The translations under genes were made by a program, and so were the position numbers. Shown here one piece after another: positions 1 to 64,000 of a stretch of 64,000 nt of DNA. The notes under the pieces were generated by a model. That model did not search any database and had not been told where the DNA came from. It was given only the letters and a program-made list of their open reading frames with translations. The stretch spans positions 1 through 64,000 of the forward strand of contig NZ_RYFD01000016.1 in the NCBI RefSeq assembly GCF_004138135.1. Direction: 5' to 3'. The stretch is from Candidatus Oscillochloris fontis. Its GTDB lineage: Bacteria; Chloroflexota; Chloroflexia; Chloroflexales; Chloroflexaceae. Position 1 is the stretch's first letter; the number at the start of each line of letters is the position of its first letter.

Positions 1-107
1 TGACTGATTTCCCCTTCCATCAATGCGGACAACCCGGTTGCCGTCGTTTGACCGAAGGAGCTAATGAGATAATCACTATAGAGGTCGAACAGTTCATCGT
101 TTTTCAT
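1..107 (-). CDS. transposase N-terminus (cut by window edge)
   Basis: A minus-strand reading frame opens with ATG at 107 and runs off the left edge. The 35 visible residues (starting MKNDELFDLYSDYL and continuing through an SFGQTTATGLSALMEG segment) match, as I remember them, the N-terminus of a DDE transposase family of IS4/IS701 type common in cyanobacteria and Chloroflexota. A TACAAT box preceded by TGC lies at 115-123, so close to the ATG that the mRNA may be nearly leaderless. The gene starts 4 bp after the stop of the truncated helicase, so an IS appears to sit here. The family assignment is from memory and only the first residues are visible. Confidence 0.6.
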   Translation of the reverse strand, partial: MKNDELFDLYSDYLISSFGQTTATGLSALMEGEIS

Positions 108-110
108 AGT

Positions 111-1184
111 TCAGATTGTAGCATATCCCTGATTTTCTGGGTGCGTAAGGTGAGTTTGTAATATCTTTGGTATTACGTGATTACAAATTTCAAAAGCTTG
201 CTTCTCAGCTTCTGAGCCACACTCGGTGAAATAAATTACTCCATCTATGGTATTTGGGGGCGTGTAATAATCTCTTTCTTCAGCCAGTGCAATCTTTGAG
301 GCTGTAACAATTCTATTACCGCAACGATAGTTGAGTTGTAGTTGAAAAGTTTTGACTTGATCATGCTGGGATAACTGCTGAAATAAATCAGGTTTTGCTC
401 CCATAAAGCTATAAATAGACTGATCTCTATCCCCAACAGCGAACAGACGCACACCTACTTTAAAACATAAGTGTAATACCATTTGGTGCAATGCTTTCCC
501 AAGATCTTGGTATTCATCTACTACCAAGATTGGGAATCGAGATAGGATCAAATCGCTAACCCATTCCTGCTCCTCAATGAGTCTAAGGCCAAGAACAACC
601 ATGTCATGAAAATCAATGAGACCTCGGCGACGAAGAGCGTGTTCATATGCTTGTATAAGTTCTACCTCCTTTGCAGTCAGTTCTGAGTGGTTGTGATTTG
701 GTCCTAGGTAGGCATGACGTATTCTCTCAAAGTTTCCAAGATTATTTTCTGGGTTCTCAATTTGGCCCAAACTACTTTGAGCCTCTTCAAGCGCATTTTG
801 TCTATCAACTAGTTTGGCAACTGTAATAGACGTGGATATTCCTATATCAGACAAATAACCATAAGGAATAATAATGTGTTGCAGACAGAATGTATGAATT
901 GTACCTACGAAAAGACTTTCACGTCCCAACACTTCTAAGTCCGCAAGTCTACGTTCTAATTCGCGAGCACATTCATTACTGAAAGTCACGCAAGCAATTC
1001 CACGAGGCTCTGATACATCCTCGTGCAGCATTCGGGCAACTTTAACCGCAAGCGTTTTTGTCTTACCGCTTCCTGGTCCAGCAACAAGCACAACGTGGCC
1101 TTGGGATTCATATGCTTGCCATTGTCCAGAGTTCAGTCGGAGTTTTTCTGCTTCGAGAATGTATTTTGGAGTGTTTTTATTCAC
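111..1184 (-). CDS. UvrD/Rep-type superfamily 1 helicase (GajB-like), C-terminally truncated
   Basis: Contains SF1 helicase motifs in order: Walker A GPGSGKT (about residues 36-42), motif Ia-like VTFSN, Walker B DEYQD (223-227), motif III GDRDQSIYSFMGA (251-263) and LNYRC (284-288). It ends at 357 residues, before the second RecA domain with motifs V and VI, where family members run 500-700. The last dozen or so residues are probably encoded by the IS end next door. Start is GTG at 1184, overlapping the stop of the OLD nuclease gene by 8 bp, so the two are translationally coupled. The OLD-nuclease plus UvrD pairing is that of Gabija (GajA/GajB). The truncated product probably lacks full helicase activity. 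Confidence 0.85.
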   Translation of the reverse strand: MNKNTPKYILEAEKLRLNSGQWQAYESQGHVVLVAGPGSGKTKTLAVKVARMLHEDVSEPRGIACVTFSNECARELERRLADLEVLGRESLFVGTIHTFCLQHIIIPYGYLSDIGISTSITVAKLVDRQNALEEAQSSLGQIENPENNLGNFERIRHAYLGPNHNHSELTAKEVELIQAYEHALRRRGLIDFHDMVVLGLRLIEEQEWVSDLILSRFPILVVDEYQDLGKALHQMVLHLCFKVGVRLFAVGDRDQSIYSFMGAKPDLFQQLSQHDQVKTFQLQLNYRCGNRIVTASKIALAEERDYYTPPNTIDGVIYFTECGSEAEKQAFEICNHVIPKILQTHLTHPENQGYATI

Positions 1185-2982
1185 AGCGTCGAACTATTTC
1201 AGTTATTGCAGATCGAATGTAGTCCGGACATGTCTCAACCGTTAAACGTTGTGCCAAATTTTGAGCGAAACGTCCCTTGCTGATACCTTTAATATCTTCA
1301 AGAAGCCTTTCTATATCTACATTGCCAGGATCATTTCGCCATATCTCAGCACGCCTTCGGGCGGCTCCATTTTCGCTAAGAGCAATGACAGTATCACATA
1401 TCGTCTCATGCCCTCCTGATCGAAATAAATCTACTTCTAGCGTATGTTTATTGATGAAAATGCCGTATTTCTGACCCTCATGAATACAGTTTTCATCTGT
1501 TAGATCATTTACACTACCATCGGGTATCAATATCGAGAGAAGCCTTCTCACTCGTGCAGGCCCCAGGGCAGTTCTTGGTTCTGTAGAATTGCTCCTTACT
1601 GGATCAAAGTCGGTCAAGACTACATGAGGAATATTAAGTGCGCTTGAACCAAGCAATTTAATGTAAGGTTCAAAATGTGTTCCAGCAATAGAGCATACAG
1701 ATATTCCATGTTCGTCAAAATCATATCCAAGCAGTTTTGCAAGAACTGGGATGATGTATTCCTCTGCATCTCCCTCAACTAACACTACACCCCGTGCAAA
1801 TAAGATTTCTCCTCTCGTTACTTCAAGGTAGCGTTCTAAATCTGCCACTTCATCTTCTGTCCACTGCGTATTCGCTGTTGAAACACCCTCAGTGGCACCT
1901 ATACGTGGATTGCGCCGAAGAAGAACAAATGAACGAAGTGGGGCGATGCTCACAATATGCGGTGAGTGGGTTGTCATTAAGATATTTTGATGTAGAGGTT
2001 CATCGTGCTCTGTTGGTGTCATGCTACGCGAGCGTAAAAAGTGGCGATATGCTAGTCGCTGAACATGCGGATGAAGGTGAGCTTCAGGTTCCTCGATAGC
2101 AAGAAAAGAGTGATGCCTTTCCCCTTCGTCAAGTGCCTTCTGAATTTCTAGCGTTCTTAATGCGATATAAAGAAGATTTGCACTTCCTAAGCTTGCTTGA
2201 GCTATATCTCGGGTACCACCATCAATGTGAAGACGAATTGCGCGAAGAAGTGCTTCTGTACGCGTAGATGCAACCCGTAATGAGGTATCTATATTATGGA
2301 TGGGGCCTACCATACTCGAAAGGCGTTTTGCAATTTGTTGATCTAATTTTTTAATATATTTGTTTTGAGATAACCTGTTCTGTGTATCATGAATAGATTG
2401 AGTTATCTCTCTTAATTCTTGTGCAGATATATTTGCAAATGCACGATTTAGCAAGGGTTGTAGTGGTGAGCGACGAAAAGTGGCTAGATCATTCTCAGCA
2501 TCCCGTAGAGCCTGAAGAAGATCAAGCGGCATCCATCGCCGTTGACGATATCCTATCTGGCGAGATGGATCATCAGCACCATAAAGAAGGAATTCATATT
2601 TAGGCGAGGCTTCATTGCTTTCATTACCGCTTTGTACGCACCTAAAAAGATAGTTTAATCTTGCAATAAATGGTTGCTTCTCAATCAAGCAATCGCTGAG
2701 TGTAGCTTTGAGATCGTGGCTATATTCAAAATCTATTAAATCCACTATTATGTGAATAGAAGCATCTCTAGGAACTGGATCACCAAGACCATCCCAAAAG
2801 TCTGTTGTCTGTAACTGTCGTACACTATCAGGAAGCGAGGAATCGAGTACCAGTCGGAGTGCAAACAGAAAGTTAGTCTTCCCGACTTTATTTTCTCCTA
2901 CAATAACCGCATGATTACCCATTTTTACATCGAGATGCTGAAAGTTGCGAAAGTTCTTAATCTGGACGCCATGGATACGCAT
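1177..2982 (-). CDS. OLD-family ATP-dependent nuclease (AAA ATPase + TOPRIM), GajA-like
   Basis: Residues 1-390 form an ABC/RecF-like ATPase: Walker A GENKVGKT (29-36), Walker B/signature FLAIEEPEAHLHP (about 293-305) and a switch His in THSPH (339). A TOPRIM nuclease domain follows: VEGDAEE (402-408) with the acidic pair TDFDP (457-461). At 601 residues it has GajA length. I start it at ATG 2982, which has GGAG seven bases upstream, rather than the TTG at 2997. In Gabija this subunit is a DNA endonuclease controlled by nucleotide levels; here it lies directly downstream of type I methylase/specificity genes and is coupled to the helicase gene. Defence against phage is inferred from family and context. 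Confidence 0.88.
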   Translation of the reverse strand: MRIHGVQIKNFRNFQHLDVKMGNHAVIVGENKVGKTNFLFALRLVLDSSLPDSVRQLQTTDFWDGLGDPVPRDASIHIIVDLIDFEYSHDLKATLSDCLIEKQPFIARLNYLFRCVQSGNESNEASPKYEFLLYGADDPSRQIGYRQRRWMPLDLLQALRDAENDLATFRRSPLQPLLNRAFANISAQELREITQSIHDTQNRLSQNKYIKKLDQQIAKRLSSMVGPIHNIDTSLRVASTRTEALLRAIRLHIDGGTRDIAQASLGSANLLYIALRTLEIQKALDEGERHHSFLAIEEPEAHLHPHVQRLAYRHFLRSRSMTPTEHDEPLHQNILMTTHSPHIVSIAPLRSFVLLRRNPRIGATEGVSTANTQWTEDEVADLERYLEVTRGEILFARGVVLVEGDAEEYIIPVLAKLLGYDFDEHGISVCSIAGTHFEPYIKLLGSSALNIPHVVLTDFDPVRSNSTEPRTALGPARVRRLLSILIPDGSVNDLTDENCIHEGQKYGIFINKHTLEVDLFRSGGHETICDTVIALSENGAARRRAEIWRNDPGNVDIERLLEDIKGISKGRFAQNLAQRLTVETCPDYIRSAITEIVRRCE

Positions 2983-3034
2983 TGAAAACTCCAGCAAATG
3001 AGATTACAATTAGAGGAGTGCAATCCTGTCAGGT

Positions 3035-4330
3035 TCAGGAATATACCCTCACCCTCCCCGTCATCAACTCCTCCAGCAGCGCCCGGAACAGTTCCTCGTG
3101 CAGCGCCGTCTCCCGTTCCAGTCCCGCAATCACCGCGTCGCAAGCCCGTAGGATTTCTGCGACCTCGCGCTGCTCGGCAAGGGGTGGGATGGGTATCGCC
3201 AGCGTGGACAGCTTGGATGCACTAATATTCGATTGGCTGACACCTCGTGAAGCCATTCCTTTGAGCCGACATTGCGTAGACGACCAGTTGAGGTAGTAAT
3301 TGAGAAAAGCAGGTTCAGCCTTCTCGTAGTCAGGTATGACACGGACAAGATATGAAGCGAACACGTAGTCGCCATCAATATCGAACATACCTGTACGACC
3401 AACATGCTCAATGCTATTTGTCCGGTTGAATAGCAAGTCTCCTTTTGCGAGGCGATATTGGGCAAATGTTGCGGATTCGAGATTAATAAATTGAAGATCC
3501 TCAGGAACAACCTGTCCACCAGTTAGGTTGTTCATACGCAGTATGGGGTAGCTCCCGGCGACCTCGCCACGAATCGACAAGCCATATTGTGTCCCTTGAA
3601 TTGCTTCACCGAGCTTCACCACCTCCCACCCCTCCGGCACCTCGCCAATCTCGGTCATCTTCGTTGGTGCGCCGCGTGTCCCTTTGGTAAAGAGCGCCTG
3701 CATCAGCGCGGCCTTACGCTCACGCTCTAGCTCTGCCGCACGCCGTCGGGTTTGTGCCGCCGCCTGCGCCGACCGCAGCGCCGCCGCGATGGTGCGCTGC
3801 TCGGCGAGGGGGGGGAGGGGAATATAGGTCGCTTTATATTCCTCGAAAGATAGATTGCGGATGCCCGTCGTTCGACGCTGGAGCATTTCGGTCTGACCTG
3901 AGATATGAAAGTAAAACAAGAACGCATGCAAATACTCTGGCTCTATCGCTATTCGGTCTATGACACGTAGGCGTGAAGTGAAATTACTGAAACAATACTC
4001 ACCTTCTCGAAGATCAAAGAAGGCTACACGTCCAACTGGCTGTTTCGGGCCTCCACCTGATCGCTCAATAATGATGTCTCCCCATAGGAGACGCTTACGT
4101 AAAAGCTGACGTGATTCGATCTCTATGAGCGCAACGTCTGACATATCCAAATTGCCATTGTCTGAAAAATTGGTATTTCGGACAACAGCACACTGAACCA
4201 AAGGCTCTTTCTTTCCTGTCCAGATGCCGTTTTCAAAGGCAAAGAACTTTTCATCATTAAGTTGCACCGTTCGCCACCCATCGGGCAGATAGTCAATCTC
4301 GCTCTGATTAAGTACTAGGTCAGCAGTCAT
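3035..4330 (-). CDS. hsdS: type I restriction-modification specificity subunit HsdS
   Basis: 431 residues with the classic two-half layout: a first target-recognition domain (about 15-175), a conserved helical spacer opened by PLPPLAEQRTIAAALRSA, a second recognition domain (about 230-385), and a second near-identical helical segment PIPPLAEQREVAEILRACD near the C-terminus. The two halves would each read one part of a bipartite DNA target. It directs HsdM to methylate that sequence. The gene lies 52 bp upstream of the OLD nuclease and is separated from hsdM by about 320 bp holding a small gene on the other strand. No hsdR is present in this window. Confidence 0.95.
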   Translation of the reverse strand: MTADLVLNQSEIDYLPDGWRTVQLNDEKFFAFENGIWTGKKEPLVQCAVVRNTNFSDNGNLDMSDVALIEIESRQLLRKRLLWGDIIIERSGGGPKQPVGRVAFFDLREGEYCFSNFTSRLRVIDRIAIEPEYLHAFLFYFHISGQTEMLQRRTTGIRNLSFEEYKATYIPLPPLAEQRTIAAALRSAQAAAQTRRRAAELERERKAALMQALFTKGTRGAPTKMTEIGEVPEGWEVVKLGEAIQGTQYGLSIRGEVAGSYPILRMNNLTGGQVVPEDLQFINLESATFAQYRLAKGDLLFNRTNSIEHVGRTGMFDIDGDYVFASYLVRVIPDYEKAEPAFLNYYLNWSSTQCRLKGMASRGVSQSNISASKLSTLAIPIPPLAEQREVAEILRACDAVIAGLERETALHEELFRALLEELMTGRVRVYS

Positions 4331-4394
4331 AGTGATAGTACTTTCGGGTGATTTTCAAACAGTACTGATTTTGAAAACATACAACGAACAAGTA

Positions 4395-4403
4395 TGCTAT
4401 AAT
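4395..4403 (+). promoter_or_regulatory. extended -10 promoter for the small membrane gene
   Basis: TGC directly precedes a perfect TATAAT at 4398-4403, about 50 bp upstream of the small ORF. A TTGAAA at 4371-4376 is 21 bp away, too far for a normal -35, so activity would rest on the extended -10. Confidence 0.55.
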
Positions 4404-4453
4404 CCCTGTATTGAGGCGAACATAATTTCTTTCCATACATACAGGAGGCTCCA

Positions 4454-4630
4454 ATGTACGCTTTTCTGACTCTACTAGAGGAACTGCTGACAGACCTAAC
4501 ACTCAAGGCACTCATCGTTATCGGGTTTCTCTTGCTCGTCTTGATGTTTCCGTGGTGGGCTCCACTCCTCGCAGAAGTAATCAAGATGCACCCATGGGGT
4601 GCGGCTTTCCTATGGAATTGTGGCATCTAG
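4454..4630 (+). CDS. small single-span membrane protein inside the RM/OLD locus
   Basis: A 58-codon frame begins with ATG at 4454, five bases after a strong AGGAGG (4443-4448), and is preceded by an extended -10 promoter. The product has an amphipathic N-terminus (TLLEELLTDLTLK), one hydrophobic span (ALIVIGFLLLVLMF, about residues 19-32) and a Trp/Pro-rich C-terminal part. I do not recognise a family. It sits on the strand opposite to all neighbouring defence genes, between hsdM (convergent, 21 bp gap) and hsdS (divergent). Good RBS, promoter and a coherent membrane segment argue it is real. A role as an immunity, regulator or membrane-effector component is speculation. Confidence 0.6.
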   Translation: MYAFLTLLEELLTDLTLKALIVIGFLLLVLMFPWWAPLLAEVIKMHPWGAAFLWNCGI

Positions 4631-4651
4631 TCGCCTGCTGTTCAGCCTCAC

Positions 4652-6319
4652 TCAGCTATCGGAAGAGACTAGCAGCCCTAATCGCTCCACCACCCTGGCC
4701 AACTCCGCATCTGCATGCTCACGTTCGACACGGGCGGAGGCAATGTCGGCCAGGATCGCATCGAGCGGGCGATGTTGGGCGCGGTCGGCCACACGAACAA
4801 ATTGCGAGGGGCTAAGGTTATAGTCAGCAGCACGGGCTTCTTCCAAGGTAATCACCTGGCTCAGCTTCTCACGGCTAATCCAAGCGCGGTAGGTATCGGC
4901 TATCGCCGCTATCCCCTCTTCGGTCAGTTCGTTCTTAGGCTTGCGCTTGACGAAGTAAGCCGAGGCATTCACCAGCAGGATCTGGCCCTTACGCGCTTCA
5001 GGCTTCCTCCGGCGCAGCAGTAGGATGATCCCCGGCGCAGTGGTATTGTAGAATAGGTTCTCCGGCAATAGCACCACACCCTCGATCATATCCTGTTCCA
5101 CCAGAGCAGCGCGGATGGTCTTCTCTTTATTCGCGGACTTACTGCCCGACCCACGCGAAACCGCCCCAGTGTCAAGGACAATCGCCGCCCGTCCGCCATC
5201 CTTCAGGCATGCCAGGATATGCTGCACCCAGCCCCAATCGGCACTACTACCCGGTGGCTGCCCCGCCCCAAAACGCCCCCAGGTATCGGCGTCATAGAAT
5301 GCTTCGTCGTAGTTATCCTGGTTCCACATCGGATTGGCGACCACATAATCGAAGCGTTGCAAGCCAGCCCCAGAACTCGCAAAACGTGGGTTGGTAAACG
5401 TATCCCCAATCGCAATTTGTGAGTCGGTATAGTCGTGCAGGAACATGTTCATCTTGGCCATTGCGTAAGTAATCGGATTCAGCTCTTGGCCAAAGAGACG
5501 CGGTGCTTGGCTGCGCTGCGTTGGGCACTGCTGCTCGAAACGTAGGCGTGGCTTGAGCAGCAATCCACCGGAACCACAGGTGGGATCGTGAATTTCTGTG
5601 TAGGGCTGTGGATCGAGCAGATCAGCCATCAGGAAGCCGACCTCTTTGGGCGTATAGAACTCGCCCGCGCTCTGGCCCTGCCCCTCAGCGAACTTGCGCA
5701 GCAGGTACTCATACGCTCTGCCCAGCACATCGGGCTCAGTATTCTGGAGGCCCAGCCGATGCCGACTGATTATCTCGATGAGTGCGGCCAGTCGGTCATC
5801 ATCAAGCGTGCGCTGACCACTCTGGCGCTCATTAAAATCCTTGACATCCAGTACGCCCTGGAGATCTGTGTTCAGCCGTGCCGTCTCGCGCATCGCCGTG
5901 GTGACAAACTCACCTAACTTGCCATTGGCCCCATGATTGCGGATGCGATCCCACTGATAGGCTATTGGCACGAAAAAGCGCACAATCGGCTTGCGACCAG
6001 TGCGCAGAGCGTCGGCATGATCCTGCTCAATGACCGTGCGAGCCACATCCTCACTACCGAAAGATGCAACGTGTTTCGCCACCTCATCATCAAAGACATC
6101 AGAGAGACGCTTATAGAAGATTAGCGGAAGGATGAAATCCTTGAACTTAGGGGCATCGGTTGCACCACGAATGGTGCAAGCCGCATCCCAGAGCCATGTT
6201 TCAAGGGCAGGAATATCGAGTTGCTCGCTGCGTGCGGACACCATAGTGATCGTTGTCGGGTCGTTTTTATTTGCAGCGGTAGGTGTTTTGCGGGGGCGTC
6301 CACGAGGCACGGTAAGCAT
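4652..6319 (-). CDS. hsdM: type I restriction-modification DNA methyltransferase HsdM
   Basis: N6-adenine methyltransferase subunit of a type I system. An N-terminal helical HsdM domain (about 35-190) is followed by an N6_Mtase domain with the SAM-binding motif DPTCGSGG (245-252) and the catalytic motif as NPMW (329-332), an accepted variant of NPP[FY]. Length 555 residues is normal. The first 25 residues are basic and low-complexity, so translation may begin at Met26 (6244); neither start has a convincing Shine-Dalgarno. It partners with HsdS downstream. Because hsdR is not visible, the pair could act as the self-marking arm for the downstream OLD/UvrD proteins or for an HsdR lying beyond the IS. 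Confidence 0.95.
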   Translation of the reverse strand: MLTVPRGRPRKTPTAANKNDPTTITMVSARSEQLDIPALETWLWDAACTIRGATDAPKFKDFILPLIFYKRLSDVFDDEVAKHVASFGSEDVARTVIEQDHADALRTGRKPIVRFFVPIAYQWDRIRNHGANGKLGEFVTTAMRETARLNTDLQGVLDVKDFNERQSGQRTLDDDRLAALIEIISRHRLGLQNTEPDVLGRAYEYLLRKFAEGQGQSAGEFYTPKEVGFLMADLLDPQPYTEIHDPTCGSGGLLLKPRLRFEQQCPTQRSQAPRLFGQELNPITYAMAKMNMFLHDYTDSQIAIGDTFTNPRFASSGAGLQRFDYVVANPMWNQDNYDEAFYDADTWGRFGAGQPPGSSADWGWVQHILACLKDGGRAAIVLDTGAVSRGSGSKSANKEKTIRAALVEQDMIEGVVLLPENLFYNTTAPGIILLLRRRKPEARKGQILLVNASAYFVKRKPKNELTEEGIAAIADTYRAWISREKLSQVITLEEARAADYNLSPSQFVRVADRAQHRPLDAILADIASARVEREHADAELARVVERLGLLVSSDS

Positions 6320-6393
6320 CCTTATTAAGCAACCAACCCTAGATTGCGAGGAGCGGCTTCATATTTGTTTGCGCCTAGTATAGCAATTCAAAA

Positions 6394-6423
6394 GGAGAGC
6401 CGCAACATAGTGCGGCTCTCTCC
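6394..6423 (-). terminator. intrinsic terminator downstream of the stress-protein gene
   Basis: A 10-bp perfect stem (GAGAGCCGCA at 6395-6404 with its complement at 6411-6420), 6-nt loop. Read on the minus strand it is followed by CCTTTT. It lies about 195 bp past the stop of the minus-strand universal-stress gene and before hsdM. Confidence 0.55.
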
Positions 6424-6593
6424 TAGGGCCACGTCATGCCACCTGACCACCCAGCGACTGAAGTCGACGACTAACCCCACAAAGTCCGCCTACGCAGGCT
6501 TGCTCCAGCCCGCGTAGGCGGGCTTTGCACCATCTAGCCGGGGGATTCATCTCCACGGCGACCCCAGTGTGAGAACAATGACGTGGCACTAGG
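6422..6593. repeat. nested palindromic 172-bp element (REP/MITE-like)
   Basis: Outer inverted repeats CCTAGGGCCACGTCAT (6422-6437) and ATGACGTGGCACTAGG (6578-6593) match at 15 of 16 positions. The centre (6480-6527) is a long hairpin with CAAAG..CTTTG ends and CCGCCTACGC arms around a short loop. Smaller palindromes (CGACTGAAGTCG; a GGATT..TCC segment) flank it. The centre resembles a hairpin repeat I associate with Chloroflexota and cyanobacterial genomes. No gene is visible within it. Confidence 0.7.
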
Positions 6594-6617
6594 CGCTTCC
6601 CCACCCCGATCCGAGGA

Positions 6618-7562
6618 CTATCCAGTCACCAACAGCGGCACGTTACTCGCTTGGGTCACCTTCTCGGCGGTACCGCCAAGGAAGGTATGCACCGAATTGC
6701 TCACGCCTTGGCGTCCGATCACGATCATGTCAATGTGCTTGCGGGCGGCCTCTTCGACAATCTCCTCGGCGATATGTCCCACCGGAACGCTCGTGGTTAC
6801 ATGGCGCCCCACATCACGAGCGATCCCCTCGGCGATATGGTCGAGGTAGCCGAAAGCTAGTTCGCGCAGCCGTCCGGTGGCAGCATCAGCGGAGAGGGTC
6901 GCAATCGGTGCCTCGACCGGATCAATGACCTGCGAGAGCAATACCTCAGCGCGGGCGACATGCGCCAAGGCGGTGCCCAGTGGCAAGGCACGCTCAGCGG
7001 TGATTGAGCCATCCAGGCAGATCATCATGCGGCGGAGCGCCGGTGAGGCCGGACGTTCTTTGTCCTCGACTCCCCGCACCACGAGTGTGGGGTGGGTAGA
7101 CTGTTGTAGCACACGGGCGGTGACACTGCCCAGCGCCCAGCGTAACAACCCGCTCTTGCCGTGGGTGGCCATGACAATCATGGTGTCGGTGTAACGTCCT
7201 GCTGCTACCACAATCTCTTCAGCCGGAACCCCAAAGGCGACCTCAACCTCAACCTTTGTTGCGTGTTCAGCCAGAGCATCGGCGTGGTGCTTCAGATAGG
7301 TCTCGGCCTCCGATTGAAGCGCCTCACGCATATTCTCCTGCTGCTCATCCCGATCCCCCAAGGTGTCCCCGGCGGCTCCCAACAAAACCGCCTCGTAGCG
7401 TACCAAATTGTTCACCACCCCCGGTGGTACAACCCGTAACAGTCGAATCGTAGTTGGTACCAACCCGGCCAACATCTGAGCGAAGGGAAGTGCCTGCTCG
7501 GCAAGTGATGATCCGTCAAGCGGCACAAGTAGATTGAGCGACGACACTGTCTGTCTCGACAT
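6618..7562 (-). CDS. tandem-domain universal stress protein (UspA family)
   Basis: Two UspA domains in one 314-residue chain: the first opens LNLLVPLDGSSLAEQALPFA, the second RRMMICLDGSITAERALPLG. Each ends in the nucleotide-binding type segment (MIVMATHGKSGLLRWALGS; MIVIGRQGVSNSVHTFLGG), suggesting ATP-binding Usp. I start it at ATG 7562 because AAGGAG precedes it; the open frame upstream (to 7742) overlaps a leader hairpin and has no family similarity. It is probably transcribed alone and ended by the hairpin at 6394-6423. Likely a soluble stress/survival protein; the specific stimulus cannot be told. Confidence 0.9.
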   Translation of the reverse strand: MSRQTVSSLNLLVPLDGSSLAEQALPFAQMLAGLVPTTIRLLRVVPPGVVNNLVRYEAVLLGAAGDTLGDRDEQQENMREALQSEAETYLKHHADALAEHATKVEVEVAFGVPAEEIVVAAGRYTDTMIVMATHGKSGLLRWALGSVTARVLQQSTHPTLVVRGVEDKERPASPALRRMMICLDGSITAERALPLGTALAHVARAEVLLSQVIDPVEAPIATLSADAATGRLRELAFGYLDHIAEGIARDVGRHVTTSVPVGHIAEEIVEEAARKHIDMIVIGRQGVSNSVHTFLGGTAEKVTQASNVPLLVTG

Positions 7563-7608
7563 ACCGGTTTCTCCTTGTTGCTCACAGTACGCTATATGTG
7601 TTATCAAC

Positions 7609-7646
7609 CCGGTGGAGAGACGCACGATAGAACGTCTCTCCACCGG
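7609..7646 (-). promoter_or_regulatory. leader hairpin upstream of the stress-protein gene
   Basis: A perfect 14-bp stem (CCGGTGGAGAGACG at 7609-7622 with its complement at 7633-7646), 10-nt loop, in the 5' leader of the Usp gene. An extended -10 (TGC-TATCAT, minus strand) at 7699-7707 would give a leader of about 130 nt. No U-run follows, so it is more likely an mRNA-stability or regulatory element than a terminator. Confidence 0.4.
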
Positions 7647-7795
7647 AGGGTTTGGTGAGTGGAGGGTAGGGATGAAACATAATTCCACTCTATCTTGTAT
7701 GATAGCAGAGCCAGATACGTTTTTGGGGGAAGTTCTCTGCACGCGGGGTTAGTAGGATGACTATAACTTAGCTTTCGCCGCAAGTCGCGTAAGCC

Positions 7796-8251
7796 TTACT
7801 CCTCCTGCTCCATGTACCCGCCCTCTCCACCATTGCGCATATGATCGAGGTAGTCTTGCAGGATGATCGAGGCCGCCACCTGATCGATCTGCTGTTTGCG
7901 CTTCTCTGGCTTTACGCCCATCTCGCGCAGGAGTTGTTCGGCCACTGTCGTGGTGTAGCGTTCGTCAAACAGCATGATCGGTAATCCTACATGCTGCTCA
8001 AGCTCTTGAGCAAAGGTGCGGGTCTGTTCGGCTTGTGGCCCGATCTCGCCACGGAGGGTGAGTGGTAGCCCGACCACGATCACCTGGACTTCATGCTCGC
8101 GCACGAGGCGGGCGATCATGGTGAGCGCTTGGGGGCGTGGGTTGGCATTGATGGTGGTGAGCGGGCTGGCGAGCATCCCTAGCGCATCGCTGAGGGCAAC
8201 TCCGATCCGCCGCTCACCAACATCAAGCCCAAGGAGACGTTGTTCCGGCAT
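7796..8251 (-). CDS. ruvX: Holliday-junction resolvase-like RuvX/YqgF
   Basis: 151 residues with the RNase H-like fold of YqgF: LGLDVGERRIGVALSD at the N-terminus, VVGLPLTLRGEIG in the middle, FDERYTTTVAEQLL and a C-terminal DQVAASIILQDYL carrying the last acidic residue. Proposed roles are pre-16S rRNA 5' processing and Holliday junction cleavage. ATG at 8251 is only 3 bp after the stop of the upstream membrane protein, making it the last gene of an alaS operon. Linkage of alaS with yqgF is widespread in bacteria. A short acidic tail (GGYMEQEE) is extra. Confidence 0.95.
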   Translation of the reverse strand: MPEQRLLGLDVGERRIGVALSDALGMLASPLTTINANPRPQALTMIARLVREHEVQVIVVGLPLTLRGEIGPQAEQTRTFAQELEQHVGLPIMLFDERYTTTVAEQLLREMGVKPEKRKQQIDQVAASIILQDYLDHMRNGGEGGYMEQEE

Positions 8252-8254
8252 GCG

Positions 8255-10264
8255 TTAGCGACTCTCAATGCGTAGCTGGAAGTCCCAGCCCGGCAGTTGG
8301 GGCACGTTGGGCAGAACGTAGGTACCGATCAAGCCCTGTTGTTGCATTTGGGTCAATGCGGCTTCGGCCTCAGCACGCGACTTGCCACGGATGGCGGCGC
8401 GCACCTGATCCAGCACCGCGCCACTGAGGCCGGGGCCACAGGCGGGATCATGGGTGTTGGGACTGATCAGGCCATCCACCGTCAAGCGCTCTCCGTCCCA
8501 GTTCCAGTTAGTAATCGCGGAAGCTTTGCAATCGCCCGGTTTCAGTGCTCCCGACTGCCGTAATAACTCGGTCAGTGCGTTGCTGAGTTGATCCTCGATC
8601 TGCACCCCCGGCGCACTGATCAGGGCGCTGTATCGCGCCTGAACAATCACCGTGAAGGTGGTGTTCTGCGGGTCTACCATCTCGCCAATTGCGGGTGAGG
8701 AGGTATAGGTGAAGCCTTGGAGTTGCTCAAGATCGACCCGCCGGGGGCTGATGGTCGTCGGTTCAAATTCCATGCCCCGCGCTAGGGCTAACCCCTGGAG
8801 TTGTTGCTGGGCCTGGGCATCCAATTGGGCGAGGGCTTGGCCAAGTAACGCCTGGACATCCTGCTCCTTGACGATCCAGACCGGCGCTTCGCTGCCGCCC
8901 GTGAGTGGCCCGTGTTGTACGATCAACGCTCCGCTATTGATGTTGAAGCTCTGTCCACCGGGGATGATGATGCGGCGGAGGCTGTTGGGTTCCACATTCG
9001 AGGCACTGCCCGCTGAGCGTGCGATCAGATCGATGGTCGCTGTTCCGCGTGTGGTGATGATCTGTGCCCCCTGGTCAATCGTCACTGAGGGTGGGATCGT
9101 CACCGCCACGTTGTTGATGAAGGGTACCTCTTGGCCATCCGGCTTGACGGCGATGAACTCGCTACCAGCAGGGAGGTTGATGCTTTGCGGGCTACTATTG
9201 TAGATCGTGATCGTGCCCTGGGCGGTGCCCGATGCGGCCATGACCGACTCGGTGATTTGGCCCGCGATGCTCACCGCTACGTCGCTGCTGATTGTCTCGA
9301 CTTCGACGGCGGTGCCACCACCCATGCCGGGGGCCGCCATCGGCACCATCATGGCCGTGATCGGCTCGATCTGGTCGGAGCGAATCGGGGGTGTGACCTG
9401 CACCGTGACGCTCTTGCCCAAAAATAGGAACGCGGTCACGCCGAAGGCGATCAGCAGGATGAGCGCGATGAGCAGCGGGATGAGCAGATTCGGGCGGCGC
9501 GGCGGCAGCAGCACTGCCTCCTCATCATAATTGGGCCGCTGGCGTGGCGCTGGTTTCGGCTCCGGGCGACTGGGCCGGGGTGGCGGTGGCGGCGGTGTGC
9601 GGCGCCCGGTCTGGTGGGCACGCGCCTTCTCTGAGGAGGATAGCTCGATATCCTCCGGGCGGATGCGCTTGGGCGGCGGTGGGGCGATTGGCCCGCGTGG
9701 CGCCGCGTGGCGCAGATCGGCCTCGTCCATGTCAATGCTGTCGAGGGCATCGGCAAAGTCGTCGTCGGCGGAGGCGCGGCGTAACGGGGGCGAGAGATCT
9801 TCGAGTGCCGCGAAGAGATCTTCGTCGGCGGGCGAGAGTCCCGCACGGTTGGTTGGTGGTAGATCGTCGAGATCGTCGAGCGCATCGAGGAAGGCAGCAT
9901 CACGCGCACTCAGATCTGCACTTTCGCGGCGTGCGGGTGGCGCTGGCATGGCAGGCGGTACCGCCCGCGCTGGCCCTGGGGTGGGCGCTACCACTCGCGT
10001 ATCGTCTACCTCTAGCGTCTCAATGCGCGCAAAACGAGCAGCCTGGAGTGTCTGTTGGTCTGAGGTGATCAGCACCAACTCCACCTCGTTCCGTTGCACG
10101 AGCGTGCGCAGCCGTTCAAGCTGGTCTGGCTGTTGTAAACCGGGTACATCTTCCGGCACTAACAGTTGCACCCGGCGTGCCCCCGACTGCCCGATCTTCC
10201 GCTGAAGCGTGTCAGCGGTGTCGTTGGGCAGCACTAGGATCAGAGCGGTCTCATCGGCGACCAT
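8255..10264 (-). CDS. membrane-anchored 'baseplate J-like' protein of the alaS operon
   Basis: 669 residues in three parts. Residues 1-90 form a small alpha/beta domain (ALILVLPNDTADTLQRKIG..). Residues 95-255 are a low-complexity Pro/Asp/Arg-rich linker with a DALDDLDDLPP segment and a proline run near 224-229. One membrane span lies at about 259-282. The rest is exported and beta-rich, with TIYNSSPQSINLPAGSEF and NVEPNSLRRIIIPGG segments that databases often label baseplate J/gp47-like. ATG 10264 has GGAGG five bases upstream. It lies between alaS (45 bp) and ruvX (3 bp). There are no other phage genes, so a phage origin is unlikely; I infer an envelope protein of unknown function. Confidence 0.75.
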   Translation of the reverse strand: MVADETALILVLPNDTADTLQRKIGQSGARRVQLLVPEDVPGLQQPDQLERLRTLVQRNEVELVLITSDQQTLQAARFARIETLEVDDTRVVAPTPGPARAVPPAMPAPPARRESADLSARDAAFLDALDDLDDLPPTNRAGLSPADEDLFAALEDLSPPLRRASADDDFADALDSIDMDEADLRHAAPRGPIAPPPPKRIRPEDIELSSSEKARAHQTGRRTPPPPPPRPSRPEPKPAPRQRPNYDEEAVLLPPRRPNLLIPLLIALILLIAFGVTAFLFLGKSVTVQVTPPIRSDQIEPITAMMVPMAAPGMGGGTAVEVETISSDVAVSIAGQITESVMAASGTAQGTITIYNSSPQSINLPAGSEFIAVKPDGQEVPFINNVAVTIPPSVTIDQGAQIITTRGTATIDLIARSAGSASNVEPNSLRRIIIPGGQSFNINSGALIVQHGPLTGGSEAPVWIVKEQDVQALLGQALAQLDAQAQQQLQGLALARGMEFEPTTISPRRVDLEQLQGFTYTSSPAIGEMVDPQNTTFTVIVQARYSALISAPGVQIEDQLSNALTELLRQSGALKPGDCKASAITNWNWDGERLTVDGLISPNTHDPACGPGLSGAVLDQVRAAIRGKSRAEAEAALTQMQQQGLIGTYVLPNVPQLPGWDFQLRIESR

Positions 10265-10309
10265 AGAACCTCCGGGCCGGGATGGGCAATACCACCCCGG
10301 ATTCCTCGT

Positions 10310-12997
10310 CTACTTCTTCTGCTCCGCAACCAGTTCGGGCGCACGGGCGATTGCGTCGGCCAGTTTCTGCACATCGCGGCCACCAGCCTGGGCCATTTCG
10401 GGGCGTCCGCCGCCACCACCACCAACGATCTGGGCTAAGGCTTTGACCAAGTTTCCGGCATGGTAGCCCGCCTTGACCAGATCGGGGGTGACCATGGTAA
10501 GAATCTGGGGTTTCTCACCAATGACACACCCTAAGACTATCACACCACTACCTAGTTTGTCGCGTAGCCAGTCGCCCATTTCGCGCAGCCGGTTGGTATC
10601 TTCGGCCTCTACTTGAGCGGTTAGCACCGCTACTGCGCCATCACGGTTGACTGTATCGAGTAGCGATTCTATCGAGGCGCGCGCCATTTTGCCGCGCAGG
10701 GCGTCGAGTTCTTGCTGGCGCTGGCGGTTTTCTGCCACCAACTGCTCAACCCGCTCGCTGACTTGAGCCACCGAGACCCCTAGGCGTCCGGCGAGGTCAC
10801 GCAGCACTTCGGCCTGCTGTTCGGCCCACACCTCAGCGCCGCGTCCGGTGAGCGCTTCGATCCGGCGGATGCCGCTGCCGATGCTGCTCTCGCCCACCAG
10901 TCGCACATAGCCAATCTCGCCGGTGCGCTTGACGTGGGTGCCACCACACAACTCCTGCGAATCGCGGGAGGCGAACTCCATGCTCGTGGCTCCGTTGCGC
11001 TCAATCGTTACAAGGCGCACCCGGTCGCCATACTTTTCGCCGAAGAGCGCAATCGCTCCGGCATCAAGCGCGGCTTGGTAATCCATCACCTGCCACGCGA
11101 CGGCCCCATCGGCGCGTACCCAGGCATTCAGGCGGCTCTCAATCTCGCGCACCTGGGCGGGTTCGAGCGCCCGGTTATGAGTGAAGTCGAAGCGCAGCCG
11201 ATCCGGGGCCACCAGCGACCCGGCCTGGGCCGCATGTTCACCGACCACATCGCGCAGGGCGCGTTGGAGCATGTGGGTGGCGGTGTGATTGCGCTCAATA
11301 TCGGCACGCCGCGTCACCGCAACCTCGGACTGCACGGCCTCACCCACTGCGATCTGGCCCGCCTCGATCACCCCGTAGTGGACGATCAGGCCGGGGGCAG
11401 GGCGGAGCGTATCATCCACCCGTACAGTGCCGTGGGGGCCAACCAGGCGTCCGCTATCGCCCACCTGGCCGCCGCTCTCGGCATAGAAGGGCGTGCGATC
11501 CAGCACGATCTGGACGGGGCTACCCGTGCTGGCGCTACTCACATCATCGCCATTCGCCACCAGCGCCAGGATCTGGCCCGACGCGGCAATCTGGGTATAG
11601 CCGAGGAACTCGGTGGCGGGCAGCCCCTTATCGGCCCAGATCTCGGCATCGGTGCCACGCTTAAACTGCGCCGCCGCCCGCGAACGCTCGCGCTGCTCGT
11701 TCATCGCGGCGGTATAGCCCGCCTCATCTACCGTCAGCCCGGCCTCCCCGGCGATGCGCTGGGTCAGATCGAGCGGGAACCCATAGGTATCTTTGAGCAC
11801 AAAGGCGTCGGTACCGGGAACCGCATCGTCGCCACTGGCCTGCACCTGCTCGATGATCGTACTCAGGCGCGAAATACCACCGGAGAGGGTGCGGAGGAAC
11901 TGCTGCTCCTCGGCATCCGCCGACTCCAGAATGAAGCTACGCCGCTCGGCCAGTTGCGGGTAGGCGGGGGCCATCTCGTCAATCACGGTCGCGATCACCT
12001 CGGCCAGGAAGGGCCGGGTGAACCCGATACTGCGCCCCTGGTAAGCGGCGCGCCGCAGGATGCGCCGCAACACGTAGGAGCGTCCGTTATTGCCGGGGAG
12101 CACGCCATCCGCGATCAGGAACGCAATCGCCCGGCTATGATCGGCAATCGCCCGGTAGGGAGCCAGATGGGCACGGTAGTGGGCCTCGTCGCTGCCCAGC
12201 GCACTGATAATCCGATTGATGATCGGCACAAACAGGTCGGTATCATAGTTACTATGTACCCCCTGCATCACCATCGTCATGCGCTCCAGCCCCATGCCCG
12301 TATCCACCGACTGACGCGGCAGCGGGCGCATGGTCGAGCGCTCGTACTGCATAAAGACGTTGTTCCAGATCTCGACATAATCGGGGTCATCGCTATTGAC
12401 GCCCGCCGCGTTCATTTTGGCGAGATCATCACCGATATACATGGTGATCTCGGAACACGGCCCACACGGCCCGGTGTCACCCATCACCCAGAAATTATCT
12501 TTACGCCCGAAGCGCAGCACCCGCGCAGGATCAGCACCCTGAGCGATCCAGAGTTGCGCCGCTTCCTCATCGGCGGGCACCTCATCATCACCGGCAAAGA
12601 CGGTGAACCAGAGCCGCTCGACAGGCAGTTTAAACTCCTCGGTGAGCAACTTCCAAGCCATCGCAATCGCATCGGCCTTAAAGTAATCGCCAAACGAGAA
12701 GTTGCCCAACATCTCAAAGAAGGTCTGGTGGCGCGGTGACGGCCCCACCTCCTCAAGATCATTGTGCTTGCCCGACACGCGCAGACACTTCTGGGCAGTC
12801 GTAGCGCGGCTATAGGGGCGCTGCTCAAGGCCCAAAAAGACATCCTTAAAGGGCACCATGCCCGAATTGACAAAGAGCAAGGTCGGATCATCCGCCACGA
12901 CAAGCGAGGTACTAGGCACAATCGTATGCCCGTGGCGCTCAAAGAACTTCAGATATGTCTCACGGATCTGAGCCGCACGCAACTTCTGGATGCTCAT
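10310..12997 (-). CDS. alaS: alanyl-tRNA synthetase
   Basis: Class II synthetase that charges tRNA-Ala. N-terminal catalytic core starts IRETYLKFFERHGH, with FVNSGMVPFKDVFLG and a GPCGPCSEI segment. The editing domain has HTATHMLQRAL and the Cys/His site ELCGGTHV. A C-terminal DHHA1-like domain ends with a Gly-rich GGGGGGRPEMAQAGG. I start it at ATG 12997 (895 residues). The longer open frame begins upstream of, and runs through, the promoter -10 at 13047-13052, so those first codons cannot be in the message; ATG 13015 is the only other option. First gene of an operon with the membrane protein and ruvX. Confidence 0.97.
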   Translation of the reverse strand: MSIQKLRAAQIRETYLKFFERHGHTIVPSTSLVVADDPTLLFVNSGMVPFKDVFLGLEQRPYSRATTAQKCLRVSGKHNDLEEVGPSPRHQTFFEMLGNFSFGDYFKADAIAMAWKLLTEEFKLPVERLWFTVFAGDDEVPADEEAAQLWIAQGADPARVLRFGRKDNFWVMGDTGPCGPCSEITMYIGDDLAKMNAAGVNSDDPDYVEIWNNVFMQYERSTMRPLPRQSVDTGMGLERMTMVMQGVHSNYDTDLFVPIINRIISALGSDEAHYRAHLAPYRAIADHSRAIAFLIADGVLPGNNGRSYVLRRILRRAAYQGRSIGFTRPFLAEVIATVIDEMAPAYPQLAERRSFILESADAEEQQFLRTLSGGISRLSTIIEQVQASGDDAVPGTDAFVLKDTYGFPLDLTQRIAGEAGLTVDEAGYTAAMNEQRERSRAAAQFKRGTDAEIWADKGLPATEFLGYTQIAASGQILALVANGDDVSSASTGSPVQIVLDRTPFYAESGGQVGDSGRLVGPHGTVRVDDTLRPAPGLIVHYGVIEAGQIAVGEAVQSEVAVTRRADIERNHTATHMLQRALRDVVGEHAAQAGSLVAPDRLRFDFTHNRALEPAQVREIESRLNAWVRADGAVAWQVMDYQAALDAGAIALFGEKYGDRVRLVTIERNGATSMEFASRDSQELCGGTHVKRTGEIGYVRLVGESSIGSGIRRIEALTGRGAEVWAEQQAEVLRDLAGRLGVSVAQVSERVEQLVAENRQRQQELDALRGKMARASIESLLDTVNRDGAVAVLTAQVEAEDTNRLREMGDWLRDKLGSGVIVLGCVIGEKPQILTMVTPDLVKAGYHAGNLVKALAQIVGGGGGGRPEMAQAGGRDVQKLADAIARAPELVAEQKK

Positions 12998-13046
12998 AGA
13001 GAAGGGCCTGTTCATTTCTTGACGGGGAACATGTGAATTGGGCGTG

Positions 13047-13076
13047 ATCATAGCACAGCCCAATATGGGGTGTCAA
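13047..13076 (-). promoter_or_regulatory. alaS promoter
   Basis: Minus-strand TTGACA (13071-13076) and TATGAT (13047-13052) with an 18-bp spacer. It excludes the upstream start codons of the alaS frame. Confidence 0.8.
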
Positions 13077-13091
13077 ACCTTATGCCAGCAG

Positions 13092-13220
13092 GTACCTGTT
13101 TACACTTGGGTGAAAGAAACGTTATTGTTCACGCGAAGGCGCGAAGGTTGTATTGAAGGCTTTGCGCCTTCGCGTCTTTGCGTCAAAACCTGGAGGCTAG
13201 GAGAAGTATGAACAGTTACT
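13092..13220. repeat. MITE-like repeat, copy 1 (GTAACTGTTCACACTT family)
   Basis: Left end TGTTTACACTTGGG and right end GAACAGTTAC are imperfect inverted repeats, with inner GCGAAGGCGCGAAGG / CCTTCGCG modules. Three further copies are at 34972, 54748 and 57546. No ORF. Confidence 0.65.
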
Positions 13221-13247
13221 TGATAGGGTAACTGTTCATGGTAGGGC

Positions 13248-13292
13248 TTGACGTATATGCAGTATTTGACTATAATTATAGTCAAATACTGC
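13248..13292 (+). promoter_or_regulatory. toxin-antitoxin promoter with 34-bp perfect palindromic operator
   Basis: TTGACG (13248-13253) and TATAAT (13271-13276) are spaced 17 bp. A perfect palindrome of 17+17 bases fills 13259-13292 (half site GCAGTATTTGACTATAA), covering the -10 and likely the transcription start. It is an obvious autorepression operator for the downstream pair. Confidence 0.85.
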
Positions 13293-13315
13293 ATTATCAG
13301 TTTCAAGGATCGGAT

Positions 13316-13639
13316 ATGCCTCCACAATCGCCCTATGGCATCATCTATGCGCCTATTGTCAAAGAGCATCTCCGTTCGATTGACCGGAAATACTACACAC
13401 TCATTCGGACGGTTATCCAAGAGCGATTAGCGTATGAACCAGCCGAAGAAAACCGCAATCGGAAACCGTTGAAACGACCAGCGTTTGAAACGGCGACATG
13501 GGAACTTCGGTTTGGGCCAGACAATATGTTTCGGGTGTTTTATGAGGTACAGATGGCGTCGCATGAGGTACATATTCTTGCTATTGGCGTGAAACTACGT
13601 GACACGGTCTTTATTGGGGGGGAGGCAATCGAGCTATGA
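13316..13639 (+). CDS. RelE/HigB-type toxin (first gene of a TA pair)
   Basis: 107 residues from ATG 13316, preceded by AAGGA. The C-terminal half (ETATWELRFGPDNMFRVFYEVQ, then VHILAIGVKLRDTVFIGG) has the beta-sheet pattern of RelE/ParE superfamily toxins, with basic residues in the middle (KPLKRPAFETATWELR). The longer frame from 13238 would begin upstream of the promoter and is rejected. The stop overlaps the antitoxin ATG (ATGA, 13636-13639). Toxin-before-antitoxin order is like higBA. Expected action is ribosome-dependent mRNA cleavage, inferred from the family; catalytic residues cannot be assigned with certainty. Confidence 0.8.
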   Translation: MPPQSPYGIIYAPIVKEHLRSIDRKYYTLIRTVIQERLAYEPAEENRNRKPLKRPAFETATWELRFGPDNMFRVFYEVQMASHEVHILAIGVKLRDTVFIGGEAIEL

Positions 13640-13902
13640 AAATTGCATCAGTTGCGGATATCAAGGCAAAACTCAGTGCCTACCTCAAGGCAAGTGAGGA
13701 TGAATTGGTTGTGATTACCCGCAATGGCAAAGCCATCGCCGTCCTACTTCCGGTAGAGGACGACGAGGAGTTGGAGCGCCTAGTCGTTGCCTATTCGCGC
13801 CACTTTCAAACGCTCCTTCAGACGGCGCGCCAGGAGATTGCATCAGGATCTGGCATCCATCACGATCAATTCTGGGAAGAGATGGGCGACGAATCAGCGT
13901 GA
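13636..13902 (+). CDS. Phd/YefM-type antitoxin
   Basis: 88 residues. The N-terminus (MKIASVADIKAKLSAYLKAS..ELVVITRNGKAIAVLLPV) is the typical Phd/YefM DNA-binding and dimerisation fold. The acidic C-terminus (EEMGDESA, IHHDQFWE) would cover the toxin. Translation is coupled to the toxin through an ATGA overlap. The protein probably binds the 34-bp palindrome upstream to repress the pair; that is inference from the family and the site. Confidence 0.85.
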   Translation: MKIASVADIKAKLSAYLKASEDELVVITRNGKAIAVLLPVEDDEELERLVVAYSRHFQTLLQTARQEIASGSGIHHDQFWEEMGDESA

Positions 13903-13927
13903 CTTCCCGGAAGCTAGGGTTTGGGAC

Positions 13928-13975
13928 TTGACACGCGCTCTTCTGGTTGTATAATTAGTGTAATTTTAACACTAA
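13928..13975 (+). promoter_or_regulatory. pncB promoter with palindromic operator candidate
   Basis: TTGACA (13928-13933) and TATAAT (13950-13955) with a 16-bp spacer. A palindrome TTAGTGT-N7-ACACTAA (13955-13975) starts at the last base of the -10 and covers the likely start site, a typical repressor position. A regulator of NAD synthesis such as NrtR is possible but unproven. Confidence 0.65.
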
Positions 13976-13983
13976 ACCCTAGT

Positions 13984-14026
13984 TTTTGGTGGTGTTTGGC
14001 GGCGCAGCCGCCAAACACCACCAAAA
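13984..14026. repeat. 43-bp perfect palindrome (GGCGGC-GCA-GCCGCC core family)
   Basis: 20-bp arms (TTTTGGTGGTGTTTGGCGGC and complement) around a 3-nt loop GCA. A second GGCGGC-GCA-GCCGCC hairpin follows at 14042-14056. It lies in the pncB leader. Confidence 0.85.
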
Positions 14027-14110
14027 TAAAGATCTTCGGAGGCGGCGCAGCCGCCCCCGAACCCCCACCGTAGGTACCCCTTGCCGAATAGATAGAATCC
14101 GGAGATCCAC

Positions 14111-15655
14111 ATGAACCCAGCCAATCAGCGCACTGCCGAGGGCATCCTCTTTACCGACCAGTACCAACTGAGTATGGCCCAGCTCTATTTCCGCCAGGGT
14201 GTCCATGAGCAGATGGCCCAGTTCGACCACTTCTACCGGCGTAACCCCAACTATGGGATGCACGAGGCGGGTTACTGTGTGAGTGCGGGCTTGGAGTGGC
14301 TGGTCAATTGGATGCAAGAGGTCTACTTCCACGATGAGGATCTGGACTATTTGCGCAGCCAGCGCACTCGCACAGGTGCGCAGATGTTCGGTGAGGATTT
14401 CCTGGCCTACTTGCGCGAGTATGGTAACTTCAGCCAGATCAGTCTGCACGCCATCCCGGAGGGGCGGGTGGTGCATCCCAATGTGCCGCTGACGATTGTG
14501 CGTGGCCCGTTGGCCATGGCGCAGATCCTCGAAACCCCGCTGCTCAACCAACTCAACTACCAGACCCTGATCGCCACCAAGGCGGCGCGTATCCGCGAGG
14601 TGAGCCGGGCGGCGATGGTGTTGGAGTTTGGGCTGCGGCGCGGCCAGGAGCGCGGCGCGAATGCCGGGACGCGGGCGGCGCTGATCGGTGGGGCTGACTT
14701 CACCTCTAATGTCGGGCTTTCCCATGTCCTCGGTCTCCCTCCTAAGGGTACCCACGCCCACGCGATGGTGCAGGTCTTTTTGGCTATGGGCCACAGTGAA
14801 CTCGATGCCTTCCGCGCCTATGCTGAATCGTACCCCGATGATTGTCTGCTGCTGGTAGATACGGTCAATACGCTCGAAAGTGGTGTCCCGAATGCGATCC
14901 GCGTCTTTGAGGAGCTACGCGCCAAGGGCCACAGCCCAATCGGGATTCGGCTCGATTCGGGTGACCTCGCCTACCTCGCGGTGCAGGCGGCGCATATGCT
15001 CAATGCGGCTGGCTTTGAGCAGACCTCGATTGTGCTCTCCAACGATCTAGATGAACTCTCGATCTGGCAGATCCAGTCCCAGATTGTGGATGAGGCGCAC
15101 CGCCACGCCATGGACGCCGATGCGGTGATTAAGCGCCTGATCTATGGTGTGGGCACACGGCTGGTCACGTCGCATGGCGAAGGGGCGCTTGGTGGCGTGT
15201 ATAAGCTCGTGGCGTTGCAGAAGGAACAGGCATGGCACCCGGCGATCAAGATTGCCGATACCCCTACCAAAATGACCAACCCCGGCCTCAAGCAGGCGTG
15301 GCGGCTGTATGACCAGCGCGGCCAGGCGACTGCCGACCTCATCACCTTAGAGGATGAAGCTCCGCGCCAGCAGCCCCAAATCGTCCTGCGCCACCATAGC
15401 GATCATAGCCGCCACCGCACCCTGCGCCAAGAAGATCTAACCTGGATCGAGCCACTATTGGTGGAGGTGCTGCACAATGGCCAACTGGTCGCCGATCTGC
15501 CCACGCTCGATGCCATCCGTAAACTCAGAATCGCCGATGTGGATCGTCTCGATACCGGCGTGCGGCGGATTATGAACCCGCACATCTACCACGTCTCGCT
15601 CAGCCAGTCGCTGTGGGATCTGAAACAGGAATTGCTGCGTGCGATGGGGATGTAG
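14111..15655 (+). CDS. pncB: nicotinate phosphoribosyltransferase
   Basis: 514 residues. Converts nicotinate and PRPP to nicotinate mononucleotide in NAD salvage. The N-terminal [16 protein letters not shown], the [15 protein letters not shown] segment, the [10 protein letters not shown] and [12 protein letters not shown] motifs, HAHAMVQVF and the barrel segment [14 protein letters not shown] are family landmarks. Start ATG 14111 follows a leader of about 150 nt that contains two repeat hairpins. Transcribed singly from the promoter at 13928, whose operator suggests regulation by NAD status. Downstream lies a triple tandem repeat, then a divergently unrelated pseudouridine synthase gene on the same strand. 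Confidence 0.96.
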
Positions 15656-15845
15656 TAGGGGCGAAGCATCGCCCATCCCGACCATGCAGGAGCGCCCCAG
15701 TTCCGGGGCGATGCTTCGCCCCTAGCATCGCCCATCCCGACCATGCAGGAGCGCCCCAGTTCCGGGGCGATGCTTCGCCCCTAGCATCGCCCATCCCGAC
15801 CATGCAGGAGCGACCCAACCCGTTCCGGGGCGATGCTTCGTCCCT
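15656..15845. repeat. three tandem copies of a 59-bp hairpin unit
   Basis: A unit reading GCATCGCCCATCCCGACCAT.. and ending CGATGCTTCGCCCCTA occurs three times; copies 1 and 2 are identical over about 59 bp and copy 3 is diverged near its end. Each unit can fold with GGGGCGAAGCATCGCC arms. The same arms, with different interiors, recur at 18412, 20703 and 23428. Confidence 0.85.
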
Positions 15846-15860
15846 TTTGAAAGGGATCGT

Positions 15861-16766
15861 ATGCAAATCCAGCACACAATCGAAGTCGAAGCCCCATTAC
15901 AGGATGTGGCCGAGGCATTACTCCCTGGTGAGGGTGCCCAGATCGTCGCCCGTGGCGGCGCGTGGCTCAACGGGCGGCGCGTGGCTGATCCAGCCACCTC
16001 ATGCATGCCGGGGCAGACGTTGGTATTACGGCGGCCTCCCGCCGGAGGCTACCGCGAGGTTGATCTGGTGGTCAGCGACATCCTCTATGAAGATGCGTGG
16101 CTGATCGCCATCAACAAGCGCCTGGGGTGGTATGTGAATGCAATCCCCTGGGACGCCCAAGGTAACGTGCTGGCGGCGTTGCAGCGCTACCTCCGCGCCC
16201 GCGACGGCGTGGTTCCACCACTACACCTCGCCCACCAACTTGATCGTGACACCAGTGGGGTGCTCCTGCTCAGCCGTGCGCCCACGATCAACCCCACCCT
16301 CACGGCGGCCTTTGCGGGGGGCCACGTCGCAAAGACCTACACATGCCTGGTGGCCGGAGTGCCCGCAGCCAGTGGCGAGGTGCGCAGCGGGCATGGCCGT
16401 TCGGCCAACGGGCTGTGGCGCACCTACCCGCTTGAGGAGGTTGGCCGCGAGCTACCCTCTGGTGGGGGGCGGGTCAAATTTGCCCACACCAGCTACATGA
16501 TCGAGCGTATCCTCAATGACGCGGCTCAGGTACAGTGTACCCCCCACACCGGGCGCACCCACCAGATCCGCCTGCACATGGCCATGCTGGGGCACCCCTT
16601 ACTCGGCGACACTCGCTACGCGGGGCCGGGTGAATATGCAGGGATCACCCTCCCCGGCCACCTGTTGCACGCGGCGCGGCTGCGGCTGGTGCATCCACAC
16701 ACCCAAGAGTTGTTGGAGATCACCAGCCCGCTTCCTGACCTCTTGCAGCGCCTACTCACTCCATAA
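15861..16766 (+). CDS. RluA-family pseudouridine synthase
   Basis: 301 residues. Isomerises uridine to pseudouridine in rRNA or tRNA. The catalytic Asp is in HQLDRDTSGVLLLSR (about 117-131). Other landmarks are HVAKTYTCLVAG and the C-terminal CTPHTGRTHQIRLHMAMLGHPLLGD. The first 75 residues form a short S4-like/linker segment (GGAWLNGRRVADP). Start ATG 15861 follows directly after the tandem repeat. Its 3' end overlaps by 11 bp the convergent small membrane-protein gene. RluA, RluC and RluD types cannot be separated by eye, so no symbol is given. Confidence 0.92.
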   Translation: MQIQHTIEVEAPLQDVAEALLPGEGAQIVARGGAWLNGRRVADPATSCMPGQTLVLRRPPAGGYREVDLVVSDILYEDAWLIAINKRLGWYVNAIPWDAQGNVLAALQRYLRARDGVVPPLHLAHQLDRDTSGVLLLSRAPTINPTLTAAFAGGHVAKTYTCLVAGVPAASGEVRSGHGRSANGLWRTYPLEEVGRELPSGGGRVKFAHTSYMIERILNDAAQVQCTPHTGRTHQIRLHMAMLGHPLLGDTRYAGPGEYAGITLPGHLLHAARLRLVHPHTQELLEITSPLPDLLQRLLTP

Positions 16767-17010
16767 CCCCCAAACTAATCAGAAAAATCATCAACGACAA
16801 CTCTAGCGCCTTGATCGTATCCAGGCGTACTCCTTGCCAGAACGCATCCTGCCCCAGCCACCACCAGATTCGATTCCACCCTCTGCGTAAACGCGCCTCT
16901 TCCCACTGCCGCAGTTGCGCCACGCACGCCAAGCGAAACAGCCGACGAGTTTGGATCACGAGTGTTGTTGCCCACACCCCAGCGATCAAGAGTTGCAGAA
17001 ATAGAGCCAT
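16756..17010 (-). CDS. small membrane protein, function unknown
   Basis: 84 residues from ATG 17010, which has AAGGAG eight bases upstream; the longer frame upstream has no support. A hydrophobic N-terminal segment (LFLQLLIAGVWATTLVI, about 3-19) and a C-terminal one (LELSLMIFLISLGV, about 68-81) bracket an Arg/Trp-rich middle (RRGWNRIWWWLGQD). No family recognised. It converges with the pseudouridine synthase gene and their last 11 bp overlap. Confidence 0.6.
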   Translation of the reverse strand: MALFLQLLIAGVWATTLVIQTRRLFRLACVAQLRQWEEARLRRGWNRIWWWLGQDAFWQGVRLDTIKALELSLMIFLISLGVME

Positions 17011-17210
17011 CGTTGTGCTCCTTTCGTGCTGCCCTGAATACGAAGTGTGGCGTTGTTGATGGCTCAGCCACCAAAAACGCCACACCAGCGCGGGTTCAGA
17101 ATAGGTTGGATGAATCATGTATCAGACATCACTCATAGCATAAAGTATGCACCCATGCCGCCCCTTTTTGCAAGCAGAATTTCACCCCAGACCCCTGAAA
17201 AAACTTCTCT

Positions 17211-17253
17211 GTGTGGTGATGTTTGGCGGCGCAGCCGCCAAACATCACCACAC
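17211..17253. repeat. 43-bp perfect palindrome (GGCGGC-GCA-GCCGCC core family)
   Basis: 20-bp arms (GTGTGGTGATGTTTGGCGGC) and loop GCA, just past the stop of the DUF2330-like gene. A degenerate relative lies at 17043-17084. Confidence 0.85.
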
Positions 17254-17261
17254 AAGATCTT

Positions 17262-18260
17262 CTAATCCTCTTCGGGTGGCGGCACGATAGCCCGAATACG
17301 CCGCCGAATACTCAGCGCCAGCACAAACGAGATGGGCGAGAAGGCCGCCAGACAGAGCAGCACCATGAGTACCCCGTAGCGATCCGCGAAGGAGATCATC
17401 TCGGCTTGGACAAATGTGGCCCGGTAGGGGCTATCATCGGCGGCGCGTTCAAGCTGAAGATCGCTACCGAGCAATGCCGAATCAACCGCACTGGTATGCA
17501 GGCGGGTCAGGTAGGGGGCCGCAGTGAGCAGATCGGCCACCCCAGCATCCGGGGGCGGGGTGAGGTTCTCCACTGGCCCGGCAAAGATCGGTGTGAGTCC
17601 CGTGGCTTCGTAGCGATGCTCGCTCAGTACATACAGATCGAGGCCCATGGGTGGTGCCGCGAGGCGCATCGGGTAGACCACCTCTTCCGCCTGATAGCTG
17701 ATCCGAATCGGTGGGGTTGCTCCGCCACTGGCTGCATTGGCCAACCCCACCACTACAAAGTACCAGCCTTCAGCCACATACTCGGCCAGCAGCGGCTCTG
17801 CTGCTGCCGGGAGTTCGTACTGGTTCTCGCCTAACCATACCTGAAGCGCGGGCGCATCGCTACTGCTGAGGCTCGTAATTACCAGATCACCCAACTGCTG
17901 GCGGCCCAGCAGATCCACATTCGGCGGGGTCGGCGTAGGGGTGGTGCGCACCCGCCACACATAGCGATTCTGCTGATCCAGATCGGGCTGGGTCGCATCG
18001 CTTAGGTAGGGGAAGAGTTGCGCTAACTCGTGCGGCTGATCAACGCTGGGAACGCCAGGGACGGGGATGACCAGTGCCGCATTCGGGCTGGCGGCATGCA
18101 CATCAATGGTGAGGATCAACTGTTGCTGATCCCCGCTGGCAATCAGCAGCGCCCGTTCATAGCTGATTTCGGCCCCCAGGGGCATGCTGGCGGCACGGGT
18201 AGACGTTGTAGTCAACAGGAGCGTGGTGAGCAGTATTAGCAAGGGTAGGGTGCGCAACAT
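17262..18260 (-). CDS. DUF2330-like exported membrane-anchored protein
   Basis: 332 residues. A signal peptide (LPLLILLTTLLLTTTSTRAA, about 4-23) is followed by a large outside domain with ISYERALLIASGDQQQLILTID and LVIPVPGVPSVDQ, segments I associate with DUF2330. One C-terminal span (VLMVLLCLAAFSPISFVLAL, about 298-317) is followed by a short basic/acidic tail (RRRIRAIVPPPEED) inside the cell. It is a probable surface protein held by its C-terminus. No promoter was identified, and neighbours give no clear functional hint. Confidence 0.7.
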   Translation of the reverse strand: MLRTLPLLILLTTLLLTTTSTRAASMPLGAEISYERALLIASGDQQQLILTIDVHAASPNAALVIPVPGVPSVDQPHELAQLFPYLSDATQPDLDQQNRYVWRVRTTPTPTPPNVDLLGRQQLGDLVITSLSSSDAPALQVWLGENQYELPAAAEPLLAEYVAEGWYFVVVGLANAASGGATPPIRISYQAEEVVYPMRLAAPPMGLDLYVLSEHRYEATGLTPIFAGPVENLTPPPDAGVADLLTAAPYLTRLHTSAVDSALLGSDLQLERAADDSPYRATFVQAEMISFADRYGVLMVLLCLAAFSPISFVLALSIRRRIRAIVPPPEED

Positions 18261-18411
18261 TCTATCCTATTCAGAAGATCTGGCTCTATCCTTTAGACCC
18301 AAACCAGCGTGTTGTCATGATTCCGTCATGTGCCGTAAGCCTACCGTAATATACGTAGCTTGTTCGTTCCATCCGGCGCTCAGTACTATAGCATTACACG
18401 GCAACAGTGGC

Positions 18412-18483
18412 TAGGGGCGAAGCATCGCCCACCATGTGGTTCGGGGAATACAAACTGGCTTGGAGGGCGATGCTTCGCCCCTA
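18412..18483. repeat. GGGGCGAAGCATCGCC-armed hairpin
   Basis: Arms TAGGGGCGAAGCATCGCC and its complement near the end enclose about 37 bp unrelated to other copies. It ends 15 bp before the RBS of the next gene. Confidence 0.8.
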
Positions 18484-18512
18484 CAAGGCGCACAGAAGAA
18501 GGAGGAACGGAC

Positions 18513-19838
18513 ATGAGACCGCAACGTGGAACGACTTTGGTTGCGGGAGGGCTGATTATCGCCCTCACCACGATCTTTGGCCTCTTCGCCTATCGCACCT
18601 CGGCGATCAATGTCGGGGCGGTGATGTATGTTCAAGGCTCCACAACTGGGGTCTGCCCACAAACGGGAGTGACGGTACCCGCCGGGTATCAGGGTTCCAA
18701 TTTTAGCTTGGAGTTGCAGCAGTTCTGGCCCAACGAGCCAGTCAGTATCTCGTTCACCTTCCCCGATGGGCGTGTGCTCAGCCCGGTGGTGACGAGCATT
18801 AGTGACGATAACTCGATCCAGAATCCGGTCATGTCATTCATGTACAATGGGGTGGAAATCCCGATCAATGGGCTGGATGGTGTGATTGATATGCCCGCCA
18901 ATTTCCCTTGGATCAGTGATACCACCGTGGGTGGTGACTACCACTACCCCTTCTCGGTTACCAACAAGTGGCCCTACGGGTGCTACGGTTTTATGGCCCA
19001 TGGGCTATGGAGCAATCGGCAGACCGGAGCTCATTTTGTGATCCTGCCCAAGGTTGAGCCAACCCCCAATCCGGGTCAAGCCAGCCTGATCATTGAGGAT
19101 AACACCACGGGTGATCCGAGCAGTTTGCAGGGTGCGTATGTGAATATCTTCGGGCGCGGCTTTGTGGCCAACGAGTTGATCTCGATCTGGATCACCGCAC
19201 CCGATGGGGTGGTCTTCTCCTTCCCCTACCAGCCGGTGACGAGTAACATTGGCTCGTTTGCCGTGCCTTTCCAATTCAACGCCAACCATCCCACTGGCAG
19301 CTATGGCTTCACGGCCTTGGGGAATAGCAGCGGCTACCAGGTGATCGCCCGCTTCCATCTTGGCCCGCGCACTTCGCAGCAGACGGGTTGGAGCCAACTG
19401 CGTGTGGCCTACCCAGCCGCACGGAACGGTGCCCAGGGGACGCTCTTTGAGGTGCAGGGTAAGCGCTTCAATCCCTACGAGCGGGTGGATATCTGGATGA
19501 CTCTGCCCGATAACTCGGTGCGCGGCCTGCCCTCGCAGTACGCCGACGCTAACGGTGAGTTCTTCGCCGACATCTACTTGGATGAGCGCTTGCCCATCGG
19601 TGAGTACGACTTCACCGCCAAGGGGGCGAGTAGTGGCAACCTCACCATCGCCACCTTCAACCTGACTACGGGTGGCCCGACGGTGCCCGTCCCTGGTCCC
19701 GGCGAGACCGTCAATGCGACTCCGGCTCCTGAGGTGATCTACTCGAATGATGCGCTTGAGACCGGGACGGACGAGACTCTCGGCCCACCACCCGATCAGA
19801 CCGATCCACTGCCCGATCCGGCGGCCCCGATCTTCTAG
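18513..19838 (+). CDS. secreted protein with three Ig-like repeats
   Basis: 441 residues from ATG 18513, preceded by AAGGAGG seven bases upstream. The earlier in-frame start lies in a repeat and is rejected. One N-terminal span (TTLVAGGLIIALTTIFGLFA) acts as signal or anchor. Three repeats of about 110-120 residues each carry a phrase of the type ERVDIWMTLPDNS / ELISIWITAPDGV / EPVSISFTFPDGR and end in GSYGFTALG or GEYDFTAKG. The C-terminus is a Pro/Asp/Thr-rich tail. A cell-surface or sheath role is inferred. A strong hairpin follows the gene. Confidence 0.7.
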   Translation: MRPQRGTTLVAGGLIIALTTIFGLFAYRTSAINVGAVMYVQGSTTGVCPQTGVTVPAGYQGSNFSLELQQFWPNEPVSISFTFPDGRVLSPVVTSISDDNSIQNPVMSFMYNGVEIPINGLDGVIDMPANFPWISDTTVGGDYHYPFSVTNKWPYGCYGFMAHGLWSNRQTGAHFVILPKVEPTPNPGQASLIIEDNTTGDPSSLQGAYVNIFGRGFVANELISIWITAPDGVVFSFPYQPVTSNIGSFAVPFQFNANHPTGSYGFTALGNSSGYQVIARFHLGPRTSQQTGWSQLRVAYPAARNGAQGTLFEVQGKRFNPYERVDIWMTLPDNSVRGLPSQYADANGEFFADIYLDERLPIGEYDFTAKGASSGNLTIATFNLTTGGPTVPVPGPGETVNATPAPEVIYSNDALETGTDETLGPPPDQTDPLPDPAAPIF

Positions 19839-19858
19839 TACTGTTTGGGGTTGATTTG

Positions 19859-19895
19859 ATGGGTGGTCGTGGTGGCAAGCCACACGACCACCCAT
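19859..19895 (+). terminator. hairpin terminator after the repeat protein
   Basis: ATGGGTGGTCGTG (19859-19871) pairs with its perfect complement at 19883-19895, and the loop adds TGGC/GCCA. No strong U-run follows, so it may be inefficient or bidirectional. Confidence 0.55.
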
Positions 19896-19997
19896 TAACG
19901 TATCTGCTTCAACACTGCTGGATTAGATCTAGACGACACAACGCATTTCTGCCTATCATCTCTGTTTAGTGGGGGAGATGAATCACCCTTTTTTCTC

Positions 19998-20027
19998 TTG
20001 ACATAGATTAAAAATTAGTGCTACACT
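19998..20027 (+). promoter_or_regulatory. rex promoter
   Basis: TTGACA (19998-20003) and TACACT (20022-20027), 18-bp AT-rich spacer. A run of nine or more T lies just before the RBS. I see no convincing Rex operator (TTGTGA-N6-TCACAA) here. Confidence 0.7.
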
Positions 20028-20063
20028 TCACGAGATCAGCTTTTTTTTTCCTGGAGGGGATCT

Positions 20064-20705
20064 GTGGAACGTCTCGATGATCCGCCGGATGTCGTTATCC
20101 GTCGGCTACCACTCTATGCACGCAGCCTACGTTACCTGCTCGATGAGGGGGTTCATTCGGTCTCATCGCAGGAACTTGGCGAGCGTATTAATGTCACCGC
20201 CGCACAGATCCGCAAAGATCTCTCTTACTTTGGCGAGTTTGGCAAGCAGGGTATCGGCTATGATGTCGAGAAGTTGCTCAACCATATTGAGCGCATCCTG
20301 GGCCTAACCCAGAGTTGGCCGGTGGTGTTGGTGGGCGTGGGCCATCTGGGCCAGGCAATTGCGCGCTATGATGGCTTCCATTCCCAGGGCTTGCGGATTG
20401 TGGGTCTCTTCGACACCGACCCGGCCAAGATTGGCCAGGAGGTCTCTGGGGTGCCGATCAGCGATTATGCCGAGATGCCGCGTATCATCCGCGAGACGGG
20501 GACGCGCCTCGCGATTATTTCGGTACCCGCCGCTGATGCCCAGCCGGTCGCCGATATGCTGATTGATGCGGGGGTGCGGGCGATTCTCTGTTATGCGCCG
20601 ATTATTCTTCAGACGCCCGATCATGTCTGGGTGCGCTATATCGATCCGGTGGCTGTGCTGCATAGTATGACCTACTATTTGGCACGCGAGCATGTTATCA
20701 CGTAG
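20064..20705 (+). CDS. rex: redox-sensing transcriptional repressor Rex
   Basis: 213 residues. N-terminal winged helix ([16 protein letters not shown].. [35 protein letters not shown]) and a C-terminal Rossmann domain ([19 protein letters not shown], then [12 protein letters not shown]) binding NADH/NAD+. Starts with GTG at 20064, four bases after GGAGGGG. Rex represses genes for fermentation, respiration or hydrogen metabolism when NADH is low; the hydrogenase operon in this window is a plausible but untested target. It appears to be transcribed alone. Confidence 0.96.
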
Positions 20706-20776
20706 GGGCGAAGCATCGCTCTCCAGCTAAGTTTGTGTTATCCAGAATCGTATGCTGGGCGATGCTTCGCCCTAAC
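20703..20776. repeat. GGGGCGAAGCATCGC-armed hairpin
   Basis: Arms GGGGCGAAGCATCG and GCGATGCTTCGCCC around an unrelated interior of about 37 bp. It starts at the rex stop codon and ends 10 bp before the protease start. Confidence 0.8.
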
Positions 20777-20786
20777 AGTAGTATCT

Positions 20787-23429
20787 ATGAACTACCGTGC
20801 ATCGCTCCGCCTTCAGTCTATGCCGCTGCTGCTGCTGCTGGCTGTATTTGCGGCGATCATCCCTGTGCTCTGGATGCATCAAGCTCCCCCTCGTCTGCGC
20901 ATTGCGCCCGATCTTCCCGTGCTGGCGCCCGCATTGCCCCCGGCAACCCGAATGCCTCTGGTTGGTGATCTCTCACCGGCGGAGGCGTTTGCTGCGCTTC
21001 AGGCGCGTACCACTACGCCCCTGGCAGTCCGCTGGAATATTCAGCACGGTATCCCCGATTTCCTCCACAGCCGCGATCTGACTGGCCACTTGCCCTATCA
21101 GCCGACGGCGCTGGAAGTAGGAAATCCGCTGGCGATTGCGCATGGCTTCCTCGATCAGAATCGGAGCCTCTTCGGGATTCGTGCTGTGGCCGAGGATCTG
21201 GCGCTGCTGCGCGTCGAACCCGATCTGCAACGTGGCTATGCCCATGTGCGCCTCGATCAGCGCTACGCTGGTCTTCCGGTGCTGGGGCACCAGTTGGTCG
21301 TCCACCTCGATCCTGAAGGGCAGGTGGTGGCGGTCAATGGCGAGTTCGCCCCCGCCTTGAATCTCTCCACCCAGCCCACGATCAGTGCCGCCCAGGCCGA
21401 TGCGACCGCGCTGGAGTATCTGTGGGCCACGCAACTGCTACCCAGTGAGCTACCTACCGTGCAGGTGAATCCGCTCCCCGCAGAGACCCGTCTCGCGGTC
21501 TATGTGGATGCGACCGGGCAGCCTACGCTGGTCTGGGAGGTGACGATCCTCACCGAGCGCCCGCTCAGTCAGTGGCGCTTCTTTGTGAATGCAGGCCGCC
21601 CGCTGGTGGTTCACGCGATTGATGAGGTGATGCCGATTAAGCGCCGCAAGACCTATTCGGCACGCAATGGGACGAGTATTCCGGGGCGGTTGGTGATTGA
21701 TGAGGGTGAACGCAGTAATGATCCGGTAGCCCAGGTTGCCCACGATGGGGCTGGGATTGTCTATGACTACTATATGCAGCATTTTAAGCGTGATGCCTAT
21801 GATGGTCAGGGCAGCGCGATGGTTTCGACGGTTCACTACGGGAGTGATCCAGAGGATGCCGAAAATGCCGCCTGGGTCGGTGAATATGGCCAGATGATCT
21901 ATGGCGATGGGGGCACGATCTTTAAGCCCTTGCCGTATGCCTTGGATGTGATCAGCCACGAGTTTACCCACGGGGTGATCGAGACGAGTGCCGGGTTGAT
22001 CTATGAGAACCAGTCCGGCGCACTCAACGAGTCGTATGCGGATGTCTTTGGGGTGCTGATTGATGATGATGACTGGACGGTTGGCGAGGATGTGATCAAG
22101 TCGCCACCCTACCCTGTGCCCTACTTGCGCAGTATGGAAGATCCGAGCGCGGGTGGGAAGTATAACGCACGCAAACCACTGGCGAGTATCGGCCAGCCCA
22201 CGACGATGCGCGAGTATGCCAACTTGCCCAACACGCGCCGCTCCGATAATGGCGGGGTACACGTGAATAGCGGTATCCCCAACCATGTCGCCTTCCTCGT
22301 GGCGCAAGCCCTGGGGCGCGAGGAGATGGGCCAGATCTATTACCGCACCCTGACCCAGTATCTCTCCCCCGGTGCCGATTTTCAGGATGCCGCCGATGCG
22401 ACCGCCCAGGCGGCGGCGGATCTGTATGGCGAAGATGAGGCGGCGGCGGTACGGGCGGCCTTTGCGCAGGTGGGGATCACGACGGGGAGTACGACACCGA
22501 CAACGCCGCCGGTGACACCCGAAACGAATCTGCCGGGTGGTGGGGGTGGAACGGTTCCACCGGTGGTGGAGGCGCTGCCCGCTGGGTGTAGTGATGTCAT
22601 CCTGAATGGCGGGTTTGAACAGGAGGGCGGCTGGACGCAGGTCTCGCGGGGGGATGCCTCACTGATCGATCCTCAGTTGCCACTGAGCGGCAAGCGCAGT
22701 GCGTGGCTGGGTGGCACCGACCAAGAGCCGTTGCAGTACATCTACCAGGATGTGCGCCTACCCGCCAATGCAACCAGCATCCAACTTACCTACTCGCGGC
22801 TCGTCCACGAAGAGTTTAGTGGTCTCCTTGGTCTGTTGGCCGAAGATGCCACCTTTAGTGTCGTGCTGGCCAACGCCAAGGGCGATATTGTGGAGGCGAT
22901 TGAGGAGATTCCCTCTTCCGCAGGCGATGATACCTGGGCCGAAATGAACGCCGATCTCTCGCACTATGCGGGTAAACCGGTACGCCTCGTCTTTGCGGCA
23001 GAGAATCCGCGTGGCAATGTGTCGAGCATGTTTGTGGATGAAGTGCATTTGGTGGTCTGTACGGGTGGCCAAGCACCCTCTGCCCCTCCCACCAGTAGCG
23101 GGAATCTGGTCTATATCAGTGGAACCATCACTAACGCCGACACCGGGCGTGGTGTGGGTGGGGTGCAGTTCTTTGTGGTTAAGCCGGGCGTCAGTGCCAG
23201 CCAGGCCGCCGCCGATGATACGCTCAGTGCGGATGAGGTGCTGACGATGGGCGTCACCGATGATAACGGCCTCTTCCGTACCAACGAGGCGGTTCCGCGT
23301 GACCAAACCTATGGGGTGATCGTCTTTGCGCGTGGCTACCGCCCGATTGTGGCCGATAATCAGGTCGTAATCCCCGCCAATGCGGGCAATCCCTTCCGGG
23401 TTGATGCGCAGATCCGGCGTAGTCGGTAG
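20787..23429 (+). CDS. secreted M4-family (thermolysin-like) metalloprotease
   Basis: 880 residues from ATG 20787. Order: signal peptide (MPLLLLLAVFAAIIPVLWM), FTP/PepSY propeptide (about 60-290), M4 catalytic domain with HEFTH (391-395), the third zinc ligand in NESYADVFG (E415) and the C-terminal site HVNSGIPNHVAF. After a Thr/Pro/Gly linker come a jelly-roll-like domain (DVILNGGFEQEGGWTQ..) and a terminal carboxypeptidase-regulatory-like domain (ISGTITNADTGRGVGGVQF). It should be exported and autoprocessed. Bracketed by two hairpin repeats of the same family, one on each side. Confidence 0.93.
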   Translation: MNYRASLRLQSMPLLLLLAVFAAIIPVLWMHQAPPRLRIAPDLPVLAPALPPATRMPLVGDLSPAEAFAALQARTTTPLAVRWNIQHGIPDFLHSRDLTGHLPYQPTALEVGNPLAIAHGFLDQNRSLFGIRAVAEDLALLRVEPDLQRGYAHVRLDQRYAGLPVLGHQLVVHLDPEGQVVAVNGEFAPALNLSTQPTISAAQADATALEYLWATQLLPSELPTVQVNPLPAETRLAVYVDATGQPTLVWEVTILTERPLSQWRFFVNAGRPLVVHAIDEVMPIKRRKTYSARNGTSIPGRLVIDEGERSNDPVAQVAHDGAGIVYDYYMQHFKRDAYDGQGSAMVSTVHYGSDPEDAENAAWVGEYGQMIYGDGGTIFKPLPYALDVISHEFTHGVIETSAGLIYENQSGALNESYADVFGVLIDDDDWTVGEDVIKSPPYPVPYLRSMEDPSAGGKYNARKPLASIGQPTTMREYANLPNTRRSDNGGVHVNSGIPNHVAFLVAQALGREEMGQIYYRTLTQYLSPGADFQDAADATAQAAADLYGEDEAAAVRAAFAQVGITTGSTTPTTPPVTPETNLPGGGGGTVPPVVEALPAGCSDVILNGGFEQEGGWTQVSRGDASLIDPQLPLSGKRSAWLGGTDQEPLQYIYQDVRLPANATSIQLTYSRLVHEEFSGLLGLLAEDATFSVVLANAKGDIVEAIEEIPSSAGDDTWAEMNADLSHYAGKPVRLVFAAENPRGNVSSMFVDEVHLVVCTGGQAPSAPPTSSGNLVYISGTITNADTGRGVGGVQFFVVKPGVSASQAAADDTLSADEVLTMGVTDDNGLFRTNEAVPRDQTYGVIVFARGYRPIVADNQVVIPANAGNPFRVDAQIRRSR

Positions 23430-23498
23430 GGGCGAAGCATCGCCCGCCAACCTTGTTTGGGTTCCCCTGCTCTATGGCGGGCGATGCTTCGCCCCTAC
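23428..23498. repeat. GGGGCGAAGCATCGCC-armed hairpin
   Basis: Arms TAGGGGCGAAGCATCGCC and complement, interior about 35 bp, between the protease stop and the PrsW-like gene start. Confidence 0.8.
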
Positions 23499-23512
23499 TT
23501 CCACCTATCACT

Positions 23513-24457
23513 ATGACAGATAAACCTACAATCTCGTGCTGTATCTGCGATGCGCCATTAGCGCCACCGTATGCCATCTTAGGCCAGCGGGCCTATTGTG
23601 CCCACCACTTCGCCCTGGTCAATAAACCCCACGTTGGCTTCTGGCGCGCTGGGGTGGTGCAGATCATCGCCACGGGGCTACTCAGCGCTCTGGTCGCCTT
23701 CTTGGCCGGGTTGCTGGGGCCACTAGAGGGGACGCCGCTGCTTGTGGTTGGGTTGGTCTTGGCGGTGGTGCCCTCAATCATCTGGATGATCTTCTTCTAC
23801 CAACAGGATCGTCTGGAGCCAGAACCGAAACACCGCATTGCCGCCGTCTTCCTGCTGGCGCTGTTGCTCGCCGATGTGATCGGGCGGCGGTTGGTGGATG
23901 AGTGGTTCCATGTGCGCGTGTGGGCCTCCGCCGATACCTTCACCTCGCTGGCCGCCGCGATCCTGATCGTTGGTGTTACGTGGCAAGCCATCGCCTATAT
24001 AGCGGTGCGGCTGCTGGTCTATGCAACGCCGGAGTTTGATGAGCGGATGGACGGGATTGTCTATGGAACGGTGGCGGGCTTGGGGGTGGCGACGCTGATC
24101 AATCTGCGCTATGTGCTCGATAATGGCGGGGTGGCCTTGGCTCCCGGTGTGATCAATGTTGTGACCGCTTCACTCGCCCACGCCTCATTCGGGGGGCTGA
24201 TGGGCTACTTTATGGCCGAGGCCAAATTTACCCATCGCCCCGCGTGGTGGGTGCCGCTCGGTTTTGCGCTCGCCGCCGGGCTGAATGGCCTCTTCACTTG
24301 GCTGATTGGCGAGGTGAGTGCGGCGGGTTTGAGTGTGGACTATTGGCGCTCGCTCCTGTTAGGGTTGGGGGTGGCGTTGGCGGCCTTCTTCACCCTGGTG
24401 GGGCTGATGCGGCGCAGTACCGAAGTGACCCTGCGCCAGAGTGGGAGGCCGCTGTGA
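23513..24457 (+). CDS. PrsW-like polytopic membrane protein lacking the usual catalytic Glu pair
   Basis: 314 residues from ATG 23513. A Cys/His-rich N-terminus (CCICDAP..YCAHH) looks like a zinc ribbon. Seven or more membrane spans follow. PrsW landmarks are QDRLEPEPKHRI, PEFDERMDGIVYGTVAGLG and a His segment (LAHASFGGLMGYF). Where PrsW proteases carry EE-x-x-K before the EFD motif, this one reads TWQAIAY, and the Glu of the later EN motif is missing. It may be an inactive relative with a sensory or scaffolding role. Its stop overlaps the GTG of the next gene. Confidence 0.75.
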   Translation: MTDKPTISCCICDAPLAPPYAILGQRAYCAHHFALVNKPHVGFWRAGVVQIIATGLLSALVAFLAGLLGPLEGTPLLVVGLVLAVVPSIIWMIFFYQQDRLEPEPKHRIAAVFLLALLLADVIGRRLVDEWFHVRVWASADTFTSLAAAILIVGVTWQAIAYIAVRLLVYATPEFDERMDGIVYGTVAGLGVATLINLRYVLDNGGVALAPGVINVVTASLAHASFGGLMGYFMAEAKFTHRPAWWVPLGFALAAGLNGLFTWLIGEVSAAGLSVDYWRSLLLGLGVALAAFFTLVGLMRRSTEVTLRQSGRPL

Positions 24458-25053
24458 GTTCTTCGCCGCTCGCGATCTACCGGCCACGTGTGTTACCCAA
24501 AGATATCGGGGTGGCGCTGGTGGTGCTCATGGCGCTAACGCTGGGCTGGTTGCTCATGTTTCAGACCCAGAACCGCACACGGGTGTTTCAAGAAGCCGAC
24601 GATGGTATTCAGGTGCGCTATCCGGCCACGTGGCATAGCGTTGATTCGCTCCAAGATCTGCTGATCAAGCTCGAAGATTTGCAAACCGCCTCGGCCTTCA
24701 AGAGTACGCTGAGTATTGAACGCCGCGATCTCGATCCCAGCGCTCCGCCCACGCTTCAGGCATTGCTTGATCGACGGATGGAAGATCGTGCCCTGCTCAC
24801 CGGCTACCATCTGCTCGCCGATAGCGAGACCAACCTCGATGGTGAACGTGCGCTTCTGCTTGAATATGCCTATGTGGTGCAGCCGATTGACACACCGCGC
24901 CGCGCATCGCTACCGGTGGTGGTGCATGCACGTGACTACCTCGTCATTGCGCGTGACCGCGCCTACATCATCAGCATGGCCGCACCCGCCGATATCTTCA
25001 GCCTGGCCAACCCGATCTTCACGCGGGTGGCCGCAACTATCCAACTGCCATGA
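24454..25053 (+). CDS. membrane-anchored PsbP/DcrB-like lipoprotein-type protein
   Basis: 199 residues starting with GTG 24454, which overlaps the PrsW-like stop (GTGA) and has GGAGG upstream. One span near the N-terminus (VALVVLMALTLGWLLMF, about 21-37) is followed by an exported domain with DDGIQVRYPATWHSVDS, a phrase typical of PsbP/DcrB-like folds, and a terminal LANPIFTRVAATIQLP. It is the middle of a three-gene unit with overlapping stops and starts. Function unknown; the fold assignment is tentative. Confidence 0.65.
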   Translation: MSSSPLAIYRPRVLPKDIGVALVVLMALTLGWLLMFQTQNRTRVFQEADDGIQVRYPATWHSVDSLQDLLIKLEDLQTASAFKSTLSIERRDLDPSAPPTLQALLDRRMEDRALLTGYHLLADSETNLDGERALLLEYAYVVQPIDTPRRASLPVVVHARDYLVIARDRAYIISMAAPADIFSLANPIFTRVAATIQLP

Positions 25054-25472
25054 ATGATCAGCCCAAATATGTGCTGGACGGATTGAGTACGGGGGATTAC
25101 GACACCAGCCTCACCCCAGAAACCGGGGATGACGAGCTAGAATTGCCGCCGGGGGCACTGCTCGCCTTCCGCAGCAGTGGCGGGATGCGCTTTACCAGCC
25201 GCGAGTGGGTACTCTACCGTGATGGCTGGATCGTGGTGAACGACGAAGCCCCCCGGATGCGCCACATCAGCCGCGCCAACGTGGCCCACTTGGCGCACCT
25301 CGCGCTCCGTGCCCGCCTCGCCCGCCCGCGTCCGCGCCCCACTCCCCCCGCCGATGGCTACATCTACGAGGTCGTTGCGCATTTGGGCGGGCGCACCTAC
25401 CACGCCGAGTTTGCCCAGGCCAGCATCCCGCCTGAAGCCGCGCCGCTGTTGCGGGCATTGCGGGCGTTGTAG
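25050..25472 (+). CDS. conserved-looking hypothetical protein
   Basis: 140 residues, coupled to the previous gene by ATGA (25050-25053). Soluble, with an acidic N-terminal third (TPETGDDELELPPGALLAF), a middle with REWVLYRDGWIVVNDEAPRMRHISR, and an Arg/Pro-rich stretch (RARLARPRPRPTPP). No family recognised. Third gene of the prsW-like unit. Confidence 0.6.
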   Translation: MNDQPKYVLDGLSTGDYDTSLTPETGDDELELPPGALLAFRSSGGMRFTSREWVLYRDGWIVVNDEAPRMRHISRANVAHLAHLALRARLARPRPRPTPPADGYIYEVVAHLGGRTYHAEFAQASIPPEAAPLLRALRAL

Positions 25473-25499
25473 GGGAAGAGGATTACCTTCGCCCCTATG

Positions 25500-25508
25500 T
25501 GCTATAAT
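25500..25508 (+). promoter_or_regulatory. smpB extended -10 promoter
   Basis: TGC followed by perfect TATAAT (25503-25508), 27 bp before the smpB start. No good -35 at the right distance. Confidence 0.6.
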
Positions 25509-25534
25509 GCTGCCATGAACGACAGAGGGTACCT

Positions 25535-26011
25535 ATGAACAACAAAGATACTGGCCCTGGCGTTGTGGCCGATAACCGCAAAGCCCGCCATGATTATAGC
25601 ATCGAAGAGACCTACGAGGCAGGTATCGTCCTGACCGGCAGCGAAATTAAGTCGGTACGCGCTGGGCGAATCAACCTGCGCGGCAGTTTTGCACGCATCT
25701 TTAACGATGAGATCTATCTCTACGATAGCCACATTTCGCCCTACGAACAGTCGGGCACCTACTTCAACCACGTTCCGACCCGCCCGCGCAAACTTCTCAT
25801 GCACCGGCGCGAAATCAGCCGCCTCGATGGCCTGGTTCGCCAAAAGGGGCTGACGATTGTGCCCTTGAAGGTCTACTTCAAAGGGCGACGGGCCAAGGTG
25901 GAACTCGGTGTTGCACGGGGTAAAAAGAACTACGATAAGCGTGAGGATATTGCTAAGCGCGATGCCGAGCGCGACATTGAGCGGGTGATGAAGTCGCGTG
26001 ATCGGGATTGA
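25535..26011 (+). CDS. smpB: SsrA-binding protein SmpB
   Basis: 158 residues. Binds tmRNA and delivers it to stalled ribosomes for trans-translation. Landmarks: [39 protein letters not shown], a [18 protein letters not shown] segment and a basic C-terminal tail ([21 protein letters not shown]) that enters the empty mRNA channel. Start ATG 25535. ruvB follows after 27 bp on the same strand, so the two probably share a transcript. No tmRNA gene was seen nearby. Confidence 0.96.
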
Positions 26012-26038
26012 TTCGCGATACCCCTACGAGGAGCGATC

Positions 26039-27070
26039 ATGTCCGAGGAGCGACTAGTCAACCCCAGTGCCGATAGTGACGACCAGCAGGTCGAGAAGAG
26101 TCTGCGCCCGCGCAACCTCGCCGAGTTTATCGGCCAGGAGAAGACGGTCGATCAGCTCAAGATTGCGATCACCGCCGCCAAAGCGCGGACTGAGCCGCTC
26201 GATCATACGCTCTTCTACGGCCCACCGGGCTTGGGTAAAACCTCACTCGCCGGGGTGATTGCCCAGGAGATGGGGGTCAAGATCAAGATCACCAGCGGCC
26301 CGGCGATTGAACGCGCCGGGGATCTGGCGGCGGTGCTGACCAACCTGCAAAAAGACGATGTGCTCTTTATTGATGAGGTTCACCGGCTCAATCGGGCGGT
26401 TGAGGAGGTGCTCTACCCGGCGATGGAGGACTTCGCGCTCGATCTGATGGTGGGTAAGGGGCCGAGTGCGCGTAGCCTGCGGCTTAATCTGCCGCGTTTT
26501 ACGGTGGTCGGCGCAACGACCCGTGTCGCCCTGCTCACCTCGCCCTTGCGTGACCGCTTCGTCTCGGTGCATCGCCTGGTCTTCTACAGCGACGAGGCCA
26601 TGTGTGAGATCGTCACCCGCTCAGCGCGCATTCTGGGCATGCCGATCAGCAGTGAGGGGGCACGCGAAATTGGCCGCCGCGCCCGTGGCACCCCCCGTAT
26701 CGCCAACCGGCTGTTGCGCCGCGTGCGCGACTACGCCCAGGTGATTGGTGACGGGGTGATTGATGTGCCGGTGGCGCGAGCGGCGCTGACCCAACTTGAG
26801 GTAGATGAACTGGGGCTGGATGAGAATGATCGTCGCCTGCTGCACGCGATCATCGAACTCTTCAACGGCGGGCCGGTGGGCTTGAGTACCCTCGCCGCTG
26901 CGCTGGCCGAAGAGGTAGACGCAGTTGAGGATGTCTACGAGCCATTCTTGCTGCAACTCGGCTTCTTGCAGCGCACGCCACGCGGGCGCATTGCGACCCG
27001 CCGCGCCTATGAGCACCTCGGCATCCCCGTTCCAAACGCCGACGAAAATCAGCAGGCGCGGCTCTGGTAG
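26039..27070 (+). CDS. ruvB: Holliday-junction branch-migration ATPase RuvB
   Basis: 343 residues, normal length. AAA+ motor with [18 protein letters not shown], Walker [13 protein letters not shown], Walker [10 protein letters not shown], sensor VGATTR and a C-terminal winged helix ([30 protein letters not shown]). Works as hexamers with RuvA on recombination intermediates; ruvA and ruvC are not in this window. ATG 26039 with GAGGAG upstream. Its stop codon merges into the following hairpin-repeat cluster. Confidence 0.97.
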
Positions 27071-27290
27071 GGGCGCGTCGCGACGCGCCCACGGGATGTG
27101 GCGGTATGGTGGGAGACACGGGAATGGGCGCATCACGATGCGCCCCTACGGTTCTTCCTCTGCGCCCCCCGGCGTCCTCGGCGGTGAATAACCGGGGCGC
27201 ACGGGAATGGGCGCGTCGCGACGCGCCCCTACGGTTCTTCCTCTGCGCCCTTTGGCGTCCTCGGCGGTGAATAATCGGGGGCGCACATTC
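27068..27290. repeat. mosaic of GGGGCGCRTCGYGAYGCGCC hairpins
   Basis: Palindromes TAGGGGCGCGTCGCGACGCGCC and GGGCGCATCACGATGCGCCCC alternate with a TTCTTCCTCTGCGCCC-TCCTCGGCGGTGAATAA module. No gene; the open frames here are by-products of the repeats. The same mosaic fills 28324-28764. Confidence 0.8.
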
Positions 27291-27294
27291 TCTG

Positions 27295-27750
27295 TTATGC
27301 GATGATATTCTGCCATATATCAGCAGGAACCATTCGTGTGAGGTGCCCGACATTGGTGGTAGCAATAACAACGCTGTGTCCAGCCCCAATGAGCAATGCG
27401 GCTTGAGCAGCAAGAATAACATCACCATCAAGTGCATCACTAGCGGCAGTTGGTTTGCCTTGTTGTCGCAACTGTGCCCAAAATTCAGATGCGAGCAACA
27501 GGGTCTCAGTCGTAATTGTAAGGTAGCCGATACGTGCCCGGAGTGCATCAATCTGCTGCACTCCGTTCATACGTCGAGCACGTAATAATTCACGTCGTAC
27601 TTCATAGTCAGTAATATCAGGGACGCGAACATGTATTCCTCCCGTAAGCAAATTTTCCAACCATGTTCGACATGCATTTGCTTCTACCGATTTGGATGGC
27701 CCAGTTACCAAACCCAATGGGCCAGAATCCAGTAAGACGAAACGTTTCAT
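27295..27750 (-). CDS. PIN-domain toxin (VapC-like)
   Basis: 151 residues with the PIN acidic residues: Asp in FVLLDSGPLGLV, Glu in DITDYEVRREL, Asp in SDALDGDVILAAQA and the C-terminal VVIATTNVGHL. Expected to be a Mg-dependent ribonuclease. It is coupled (4-bp overlap, ATGA-type) to the upstream antitoxin-like gene. Both are bracketed by repeat clusters, which fits a mobile or recombining TA cassette. Confidence 0.85.
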   Translation of the reverse strand: MKRFVLLDSGPLGLVTGPSKSVEANACRTWLENLLTGGIHVRVPDITDYEVRRELLRARRMNGVQQIDALRARIGYLTITTETLLLASEFWAQLRQQGKPTAASDALDGDVILAAQAALLIGAGHSVVIATTNVGHLTRMVPADIWQNIIA

Positions 27751-28130
27751 TCTGATTGCTCCAAATGCGGAAAGAGCTTACGATACGAGGTACGATGGGC
27801 ATCAATGGAACGCATGACATCTTCCCAAGACTCGGTATCTTCATCATTATCTACTATCTCCGCAGCACTCCACGAGCGAAGTAGGGTAATTGCTCTGTCA
27901 GGCGAGACATCACCCGGAACCATAAAATCATCCATATTCATGGTTGCTGCCAGTGCTCGAATGTGTGGCATGATCTGAACATAGAGAGGGATTTCTTGCA
28001 ACACTATGGTTTGGAGTTGGTCAGCAAGCATTTCCTGAGCCAGCAAGTTTTCGGCTTTGCCTTGACGCTGGGCCTCTGTATGCAGGCGTGCATAGAGTTC
28101 GGGAGATAAACTAATCGTTATTGTATTCAT
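27747..28130 (-). CDS. antitoxin partner of the PIN toxin
   Basis: 127 residues. The N-terminus (NTITISLSPELYARLHTEAQRQGKA) reads as a ribbon-helix-helix DNA-binding segment. The acidic C-terminal half (IVDNDEDTESWEDVMRSID) would wrap the toxin. Directly upstream of, and overlapping, the PIN gene. Its own ATG overlaps the stop of a remnant frame at 28127. Confidence 0.75.
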   Translation of the reverse strand: MNTITISLSPELYARLHTEAQRQGKAENLLAQEMLADQLQTIVLQEIPLYVQIMPHIRALAATMNMDDFMVPGDVSPDRAITLLRSWSAAEIVDNDEDTESWEDVMRSIDAHRTSYRKLFPHLEQSE

Positions 28131-28323
28131 CTTGGCTCCTCCGCCCGCGCCAACAGATCTGCCAGCGCATAGTTCACACTTGTCACCCCAAAGTCCGGCT
28201 CACGCTGAAAGGGTTGACGTATATACTGTACCCGATGTGCGCCATCAGGCGCAAAAAGTACTAGCGCCAATATGTGAGGAAGGAGGGATATGATACACCG
28301 ATTGGGGTATCGGGAAACCCAAA
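28127..28323 (-). pseudogene. possible 3' remnant of a lost gene
   Basis: About 65 codons ending in an ATGA overlap with the antitoxin start read ALVLFAPDGAHRVQYIRQP and DFGVTSVNYALADLLARAEE. This looks like genuine protein, unlike the repeat-coded codons upstream. It has no ATG of its own and fades into the hairpin mosaic at 28324. I infer the C-terminus of a gene truncated by repeat-associated rearrangement; the family is unknown. Confidence 0.35.
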
Positions 28324-28764
28324 GGGGCGTAGGGGCGCGTCGCGACGCGCCCACGGGATGCCGCACCAGTACGGGGGGGCACGGGAATGGGCGCATCACG
28401 ATGCGCCCCTACGGTTCTTCCTCTGCGCCCCTCGGCGTCCTCGGCGGTGAATAACCGGGGGGGCACGGGAATGGGCGCATCGCGATGCGCCCCTACGGTT
28501 CGTTCTCTGCGCCCCTCGGTATCCTCGGCGGTGAATAACCGGGGCGCACGGGAATGGGCGCATCACGATGCGCCCCTACGGATGGGGTGATGCGGATGTA
28601 GGGGCGCGTCGTGACGCGCCCACGGGATGTGGCGGTATGGTGGGGGGCACGGGCATGGGCGCATCGCGATGCGCCCCATACGGTTCTTCCTCTGCGCCCC
28701 TCGGCGTCCTCGGCGGTGAATATGTTCTACCGCAGAGGAGCGCAGAGGTACGCAGAGGATGGAG
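28324..28764. repeat. 440-bp mosaic of hairpin repeats
   Basis: At least seven GGGGCGC-type palindromes (cores TCGCGA, TCACGA, TCGTGA) alternate with CGGTTCTTCCTCTGCGCCCCTC and CCTCGGCGGTGAATAA modules, and the stretch ends in a GCAGAGGAGCGCAGAGG segment. Repeats occur in both senses. No coding potential beyond shadows. Confidence 0.85.
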
Positions 28765-28777
28765 CGATGGCGCATCT

Positions 28778-29098
28778 TTAGCCAATAGCTACCTCTTCGT
28801 AGGTGCCTACACCAGCCCGCTGAACAGCCGCTTGAACAGCATCAAGATGTCCCTGTATCTTGGGCCAAGATGTGGAGCAAAGAACTACAATGGCGATGTG
28901 ACGGGTATTCAGGTTTTGTTGGTAGCGGAGATTCTGATCAGTTGTAATCAGCAGGTCTATACCGGCTAATTCAGCTTGGGCGAGAAGTTGCCCATTGGTA
29001 AGTTCTGCCCATCCCCGTTCATAGGTTGTCGTGACAAGATGCGTGCCGAGGTAGCGTCGAAGTGGGACAGGCGTACCTTGATCAAACAGAATATTCAT
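28778..29098 (-). CDS. DUF5615-type PIN-like toxin
   Basis: 106 residues. NILFDQGTPVPLRRYLG at the N-terminus, LAGIDLLITTDQNLRYQQNL in the middle and AIVVLCSTSWPKIQ fit the PIN-like DUF5615 family, with acidic residues at LFDQ and TTDQN. Its ATG overlaps the stop of the DUF433 gene by 4 bp. DUF433/DUF5615 pairs are accepted toxin-antitoxin candidates; activity here is inferred. Confidence 0.8.
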   Translation of the reverse strand: MNILFDQGTPVPLRRYLGTHLVTTTYERGWAELTNGQLLAQAELAGIDLLITTDQNLRYQQNLNTRHIAIVVLCSTSWPKIQGHLDAVQAAVQRAGVGTYEEVAIG

Positions 29099-29325
29099 GC
29101 TGCTGCCCGTATGCTCAACACCGCAACTTCGTAGTTCAATACCGCTTCCACATCAACCCGTTGGACACCAGGAAACCATTCAAGAAATTGGTCTATGGTT
29201 GCGCCATCGCGCAGATTCTCAAACAATGCAGCAACCGGAACTCGTGTTCCTCGAAAGACCCATGCGCCACTTACCACATCAGGGCGCGACTCGACGGCTG
29301 CAAGATGTTTCCACGCTTCTTTCAT
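29095..29325 (-). CDS. DUF433 antitoxin
   Basis: 76 residues from ATG 29325, which has AGGAGG close upstream. The longer frame to 29493 runs through a repeat and is rejected. Signature RPDVVSGAWVFRGTRVPVAALFENLRDG..IDQFLEWFPGV is the DUF433 winged-helix domain. It precedes and overlaps the DUF5615 gene, the normal antitoxin-toxin order for this pair. Confidence 0.88.
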   Translation of the reverse strand: MKEAWKHLAAVESRPDVVSGAWVFRGTRVPVAALFENLRDGATIDQFLEWFPGVQRVDVEAVLNYEVAVLSIRAAA

Positions 29326-29384
29326 CGCAGTCCTCCTTATGGTTGAGGAGTCAACCCGCACGTGGATTGTAGCATACGACCATG

Positions 29385-29490
29385 TGGCTTCGACAGGCTC
29401 GGCTTCGACAAGCTCAGCCAGCGACACCGCTCCGTTGGCTGAGCCTGTCGAAGCCAACGCGCCGCAGCCTTCGACAAGCTCAGCCACCGT
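29385..29490. repeat. GGCTTCGACAAGCTCAGCC repeat cluster
   Basis: Direct and inverted copies of GGCTTCGACARGCTCRGCC within about 100 bp; the inverted copy reads GGCTGAGCCTGTCGAAGCC. Noncoding, between the DUF433 gene and the argA-like gene. Confidence 0.75.
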
Positions 29491-30032
29491 CACCCCACCT
29501 CCCTGATCATCGCGATCTCATCACACAACTCCTGCTTGAAACAGGTCTTGCAATCCTGCCAGATCTTGTGTGGCAAGTGGATCTTGGGGATTTCGTGGAA
29601 GCCCATGTGGCTGAAGAAGCCGACCTGGAGCGTGAGGGCGAAGAGGGTTGGGATGCCCAACTCCTGCGCTTCATCAATCAGTGGCTCTACCAGATGCCGC
29701 CCCAGCCCCTTGCCCTGAAAGTCCGGGTGTACCGCCACACTCACTACTTCGGCCATGTCGGCCCAGGTGATATTCAACCCCGCACAACCCACCACCTCAC
29801 CATCAGCAACCGCAACGTTCAGCGAACGCACGCGGTTGTAGAGTTGATCCATCGTTTTGGGCAGCATGTCACCACGCGCCGCATAGTAGTTGATGATCTC
29901 ATAGAGACGAGGCACATCGCGGACATGGGCACGGCGCACGATCAACTCGGCGTCGGGCCGCGCATGCAGCTTGGGGAGCGAGATGGGTGGGTTGTAGATC
30001 GGGGTGAGTGGACTCATGGCGGTGGCTTTCAT
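29490..30032 (-). CDS. short N-acetylglutamate-synthase-type GNAT acetyltransferase
   Basis: 180 residues from ATG 30032, overlapping the argH stop (ATGA). A GNAT fold with VSVAVHPDFQGKGLGRHLVEPLI (acetyl-CoA loop) and a C-terminal Cys cluster IWQDCKTCFKQELCDEIAM. A like Cys pattern is found in the NAGS domain fused to ArgH in marine ArgH(A) proteins. Position as last gene of the arg operon supports acetylation of glutamate. The stand-alone short NAGS form is known in several phyla; activity is inferred. It lacks the amino-acid-kinase domain of classical ArgA. Confidence 0.8.
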   Translation of the reverse strand: MKATAMSPLTPIYNPPISLPKLHARPDAELIVRRAHVRDVPRLYEIINYYAARGDMLPKTMDQLYNRVRSLNVAVADGEVVGCAGLNITWADMAEVVSVAVHPDFQGKGLGRHLVEPLIDEAQELGIPTLFALTLQVGFFSHMGFHEIPKIHLPHKIWQDCKTCFKQELCDEIAMIREVG

Positions 30033-31411
30033 TCTTGGGTGAGCAGATCGCGCCAGCGTGCGCATTGCTCAGCGACCCGCTGCGGTGCGGTGCCGCCGAG
30101 GCTCTCTTTGCGACTGACGCTGCGGCTGAAGTCGAAGATTGCGTAGACGTGCTCATCGAAGTTGGGTTGGACTGCCTGGTATTCGCTCAGCGGCAGCTCG
30201 CGCAGCGGCTTGCCCAGTTCGATACTGCGCCGTACTAGCCGCCCGGACTTGGCGTGTGCTTCGCGGAAGGGTACCCCCAACCGCACCAACTCATCGGCGA
30301 GGTCGGTGGCCAGCATGGCGTCATCGAGGGCGGCCCGCATGCGCTCCGGGTTGGCCTCCATCGTCTGCACCACGGCGGCGGCCACGCGCAGGCCCAGATC
30401 GAGCGTGTCGAGGCTGTCAAAGAATGGCTCTTTGTCCTCTTGCAGATCCTTGTTGTAGGTGGTGGGTAGCCCCTTCAGCGTGGTGAGCAGGCCCACCAAG
30501 TTGCCGATCAGCCGCCCGCTCTTGCCGCGCAGCAACTCCATACTATCGGGGTTCTTCTTCTGCGGCATGAGGCTGGAGCCGGTACTGTAGGCATCGGCCA
30601 GTTCGACAAAGCCAAACTCGGCACTGCTATACAGCACCAGATCTTCGGCCAAGCGGCTCAGGTGAATGCCGGTCAGCGCAAAGCCGAAGAGCAACTCGGC
30701 CACAAAGTCGCGGTCGGAGACGGCATCGAGCGAGTTGCCCGCCACAGCATCGAACTCATCGAGCAGTTCGGTGAGGCGTTCGCGTTCCACCCCCAACGAA
30801 TTGCCCGCCAGTGCGCCCGCACCGAGCGGCAGAGTACGGGCGCGGGCGGTAGCGTCGGCGATGCGCTGGCGGTCGCGCTCGATCATCTCCACAAATGCCA
30901 GACACCAGTGGCCAAAGGTGATCGGCTGGGCGCGTTGCAGATGGGTATAGCCCGGCATGACCGTGGCGGTGTGGCGTTCGGCCTGTTCGAGCAACGCCAC
31001 CTGCAAGCCCATGAGGCGCTCGTCAATCATCCGGGCGGCCCCAATCGCAAAGAGGCGCATATCGGTCGCCACCTGATCGTTGCGCGAACGCCCGGTGTGC
31101 AGCTTGAGCGCCACTTCTCCCACCAGTTCACCCAGGCGGCGCTCGACAGCGGTATGGATGTCCTCGTCGCTTGGCTTGGCCTCGAAGCGCCCATCGGCAA
31201 ACTCGCGCCGCACCAACTCCAGCCCCTGGACCAACTGCTCCTGCTCATCACTCGTGATCAAGCCCGCCTCGGCCAGCGCACTGGCCCAGGCGATGCTGCC
31301 ACTAATATCACAGGCAGCCAGGCGCACATCAAAGCGGAATGAATCGTTATAGAGCGACATCTCTGCCGCAGTCGGGGCACTAAAGCGCCCGCCCCAAAGT
31401 TTATGCTCCAT
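30029..31411 (-). CDS. argH: argininosuccinate lyase
   Basis: 460 residues. Cleaves argininosuccinate to arginine and fumarate. Start HKLWGGRFSAPTAAEM; KLHTGRSRNDQVATDMRLF, the catalytic TVMPGYTHLQRAQP and the flexible signature GSSLMPQKKNPDSMELLRGK are all present. Fourth gene of the operon, 15 bp after argJ; its stop overlaps the start of the acetyltransferase. Confidence 0.98.
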   Translation of the reverse strand: MEHKLWGGRFSAPTAAEMSLYNDSFRFDVRLAACDISGSIAWASALAEAGLITSDEQEQLVQGLELVRREFADGRFEAKPSDEDIHTAVERRLGELVGEVALKLHTGRSRNDQVATDMRLFAIGAARMIDERLMGLQVALLEQAERHTATVMPGYTHLQRAQPITFGHWCLAFVEMIERDRQRIADATARARTLPLGAGALAGNSLGVERERLTELLDEFDAVAGNSLDAVSDRDFVAELLFGFALTGIHLSRLAEDLVLYSSAEFGFVELADAYSTGSSLMPQKKNPDSMELLRGKSGRLIGNLVGLLTTLKGLPTTYNKDLQEDKEPFFDSLDTLDLGLRVAAAVVQTMEANPERMRAALDDAMLATDLADELVRLGVPFREAHAKSGRLVRRSIELGKPLRELPLSEYQAVQPNFDEHVYAIFDFSRSVSRKESLGGTAPQRVAEQCARWRDLLTQE

Positions 31412-31426
31412 GGTGTAGCAACCCTA

Positions 31427-32650
31427 TTAGGTGCGGTATTCCGCATTGATACGCACATAATCCAAGGAAAAATCGCACGTCCACACCGTCGCCGCGCCAT
31501 CGCCCAGACCCAGATCGGCATCAATCGCAATCTCGGCCACATTCAGCAGATCGCTGGCTGCGCACTCATCGAAGGGCAGCGGCAACCCGGCTTCCAAGAC
31601 GCGCATCCCACCGAACGAGAGCAGCACCCGGTCGGGGTCAACCGTCGCCCCGGAGTAGCCAATCGCACACAAGACCCGGCCCCAGTTGGGATCGGCGCCA
31701 TAGAGCGCGGTCTTGACCAGCGGACTCTTGGCGATGGTCATGGCGGCCAGTTTAGCATCGGCATTGCTGGTGGCCCCGCGCACGGTGATGGTGACAAAGC
31801 GGGTGGCCCCTTCGCCATCGCGCACGACGGCCTGGGCCAGATGCTGACAGATCGCGGTCAATCCGGCAAAGAAGGCCGCTCCATCGGGGCTATCGAGGTC
31901 ACTGATCTCCGGGTTACCCGCTGCTCCATTGGCCATAACCAGTAGCGTATCATTGGTACTCGTGTCGCCATCAATACTGATACTATTGAAACTGAGGTCG
32001 GCGGCGCGGCGCAGGGCGGTATCGAGGCATGCCGGCGTGATCGCGGCATCACTCGTGATCGTGGCCAGCAGCGTGGCCATATTGGGATGGATCATCCCCG
32101 CGCCCTTGCTCATCCCCCCCAGGGTGATGCTGCTACCAGAGGGCAACGCCACCTGCACCGCGCAGTACTTGGGCTTCGTGTCGGTGGTCATGATCGCCCG
32201 CGCCGCCGCCGGGCCATGCGCCGCATCCAGCCCCTGCGCCGCCACACCGATTCCGTTCAGGATCTTCGCCACTGGCACCGGTACGCCAATGGTTCCGGTT
32301 GACATCACAAAGACCGAATCCTCAGGCAGACCGAGGGCGGCTTCGGTGGCACGCACCATCGCCAACGCGGCCGCATCACCATCAGAGCCAGTGCAGGCAT
32401 TGGCGTTGCCCGCATTGATCACCACCGCCCGCAGGCTACTGGCACTACGCTGCATCAGCGCCATATCGTAGCGTACCGGAGCCGCCTTGACCAGATTGGT
32501 GGTAAAGATCGCCGCCGCGCTACAGGCACGCTCACTCACCACCAGCGCCAGGTCATCACGATCCCGGTACTTAATGCCACACGCCGTCGTTGCCGCCGCC
32601 CACCCCGCCGGAGAAGCCGGGTGGCCATCTTCTACAAACGTGATCGTCAT
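31427..32650 (-). CDS. argJ: glutamate N-acetyltransferase / amino-acid N-acetyltransferase
   Basis: 407 residues. Transfers acetyl from N-acetylornithine to glutamate (and, if bifunctional, from acetyl-CoA). Autoprocessing motif GGMSKGAGMIHPNMATLLA; cleavage before Thr193 would give alpha and beta chains. IFTTNLVKAAPVRYD and VINAGNANACTG are further landmarks. It lies 3 bp after the histidine-phosphatase gene. The argA-like gene at the operon end suggests two routes to N-acetylglutamate. Confidence 0.97.
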   Translation of the reverse strand: MTITFVEDGHPASPAGWAAATTACGIKYRDRDDLALVVSERACSAAAIFTTNLVKAAPVRYDMALMQRSASSLRAVVINAGNANACTGSDGDAAALAMVRATEAALGLPEDSVFVMSTGTIGVPVPVAKILNGIGVAAQGLDAAHGPAAARAIMTTDTKPKYCAVQVALPSGSSITLGGMSKGAGMIHPNMATLLATITSDAAITPACLDTALRRAADLSFNSISIDGDTSTNDTLLVMANGAAGNPEISDLDSPDGAAFFAGLTAICQHLAQAVVRDGEGATRFVTITVRGATSNADAKLAAMTIAKSPLVKTALYGADPNWGRVLCAIGYSGATVDPDRVLLSFGGMRVLEAGLPLPFDECAASDLLNVAEIAIDADLGLGDGAATVWTCDFSLDYVRINAEYRT

Positions 32651-32653
32651 AGG

Positions 32654-33352
32654 TTAGGACTCACTTGATCGCAAATTTGCTGGAGGCGGATCTTCCCAAC
32701 GCACCGCCTCTTTGACTTCGATACCGTGGAGGTGTTCAGTATCGTTATAGATATTGAGCCGCCAGAGACCACGACGGCGACGATTGACATATTCCCAGTG
32801 GGTAAGACTGGTGTTGCGGGTATGGAAATCGGTGGGAGGGAGCACCATACTGGGCATACGGAAGAAGTGGATGAAGGCGGCATCAATCACCCCGCCGTGG
32901 CAAACGATCACGATGGTTTTGCCCGCATGCTCTTCGGTAATACGGGCAAGCGCCCGCGCCACCCGCAGCGAGAACGTGCCCCAACTATCCCCATTGGGGG
33001 CAATCGGGCGCAGCGGGTAGGTATCGAAATCGGGGTGGCCGAACTTCTCCCACGCCTCGTTGGTGGTCATACCATCAGCATCACCCATGTTCATCTCTTG
33101 CACCTCATCATCAAAGATGATCGGCAAGCCAAACGCGGGTTGAATGATCTCAGCGGTTTCACGCGCACGCGGCATGGTACTAGCGATCAACACATCGGGA
33201 ACGATCTCGCGGGTGCGTATGAGGCGATCCCGCAGCCGCTCAGCCTGCTTGCGGCCAAGCTCGGTCAGGCCGGTGTCACCGATCATCCCTGGGATGATCG
33301 GTTTGACATTCGTCACTGCCTCGCCGTGCCGGATGAGATAGAGATGGGTCAT
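32654..33352 (-). CDS. histidine phosphatase (phosphoglycerate-mutase-like)
   Basis: 232 residues from ATG 33352. Catalytic LIRHGEAVTN at the N-terminus (phospho-His in RHG) and the second His in IVCHGGVIDA. The C-terminus has a Trp/Arg-rich stretch (WEYVNRRRRGLWRLNIYND). It could be a cofactor-dependent phosphoglycerate mutase or a phosphatase on a small substrate. It sits inside the arg operon between argG and argJ, 3 bp from argJ. A role in arginine synthesis is not known for the family. The palindrome at 33372 separates it from argG. Confidence 0.85.
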   Translation of the reverse strand: MTHLYLIRHGEAVTNVKPIIPGMIGDTGLTELGRKQAERLRDRLIRTREIVPDVLIASTMPRARETAEIIQPAFGLPIIFDDEVQEMNMGDADGMTTNEAWEKFGHPDFDTYPLRPIAPNGDSWGTFSLRVARALARITEEHAGKTIVIVCHGGVIDAAFIHFFRMPSMVLPPTDFHTRNTSLTHWEYVNRRRRGLWRLNIYNDTEHLHGIEVKEAVRWEDPPPANLRSSES

Positions 33353-33371
33353 GGTGGTTGATGTTTCTTTA

Positions 33372-33414
33372 TTTTGGTGGTGTTGGGCGGCAAAGCCGCC
33401 CAACACCACCAAAA
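33372..33414. repeat. 43-bp perfect palindrome within the arg operon
   Basis: 20-bp arms TTTTGGTGGTGTTGGGCGGC with loop AAA, in the 70-bp gap between argG and the phosphatase gene. It could attenuate or stabilise the operon message. Confidence 0.85.
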
Positions 33415-33422
33415 AACAGGGC

Positions 33423-34625
33423 TTACTTCAAAAATGCCTGCACCTTCATACTCAAACCATAGAGCCGAATGAACGCCTCGGCATCCTTCTGATTGTAGAC
33501 CATGTCGGGGCCGAAGGTGGCCAGATCCTCGCGGTAGAGCGAGAAGGGCGAGCGCCGCCCGACCACAATCGCATTGCCCTTGTAGAGCTTGAAGCGCACC
33601 TCGCCGGTCATATTCTCCTGAGTCGAGCGCACAAAGGCGTCATAGTGCTCACGGATGGGGGTGAACCAGCGCCCGTTATAGACCAGATCGGCATAGTCGA
33701 GCGCGATGCGATCCTTGGCCCGCATCGTCTCTTTGTCCAGCACGATGCTCTCTAGCTCGCGGTGCGCGGTGTAGAGCAGCGTCCCGCCGGGGGTCTCATA
33801 GACGCCGTGGCTCTTCATACCCACCAGGCGGTTCTCGACCAGATCAATCCGCCCGATGCCATGCTTGCCACCGATGCGGTTCAGTTCGTCCATGAGTGGC
33901 ACGAGGCCCAGTTCCTGGCCGTTCACGGCGGTGGGCACACCCTTGACAAAGGTGATCGTCAACTCTTCGGGGGTATCCGGGGCATTCTCCGGGCTGACCG
34001 AGATCATGAACATGCCCTCTTCCGGCTCATTCCATGGATCTTCGAGGATACCACCCTCGTGGCTCAGATGCCACAGATTGCGGTCGCGGCTATAGATCTT
34101 CTCGGCAGTCGCCGTGACGGGCACGTTATACTCGGCGGCATAATCGAGGGCATCCTGGCGACTCTTGATTGACCATTCGCGCCACGGGGCGATGATCTTC
34201 AGGCGCGGGTTAAGGGCGAAGAAGGTGAGTTCAAAGCGCACCTGATCGTTACCCTTGCCGGTAGCACCGTGGCACACCGCATCAGCCCCTTCCTCCTCGG
34301 CGATGAGTACCTGGTGGCGGGCGATGATCGGGCGCGCAAACGAGGTGCCGAGGAGGTACTTGCGCTCATAGATCGCCCCGGCCTGCAACGTCGGCAGAAT
34401 ATAGTCGCGCATAAACTCTTCACGCAGATCGCGCACGATCAGCTTGCTGGCCCCAGAGGCGAGCGCCTTCTCCTCCAGCCCCTCCAGTTCCTCGGCCTGG
34501 CCCAAGTCGGCACAGAAACAGATCACCTCACAGCCATAATTCTCGCGCAGCCAAGGCACAATCACCGACGTATCCAGACCACCCGAATAGGCCAATACAG
34601 CCTTCTTGACATCGCCCTTTGCCAT
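33423..34625 (-). CDS. argG: argininosuccinate synthase
   Basis: 400 residues. Joins citrulline and aspartate with ATP. N-type ATP loop [33 protein letters not shown] and [14 protein letters not shown] are family landmarks. ATG 34625 follows an AGGAGAG-type RBS. First structural gene of the arg operon, placed about 50 bp after an intrinsic terminator and an arginine-rich leader ORF, so its transcription is probably controlled by attenuation. Confidence 0.98.
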
Positions 34626-34677
34626 GATCCAACTCTCCTGTTGTTATCCGTAGCGTATCGAAAAAATCGCACAAAAG

Positions 34678-34708
34678 AAGCCAGCTTGCGCTCTGGCAAT
34701 GCTGGCTT
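34678..34708 (-). terminator. attenuator terminator upstream of argG
   Basis: Minus strand: AAGCCAGC (34708-34701) pairs with GCTGGCTT (34685-34678), extended inside by TTGC/GCAA around a 6-nt loop, one bulge, 12 paired bases. CTTTT and then a TTTTTT run follow. It lies between the leader ORF and argG, so it must be bypassed for argG to be expressed. Confidence 0.9.
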
Positions 34709-34734
34709 GGGAACCTCACGGTGGGCAAGCGCGA

Positions 34735-34812
34735 CTAGCCAGGGCGGGTGGCTGGCTGGGGACGACGCTGACGACGGCGCTTCTGCTGCGACACGTTTTG
34801 GTCCTTGATCAT
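34735..34812 (-). CDS. arginine-rich leader peptide of the arg operon
   Basis: A 25-codon frame starts with ATG at 34812 (AGGAAG about 8 bases upstream) and ends with TAG at 34735. Residues 11-17 are Lys-Arg-Arg-Arg-Gln-Arg-Arg, and another Arg is at 23, so 6 of 25 codons are arginine. The RNA just after the RRQRR block holds AGCCAG (34757-34752), which can pair with CTGGCT (34742-34737) spanning the stop codon. That same CTGGCT can pair instead with the 5' arm of the terminator (34707-34702). This is the standard 1:2, 2:3, 3:4 layout of ribosome-mediated attenuation. Stalling at Arg codons would free the antiterminator and switch on argG. Confidence 0.85.
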   Translation of the reverse strand: MIKDQNVSQQKRRRQRRPQPATRPG

Positions 34813-34833
34813 CGCGTATTGCTTCCTGGCGAG

Positions 34834-34842
34834 AGTATACCA
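34834..34842 (-). promoter_or_regulatory. arg operon extended -10 promoter
   Basis: TGG-TATACT on the minus strand (-10 at 34834-34839), giving a transcript start about 15 nt before the leader ATG. No good -35 seen. Confidence 0.6.
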
Positions 34843-34971
34843 CAAGTTGTAGATTTAGGATGGAATATCCGCCTGGAGGGTAGGGCATGTACAAAGTCAC
34901 CTCCGGTGGGGGTTCGGGGGCGGTGAAGCCGCCAAAACACAACAAAAATTGAGGTTTGGGGCACAGCCCCA

Positions 34972-35107
34972 GTAACTGTTCACACTTCTCCTAGCTTCCG
35001 GTTTTTGACGCAAAGACGCAGAGGCGCAAAGCCTGCAATAAAACCTTTGCGTCCTTGCGCCTTTGCGTCAATACGAGATTTCTTTTACCCCAAGTGTGAA
35101 TAGTTAC
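34972..35107. repeat. MITE-like repeat, copy 2
   Basis: Ends GTAACTGTTCACACTT and AAGTGTGAATAGTTAC form terminal inverted repeats of about 16 bp (one mismatch). Inner modules GACGCAAAGACGCAGAGGCG and TTGCGCCTTTGCGTC are also inverted. Lies between the divergent argG and glgC promoters; a degenerate GGCGGTGAAGCCGCC hairpin is next to it (34918-34935). Confidence 0.75.
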
Positions 35108-35121
35108 CAGCCCCAAGGACT

Positions 35122-35150
35122 TTGCACATCCCCCCTTTTGCGGGTACAAT
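35122..35150 (+). promoter_or_regulatory. glgC promoter
   Basis: TTGCAC (35122-35127) and TACAAT (35145-35150), exact 17-bp spacer, 44 bp before the glgC start. Confidence 0.75.
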
Positions 35151-35193
35151 CGGGGTACGCCTTTGGTCTTCTTGCTAGAGACAGAGGAGCGTT

Positions 35194-36447
35194 ATGCGCA
35201 TTGTCGCGATGATTATGGCCGGTGGTGAAGGAACCCGCCTGAGTGTGCTCTCAGAGAAACGGGCGAAGCCATCGGTGCCCTTTGCCGGAAAGTTCCGCAT
35301 TATTGACTTCACCCTCTCCAACTGTGTCAACTCCGGCATCTTTGATGTTGCGGTCTTGACCCAGTATCGCCCCCACTCACTCAATGAGCACATCGGGATC
35401 GGAAAACCGTGGGATCTTGACCGCTCACGCGGTGGGTTGCGGCTGCTTCAGCCCTATCAGGGACGTAACGATGAGTCATGGTACCGTGGTACATCCGATG
35501 CGATCTACCAGAATTTGAACTTTATCCGCGAACGGCGTGCGGATCTGGTGCTGATTCTCTCAGGTGATCACATCTATAAGATGGATTACAACGATATTGT
35601 TGCGACTCATCTGCGCAACCGCTGCGATCTGACGGTGGGGGTGATGGAGGTTCCGCTGGATGAGACGGATCGCTTCGGGATTATGACCACCGATGCGACG
35701 GATCGAATTATCGAGTTTACTGAGAAGCCCAAAGCGCGCGATAAGGGTCAACTGGCCTCGATGGGAATCTATGTCTTTAATGCTGATGCGTTGATTCAGC
35801 GCCTCTCTGAGGGGTGTGATGATAAGCCCCGCATTGATTTCGGCAAGAATGTGATTCCGGCAATGGTGGCCGAAGATCGTGTCTATGCCCACCGCTTCAG
35901 TGGCTATTGGGTTGATGTCGGGACGATTCAGTCCTATTGGGAGACGAGTATGCAGTTGCTCGATCCGCAACTCAACTTCGATCTCTTTGATAATGAGTGG
36001 CGTATTCGTACCCGTAGCGAAGAGCGTCCGCCCGCGAAGATTGGCCCGCAGGCCAAGGTGAACCAGTCCATCATCTGTAACGGTTGTATTATTCGTGGCA
36101 CCGTCGAACACTCCGTCCTCTCGCCGGGGGTCTATGTCTCGCCGGGCGCGGTAGTGCGCGATAGTGTGGTGATGAACGATACCTGGATTGGGCCGGGTGC
36201 GGTGCTCGATAGGGTGATCATTGATAAAGACGTGGTGATCGGAGCCGGGGCGCGGGTTGGCTGTGGCGATGATTTCAACGTCCCCAATCGGCTCGAACCG
36301 GATAAGATCATGACCGGGGTCAGTGTGGTGGGCAAGGCGGCCCACATCCCACCGGGGATCGGTGTCGGGCGCAACGTGGTCATCAATGCCGACCGCGATA
36401 CCGAGGATTTTCCGGGCGGGAATGTCGCCTCCGGTGAGACGATCTAG
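35194..36447 (+). CDS. glgC: glucose-1-phosphate adenylyltransferase
   Basis: 417 residues. Makes ADP-glucose for glycogen. Intact nucleotide loop [33 protein letters not shown], the GDHIYKMDY metal site and the FVEKP-like [23 protein letters not shown]-terminal left-handed beta-helix ([26 protein letters not shown]) provides the allosteric/oligomer region. ATG 35194 has GAGGAG upstream. A paralogue follows after 10 bp, so the two are cotranscribed. Confidence 0.96.
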
Positions 36448-36457
36448 AAGGTGTGCC

Positions 36458-37699
36458 ATGTTGCGAACACTTGCATTGATTCTGGCCGGTGGTGATTCGC
36501 CCGCGCTCTCGATTCTTACTGCAGAGCGTACCGAGGCGGCGGTGCCATTTGGTGGGAAGTTCAAGATTGTTGACTTCACGCTCTCCAACTGTATCAACTC
36601 CGGCATCCATAATGTCGGTGTGTTGACCCAGTATCGCCCACGTTCGCTCCATGCCCACTTGGGTGTCGGGCGGCCCTGGGATCTCGACCGTGCCCAGGGG
36701 GGGCTGCGCCTCCTGCATCCCTCGCCTACCCCCGATGGGGGTGGCTGGCAGCGCGGGACTGCCGATGCGGTGCGCTACAACCGCGATTTCGTCGAGGAGC
36801 AGGTGGCTGATGCGGTGCTGCTGCTGGCCGGGGATCACATCTATAAGATGGACTATACCCCGCTCTTGCAGTTCCACGAGGAGCATGAGGCCGATGTGAC
36901 GATGGCGGTACGCAGCGTCAGCCCCCACGATGTGCGCCGTTATGGGATTGTCTCGGTGGGCAGCGATGGATTGATTGACCGCTTTGTCGAGAAGCCGCGC
37001 CGCTCTACCTCTAGTCTGGCCTCGATGGGGATCTATGTTTTTCGTAAGCAGTATCTCCTTGATCTGCTCACCAATGGCGATGATGCCGACTTTGGGCGTC
37101 ACATCCTGCCCCGGATTATCGGTCAGGCGCGTGCCTACGCCTACAACTTCCAGGGCTACTGGGCCGATGTGGGCACGCTTCAGGCGTTCTACGAGGCCAA
37201 TATGGCGCTCTTGGCTGAAACTCCGGCGCTCGATCTGTATGATACGGAGTGGATCATCCATACCACCAGCGCCGACCGCCCCGGTGTCCAGATCGGCAGT
37301 AGTGCGCGCATCGAGAATAGCCTCCTCAGTGACGGCTGCCAGGTCTATGGCAACGTCGTGCGATCCATCCTCTCCCCCGGCGTCTATGTCTCGCCCGGTG
37401 CCACCGTGCGCGACTCGGTCATCTTTGGGGATGCCTGGATCGGCCCCGATGCGGTGGTAGATCGCTGCATCATTGACGAGGATGTACGGGTTGGTGTAGG
37501 GGCTTTGGTCGGCGATGGGGCTGACAACACTCCCAACCACGAAGCTCCCGAACGGCTCAATACGGGCCTGACTTTGGTCGGTTTGCACGCCCAGATTCCC
37601 AATGGTACCTGTATCGGGCGGAATGTGATCATTCGCCCGCGCACGCCGGAGCAGGCGTTTGGGGCAGCTAAAGTGATTGATAGCGGTTCGACGGTATAG
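36458..37699 (+). CDS. GlgC paralogue with altered nucleotide loop (GlgD-like)
   Basis: 413 residues from ATG 36458, 10 bp after glgC. Same two-domain plan and about half identical by eye, with [20 protein letters not shown] and a beta-helix C-terminus kept. The nucleotide-binding signature GGEGTRL is GGDSPAL, and the AKPSVPF lysine is lost (RTEAAVPF). Firmicute GlgD, the regulatory partner of GlgC, shows comparable losses, so a heteromeric GlgC/GlgD-like enzyme is inferred. Alternatively it could be a divergent catalytic isoform. Confidence 0.85.
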   Translation: MLRTLALILAGGDSPALSILTAERTEAAVPFGGKFKIVDFTLSNCINSGIHNVGVLTQYRPRSLHAHLGVGRPWDLDRAQGGLRLLHPSPTPDGGGWQRGTADAVRYNRDFVEEQVADAVLLLAGDHIYKMDYTPLLQFHEEHEADVTMAVRSVSPHDVRRYGIVSVGSDGLIDRFVEKPRRSTSSLASMGIYVFRKQYLLDLLTNGDDADFGRHILPRIIGQARAYAYNFQGYWADVGTLQAFYEANMALLAETPALDLYDTEWIIHTTSADRPGVQIGSSARIENSLLSDGCQVYGNVVRSILSPGVYVSPGATVRDSVIFGDAWIGPDAVVDRCIIDEDVRVGVGALVGDGADNTPNHEAPERLNTGLTLVGLHAQIPNGTCIGRNVIIRPRTPEQAFGAAKVIDSGSTV

Positions 37700-37736
37700 C
37701 CGGGGTTTGGGGGCGGTGTAACCGTTCTCAAAGAAC

Positions 37737-37783
37737 TTTTTTCGCTCATATTGGCGGCGCAGCCGCCAATATGAGCGAAAAAA
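37737..37783. repeat. 47-bp perfect palindrome (GGCGGC core family)
   Basis: 22-bp arms starting TTTTTTCGCTCATATTGGCG, loop GCA, between the glgC paralogue and rlmI. Confidence 0.85.
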
Positions 37784-37796
37784 ATAGAATCCAACC

Positions 37797-38999
37797 ATGC
37801 CACATCTTCCCGAAATTACCATTGATTCCAGCCTGCGCCCGCGCCTACAACAGGGCCACCCCTGGATCTACCGCAACCATGTTGTGAGTAGCGAACGGCT
37901 ACGCTCCGGCCAGTGGGTGCGGGTGCGCTGTGGCAATTGGAGTGCCTATGGGCTGTGGGACGCCACCAGCCCGATTGCCGTGCGTATCTTCAGCCGTACT
38001 GCGGTTCCCGATGCGGACTGGTTTGCCGAGCGCGTGTGGGAAGCCTGGGATCTCCGCGCTACGGTGCGTGATGCCGTCCTACCCACCAACGCCTACCGCT
38101 GGATCTACGGCGAGGGTGATGCGCTGCCGGGGCTGGTCGCGGATCGTTACGGCGACTTTGCGGTCATCCACACCTATGCCGAGAGTATCGCGGCGATTGT
38201 GCCCCAGGTGGCGGCGGCGATGCGTGCGTGTGACCACGAGTTGCGCGGGGTGGCATGGCACTCACGCGCCCAGGACGAAGAGGAGAGTGATGCGCCACGA
38301 TCTGCGAGCCTGCGCAGCGTGTGGGGCGAGTTGCCCCCGCGTGATCTGGTGGTGCAGGAGCACGGCCTCTTCTTCCACGCCGATCTCTGGCATGGTCAGA
38401 AGACCGGACTCTTCCTCGATCAGCGTGAGAACCGGCGTATGATCGAGTCACTGGCAGCGGGGCGGCGCGTCCTCAACTGCTTCGCCTACACCGGCGGCTT
38501 CTCGCTCTATGCGTTGCGCGGCGGGGCCGCCGAGGTGATCAGCGCCGATATTGGGCGCGGCTTGGCCGAGGCTGCGGATCAGAATGTGGCGCTCAACCAT
38601 CTGCCCGCCCAGCGCCATCAGTTTGTGACCGAGGACTGCTTTGCGCTCCTTGATGGCTACGTGAAGACCGGGCGGCGCTTCGATCTGCTCATTCTTGACC
38701 CACCCAGTTTTGCACGCGCCAAGGGCAACGCCCACGCAGCGCAGCGCGCCTACACGCGGCTCAACGCCCTCGCCATCCGCTGCATCGAACCAGGTGGGTT
38801 GCTGGTCACAGCGAGTTGCACTAGCCAAATCAGCCCCGAAGCCTTCCGCACCATGCTCGCCGAGGTCGCCGCCACCACCCAACGCCGCATCCAGATCATC
38901 CATGATGCAGGGCAGCCATACGATCACCCGGTGCCTGCGGCCTTCCCGGAGGGGCGTTACCTCAAATTTCTGGTAGCGCGCATTTTGCCCATGGCGTAG
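37797..38999 (+). CDS. class I SAM-dependent rRNA methyltransferase, RlmI type
   Basis: 400 residues. An N-terminal PUA domain (LQQGHPWIYRNHVVSSERLRSGQWVRV), an EEHAD-like middle (YGEGDALPGLVADRY; GQKTGLFLDQRENRR) and a methyltransferase domain with VLNCFAYTGGFSLYALRGGA (SAM site) and LLILDPPSFARAKG, then the C-x-S motif VTASCTSQ. Matches RlmI/RlmK-type 23S rRNA cytosine-5 methyltransferases. Its stop codon lies at the edge of a long terminator hairpin shared with the convergent gene. Confidence 0.92.
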   Translation: MPHLPEITIDSSLRPRLQQGHPWIYRNHVVSSERLRSGQWVRVRCGNWSAYGLWDATSPIAVRIFSRTAVPDADWFAERVWEAWDLRATVRDAVLPTNAYRWIYGEGDALPGLVADRYGDFAVIHTYAESIAAIVPQVAAAMRACDHELRGVAWHSRAQDEEESDAPRSASLRSVWGELPPRDLVVQEHGLFFHADLWHGQKTGLFLDQRENRRMIESLAAGRRVLNCFAYTGGFSLYALRGGAAEVISADIGRGLAEAADQNVALNHLPAQRHQFVTEDCFALLDGYVKTGRRFDLLILDPPSFARAKGNAHAAQRAYTRLNALAIRCIEPGGLLVTASCTSQISPEAFRTMLAEVAATTQRRIQIIHDAGQPYDHPVPAAFPEGRYLKFLVARILPMA

Positions 39000-39047
39000 A
39001 GACGCAAGTAGAGACGCAACATCTTGCGTCTCTACTTGCGTCTCTAC
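38996..39047. terminator. bidirectional 24-bp hairpin shared by two convergent genes
   Basis: A perfect 24-bp stem (38996-39019 with 39024-39047), loop CATC. Each arm holds two GTAGAGACGCAA units. The TAG stops of the two convergent genes are at opposite ends of the hairpin (38997-38999 and 39044-39046). Confidence 0.8.
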
Positions 39048-40375
39048 GACCCCGTCACCATATCGGCCTCTTCGGGCCATGGTTCCACATTCCCTGCCCA
39101 GTCACGCGCACGCACGCGGAAACCGAAGTGCTTGCCCTCATCGGGGCCGAACCATGCACTCGTTTCGGTGACGTTCACCTTCCAGTCCGTCCAGCCACCC
39201 TTAGGCAGTTGGCGTACCTGGATATCGTAACTCGCAATCCCGCTCATGTCGTCCGCCCCACCCCAGGTGATCTGGTAGCCTGAATCCTGACGCACGATCT
39301 CGGTGATCGTCCCATTGGGCGGGGTAGTATCGCTACGCGGGTACCAAGCGAGGGCATCAAAGCGCACCGCCCGATCATTGTCATTGGTGATGTCATTCAG
39401 AGCAACCCGGGGTTGATCGTTGGTTGCACCATCAAAATGGTAGGTACCGAGTGAGACCCAAGTGCCATTATTCGCTTGTTGATCCACGAGCACCTCGGTG
39501 GTGGCACCATCATGGTGAACCTGATAACGCGCCGAATTGGTGGCGGCCGGCCCACACTTGGGAATATAGGCTTTCACCTCATAGAAGCCCGCGCCGGGCA
39601 GTTGGGGGGCCCAGGTGGCACCACTGGTGCCCTTGGCCGGGTTACTGGTCGAGAGGGTGTAATTGTGGCTACCACCCACACCGCAACCTGCCTCATCCCA
39701 ATGTGGCCCGTTGGCACTATAGCCCTCGGCACCATTATCCACACCGATTGAATCGGGTTCCCACTCAACTGGTGGTTCAGTTGGGGCTGCCGAAGGCGTA
39801 ATCGGCACTGCATTCCCTGGGCCGGGGTCATCACCTAACCAGAGGAAGGTAACGAGCACATAGTCGCTATGGGTCATCCCCAGGTCGTCCCAGAACGTCC
39901 CATCGGCAATATCAATGCCATTTGGTTCCCGCACTCGGCGTCCGCTCTCATCACGTCCACCATTATAGTCGTCGTAATAGGCCGCGTGGGCCATCGGGCG
40001 GCCTACTGGTAGATCACTGTAGCGGCGGTCGGGATTCCAGTAATCATCTTTGGTGTTCCAGGGACCAACATCCCAGACTGGAGCAATCACGGTACGCCCA
40101 TTGTAGGTGAGGCGCACGGCATATCTGCTGGAGTCTTTGGGAGAGAGCACACTCCATGAGGGCAGAGCGACAAAGCGGTCACGCGGTTGAATGATGTGGC
40201 CATTCGCAGTTCGGCGGCCTACCAACCCTTCACGGGTGGCGAAGATACGGTAGGTTGGGGCGATCTGTTGTTGGTCAGGTGCAGCGGTGGGTGCCGCCTG
40301 CACTTGGCCAACAGTAGCCGCCATCAGGATGATGATGATGGCGATGAATGAACGGCGTAAGTTTGAATCGATCAT
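39044..40375 (-). CDS. secreted DPBB/golvesin-like/fibronectin-type protein
   Basis: 443 residues. Signal peptide (FIAIIIILMAATVGQVQAA). Residues about 40-180 resemble an RlpA-like double-psi barrel (GLVGRRTANGHIIQPRDRFVALPS; PVWDVGPWNTKDDYWNP). Residues about 215-345 are golvesin C-terminal-like (DNGAEGYSANGPHW; FYEVKAYIPKCG). The C-terminal 90 residues look like a fibronectin type III domain (DDMSGIASYDIQVR; KHFGFRVRARDWAGN). Probably a cell-wall or sheath-associated protein. Start overlaps the stop of the DUF3048 gene (ATGA). Confidence 0.75.
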   Translation of the reverse strand: MIDSNLRRSFIAIIIILMAATVGQVQAAPTAAPDQQQIAPTYRIFATREGLVGRRTANGHIIQPRDRFVALPSWSVLSPKDSSRYAVRLTYNGRTVIAPVWDVGPWNTKDDYWNPDRRYSDLPVGRPMAHAAYYDDYNGGRDESGRRVREPNGIDIADGTFWDDLGMTHSDYVLVTFLWLGDDPGPGNAVPITPSAAPTEPPVEWEPDSIGVDNGAEGYSANGPHWDEAGCGVGGSHNYTLSTSNPAKGTSGATWAPQLPGAGFYEVKAYIPKCGPAATNSARYQVHHDGATTEVLVDQQANNGTWVSLGTYHFDGATNDQPRVALNDITNDNDRAVRFDALAWYPRSDTTPPNGTITEIVRQDSGYQITWGGADDMSGIASYDIQVRQLPKGGWTDWKVNVTETSAWFGPDEGKHFGFRVRARDWAGNVEPWPEEADMVTGS

Positions 40376-41535
40376 ACTCCTCCTTCTACGGTGAGATTGT
40401 CCATTGATGGGATTGCAGCGATCCAGACCGCACCGGGATTCATCAAAATCTCGCTGCCATCTGCGGCGTAGAAGCGTAGTTGAGCAAAGCCTGCCCCCTT
40501 ACGCCAGGTGGCCTCGACCATGGTTCCATCACGGAAAATCCGGGCTTTGCCCTCACCAATAACCTGTTGCTCAATCCGCCCCTTGGGGTCGCCGGGAATG
40601 GGCGACTCGGGCACCTCCATGAGCACGAGATTTTTAAACCGCAACTGCTCACCCGTCGTCGCATCAACATGCGGGCGACCAGCACGGAAATAGAGATAGT
40701 CGTTTGTCGCTGGATCATAGCTCCAGCCGACATAGCTTTCGCGGTAGATGAAGAAGTAGCGCAGGTTCTGGCTGGCCGGGCGCTGATCGGCGGAGGCTTC
40801 CGGCTTGAAGAGGAAGCCGATCTCGCTCAGATCAGGGGTTTCGACATTCCGGCTGGCAGCGAAGGCGGCAATATTGGCGCTACTCGTGAAGAGGTTATGC
40901 GGGGCAGCACGCTCCTTACTGCGCCAGAAGTAGCGGCTTGAGACGCCCTTGAGGGCATCGTTGTTGATGATCTCTATCGAGGTTTCGGCGAGCAACAAGC
41001 CCTCCGGTGACCCACCCGCATGCGTATAGACCGAAGAGAAAGCCTTGGCCCACTCGACATAGTAGGGACGAGCGCTGCGCACCGGGCCAATCGTGGCTAG
41101 TTCGGGCGAGATGCCGGGGGCGAAGATCGCCATATAGCGGGTAATACCAAATTCGGCCAGCGCTTCAAAGACGATCACCGCATTGTCCATCCCCGATTGC
41201 GGGTATGCCTTGGGGTGGTTATCGAGCATCACGGCAAAAGGGCGCTCCGTCAGGCTTCCACGCACGAGTGCCAACCGTCCAGTGATCACTTCAGGTGTGG
41301 GGGTTGGAGGTTCAGGCGTAGGTGGTAGAGGCTCAGGGGTCGCTGTCGGAGGCGCTGGTGTGGGTGTTGGAGGTGCTGGCGGTGCCGTTGTCGCAAGCAC
41401 TGGTACGGCACTTGGCGGGTTGCTGGCTACAGCAGTTGTTGGTTGGGCGGTTGCTGGGCTACTCGCACAGCCAGCAACAATCACCAGCAAGAGTATCAGC
41501 AGAAGCGAACGTACACGGTTCACGTAGCTATTCAT
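40372..41535 (-). CDS. DUF3048 lipoprotein
   Basis: 387 residues from ATG 41535. Lipoprotein signal with lipobox VAGC (LLLILLLVIVAGCASS). A Pro/Thr/Glu-rich linker (about 45-90, many PPTPTP units) precedes a DUF3048 domain with RPFAVMLDNHPKAYPQSGMDNAVIVFEALAEFGITR and IGPVRSARPYYVEWA. Function of DUF3048 (YerB family) is not established; an envelope or spore-germination-related role is reported in Firmicutes. Forms a two-gene unit with the golvesin-like protein downstream. Confidence 0.88.
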   Translation of the reverse strand: MNSYVNRVRSLLLILLLVIVAGCASSPATAQPTTAVASNPPSAVPVLATTAPPAPPTPTPAPPTATPEPLPPTPEPPTPTPEVITGRLALVRGSLTERPFAVMLDNHPKAYPQSGMDNAVIVFEALAEFGITRYMAIFAPGISPELATIGPVRSARPYYVEWAKAFSSVYTHAGGSPEGLLLAETSIEIINNDALKGVSSRYFWRSKERAAPHNLFTSSANIAAFAASRNVETPDLSEIGFLFKPEASADQRPASQNLRYFFIYRESYVGWSYDPATNDYLYFRAGRPHVDATTGEQLRFKNLVLMEVPESPIPGDPKGRIEQQVIGEGKARIFRDGTMVEATWRKGAGFAQLRFYAADGSEILMNPGAVWIAAIPSMDNLTVEGGV

Positions 41536-41593
41536 ATCTGCGATGTATCCTTGTAATATCTTCCGCGAACAGGGCGGGATTGGAACGAAGCGT

Positions 41594-41602
41594 ATAATAC
41601 CA
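41594..41602 (-). promoter_or_regulatory. extended -10 promoter of the DUF3048 gene
   Basis: TGG-TATTAT on the minus strand (-10 at 41594-41599), about 59 bp before the start codon. The rest of 41603-41802 shows no gene. Confidence 0.5.
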
Positions 41603-41802
41603 CATTCTTGCAACTACGTGTGTAAGTTTCTTGTCATTTTGTTGAGATATTGCATCAGATAGCTATCAGCTTGCTATCAGGTAAATACCACCACTGTGAG
41701 CAAGAGGTGGCTGGCCAGCGCAGCTATACTGCGTATGGGAACACGAGGGCGATGCGCGTTATTACGACCTATACGCTCCAGCTAGGTCTTTCACGTTAGG
41801 TG

Positions 41803-42846
41803 TTACGACGCACTCCGATAGATGAAGATGCGCGCCGGGTTGAGCCATTGTTCAACTTGGCTCCCCAGCGTTGCTGGAGGCGTGTGCAGATCGAGATCCA
41901 GCGCTGCGGTGTTGCCCACTTGGAACTGGACGCGGTAGTGGCGACCACGGAACTGCGCGGTGCGGATCTGGCCATGTAGATGATTTGCAATGCTACCGCT
42001 GCCCCCTTGTGCCGCCGCATCGGGGGCCACGACCGCCACCGCGCTACTGCCGGGGGCCAGATCATGCATCGGGGTGCCGTACAGTTCGCCCAGCGTCGTG
42101 CGGATGCGCCCTGCGCCCTGGTATGATCCGGGGAGGTAGTTACGTAGTCCTAGGAAGTTCGCCGCCCACAGGCTGGCTGGCTGGTGGTAGATCGCCTCGG
42201 CAGAGCCGATCTGTTCGAGATGACCGGCATGCATCAGTGCCACCAGATCGGCGAGGGCAAAGGCTTCTTCTTGGTCATGGGTGACGTAGATCGCGGTGAC
42301 ACCGACGCGGCGTAGGACGTGGCCGAGTTCCTCTTGCAGTCGTTCGCGCAGCGCACGGTCGAGAGCCGCCAGTGGCTCATCGAGCAGCAGCAGGCGCGGA
42401 CGAGGAGCCAGTGCCCGCGCCAGCGCCACGCGCTGGCGCTCGCCTCCCGATAGCTCGAAGACCCGCCGCTGGCCATACCCGGTCATCCCTACCAGATCGA
42501 GCATCTCGTCTACTCGCGCTGTGATCTCCGCCCGTGCGAGGTGCTGCATACGCAACCCGAAGGCCACGTTGGCGCTCACATTCATATGCGGGAAGAGCGC
42601 GTAGTCCTGAAACACCATCCCGATGCCGCGTTGATGTGCGGGGATGTCGTCAATCCGGGTTGCATCGAGATGCAGTGTGCCCTGATCTGCATGTTCAAGC
42701 CCGGCCACGATGCGCAGCAGCGTGGTCTTCCCGCACCCCGAAGGGCCGAGTAGTGCCAGGATGCTCCCGGCAGCAAGATCGAGGCTCACCCCAGCGAGTA
42801 CGCGCTGGCCCGCAAATGATTTGTGGATCTGGTTGATCTTGAGCAT
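41803..42846 (-). CDS. ABC transporter ATPase with TOBE domain (PotA/FbpC type), orphan
   Basis: 347 residues from ATG 42846; the upstream open frame crosses a palindrome. Walker A GPSGCGKTTLL, Q-loop FQDYALFPHMNV, signature LSGGERQRVALARAL, Walker B LLLLDEPLAAL and the switch His in THDQEEA. The C-terminal about 100 residues form a TOBE-like domain (VVAPDAAAQGG..IRTAQFRGRHYRVQF). Closest in style to Fe3+, spermidine or thiamine importer ATPases. No permease or binding protein is nearby, so the substrate is unknown. Confidence 0.9.
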   Translation of the reverse strand: MLKINQIHKSFAGQRVLAGVSLDLAAGSILALLGPSGCGKTTLLRIVAGLEHADQGTLHLDATRIDDIPAHQRGIGMVFQDYALFPHMNVSANVAFGLRMQHLARAEITARVDEMLDLVGMTGYGQRRVFELSGGERQRVALARALAPRPRLLLLDEPLAALDRALRERLQEELGHVLRRVGVTAIYVTHDQEEAFALADLVALMHAGHLEQIGSAEAIYHQPASLWAANFLGLRNYLPGSYQGAGRIRTTLGELYGTPMHDLAPGSSAVAVVAPDAAAQGGSGSIANHLHGQIRTAQFRGRHYRVQFQVGNTAALDLDLHTPPATLGSQVEQWLNPARIFIYRSAS

Positions 42847-42916
42847 AGTATCGTTGGGGCTGCTGTGCCGCCGCAGCGGGGGCTTCGGGGGCCGCAGGCC
42901 CCCGAAAAAACGTTGC

Positions 42917-42963
42917 TTGTTGGGGTGTTTTTGGCGGTGCAGCCGCCAAAAACACCCCAACAA
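42917..42963. repeat. 47-bp near-perfect palindrome (GGCGGC core family)
   Basis: 22-nt arms with one G-T wobble next to loop GCA, between apt and the ABC ATPase gene. Confidence 0.85.
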
Positions 42964-42965
42964 AG

Positions 42966-43487
42966 CTAATACTGAATGAGCGAGTGGACAGAGTAGGGCG
43001 CTAACTTTTCGCGCCCGTTGAGGAAGTTCAATTCAACCACAAATGCCAGTTCCACTACCGTACCACCCGCCTGCTCGATCAGCTTACTGGCGGCGGCAAT
43101 CGTCCCACCCGTGGCCAGCAGATCGTCAATCACCAACACCCTAGCCCCCGGCTCGAAGGCATCGCGGTGAATTTCTAGCTTATTGGTGCCGTACTCCAGA
43201 CTATACTCGATCTGGTAGGTGTCGGCAGGCAACTTGCCTGGCTTGCGTACCGGCACGAGGCCCACACCCAGTTCGAGGGCAATGGGAGCACCAAAGATGA
43301 ACCCGCGTGACTCGATCCCTGCTACGGCTGTGATGTTCTGGTCGCGGTAACGCTCGACGAGCAGGTCAATCACCTTCTTGAAGGCTGGGCCATTGCCAAT
43401 CAGTGTGGTGATGTCCTTGAACATAATACCGGGCAGCGGAAAATCGGGCACGTTGCGAATCAGGTCGGCAAGCTCCTGGGTGGACAT
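42966..43487 (-). CDS. apt: adenine phosphoribosyltransferase
   Basis: 173 residues from ATG 43487, with GGAGG five bases upstream. PRPP loop [14 protein letters not shown], hood segment [19 protein letters not shown] and the start [18 protein letters not shown] are typical. Salvages adenine to AMP. The upstream start at 43511 lacks a better RBS. It is 54 bp downstream of comEC and probably cotranscribed with it. Confidence 0.96.
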
Positions 43488-43541
43488 ACAACCTCCGGGT
43501 TCATAATGCACGTTTCGTGCGGCTATTATACTTGTTCATGG

Positions 43542-45041
43542 CTAGAGCATGAACAACATTGACTGAATCTTCGCACTATTCGCATTTGTGCTGTTTAGAC
43601 TATGTTTGCGCCACCAGAGTACCCCCGCCAGCCCATAGTAGCCCCCCAACACCCAGAGCGGAAAGGTGGGGATGTCCACTGCTGCCCAACTAGGTTGCGC
43701 CAAGATGCGCACACCACTGGTGATCCAGGTGAGGGGCAGCCAGAGCAGGCAGCCGAGCAGTTGGCCCAGCGGCAGCCAGATCAAGCCGCCCACGAGTGCG
43801 AGGCTACCCAGGAGCATCGTATAGGGGATCACCGGCACGATCAGGATGTTGGCCAGCGGTGCAATGATCGAGAGATTGCCGAAGGCGTAGAGGATGAGCG
43901 GTAGTGTCAGCACCTGCGCTGCCAGGGTCGCGGTGAGCGCCTCGGTAAAGGGAGCCATCCAACCCCAAGCGAAGGGCGGACGCGCCTTCAGCCAGGTCTC
44001 AACCGGGCGACCAAAGGCGAAGAGGCTGGCGGTGGCGAGTGCCGAGAGCTGAAACCCCATGTCCCATAGGCTATGCGGGTCAGCCGCGCTGATCAGCCAG
44101 CATGCAGCGAAGAGCAGGTGCCACGGCTCGCTCTGGCGCTCGCTGGCCCGTGCCAGTACCATGAGGCTGGCCATGGTGGCGGCGCGCAGCACCGCTGCCG
44201 AGCCGCCGGTGAAGATTGCATAGACCCACATGATCGTCAGGGTGAGCCAGAAGGCGGGCCAGCGCCCGATGCGCATGTGCTGACTCAGCCCGGCCAGCAA
44301 TGCGGCCACAATCGTAAAGTTCCAGCCCGAAACCACCAGAATGTGGCTGGTACCGGTGACGGCGAAGGCATCTGCGACGGTATCGGGGATGCTCGATTGG
44401 ATACCGAGTAGAATGCCGATGGCCAGCGAGGCTTGCGGTTCGGGCACCAAGCGCACTAGGGTCGCTCGGCAGTGTTCGCGGGCGGCGTAGATCCAGTGGA
44501 GTGGCCCAGGTGGGCTGGGGCTGAGGCGACGTATCTCGCCGGGGGTGCGCATCAGAACGTGGATGCCGCGATGAGCTAGGTAGGCACGGTAGTCGAACTC
44601 GCCGGGGAAGGTGGCGGGGCGCGGGCTGCGCAGTTTGCCCGTCACCAGCAGCCGTTCTCCGTACTGGTAGGCCGGGAAGGGCGGCATGCTGATCAGCACT
44701 AGCCCGCTGCTGCTGCGGGTTTGCCTATCGTGCTGCACCGCCTCCACTCGCAGGATGAGCTTCTGGCCCTCCTCATTGCGAGTGGGGTCGGCATGCACGT
44801 GGCCCACAAGCTGCACCTCGCCCTGCTCAGCCAGCAGTCGTACATCAGTTGGCCCCACCGGCGGTAGGCTCGCGCCATAGCGCAGTGCGCCTAGCGCAAA
44901 GACGAGCAACGCCGCTCCCCAGCGTCTTCGTACTCCCACCACCCCCACCACCCCCACCGCCCAATACCAACCCGCCACGATACTGAGCGACGCCCCGGCA
45001 ACAATCCCGATCATCCAGGCAATCGCGAGCTGAATGAGCAT
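43542..45041 (-). CDS. ComEC/Rec2-type DNA-uptake channel without nuclease domain
   Basis: 499 residues from ATG 45041, preceded by GGAGGG. An N-terminal DUF4131-like region (about 1-160; VQLVGHVHADPTRNEEGQKLILRVE, an OB-like domain) is followed by the polytopic competence domain with GTSHILVVSGWNFTIVAALL (canonical HILAISGLH), GGSAAVLRAATMA and about nine spans. It ends without the C-terminal metallo-beta-lactamase domain of full ComEC (usually 700-800 residues). Such short forms are known in several phyla. It would carry DNA strands across the inner membrane. Confidence 0.88.
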   Translation of the reverse strand: MLIQLAIAWMIGIVAGASLSIVAGWYWAVGVVGVVGVRRRWGAALLVFALGALRYGASLPPVGPTDVRLLAEQGEVQLVGHVHADPTRNEEGQKLILRVEAVQHDRQTRSSSGLVLISMPPFPAYQYGERLLVTGKLRSPRPATFPGEFDYRAYLAHRGIHVLMRTPGEIRRLSPSPPGPLHWIYAAREHCRATLVRLVPEPQASLAIGILLGIQSSIPDTVADAFAVTGTSHILVVSGWNFTIVAALLAGLSQHMRIGRWPAFWLTLTIMWVYAIFTGGSAAVLRAATMASLMVLARASERQSEPWHLLFAACWLISAADPHSLWDMGFQLSALATASLFAFGRPVETWLKARPPFAWGWMAPFTEALTATLAAQVLTLPLILYAFGNLSIIAPLANILIVPVIPYTMLLGSLALVGGLIWLPLGQLLGCLLWLPLTWITSGVRILAQPSWAAVDIPTFPLWVLGGYYGLAGVLWWRKHSLNSTNANSAKIQSMLFML

Positions 45042-45084
45042 GCTGCCCTCCAACTAGGGCATGGGGAACGTCTACCTTCGGTGG

Positions 45085-45164
45085 GGGTTTGGGGGCGGCG
45101 AAGCCGCCCCCGAAGATCTTTTTTGGTGTTTTTTGGCGGCGAAGCCGCCAAAAAACACCAAAAA
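45085..45164. repeat. two adjacent GGCGGC-GAA-GCCGCC palindromes
   Basis: A hairpin at about 45087-45114 and a 45-bp perfect palindrome (21-bp arms, loop GAA) at 45120-45164. The stretch 45054-45249 holds no gene. Confidence 0.8.
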
Positions 45165-45249
45165 GAAGGTTTTGGGGCTACGCCCCAAAGACGTTACCCA
45201 TACCAATATAGCTTGTCCACAAGCTATACCGTTGGGGGGCAAGCCGAGG

Positions 45250-45735
45250 TTACGCTGGCCGTGCCACAAGCTCGACTCCCCAATCACGCAGTTCGCCAAC
45301 CACATGATCAACCAGGGCATCTAAGGCGGCGGCACACGGCGGGGTCAGATCAAGCCCCGGTTCCATCACCAACGGCTCCATCCCCCACAGGATGATCAGT
45401 TCGGGGGTGGTGCCGCGTAAGGCACTGATCGCCAAGAGATCGTGTAAGCCCGACTGGTGCATGGACATTTTGAGCGCCAGGGCTGCTGGAATCGCATCCC
45501 CCTCTAGACGCACGATACTGCCCGGTTCATGGCCGCTGCGTACCGCATCAATCAGTAACACCCGGCGCGCATCTTCCAGGTAGGGGAGCAGGTTGAGGCC
45601 CAGGGTGCCCCCATCAATCGCCTCAACCGTATCGGGCAGGATGTAGCGTTCAACTAGCCGTTCGTAGGTGCGTACCCCGATCCCCTCATCGCGCAGCAGG
45701 ATATTACCTAGGCCCATCAGGAGCGTTTTTGACAT
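45250..45735 (-). CDS. [NiFe]-hydrogenase maturation protease
   Basis: 162 residues from ATG 45735. HyaD/HybD-type endopeptidase that clips the C-terminal tail of the large subunit after nickel insertion. Landmarks: MGLGNILLRDEGIG (nickel-sensing acidic residue), EAIDGGTLGLNLLPYLEDA and VLLIDAVRSGHEPG, plus a His in KMSMHQSGLHDLL. Last gene of the hydrogenase operon, 13 bp after the cytochrome gene; the large subunit keeps its cleavable tail. Confidence 0.93.
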   Translation of the reverse strand: MSKTLLMGLGNILLRDEGIGVRTYERLVERYILPDTVEAIDGGTLGLNLLPYLEDARRVLLIDAVRSGHEPGSIVRLEGDAIPAALALKMSMHQSGLHDLLAISALRGTTPELIILWGMEPLVMEPGLDLTPPCAAALDALVDHVVGELRDWGVELVARPA

Positions 45736-45748
45736 AACGAGAAGTATC

Positions 45749-46480
45749 CTAATCGGCGTGGCTCGACACCTTCTTGGATGCTGGAGCGGCAGCCTCAGCC
45801 TCTGGCTCGATCCAGTCAGGAGCTTGGTCGGGGCGTAAGAACTTGAAGCCACTGAAGATGCTCGACATTAGCCCGTTGCCCTCTTCCATATCAATCAGCC
45901 ATGCTACATAGATATGGTACATCGCAAAGAGGATGAGCAAGTACATGATGACGTGGTGAACCGTGCGTAACTGCTGCGCGGGGGCATTCATCAGCACCCA
46001 GCCGGTCAGTTTGGCCCAGATACTCTCTGGATGCAGATCGCCAAAGAGCGCCAAGCCAGAGAAGGTGATCATCGCATAGAGCACCACAATGATCGCATAG
46101 GTCATCCCGGCGAGAGCATTATGGCCAATCGTTTCGGGCGGGTCACGACGCAGGAAGAAGTAGTACTGGAAGGCGTGGAGCATGCCCTGTCGCCCGCGTT
46201 TGGTGAGGAAGGGGAAGAGGCCACGCCAACTCGACCATGCATTCCCCGCGAAGGCCCAATAGGTACGCAGGAACACACTCGCCATAAAGACGAAGGCGGC
46301 TGCGAAGTGGACAAAGCGAACCGTCCCCATGAAGAAGCCCGCATAGGACTCGCGGTAGGCCACGAAGAGCCAGGGGTTGCCGATGAAATAGCCGGTGAGA
46401 CTGAGCACCACAATGCTGATCGCATTGATCCAGTGGGTCAGCCGTACCGGGATCTCCCAGACATAGATGCGCTGACGCAT
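45749..46480 (-). CDS. hyaC: [NiFe]-hydrogenase b-type cytochrome subunit
   Basis: 243 residues from ATG 46480. Four to five membrane spans with candidate haem histidines in VRLTHWINAI, VRFVHFAAAF and RTVHHVIMYL. It anchors the hydrogenase at the outside of the membrane and passes electrons to the quinone pool. The C-terminus is an acidic/Ala cytoplasmic tail (EPEAEAAAPASKK). It follows hyaB by 54 bp. Confidence 0.94.
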   Translation of the reverse strand: MRQRIYVWEIPVRLTHWINAISIVVLSLTGYFIGNPWLFVAYRESYAGFFMGTVRFVHFAAAFVFMASVFLRTYWAFAGNAWSSWRGLFPFLTKRGRQGMLHAFQYYFFLRRDPPETIGHNALAGMTYAIIVVLYAMITFSGLALFGDLHPESIWAKLTGWVLMNAPAQQLRTVHHVIMYLLILFAMYHIYVAWLIDMEEGNGLMSSIFSGFKFLRPDQAPDWIEPEAEAAAPASKKVSSHAD

Positions 46481-46534
46481 AGACGACCTTCTGGAGAGAG
46501 GGTGGGAGGCCGGTACGCCCCCCACCGCCCCCTG

Positions 46535-48250
46535 CTACTTCGTTACCTGAATACGGTTAATCTCGACCCCGCGACTATCAACGAGGTGGACCGAACAGGC
46601 CATACACGGATCGAAGGAGTGGATAGTGCGCAGGATCTCCAGTGGCTGATCGAGGTTTTCCACTGGCGTACCGATCAATGCTGACTCGTAGGGGCCACGC
46701 ACCCCCTTGGCATCACGCGGCGATCCGTTCCAGGTGGTCGGTACGACACACTGGTAGTTGGCGATCTTGCCATCCTTGATGCGCACCCAGTGGCCCAACG
46801 CGCCACGCGGCGCTTCCATAAAGCCCCAACCCTCAGCCTCCTTGGGCCACGTTGCAGGGTTCCAGCGCTCATTGTTGTGGATGGCCAGATCACCGCGCCC
46901 GATATTATCGGCCAGTTCGTCAATCCAGCCGAGCAACTGATCGCACATCAGCAGCGTCTCGATGCCACGCGCCGCCGTGCGGCCCAGGGTCGAGAAGAGC
47001 ACTTCTGCGCCCACCCCAAGCTGCTTGAGCACCGCATTGACCGTATCTACCGTCGCGGTGTTCCCGGAAGCATAGGCCATCAGGGTGCGGGCGAGCGGGC
47101 CGACTTCCATCGGTGCGTCGTCGTAACGCGGCGTCTTCAGCCACGAGTACTTACCCGCAGTATCGAGCCAATCGTAGGGTGGCTTGGGGCCAGTGTAGTT
47201 GGGCTGGGTCTCGCCTTGCCAGGGGTGTAGGGGGATGGCATCGCCACCGCTATAGGTGTACCAGGAGTGCGTGACATACTCGCTCACCTTCTGCTGATCC
47301 ACCACTCCAGGGGCACTTCCCACCGCCTTGTCGAGCATGACGCCACGTGGTGTCCAGAAGCTATTCACACTCCCATCGCTACTGGTGGGGAAATCGCCAT
47401 ACGAGAGGAAGTTGCCTACCCCGCCACCGATAGCGCCCCAATCCTTGTAGAAACTGGCAATCGCCAGCAGGTCGGGGATATAGACCTGCGAGACGAACTG
47501 TAACGCCTCCTGGGCGAGCGAGCGCATCTGGGCGATACGTCCGGCATTGATTGATTTCTGGGCATTCGGATCAATTGGTGCGGCCATCCCGCCCACCAAG
47601 AAGGTCTGCGGGTGGGGGTTCTTTCCACCCAAAATGGCATGGATCTTGATCAGTTCCTTCTGCCAATCCAGTGCCTCCAGGTAGTGCGCCACCGCCATCA
47701 GGTTGGCTTCGGGGGGCAGTTTATAGGCCGAATGGCCCCAGTAACCATTGGCGAAGATCCCCAACTGACCACTCTCCACAAAGCGCTTCACCCGATCCTG
47801 GATCGCAGTGAAATAGCTCGTCGTAGACTTGGGCCAATCCGAGATCGACTGTGCCAACTCGGCGGTTTTGGCCGGATCAGCGCTCAGGGCACTCACAATA
47901 TCTACCCAGTCGAGGGCGTGTAGGTGGTAGAAGTGGACGACGTGATCCTGGATGTAGAGCGTGGCGGCGATAATATTGCGCAATAGACGCGCATTGTTGG
48001 GAATCTGGATCTGGAGCGCATCCTCAACTGCCCGGATTGACGCCAGCGCGTGAACCGTCGTACAGACCCCACAGATACGTTGGGTAAAGACCCAGGCATC
48101 ACGCGGGTCACGATCCCGCAGGATCATCTCCATCCCACGGAACATGGTGCTACTGCTCCACGCATCCACCACCCGGCCATCCTCAACCTGCACTTCAACC
48201 CGCAGGTGGCCCTCAATACGTGTGACTGGATCGATGGCGATCTTTGCCAT
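46535..48250 (-). CDS. hyaB: [NiFe]-hydrogenase large subunit
   Basis: 571 residues. Holds the NiFe(CN)2CO site: N-terminal RICGVCTTVHA (Cys60, Cys63) and C-terminal DPCMACSVH (Cys549, Cys552), with a 16-residue tail after His555 to be removed by the protease. PVTRIEGHLRVEV is the usual start. Ni-site cysteines are complete, so activity is expected. Reaction: H2 oxidation to protons and electrons. Second gene of the operon, 52 bp after hyaA. hyp maturation genes are elsewhere. Confidence 0.97.
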   Translation of the reverse strand: MAKIAIDPVTRIEGHLRVEVQVEDGRVVDAWSSSTMFRGMEMILRDRDPRDAWVFTQRICGVCTTVHALASIRAVEDALQIQIPNNARLLRNIIAATLYIQDHVVHFYHLHALDWVDIVSALSADPAKTAELAQSISDWPKSTTSYFTAIQDRVKRFVESGQLGIFANGYWGHSAYKLPPEANLMAVAHYLEALDWQKELIKIHAILGGKNPHPQTFLVGGMAAPIDPNAQKSINAGRIAQMRSLAQEALQFVSQVYIPDLLAIASFYKDWGAIGGGVGNFLSYGDFPTSSDGSVNSFWTPRGVMLDKAVGSAPGVVDQQKVSEYVTHSWYTYSGGDAIPLHPWQGETQPNYTGPKPPYDWLDTAGKYSWLKTPRYDDAPMEVGPLARTLMAYASGNTATVDTVNAVLKQLGVGAEVLFSTLGRTAARGIETLLMCDQLLGWIDELADNIGRGDLAIHNNERWNPATWPKEAEGWGFMEAPRGALGHWVRIKDGKIANYQCVVPTTWNGSPRDAKGVRGPYESALIGTPVENLDQPLEILRTIHSFDPCMACSVHLVDSRGVEINRIQVTK

Positions 48251-48302
48251 AGCTATTTCTTCCTGATCGTTTAGGCTTCGGCTTGTGTTCGCGTATTACT
48301 CT

Positions 48303-49403
48303 CTACTCTGTATCATCCCCGTGGGCACCACTGGGCTGGGTCTTGGAACGAATGGCGCTGGCAATCGCATGACCAGTCACACCGACTGCGACAGCCCCGA
48401 CTGCGACGGCCCCAACCATATCAGCGGTTGCCTCGACCCCAAAGCCCTCTAGGTGTGGAATGCGCTCATAGAAGGGGGTGGTGTGATCCCAGAACTTGGG
48501 CGACATACAGCCAACACAGCCGTGTCCGGCACCAATTGGCCAATTGGTACCCTCGTTCCACTGGACTGCTGGGCAGTTGGAATAGGTCTGTGGGCCTTTG
48601 CAGCCCATCTTATACAGACAATAGCCGAGGCGATGGCCTTCATCGCCCCAATTCTCCACATAGCGTCCGGCGTCAAAATGGCCGCGCCGTTCACAGTTGT
48701 TGTGAATGAGTTGGCCATAGGCAAACAGCGGGCGGCCTAGCGGATCGGTGGCGGGGAGCGCCTTGAAGGTGAGGTAGTGGACGATCAGGGCGGTCAGATT
48801 GACCACATTCATGGGGCAGCCGGGCAGATTGATCAGATTCTTCAGCCCCGGTACAGCCTCGCCAATCCCCACCGCGCCGGTGGGGTTGGGGCCAGCCGCA
48901 GGGATACCACCGTCCCACGCGCAGGCTCCGGCTGCAATTGTGACCATGGCGTTACCACACACATTGCGTGCAATATCGAGTGCGGTATGCCCATTGATCA
49001 CACAGTAGATCCCGTCATCCTTCATCGGGATGGAGCCTTCAACAATCGCAATATACTGGCCCTTATGCTTTGTAACGACCTCTTCGAGCGAGCGTTCGGC
49101 AGCCGCACCAGCCGGAGCCATAATCGTCTCGTGGTAATCGAGCGAGATCTGATCCAACACAATCTCAGCGGCAGTGGGGGCACTCGAACGGAGGAAGGAT
49201 TCGGTGTTGCCGGCACAATCCTGAAACTCCAACCAGACCACCGGGATGCGGGCGGCGGTGTTCATGGCCTTAGCGATTTTGGGGGCGAAACTTGCTGGGA
49301 GCGCCAGTGTGGCTGCCATCATGCCACAAAATTTGAGAAATTCGCGCCGACTGATCCCATGATCGCGTAGGCGCACCTCAAGACTGGGCGTGCGGGAAGG
49401 CAT
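48303..49403 (-). CDS. hyaA: [NiFe]-hydrogenase small subunit with Tat signal
   Basis: 366 residues. Tat signal SRREFLKFCGMMAATLALPA (18-37). Electron-relay ligands: GACAWDGG and NLPGCPMN (proximal), HNNCERRGHF with GYCLYKMGCKG (distal), YSNCPAVQWN and GAGHGCVGCMSPKFWD (medial). The usual proximal C-x-x-C near the N-terminus reads C-A-G-N (residues 63-66), so one Cys ligand is Asn. A C-terminal hydrophobic segment (about 330-350, repeated VGAVAVG) anchors it in the membrane. First gene of the operon; RBS AGGAGG. Confidence 0.96.
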   Translation of the reverse strand: MPSRTPSLEVRLRDHGISRREFLKFCGMMAATLALPASFAPKIAKAMNTAARIPVVWLEFQDCAGNTESFLRSSAPTAAEIVLDQISLDYHETIMAPAGAAAERSLEEVVTKHKGQYIAIVEGSIPMKDDGIYCVINGHTALDIARNVCGNAMVTIAAGACAWDGGIPAAGPNPTGAVGIGEAVPGLKNLINLPGCPMNVVNLTALIVHYLTFKALPATDPLGRPLFAYGQLIHNNCERRGHFDAGRYVENWGDEGHRLGYCLYKMGCKGPQTYSNCPAVQWNEGTNWPIGAGHGCVGCMSPKFWDHTTPFYERIPHLEGFGVEATADMVGAVAVGAVAVGVTGHAIASAIRSKTQPSGAHGDDTE

Positions 49404-49469
49404 TGGGTTTTCCTCCTAAACCTACCTTGGGCGAGGGTATAGTTGACCTGTGGGGTGGGGTTGTTTTTG

Positions 49470-49478
49470 AGTATAGCA
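49470..49478 (-). promoter_or_regulatory. hydrogenase operon extended -10 promoter
   Basis: TGC-TATACT on the minus strand (-10 at 49470-49475), about 67 bp upstream of hyaA. No clear -35. No Rex or Fnr site recognised in 49404-49553. Confidence 0.55.
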
Positions 49479-49553
49479 AGAAGTTTTAGATCATAAGGTT
49501 AAGAAACCAATACTTGAAAATGCTTAAAACACAACCAAGGAGGTGTAACCAAC

Positions 49554-52049
49554 CTACTGCAACCCTGTAATCAGGCCGGCATACTTATCAATCAGAATCC
49601 GCGCCTGTTCATCAGAGGTACCTTCAGCATAGAGGTGGAAGAAGGGGCCATCGGGGTCGGGAAGAATGAGTACCCACTCGTCACCCAAATCAATCTTGAT
49701 CCCATCAACCTGATCGTTTTGGCGTTCCGCATACTGCTGATTAAGGATACGCATCACCTTACCCTTGCTCTCCCAGCGACAGGGAATTCGCGTCTGGGTG
49801 ATGAAGTAGGGTGGCAGGTCGGCTAAGACACTACTAAGGCGAACTCCGGCTAGGGCGATCAACTCCATCAGTTTGGCGACGGCGAACATGCCATCGGCGA
49901 TGGGGTAGAAGGTGGGGAAGATGTAGCTGCCGGTACCATCACCAAGTAGGAGCAGGTTGGGGTGTTGGGCGGCAATCTGCATGAGGGCACCGAAATTGGC
50001 TTTGGTGCGGATGATCTGGCCACCATAACGTTCGGCGATGGCTTCAAAGACACGTGGAGCAGTGACGGGGATGGCCACGGTGCCGCCATTGGCGGCGCGC
50101 ATGGCCAGTGCGGTGATCGCGGCGAGGGAGCGCATAGGATTGAGGCGCAGCCCGGTATCATCCACAAGAAACATCTTCTCGCCGCCAGCATCAAGGCGCG
50201 CACCGAACTGGGCGCCCACGGCGGCACTGATCTTGGCCAGACGGTTCATGGCGGCATCGAACTGGGCGGCGGTCTGGAAGACCATGTTCTCGTCCAGATT
50301 GACATTCAACTCCACCGCATCCACGCGCAGGCGGCGCAGAATGTGGGAGAGCATGTCGCCGGTACTGGCATTGGCGTAGTCCACCACAATATTGAAGCCG
50401 CGCATACTATCCACACTCTCTGGGCGCAGAGCGCGGATGAAGGTGGCGGTGTAGATGTCCTCGATGGCGGTGCCGTAGGAGATCCGTCCGATCTCGTCCA
50501 GATAGGCGCGCCGGAAGTCCTCGCGGAAGTAGGTACCTTCGATCTTGCGCTCGACGGCTAGGGGCAGATTGAGGCCGTGATGATCAAAGAAGCGGATCTC
50601 GATCACCCGGCTATCGAGTGGTGAGAGGCGCACATGGATCCCGCCACTCGCCCCTATCGCGTGGGTATAGTAACGTGCGACCGGGATCGGCACACTCTGA
50701 AGGTCAACCACATTCACTCCGGCGGAGGGCAACCCGGCCACAATCGCCCGCTTGAGCATACGCGGCGTATAGTGGGCATCGCGGTTGATCGTCACCGAGG
50801 AGCCACGCGGCAGGGTGGCCCCGTAGGCTGCCCCGATCTTGGCGCACATCTCCGGGGTGATCTCGATATTCACCAGCCCGGAGATACCTTGACGCCCGAA
50901 GAGGACGCGCCGCCCCTGGCTGCCCCAGATGATACTGGAGTTGACCGTAGCGCCTTCATCTACCTCTTTCCCCGGCCAGATCTTCACGTTGGGCTGAATC
51001 ACCGCCCCAGCCCCGATCTGGACCCCATCACCCACGACGGTGCCCTCGAAGAGTACCGCCCGCGAGCGGATGTTGGACTGGCGCAGCACAATCGTGCCGC
51101 GCAGTTCGGCCCGTTCACCGATATAGGAGTTGCGCCAGATGATCGAGCGATCAATACTTGCCCGCGAGTCGATGATCGTATAGTCGCGGATGACGGTCGG
51201 CCCATGTACGATCACGCCGCTCTTAATCTTCGCACCGTGGCCCAGGTAGATCGGGCCGTGCAGTTGGGCATCAGCGGCAATCTCGGCATCACCATCTACC
51301 CAGATCTCGCCGCCAATATTGTGGCCGATTCGGGGCAGATTCACCTTGCCGGTCAGATAGTCGGCACATGCGCGCATGTACTGCTCTATTGTGCCCACAT
51401 CGGTCCAATAGCCACTGGCCACCACGCCCTGGAGCTTATCGCCCCGGTTGAGCATGCGTGGAAAGACATCCTTCGACCAGTCGGTGTTGCGCCCACGTTC
51501 AATGTAGGTCAGTACTTCCGGGTTGAGGACATAGATGCCGGTATTGACGGTATCGGAGAAGAGTTCACCCCAGCTCGGTTTCTCCAAGAACTGGGTGATA
51601 TTGCCCTCTTCATCGGTAATCACCACGCCATAGTCGAGCGGACTCTCGACATGGGTCAGGGTAAGCGTGGCCATCGCCTGGGTCGCAACATGGCGCTCGA
51701 TGATCTCAGTCAGATTAAAATCGGTCAGGGCATCACCGGAGATCACCAGAAACGGTTCCGTCAGTAGGTGTTCGGCATTCTTGACACTTCCCGCCGTCCC
51801 CATGGGGATCTCTTCGAGCGAGTAGGTGATATTGATCCCGTAGGCACTGCCATCGCCGTAGTAATCTTGGATGGCATTGGCCAAATACTGCACCGTAACG
51901 ATGATCTCGGTGATCCCATGAATCTTGAGCAGTTCGATGATATGCTGCATCACGGGCCGGTCTACTAGTGAGACCATAGGTTTAGGGCGATTGATCGTGA
52001 GTGGCCTCAGGCGAGTGCCCTCACCACCGGCCATGACGACAGCTTTCAT
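49554..52049 (-). CDS. nucleotidyltransferase - beta-helix - phosphomannomutase-like fusion
   Basis: 831 residues from ATG 52049. Residues 1-235: sugar-1-phosphate nucleotidyltransferase ([26 protein letters not shown]). Residues 245-365: left-handed beta-helix. Residues about 375-831: alpha-phosphohexomutase fold. In the mutase half the phosphoserine loop TASHNP is RLSPLD, the Mg loop DGDADR is DAGGEK and the sugar loop GEmSGH is GDGTGSY, so that half is probably not a working mutase. GDP-mannose or a similar sugar nucleotide for polysaccharide is inferred. Upstream GTG 52070 is the alternative start. Confidence 0.88.
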
Positions 52050-52076
52050 CGGGTACTCACTTCCTGGCACGGCTGA

Positions 52077-53660
52077 CTAGAGCCGTACCTCCGGGCGATA
52101 TTCACCCCACACCTGACGTAACACCCCACACACCTCACCAACGGTGGCGTAGTGGCGAAGCGCTTCGCGCATGAATGGTAGCAGATTCTCCGTGCCATTG
52201 GCGGCCTGACGCAGCTTCTCTAGCGCTGCATCCACCGCCGCCGAATCGCGCTCGGCGCGCAGTTTGGCCAAGCCCTCCGTCTGCTCGCGGGTTACGTTCT
52301 CATCGGGCTTGAAGATCGGGACGTTGCTCACTTCTTCATCGGTGAAACGGTTGACCCCGACCACGATGCGTTCACCCGTCTCGACATGCTTTTGATAGCT
52401 GTAGGCCGAGTCGGCGATCTGTTCCTGGATCCAGCCGCGCTCAACGGCATCCACCGCCCCGCCCATGGCATCAATCTGCTCCATCAGGGCGCGTGCTTGG
52501 CGCTCAAGCTCGTCGGTCAGTGCCTCGACCACATACGAACCGGCGAGCGGGTCGGGGGTGTCGGCGACGCCACTCTCAAAGCCGATGATCTGCTGGGTGC
52601 GCAGGGCGAGTGTAGCGGCCTGCTGGGTGGGCAAACTGAGCGCCTCATCAAAGCCGTTGGTGTGCAGGCTCTGGGTGCCGCCCAGCACTGCTGCCAGGGC
52701 TTCAATCGTGGTACGGATGACGTTATTGAGCGGCTGCTGCGCCGTCAGGCTGGCTCCAGAGGTCTGGGTATGGAAGCGCAACATCTGGCTCTGGGCCTTC
52801 TTAGCCCCAAAGCGATCCTTCATGATTGTCGCCCAAATGCGACGGGCAGCGCGGAACTTGGCCACTTCTTCAAGGAAGTTGGGGTTAGCCACGAAGAAGA
52901 AGGAGAGACGCGGCGCAAACTCATCCACGTCCAACCCGGCCTTGATCGCCGCGTCCACATAGGCCACGCCATCAGCGAGGGTGAAGGCGATCTCCTGGAC
53001 GGCGGTGGCTCCCGCCTCACGGATGTGGTAGCCACTGATGCTGATCGTGTTCCAGCGCGGGATGTGCTGCTGGCAATAGGCGAAGGTGTCGGTGATCAGG
53101 CGCATGCTCTGGCGCGGTGGGAAGATATAGGTACCGCGTGCCGCATACTCCTTGAGGATGTCGTTCTGGATCGTACCGCCGATCTGATCGGAACTGACCC
53201 CTTGGCCCTCAGCGACCAACTCGTAGAGCAGCAGCAACACACTTGCTGGTGCGTTGATGGTCATCGAGGTAGTGACCTTATCCAGCGGAATGTCGGCGAA
53301 GAGAATCTGCATGTCACGCAGGCTATCAATCGCCACGCCCACCTTACCAACCTCACCCTCAGCACGGGGATCATCGCTATCCAACCCAAGCTGGGTGGGC
53401 AAGTCGAAGGCGACCGAGAGGCCGGTTTGGCCCTTCTCCAACAGATAGCGGTAGCGCTCGTTACTCTCGCGGGCACTCGCGAAGCCAGCATATTGCCGCA
53501 TCGTCCAGAGTCGCCCGCGATACATGGTTGGGTAGACCCCGCGAGTAAAGGGGTACGTCCCTGGGTCGGGCTGGGCCTGCCCAGCATCCTCGGCGCGGTA
53601 AACCGGCTTAACGGCGATACCCGAGTCGGTGACGACGGGCCGGTCGCTCGTGGTGGCCAT
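52077..53660 (-). CDS. methylmalonyl-CoA mutase, catalytic (large) subunit
   Basis: 527 residues from ATG 53660, AAGGAG upstream. Barrel domain only: [68 protein letters not shown] and the [16 protein letters not shown] region. No C-terminal B12-binding domain, so a separate small subunit must exist elsewhere. Interconverts succinyl-CoA and methylmalonyl-CoA, used in propionate metabolism and, in Chloroflexus, the 3-hydroxypropionate bicycle; which applies here cannot be told from this window. Confidence 0.96.
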
Positions 53661-53745
53661 AGCACATACTCCTTTGTGCGACAGGGCTTGATCTTGCAAT
53701 GGGGTTTATTATAGCGCGTCTAGGGCTGTGGTGGTGAAGGGGTGT

Positions 53746-54726
53746 TCAACCCACGAGCAGGATCTTCCCATTCCGTTCGCTCTGTTCGGCTGCGGCGACC
53801 GCCTGTTGCACTTCTTCGAGGTTGTACTCGGCGGCAATTGGCGCACGCAGCGTCCCGTCGGCCACGAGGGGTTGGAGGGTGGCCATGAGATCCGCGATGT
53901 GGGTCGGGCTGGCGGTCTGGAACCACTGCGCGAGCCACCAGCCATGTAGGCTGATGTTGCGGAAGATCAGGGCGCTGGGGTCAATGGTGAGCGGTTGCCG
54001 ACTGATAGCCCCAAAGACAACCATCTGGCCTCCCGGCCTCAGCGTTTGCACGAGACGGGAGCCACTTGCACCCGCCACCGAGTCGAGTGCGTAGCCGACG
54101 CCGTGTGCGCCGACGGTGCGGGCGATCTGGTCGAGCAGATCGGGATCGTTTTCGTAGAGCACCACGTCGGCCCCTTCGGCCAGGAGTTCGTCGCGCAGGT
54201 TTGGGCGGCGGACGATATTGATCGTGTGGACACCACTGCGCCGGGCCAAGCGGATGATGAATCGGCCTACGGCTGAATTGGCGGCGTTCTGGATCAACCA
54301 CGCGCCTGGCGCAACACGCAGCACTTCGTGGAGGAGCAGCCACGCGCTGGTTGGATTGACTACCAGCATCGCAGCATCGCGCTCACTCAAGCCTTCTGGC
54401 ATCGGAATCAATGCGGAAGCGTTGGCGACCAGATACTCCTGCCATGTCCCGCCTACACCCAGTGGCACCACCAACTGCCCCACTGCAAACCCGCGCACCC
54501 CCGGCCCCAGCGACTCGATCCGCCCGGCTCCCTCCATCCCCGGTGTGGCGGGTAGGCGCGGTAACCGCCCATACTGCCCACGGATGGTGAAGAGATCCGA
54601 GGGGTTGATCGGGCGCACTAGCATCCGCAGCAATACCTGACCTGGCCCCGGCGCGGTGAGTGGGAGATCTTCGACCTGCAAGACCTTGGCTGGATCACCA
54701 AATGATGCGAAGCGTACAGCGCGCAT
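53746..54726 (-). CDS. MECR-like medium-chain dehydrogenase/reductase (enoyl reductase family)
   Basis: 326 residues. GroES-like N-terminus (VRPINPSDLFTIRGQYGRLPRLPATPGMEGAGRI) and Rossmann C-terminus. PINPSD and NAANSAVGRFIIRLAR are typical of trans-2-enoyl-CoA/ACP reductases and related quinone oxidoreductases. No structural-zinc Cys cluster is present. Substrate is uncertain: enoyl-CoA reduction fits the acyl-CoA neighbourhood. Monocistronic, minus strand; 3' end close to the mcm start. Confidence 0.82.
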   Translation of the reverse strand: MRAVRFASFGDPAKVLQVEDLPLTAPGPGQVLLRMLVRPINPSDLFTIRGQYGRLPRLPATPGMEGAGRIESLGPGVRGFAVGQLVVPLGVGGTWQEYLVANASALIPMPEGLSERDAAMLVVNPTSAWLLLHEVLRVAPGAWLIQNAANSAVGRFIIRLARRSGVHTINIVRRPNLRDELLAEGADVVLYENDPDLLDQIARTVGAHGVGYALDSVAGASGSRLVQTLRPGGQMVVFGAISRQPLTIDPSALIFRNISLHGWWLAQWFQTASPTHIADLMATLQPLVADGTLRAPIAAEYNLEEVQQAVAAAEQSERNGKILLVG

Positions 54727-54747
54727 AGGAATGCCTTTCTATTTCTC

Positions 54748-54873
54748 GTAACTGTTCACACTTCTCCTCGCATCCCGGTTTTGACGCAAAGGCGCCAAGA
54801 CTTCAAGGATATGCCCCCATCAAAACCTTTGCGCCTACCAGAGGTTTCTTTTACCCCAAGTGTGAATAGTTAC
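54748..54873. repeat. MITE-like repeat, copy 3
   Basis: Ends GTAACTGTTCACACTT and AAGTGTGAATAGTTAC, inner GACGCAAAGGCGCCAAGAC module. Lies between the divergent reductase gene and the ole cluster. Confidence 0.75.
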
Positions 54874-54909
54874 TATTTCTCTTCTACAACAGTATACCCC
54901 AAGCGCATA

Positions 54910-54918
54910 TGCTATACT
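54910..54918 (+). promoter_or_regulatory. oleB extended -10 promoter
   Basis: TGC-TATACT (-10 at 54913-54918), 33 bp before oleB. No matching -35. Confidence 0.6.
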
Positions 54919-54950
54919 TCCCTGACGACCCGCGATTGTGAAGGTATCCT

Positions 54951-55850
54951 ATGACCCCCTCCTCGGATGTGCCCATGGCCTATGATCTGACGCCCATCCG
55001 CCATCTCTATCCCTTCCACACTGCTCGCCTGGCTGTGCCGGGGGGCATGCTCAGCTACGTGGATGAGGGAAGCGGCCCGCCGATGGTGATGGTGCATGGC
55101 AATCCCACTTGGTCATTCTATTTCCGGCATCTGATCGCTGCTCTCTCGCCACACTATCGGGTGATTGTGCCCGATCATCTGGGTTGTGGTCTCTCGGACA
55201 AGCCCCAAGACTACCCGTACCGCTTGGCGAACCATGTTGAGAACCTGACCCACCTGCTGAAGCACCTGAACCTCGGCCCGGTGGATCTGATCGTGCATGA
55301 TTGGGGCGGCGCGATTGGTATGGGTTGGGCCACGCAGCATCCCGATCTGGTGCGGCGGCTGGTGGTGTTGAATACGTCGGCTTTCCTCTCGCCGCGCTTG
55401 CCGTTGCGCATCGCAGTCTGCCGCACCCCGCTCTTTGGCGATCTGGCCCTGCGCGGCCTGAATGCCTTTGCCGGCATGGCGACGTTTATGGCGGTTGAAC
55501 GCCCGATGGCGGCTGATGTGCGCCAGGGCTACCTGCTGCCCTACAACACCTGGCACAACCGCATTGCGCAACTGCGCTTTGTGCAGGACATCCCGATGCA
55601 GCCGAGCCACCCAACATGGGCCGTGGTGGACGGGATTGACCGTGAGTTGCGGCGCTTGCGGGGGAAGCCGATGCAGATCCTCTGGGGCGGTAAGGATTGG
55701 TGTTTTAGTGACTACTTCTTGGCCGGGTGGCTGGAGCGCTTCCCAGAGGCGCAGGCAACCCGTTTTGATCACGCGGGCCATTATGTGTTGGAGGACGCCC
55801 ACGCGGAGATCGTGCCACGGGTGGTGCGCTTCTTGGGGGCAGCCGAATGA
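54951..55850 (+). CDS. oleB: OleB-type alpha/beta hydrolase (beta-lactone decarboxylase)
   Basis: 299 residues. Haloalkane-dehalogenase-like fold: oxyanion HGNPTW (49-54), nucleophile Asp117 in VHDWGGAIG and catalytic His277 in DHAGHYVLED. In ole clusters this enzyme decarboxylates the beta-lactone made by OleC to the cis-olefin. Assignment as OleB rather than a dehalogenase rests on the neighbours oleC, oleD and oleA. AAGGT precedes ATG 54951; an internal Met9 is an alternative start. The stop overlaps oleC (ATGA). Confidence 0.9.
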   Translation: MTPSSDVPMAYDLTPIRHLYPFHTARLAVPGGMLSYVDEGSGPPMVMVHGNPTWSFYFRHLIAALSPHYRVIVPDHLGCGLSDKPQDYPYRLANHVENLTHLLKHLNLGPVDLIVHDWGGAIGMGWATQHPDLVRRLVVLNTSAFLSPRLPLRIAVCRTPLFGDLALRGLNAFAGMATFMAVERPMAADVRQGYLLPYNTWHNRIAQLRFVQDIPMQPSHPTWAVVDGIDRELRRLRGKPMQILWGGKDWCFSDYFLAGWLERFPEAQATRFDHAGHYVLEDAHAEIVPRVVRFLGAAE

Positions 55851-57529
55851 GTACCACGCAGGTTATCGAGAATGCCAATATCGCCCGTTACCTGCCGCGT
55901 ATGGTTGCCGAGCGCCCCGACCAGGTGGCGGTGGTGGTGGGTGACGGGCGCGACCGGGCGGGCAAGGTGCGTTACCGCCACCTCAGTTTTGCCGAGTTGA
56001 ACCAGACCAGCGACCGCTATGCCTGGGGTTTGGCCGGGGCCGGAATCGGGCGCGGCGTGCGCGTGCTGTTACTGGTTCCCGCCGGGTTGCCGCTAATCAG
56101 CCTCACCTTTGCGCTCTTCAAGGTTGGGGCGATCCCCATCCTGATCGATCCGGCGATGGGGCGGCGCAATCTGGCGCAGTGTATTGACGAGTGTGCCCCC
56201 GACGCCATGATCGGGGTGCCCGCCGCCCATCTGGCACGGCTGGCCTTCCGCCACGCCTTCCGCACCGTGCAGCGCAGCGTCCTGGTTGGCTCGCGCTTCC
56301 TGCCCCTGGGCGATGTCAATCTGGATGCGCTCAGCATCCCGCTTCAGACCCCCTTCCCCACCGAGGTGGTGGCGGCTACCGATACCGCAGCGATCCTCTT
56401 TACCACCGGTAGTACCGGGGTGCCCAAGGGTGTGCTCTACGAGTGTGGCATGTTCGAGGCCCAGATCCGGCTACTGGGCCAGATCTACCAGATCGAGCCG
56501 GGTGAGGTGGAGATGCCCGCCTTCCCGCTCTTCGCGCTCTTCAACGTTGCCCTGGGTGTCACCTCGGCCATCCCGCCGATTGATCCCACTCGCCCGGCGG
56601 CGTGTGATCCAGCGGCGGTGGTGGAGTTCATCCAGGATCAGCAGGTGACCTCGACCTTCGGTTCGCCCGCGATCTGGGAGAAGGTGACCGCCCACTGTGT
56701 TGCGCATGGGGTCAGGTTACCCAGCCTGCGCCGGGTGCTGATGGCGGGTGCCCCGGTGCCGCCCCACATTCACGAGCGGTTTCGTTCGATCCTCGCGCCT
56801 TCCGCCGACACCCACACCCCCTACGGGGCTACCGAGGCGCTGCCGATTGCCTCGGCGAGTGGTCGCGAGGTGCTGGCGGCACGTGGCGCACAGCCCGATC
56901 CGACTGCCGGAACCTGTATCGGTAGGCCGGTGCCGGAGGTGACGCTGCGCATTATTCGGATTAGTGACGAGCCCTTACCAACCTGGGATGAGGCGCTGGT
57001 ATTGCCGCCGGGTGAAGTGGGTGAGATCTGCGTCAAGGGGCCATCGGTCACCAAAGCCTATGTGAACCGCCCGCACTCGACCGCCCAGGCCAAGATCCAT
57101 GCGGGCGAGACGATCTGGCATCGCATGGGCGATCTGGGCTACCAGGATGCCGAGGGGCGCATCTGGTTCTACGGGCGCAAGTCGCAGCGCGTCGAGACGC
57201 GCAACGGCCCGCTCTATACCGAGCCAGTCGAGTTGATCTTTAACCAGCACCCTGCCGTCTTCCGCTCGGCGCTGGTGGGGGTAGCCAACGAGCCGGTGGT
57301 GGTGGTGGAGCTATGTCCGACTCAGACGCCCCCAGATCGGGAGCGTCTACTGGCCGAACTGCGCACCCTCGCCGCAGCCTACCCGATGACATCCGGCATT
57401 GCCCGTTTTATGATCCATCCCGCCTTCCCGGTGGATATTCGACATAATGCGAAGATCTTCCGTGAGAAACTTGCGGTGTGGGCGGCGCAGCGCGGGGGCT
57501 TCGACAAGCTCAACCACCGCTTGGCGTGA
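55847..57529 (+). CDS. oleC: OleC-type AMP-binding enzyme (beta-lactone synthetase)
   Basis: 560 residues, adenylate-forming superfamily: ATP loop FTTGSTGVPKGVLYE (about 185-199), TPYGATEALPIA (acyl-adenylate motif), HRMGDLGYQDAEGRIWFYGRKS and the C-terminal domain ending DIRHNAKIFREKLAVWA with the lysine. In Ole pathways it activates a beta-hydroxy acid with ATP to form a beta-lactone. Coupled to oleB by ATGA. Followed by a 244-bp gap filled with repeats before oleD. Confidence 0.92.
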   Translation: MSTTQVIENANIARYLPRMVAERPDQVAVVVGDGRDRAGKVRYRHLSFAELNQTSDRYAWGLAGAGIGRGVRVLLLVPAGLPLISLTFALFKVGAIPILIDPAMGRRNLAQCIDECAPDAMIGVPAAHLARLAFRHAFRTVQRSVLVGSRFLPLGDVNLDALSIPLQTPFPTEVVAATDTAAILFTTGSTGVPKGVLYECGMFEAQIRLLGQIYQIEPGEVEMPAFPLFALFNVALGVTSAIPPIDPTRPAACDPAAVVEFIQDQQVTSTFGSPAIWEKVTAHCVAHGVRLPSLRRVLMAGAPVPPHIHERFRSILAPSADTHTPYGATEALPIASASGREVLAARGAQPDPTAGTCIGRPVPEVTLRIIRISDEPLPTWDEALVLPPGEVGEICVKGPSVTKAYVNRPHSTAQAKIHAGETIWHRMGDLGYQDAEGRIWFYGRKSQRVETRNGPLYTEPVELIFNQHPAVFRSALVGVANEPVVVVELCPTQTPPDRERLLAELRTLAAAYPMTSGIARFMIHPAFPVDIRHNAKIFREKLAVWAAQRGGFDKLNHRLA

Positions 57530-57545
57530 AAAACAGGGTGCTACA

Positions 57546-57755
57546 TAACTGTTCACACTTGGGGTAAACAGAATTCTCTTCTTGACGCAAAGGCACAAAG
57601 ACGCAAAGGTTTTGGTTGAATACTCATATTGAAATCTTTGCGCCTCTGCGTCTTTGCGTCAAATAGAATGCTCTTCTTAAGGCGAAGACGCAAAGGTTTT
57701 GGTTGAATACTCTATTGAGATCGTCGCGCCTTGGCGTCTTTGCGTCAAATAGAAT
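57546..57755. repeat. MITE-like repeat, copy 4, extended by tandem modules, inside the ole cluster
   Basis: Begins TAACTGTTCACACTTGGGG, then alternating TTGACGCAAAGGCACAAAG, TTTGGTTGAATACT and TTTGCGTCAAATAGAAT modules repeated about twice. The right terminal repeat is missing. It separates oleC from oleD and ends just before the oleD RBS (GGAGG). Confidence 0.75.
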
Positions 57756-57773
57756 TAGGCACGGAGGAGCCAC

Positions 57774-58751
57774 ATGATCGCATTGGTGACGGGTGGCAAC
57801 GGCTTTGTGGGCCGCTATATTGTCGAGATGCTGCTGGCCCGTGGCGACCGCGTGCGGGTGGTGGGGCGTAAGCCCTACCCCGAACTTGAGGCGCTGGGCG
57901 CTCAGTGCATCCAGGTCGATCTGAGTAACCCCGATGCCGGGGTGGGCTTGGGGCGCGCCATGGCGGGGGTGGAGGTGGTCTTTCATGTGGCGGCCAAGGC
58001 GGATATTTGGGGCGCGTTTGATGACTTCTACCGCAATAATGTTACTGCAACCCAACGGGTAGTCCGGGCGGCGGTACGTGCCGGGGTACCCAAACTGGTC
58101 TACACCTCTTCACCCTCGGTGGCGATTGGGATGCAGGATTTGGAAGGGGCTGACGAGGCGACGCCCTACCCCGAACATTTCTTGGCCCACTACCCGCACA
58201 CCAAGTCGCTGGCCGAGCGCTTCATTCTGGCCCGCAGCGACATTGCCACCACCGCCATCCGCCCGCACCTGATCTGGGGGCCGCGTGACCCGCACATCTT
58301 CCCGCGCCTGATTGCGCGGGCACGCAAGGGGCGGCTGGTACGGATTGGCGATGGCACCAATCGGGTAGACATTACCTATGTGGAAAATGTCGCCGAGGCG
58401 CATATTCGCGCCGCCGATGCCCTCGGCCAAACCTCGCCGCTACGCGGACGGGCCTACTTCATCGGTCAGGAGCAGCCGGTCAATCTGTGGGAGTTCATTG
58501 ATCGTGTGATTACCAGTGCCGGATGTGCGCCGCTGCGGCGTCAGATTTCGGCGACAACCGCCATGCGTTTGGCAACTTTACTCGAACTTGCCTATACCCG
58601 GCTCGGCATCAACCGCGAGCCGCCGCTCACCCGGATGATGGTGCATCAGATGAGTTGTTCACACTGGTTCGACCATCGCGCCGCCCAGCGCGACTTTGGC
58701 TATGGGCCGCGTATCACGATTGAAGAGGGGTTGCGTAGGACGATAGGGTAG
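57774..58751 (+). CDS. oleD: OleD-type NAD(P)H-dependent beta-ketoacid reductase
   Basis: 325 residues, extended short-chain dehydrogenase. Nucleotide loop TGGNGFVG (6-13), catalytic Tyr140/Lys144 in HYPHTKSLAERF and the Ser region TSSPSVAIG. It reduces the 2-alkyl-3-ketoacid from OleA to the 2-alkyl-3-hydroxy acid used by OleC. RBS GGAGG precedes ATG 57774. The C-terminal SCSHWFDHRAAQRDFGYGPRI fits 3-beta-HSD/OleD relatives. oleA follows after 55 bp. Confidence 0.92.
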   Translation: MIALVTGGNGFVGRYIVEMLLARGDRVRVVGRKPYPELEALGAQCIQVDLSNPDAGVGLGRAMAGVEVVFHVAAKADIWGAFDDFYRNNVTATQRVVRAAVRAGVPKLVYTSSPSVAIGMQDLEGADEATPYPEHFLAHYPHTKSLAERFILARSDIATTAIRPHLIWGPRDPHIFPRLIARARKGRLVRIGDGTNRVDITYVENVAEAHIRAADALGQTSPLRGRAYFIGQEQPVNLWEFIDRVITSAGCAPLRRQISATTAMRLATLLELAYTRLGINREPPLTRMMVHQMSCSHWFDHRAAQRDFGYGPRITIEEGLRRTIG

Positions 58752-58806
58752 GTTGTGGTACAGTATCGAAAGCTCTCGTGTTTTTGTGTGAGAACTGGAG
58801 GTTGGT

Positions 58807-59823
58807 GTGCTGTTTAAGAATGTAGCCATCGAGTCACTTGGGTATGAACTGGCCCCGCATCGGGTGACTTCCGATTGGCTTGAGGATCAGATCGGTGAGA
58901 CCCTGGAACGCCTGCGCATTCCACGCGGTCGTCTAGAGGCGCTCTCAGGTATTCGTGAGCGTCGCTTCTGGGATCACGGGACGCGCCCAAGTACGGTGGC
59001 TACCATGGCGGCGCAGAAGGCGATTGCGGCGGCGGGGATTGATCCTTCTGAGATCGGGTTGATTATCAATACCTCGGTCTCACAGGACTATCTCGAACCC
59101 TCGACGGCGGTCTATGTCCACGCCAACTTAGGGCTTTCGCAGCGTTGTATCAACTTCGATCTGCGCAATGCATGCCTCGGTTTCCTGAATGGCATGTATA
59201 CGGCGGGGCTGATGATCGAGAACGGCGATATTAAGTACGCGCTGGTGGTGGATGGCGAAGGCTCCCAAGAGGCGGTCATGTCCACCGTGCGTCGGCTTCA
59301 GGATCCCGATGTGAGTATGGAGGCGTTCCGTGACAACTTCGCCACACTCACGCTAGGCTCCGGGGCCGCTGCTATGGTGTTGTCGCACACGAGTGTCTCG
59401 CGCACTAACCACCGCCTCAACGGGGTGGTGACGATGGCGGCCACCGAGCATAACGATCTGTGTGTCGGCCAGCCCGACTATATGAAGACCGATGCGGGTG
59501 CGCTGCTGATCGCCGGGGTACAGTTGGTGCGCCAGACCTGGGATCTTGCGGCGGGCATCCTGCCCAATTGGAGCGATGATCAGATCGCCTGCTATGCGCC
59601 CCACCAGGTTAGTGCGCGCCACACGGCGGCGGTGGTAGAGGCGCTCGGTGCTACTGCCGAGAAGATGCAACTCAACTTCCCGGTGCTGGGTAACATTGGC
59701 CCCGCAGCACTCCCGATTAGCCTCGCCCAAGCAGCGGAGACGCGGCTGAAGGACGGGGATCATGTGGCGTTGTTGGGAATCGGGTCGGGGCTGAATTGTT
59801 CGATGATGAGTGTGGATTGGTAA
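58807..59823 (+). CDS. oleA: OleA thiolase-fold acyl-CoA condensing enzyme
   Basis: 338 residues, KAS III family. Starts at GTG 58807 with TGGAGG upstream. Catalytic Cys123 in RNACLGFLNGM, His266 in YAPHQVS and Asn296 in VLGNIGPAALP. Glu97 in DYLEPST matches the OleA base that acts across the dimer. Performs non-decarboxylative Claisen condensation of two fatty acyl-CoAs, the first and defining step of head-to-head olefin synthesis. Last gene of the cluster; a hairpin terminator follows. Confidence 0.92.
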   Translation: MLFKNVAIESLGYELAPHRVTSDWLEDQIGETLERLRIPRGRLEALSGIRERRFWDHGTRPSTVATMAAQKAIAAAGIDPSEIGLIINTSVSQDYLEPSTAVYVHANLGLSQRCINFDLRNACLGFLNGMYTAGLMIENGDIKYALVVDGEGSQEAVMSTVRRLQDPDVSMEAFRDNFATLTLGSGAAAMVLSHTSVSRTNHRLNGVVTMAATEHNDLCVGQPDYMKTDAGALLIAGVQLVRQTWDLAAGILPNWSDDQIACYAPHQVSARHTAAVVEALGATAEKMQLNFPVLGNIGPAALPISLAQAAETRLKDGDHVALLGIGSGLNCSMMSVDW

Positions 59824-59877
59824 TGTAGAGACGCACTATATGTCTCTTGGTACATCGTTACCGATCAAAATTGGTGT

Positions 59878-59908
59878 CATAGCCAACCATGTTGCATGGT
59901 TGGCTATG
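59878..59908. terminator. hairpin terminator between oleA and the thiolase gene
   Basis: Perfect 14-bp stem (59878-59891 with 59895-59908), 3-nt loop TTG. It serves both convergent genes; U-runs are weak. Confidence 0.7.
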
Positions 59909-59915
59909 GTGGTTG

Positions 59916-61094
59916 TTATACCCGCTCGAAGATCCCCGCCGCGCCCATACCCCCGCCGATACACATCGTCACGAGACCGTAGCGCCCGCCCCGCTGCTCT
60001 AGTTCATCAAGGATCTGGACGGTTAGCTTGGCTCCCGTGCATCCCAACGGATGGCCCAGGGCAATTGCGCCTCCATGTACATTGACCTTCTCCTGATCAA
60101 TTCCCAACTCGCGCATGACTGCGAGTGCCTGGGCGGCGAAGGCTTCGTTGAGTTCGATCAGGTCAATGTCGGCCAGGGTCAAACCGGCTTGCTTGAGCGC
60201 CTTGGGGATGGCGACAACCGGCCCGATGCCCATCACCTCCGGTTCTACCCCGCCCACCGCAAAGCTGATGAAGCGTGCGCGTGGCTTTAGCCCTAACGCC
60301 TCGGCCTTGCTGCGGCTCATCAGCACCAGGGCAGCGGCTCCGTCGCTGGTCTGCGAGCTGTTCCCGGCGGTGACGCTGCCGGTGGCGGAGAAGGCCGCTT
60401 TCAGTTTGCCCAACGCCTCCAGTGAGGTATCACCACGCGGCCCCTCGTCTTGGGTGAAACTCATGCTGCGCCGCACTAGGGTGCCGTCGCGGCCCAATTC
60501 CACCAACTCAACCTCAATCGGGACGATGCTGGACGCAAACTTGCCCTCCGCTTGTGCCGCCAATGCACGCTGATGCGAGCGCAGCGCAAAGGCATCCTGA
60601 TCCTCGCGGCTGATGCCGTGGCGCTTGGCGACATTCTCGGCGGTCAGCCCCATCCCCAAATAGACTGCCGGGTCGTGCTGGGCCAAGTGTGGGTTGGGCG
60701 AGAACTTGTTGCCGGTCATCGGCACCATACTCATGCTCTCCGCGCCACCCGCCACCACCACCTCACTCTGCCCGGTCATGATCTGCTGCGCCGCCATCGC
60801 AATAGTCTGGAGGCCGGAGGAGCAGAAACGGTTGACTGTGACGCCACACACACTATCGGGCATCCCGGCGCGCTGCGCGGCGATGCGGGCCAGATTGAGA
60901 CCCTGCTCGGCTTCCGGCATCGCGCAGCCCATGATCACATCCTCAACCTCACGTGGGTCAAGGCCGGGGGTACGTGCTACCACCTCACGTACCACGGTGG
61001 CAGCCAGTTCATCGGGGCGAACGGTGCGCAGACTGCCTTTGGGGGCTTTGCCCACGGCTGTGCGCACAGCGGAGACGATCACTGCTTCGTGCAT
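59916..61094 (-). CDS. acetyl-CoA acyltransferase (thiolase)
   Basis: 392 residues. Catalytic Cys in [13 protein letters not shown], His in [15 protein letters not shown] and Cys in [24 protein letters not shown] is also present. Length and motifs fit the FadA/AtoB group; a degradative role is likely because the FadB-like gene is next door on the same strand. Convergent with oleA. The gap to the FadB-like gene (about 190 bp) is full of repeats. Confidence 0.94.
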
Positions 61095-61117
61095 TGTTCA
61101 CTCCATTGTTATGATCT

Positions 61118-61148
61118 GTGGGGGGCGCATCGCGATGCGCCCCTACGG
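61118..61148. repeat. GGGGCGCATCGCGATGCGCCCC palindrome
   Basis: A 22-bp perfect palindrome of the 27-28 kb mosaic family, just upstream of the thiolase start. Confidence 0.8.
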
Positions 61149-61187
61149 GGTTGATGTTCATGTTGGGGCTATGCCCCAAGCCGATGG

Positions 61188-61234
61188 TTTTGGTGATGCG
61201 GTTGGCCGCTTTGCGGCCAACCGCATCACCAAAA
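61188..61234. repeat. 47-bp perfect palindrome, variant core
   Basis: 22-bp arms beginning TTTTGGTGATGCGGTTGGCC around loop TTT; the core is GGCCGC-TTT-GCGGCC instead of GGCGGC-GCA-GCCGCC. Confidence 0.85.
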
Positions 61235-61288
61235 CAAGATTTTTTCGTGGGGGCCGCAGGCCCCCACACCCCGGCTACGGGCTTGATT

Positions 61289-63706
61289 CTAATTCCGCAA
61301 CGGCTTGCCGGTCTCCAGCATGTGCTTGCCGCGTGCCAGGGTGCGCGGGTCGCGGGCGAGTTGGAGGATCTGCTCGCGCTCCAGCGCCATGATGTACTCC
61401 TCGTCCACCCACTGCGGCGCACTCAGGTCGCCGCCGCACAGCACGTAGGCCAACTTGTCGGCGATCACCTGATCGTAGGGGCTGGCGTAGCCGGCTTCGG
61501 CGAGTTGGTAGAGGCCCACGCGCAGCATGGCTAGGCCATCCCGGCCCAGGGCGTAGCACTGCTTTTCGGCGGGTGGCGCTTCATACCCGGCGGCGATGAG
61601 GCGCAACACTTCGCGCTTGGCCTCACCGATCAGGTACTCCTGGTTGAAGACGATGCGATCCGTGGGGCGCAGGTAGCCCAGATCCTTGGCCTCGTGTCCG
61701 CTCGTAGCGACCTTGGCCAGCCCGATATTCTCGAAGGCGCGCTGGAGTGCCTTGGCGACATCGCCGCCATTGCGGGCGGCCTCGGCAATAAAGCGGCGGT
61801 TCAGTTCCTTACAGCCGCCCCATGCTGGGATGACGCCCACACCCACTTCAACCAAGCCCATGTAGGTCTCGGCAGAAGCGACCGAAGCGGCTCCGTGCAT
61901 GCCCAGTTCGCAGCCCCCCCCCAGCGCATGCGCGAAGAGCGCCGTCACTACCGGCTTGGGGTTGCGGCGCAGACTGAGGAAGGCGTTCTGCACCAACTCC
62001 ACCAACTCGCCGATGTCATCCCAAGCTTCGGCCATTACCGCGCCGCCAAAGTCGTTCAGATCCATCCCCGCCGAGAAGCGTGCGCCCTGGTTGCCAACCA
62101 CCATACCAACCCAGCGCTCCTGCTTAAGTTCCTCGACGGCGGCTAGCAACATCTCGATCACCGGGCCACCCAGCGAATTGGCCTTGGAGTGGATCTCGAA
62201 GCAGAGCACCCCATCGCCCAAATCCACCAGACTTGCCGAGTCGTTGCCGTGGACACGCTGGCCCGCCGCCTTGAGCGCGGCCAAACTAATCGCCCGCTCA
62301 TCACGTGCGCGAACCTCGTGGCAGCCCTTGGCCACATTAAAGGCGGCTCCCTCGCGGTAGAAACACGCATCCCCACTGGCAATCAGATCGGTGACCCAGG
62401 TGGGCAGCGCAATACCCTGGCTTTGCATCAGGTCGGCAGTTTCGGCCACCCCTAGCGCGTCCCACATCTGGAACGGCCCCAGTTCGTGGGCAAAGCCCCA
62501 GCGCATGGCGCTATCCACATCCTCGACGCTATCGGCAATTTCGGGCAGGCGGCGGGCGGCGTAGGCCATGGTGGGCAGCAGCGTCTGCACGATCAGCGCA
62601 GCGGCGCGGTCATCAGGCTGCTCGACACTACGCTTGATCATCCAGCGCAGTCGTTCGGGCAGGCTTTTGATCTGTTTGGCCTCTTTAATGAAGCCATCCA
62701 CGCTCGCGCTGCCCTGGAGCGGTACATAGTCGAGGGTGGTCAGATCGAGCGGGCGGAACTCACGCTTCTTGCCCTCTCGAAACTCCTTATAGAAACCGCC
62801 GCCCGACTTGCGCCCCAACTTACCCGCCGCCACCATCCGGTCGAGCAGATCGGTACTGCGCAACGTCTCGCGGCTCTCATCATCGGGCACGGCTGGGTAG
62901 AGGTTATTGGCCACGTGGGCCATAATGTCGGTACCGACCACATCGAGCAGGCGGAAGGTGGCCGTATTGGGCCGCCCCACGACCGGGCCAGTCAGTGCAT
63001 CTACCTCTTCAATCGTATAGCCATGCTGAAGAATGAACCCCAGATCGCTCATCGCAGCAAAAGCGATGATCCGGTTGCCAATAAAGTTGGGACGATCCTT
63101 ACACACCACCACCCCCTTACCGAGATGATCCTCGGCAAAGGCGCGGAATTCGGCAAAGACCGCCGGATCAACATCGTTACCGGGGATAAGTTCGAGCAAC
63201 TTGAGGTAACGCGGCGGGTTAAAGAAGTGGGTACCGAAGAAGTGGGCCTTAAACTCGGCGCTACGGCCCTCGGCGATCTGCGCGATGGGGATACCCGACG
63301 TATTCGTGGTGACAATCGCATCGGGCTTGCGTACCGCCTCCAGCCGCTCCATCAGCGCCTGTTTGGGGCCAAGCTGCTCAATGATCACCTCGACAATCCA
63401 GTCACATTCGGCCAGCTTGGCGAAATCATCTTCGGTATTGCCAAGTGTAATCAGGCTCGCACTGCGCTCGTTGTAGAGATTGGCCGGACGCGCCTTGCGC
63501 ATACGGTCAAATCCACCCTGAACAAACCGATTGCGCACACTCGGATGGCTCAGGCTCAAGCCCTTGGACTCCTCTTCGGGGGTGAGTTTGCTTGGTGGAA
63601 CATCCAGCAACAACACCGGCAGGCCAGTTCCAGCAACCAGCGCCGCGATGGACGCGCCCATCGTACCAGCGCCAATTACCGCCACCCGCTTGATCTGATA
63701 GGGCAT
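61289..63706 (-). CDS. bifunctional 3-hydroxyacyl-CoA dehydrogenase / enoyl-CoA hydratase
   Basis: 805 residues from ATG 63706 with AAGGAGG upstream. NAD-binding VAVIGAGTMGASIAALVAG (8-26), FFGTHFFNPPRYLKLLELIPG and the KDRPNFIGNR hinge of 3-hydroxyacyl-CoA dehydrogenase come first. A hydratase domain follows (about 500-690): GNQGARFSAGMDL, ALGGGCELGMHG, MGLVEVGVGVIPAWGG. The domain order is the reverse of E. coli FadB. Degrades fatty acyl-CoAs with the adjacent thiolase. The product may also supply acyl-CoA pools shared with OleA. Confidence 0.94.
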   Translation of the reverse strand: MPYQIKRVAVIGAGTMGASIAALVAGTGLPVLLLDVPPSKLTPEEESKGLSLSHPSVRNRFVQGGFDRMRKARPANLYNERSASLITLGNTEDDFAKLAECDWIVEVIIEQLGPKQALMERLEAVRKPDAIVTTNTSGIPIAQIAEGRSAEFKAHFFGTHFFNPPRYLKLLELIPGNDVDPAVFAEFRAFAEDHLGKGVVVCKDRPNFIGNRIIAFAAMSDLGFILQHGYTIEEVDALTGPVVGRPNTATFRLLDVVGTDIMAHVANNLYPAVPDDESRETLRSTDLLDRMVAAGKLGRKSGGGFYKEFREGKKREFRPLDLTTLDYVPLQGSASVDGFIKEAKQIKSLPERLRWMIKRSVEQPDDRAAALIVQTLLPTMAYAARRLPEIADSVEDVDSAMRWGFAHELGPFQMWDALGVAETADLMQSQGIALPTWVTDLIASGDACFYREGAAFNVAKGCHEVRARDERAISLAALKAAGQRVHGNDSASLVDLGDGVLCFEIHSKANSLGGPVIEMLLAAVEELKQERWVGMVVGNQGARFSAGMDLNDFGGAVMAEAWDDIGELVELVQNAFLSLRRNPKPVVTALFAHALGGGCELGMHGAASVASAETYMGLVEVGVGVIPAWGGCKELNRRFIAEAARNGGDVAKALQRAFENIGLAKVATSGHEAKDLGYLRPTDRIVFNQEYLIGEAKREVLRLIAAGYEAPPAEKQCYALGRDGLAMLRVGLYQLAEAGYASPYDQVIADKLAYVLCGGDLSAPQWVDEEYIMALEREQILQLARDPRTLARGKHMLETGKPLRN

Positions 63707-63766
63707 CGGGTCCTCCTTGACCATTATCAGGATTCAGTTTAGATGCGATGCGTCATAGGTATGGGT

Positions 63767-63775
63767 ATCATACCA
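63767..63775 (-). promoter_or_regulatory. extended -10 promoter of the FadB-like/thiolase unit
   Basis: TGG-TATGAT on the minus strand (-10 at 63767-63772), about 61 bp before the start codon. Confidence 0.5.
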
Positions 63776-64000
63776 TAAGGGTTGCAACTTTGCATAGCAA
63801 GGTCCACGTCCCACAGCCTGCTCGCTTGGATCATCCATCCAGGTAGAAGACTATCAAGCCTGTAGAAAACAGCCAATTGAGTTTCTATACATTGTTTCTA
63901 TACTTAAACCATACCAAATCCTCAATGCTTGGGCTATCTAATCAAGTCCACGATGATTGTTTCCTCAGATGCACGGTAATGGCGCCGTGTCTATCTGTAG
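63776..64000. other. AT-richer right edge with no visible gene
   Basis: No frame with a believable start, RBS or protein pattern. A direct repeat TTTCTATAC occurs twice (near 63882 and 63896). Confidence 0.6.

Follow-up and report, generated by a model that had tools for sequence, protein, structure and literature searches.

A probable ribosome-mediated attenuator with arginine control codons ahead of argG in Chloroflexota, and its lysine-codon relatives

The arg genes are usually under the control of ArgR/AhrC. In eukaryotes, the fungal arginine attenuator peptide acts on translation through nascent-peptide arrest with free arginine. Among leaders of the trp/his type, classical attenuators have been reported for the Trp, His, Phe, Thr, Leu and Ilv operons (PMC1183508). 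As of 2010, leader-peptide systems were thought to be limited to Proteobacteria and Actinobacteria, until a single His case from Firmicutes was added (PMC2965389); His leaders in Firmicutes are now on record in two papers (PMC2965389, PMC9413887). Arginine is sensed through ribosome pausing at leader-ORF Arg codons in ORF34 of Salmonella speF, whose control of ornithine decarboxylase involves Rho, RNase G and access to the ribosome-binding site, with ornithine as a further signal (PMC6386406).

We analysed a 64,000-nucleotide stretch of DNA from Candidatus Oscillochloris fontis (the window), in which the region from 34842 to 34672 on the minus strand, as read from the sequence, forms a leader ahead of argG. 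This leader heads an operon of tightly spaced genes on the same strand, in the order argG, phosphatase, argJ and argH. We assign a probability of roughly 0.9 to the reading that it is a ribosome-mediated, trp/his-type attenuator that is specific for Arg and controls these four genes. With the enterobacterial trp, his, leu, thr, ilv and phe leaders it has in common a promoter, a short ORF containing codons for the amino acid that the pathway makes, an intrinsic terminator, alternative 1:2, 2:3 and 3:4 structures, and a stop codon at segment 2. Unlike those leaders, it appears Arg-specific, occurs in Chloroflexota, lacks sequence similarity to them (there was no Rfam match at the gathering threshold and nothing meaningful at permissive thresholds), and is built on a scaffold common to Lys-codon and apparently Gln-codon leaders. 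It resembles speF ORF34 of Salmonella and E. coli in the predicted sensing of arginine by ribosome pausing at leader Arg codons but differs in heading an arg biosynthetic operon and in having an intrinsic terminator; with the fungal peptide it shares a short upstream ORF that would regulate an arginine gene. ArgR/AhrC places the same genes under arginine control but as a DNA-binding repressor, for which searches with positive controls returned no match in the 41 genomes of the family (PF01316) or in the 158 genomes of the class (PF02863).

On the minus strand, the elements follow one another in the order TGGTATACT, leader ORF, GCTTG, AAGCCAGC, GCCAG, GCTGGCTT, T-run and argG, which starts at 34625 (Table 1). 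The leader ORF runs from an ATG at 34812 to a TAG at 34737-34735 and comprises 25 codons, six of them for Arg, five of which fall within KRRRQRR. A GTG at 34794 is a possible alternative start that would give a 19-codon ORF; it has a better Shine-Dalgarno sequence (AAGGA) than the ATG and is found in the closest relatives (L116 and L124). A Shine-Dalgarno sequence is plausible for either start, and several relatives have no strong one. Segment 1 lies 5-10 nt 3' of the final Arg codon (34764-34762) of the block, and the stop codon is at the end of segment 2. These positions fit the trp/his-type geometry that had been proposed in the preliminary description, with segment 1 masked at the Arg codons and segment 2 at the stop; the 25-codon ORF, its six Arg codons and the extended -10 element that the same description listed are likewise present. 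Of the 35 Arg leaders, 34 have the -10-like element, TGNTATACT in nearly all cases, as do 26 of the 28 Lys leaders.

Table 1. Features of the predicted arginine attenuator and its operon (window coordinates)
Feature	Position	Strand	Basis
Extended -10 promoter element TGGTATACT	34834-34842	minus	Sequence; kept in relatives
Leader ORF MIKDQNVSQQKRRRQRRPQPATRPG-stop	34735-34812	minus	Sequence; Arg block and QPA..PG-stop end kept in relatives
Control codons Arg Arg Arg Gln Arg Arg	34762-34779	minus	Sequence; frame-specific Arg enrichment in relatives
Segment 1, AGCCAG, partner of segment 2	34752-34757	minus	1:2 pairing in alignment
Segment 2: CTGGCT 34742-34737 (overlaps stop codon) and GCTTG 34730-34726	34726-34742	minus	Pairing in alignments
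Segment 3 (antiterminator): CAAGC 34709-34705 with GCTTG; GCCAG 34697-34693 with CTGGC	34693-34709	minus	Pairing in alignments
Intrinsic terminator 3:4, AAGCCAGC 34708-34701 with GCTGGCTT 34685-34678	34678-34708	minus	Alignment pairing
Terminator U tract TTCTTTTG	34672-34679	minus	Sequence
argG, argininosuccinate synthase	33423-34625	minus	NF001770, 612 bits (cut-off 334)
Histidine phosphatase superfamily gene	32654-33412	minus	PF00300
argJ	31427-32650	minus	PF01960, 491 bits; NF003802 above cut-off
argH, argininosuccinate lyase	30029-31411	minus	TIGR00838, 591 bits (cut-off 279.5)

An argG of the same type (76-100% identity) is present in 25 of the 41 family genomes, and 19 of these 25 genes are preceded by the leader. 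Most of the six that lack it (L016, L018, L020, L023, L024 and L025) follow closely after a tRNA-Ala gene and a hairpin. The covariance model trained on the 19 argG leaders also finds the leader in genomes outside the model that carry a different argG (34% identity) elsewhere, and family genomes that lack argG at the locus retain the leader ahead of phosphatase-argJ. The Arg leader heads arg genes, including phosphatase-argJ loci without argG. At least one such locus, L116, belongs to the window's genus and has an NTP transferase as its divergent upstream gene, as the window does; this shared neighbour suggests that argG alone is missing there and the leader was kept. The window's argG is the only one of its type among the six genomes of the genus that were searched, and the other five have the 34%-identical argG elsewhere. 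The histidine phosphatase superfamily gene recurs between argG and argJ. Near-identical tandem Arg leaders occur on one contig (L177, G010 contig 607), the first (1543-1666) ahead of a gene for a STAS-domain protein and the second (3314-3437) ahead of phosphatase-argJ. Two other families of the order also have leaders ahead of argG (L147 and L149-L151). Outside the order, Arg-rich ORFs ahead of argG amount to weak leads, at 6 of 79 loci in the sense direction versus 2 in the antisense direction. Two Anaerolineae MAGs (L045 and L036) have an Arg-rich short ORF followed by a terminator ahead of argG, for example RIRRRRTQYEFGAFGVRSG-stop; on these weak statistics they are possible further, or convergent, Arg attenuators.

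The alignment of the Arg class comprises 35 loci with 34 distinct peptides, L149-L151 included. Across the 34 distinct leaders, Arg accounts for 29.2% of the last 18 codons in frame versus 6.9% and 10.3% in the other two frames, so that the in-frame conservation named as a test in the preliminary description is borne out. The same text had also named compensatory changes in the stems. In the Arg class, these are seen in the terminator: 93.1% of cells are paired in 3:4, with 11 cells changed on both sides (1/500 shuffles). For 2:3 (CTGGC:GCCAG and GCTTG:CARGC), 91.2% of cells are paired, a value reached in 4 of 500 shuffles, and the CTGGC:GCCAG helix is mismatched in some relatives (L004, L009 and L012-L014). 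The 1:2 helix is paired in 92.9% of cells and shows no excess covariation in the alignment of 33 distinct sequences.

The preliminary description had also set out three mutually exclusive pairings, of which 1:2 and 3:4 stand; their segments, and a second AGCCAG at 34707-34702, all lie where it placed them. Its register for 2:3, with this second AGCCAG as the partner of CTGGCT, has to be revised. That register pairs equally well in the Arg class (92.9%) because GCCAG is present twice in segment 3. In L149-L151, which come from another family, the AGCCAG position reads AAGCAG and pairing is possible only with GCCAGAC. We therefore prefer the shared register, in which GCCAG 34697-34693 and the GCTTG:CAAGC pairing act together, to AGCCAG 34707-34702 alone, and both registers may contribute.

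Weakly detected by the Arg model, 28 Lys-codon leaders with the consensus KQVKRSKKPDARSG-stop are built on a homologous scaffold. They precede genes of lysine biosynthesis, for homocitrate synthase (TIGR02146 above cut-off) or an aconitase-family homoaconitase, and a model of the Lys class finds them across the order. The window's own genome has one, MPIAISKQVKRVKKPAHRSG-stop, ahead of homocitrate synthase (L141, G000 contig 98, 56773-56902). Their last 18 codons contain 20.6% Lys in frame versus about 3% in the other frames, and 9% Arg. Homology between the two classes covers the stop region GTCTGGTTAG, GCTTG and the CCAGAC of segment 3. In shuffle controls that leave relatedness in place, none of 500 shuffles accounts for the changes on both sides in any of the three Lys-class structures, with 28 such cells in 1:2, 16 in 2:3 (88.1% paired) and 26 in 3:4; when the partners are slid by 1-3 columns, pairing falls from 88-94% to no more than 53%. 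These Lys leaders give the strongest support: with compensatory changes in each of the three structures, they indicate that codon identity follows the pathway and that the scaffold is constant. A third class has a Gln-rich control region on the same scaffold (L226, L227, L234, L235, L239, L241, L242, L251, L256 and L257; for example, SQQRGQQQPDRRSG-stop) and is found also in other families of the phylum, with a LysE-type translocator gene downstream in L226, L233, L234, L239, L242 and L256. Low-scoring model hits at L236, L237, L240, L244-L246 and L252-L254 have no leader and were judged to be chance. At L228 and L238, weak hits coincide with terminator-like hairpins ahead of the glutamyl-tRNA synthetase gene gltX, where no clear leader peptide is seen.

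The ends of the Arg leaders bear on the rival that survives best, although it is improbable: the leader peptide and free arginine would together stall the ribosome and so set the RNA structure, as with the fungal arginine attenuator peptide, TnaC or SpeFL. A conserved C-terminal QPAxxPG is what such peptide arrest would lead one to expect, but the bases that encode QPA and PG-stop belong to the paired segments 1 and 2, and this double duty of the sequence accounts for the conservation. A fixed stall motif is missing; Arg is commonest at positions -13 to -8 of the 34 distinct leaders, and the Arg positions vary together with the neighbouring and intervening residues, as expected if codons and not a peptide motif matter. 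In the Lys and Gln classes, moreover, other control residues occupy the same scaffold.

Folding of the window sequence places the isolated helices at -7.6 (1:2), -21.2 (2:3) and -17.8 kcal/mol (3:4). The fold of the whole leader is not significant (z = -1.2), and chance alone would supply about 0.9 terminator-like sites in the region; the fold of this single sequence would not establish the element, whereas the comparative evidence, on which we relied, does. For the naked leader, the most stable fold pairs segment 1 with segment 4 and encloses 2:3, which means that without translation the default is not plainly termination. TTCTTTT follows the terminator arm GCTGGCTT, and the GC-rich hairpin with its T-run is conserved at about 50 nt ahead of the start of argG. 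This hairpin, together with an argG ribosome-binding site that lies outside the helices, argues against translational or Rho-dependent control, in which the ribosome-binding site would be sequestered or leader translation would shield the transcript from Rho. Such control has a precedent in the two Arg codons of Salmonella speF ORF34, which work with Rho and RNase G (PMC6386406), and we regard it as still less probable here than peptide arrest. An ordinary constitutive terminator beside a chance Arg-rich ORF might be suspected, given that Arg is frequent in GC-rich DNA and terminator-like sites arise by chance, but the comparative data (frame-specific Arg conservation, a conserved promoter and segments, and a homologous Lys family) refute it.

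Under ribosome-mediated attenuation, transcription would begin just past the extended -10 element and a ribosome would translate the leader. A shortage of charged tRNA-Arg would cause this ribosome to stall in the RRRQRR block and cover segment 1, and the free segment 2 (CTGGC and GCTTG) would pair with segment 3 (GCCAG and CAAGC) before segment 4 is made, allowing polymerase to enter argG. When Arg is sufficient, the ribosome would reach the stop codon inside segment 2 and mask that segment; segments 3 and 4 would then form the terminator, and transcription would end near 34672. Model folding is consistent with these states. The mean pair probability of 2:3 is 0.99 (window), 0.75 (Arg class) and 0.86 (Lys class) when segment 1 is masked and segment 4 is still to be transcribed; for 3:4, with the ribosome at the stop, the corresponding values are 0.99, 0.88 and 0.90. 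Once segment 4 is present, 3:4 beats 2:3 at equilibrium in the window (0.98 versus 0.01); antitermination must therefore be kinetic. Leader translation, ribosome stalling and Arg-dependent read-through are what we infer from sequence and alignment.

The mechanism belongs to a known class; what appears to be new is that it is specific for Arg, that it stands in for ArgR and that it has sister classes with exchanged codons. An Arg-codon leader in Chloroflexota had been thought undescribed, and our search of the open-licence literature likewise found no description of an Arg or Lys attenuator in this phylum. We favour, with some reserve, the view that one ancestral Chloroflexota attenuator gave rise to Arg-specific, Lys-specific and probably Gln-specific switches by exchange of control codons, with the core GTCTGGNTAG ... 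GCTTG ... CCAGAC kept, and that it acts as a general sensor of tRNA charging where ArgR is absent. The Arg and Lys leaders form a natural codon-swap experiment, which argues for codon identity as the sensor. An Arg attenuator in place of ArgR, together with a homologous Lys version for the aminoadipate pathway, would widen both the amino-acid specificity and the taxonomic range of such systems. The Arg leader probably lets bacteria that lack ArgR sense a shortage of Arg through a stalled ribosome, and attenuators of this kind would account for the regulation of arg and lys genes in a group that does without the standard repressor.
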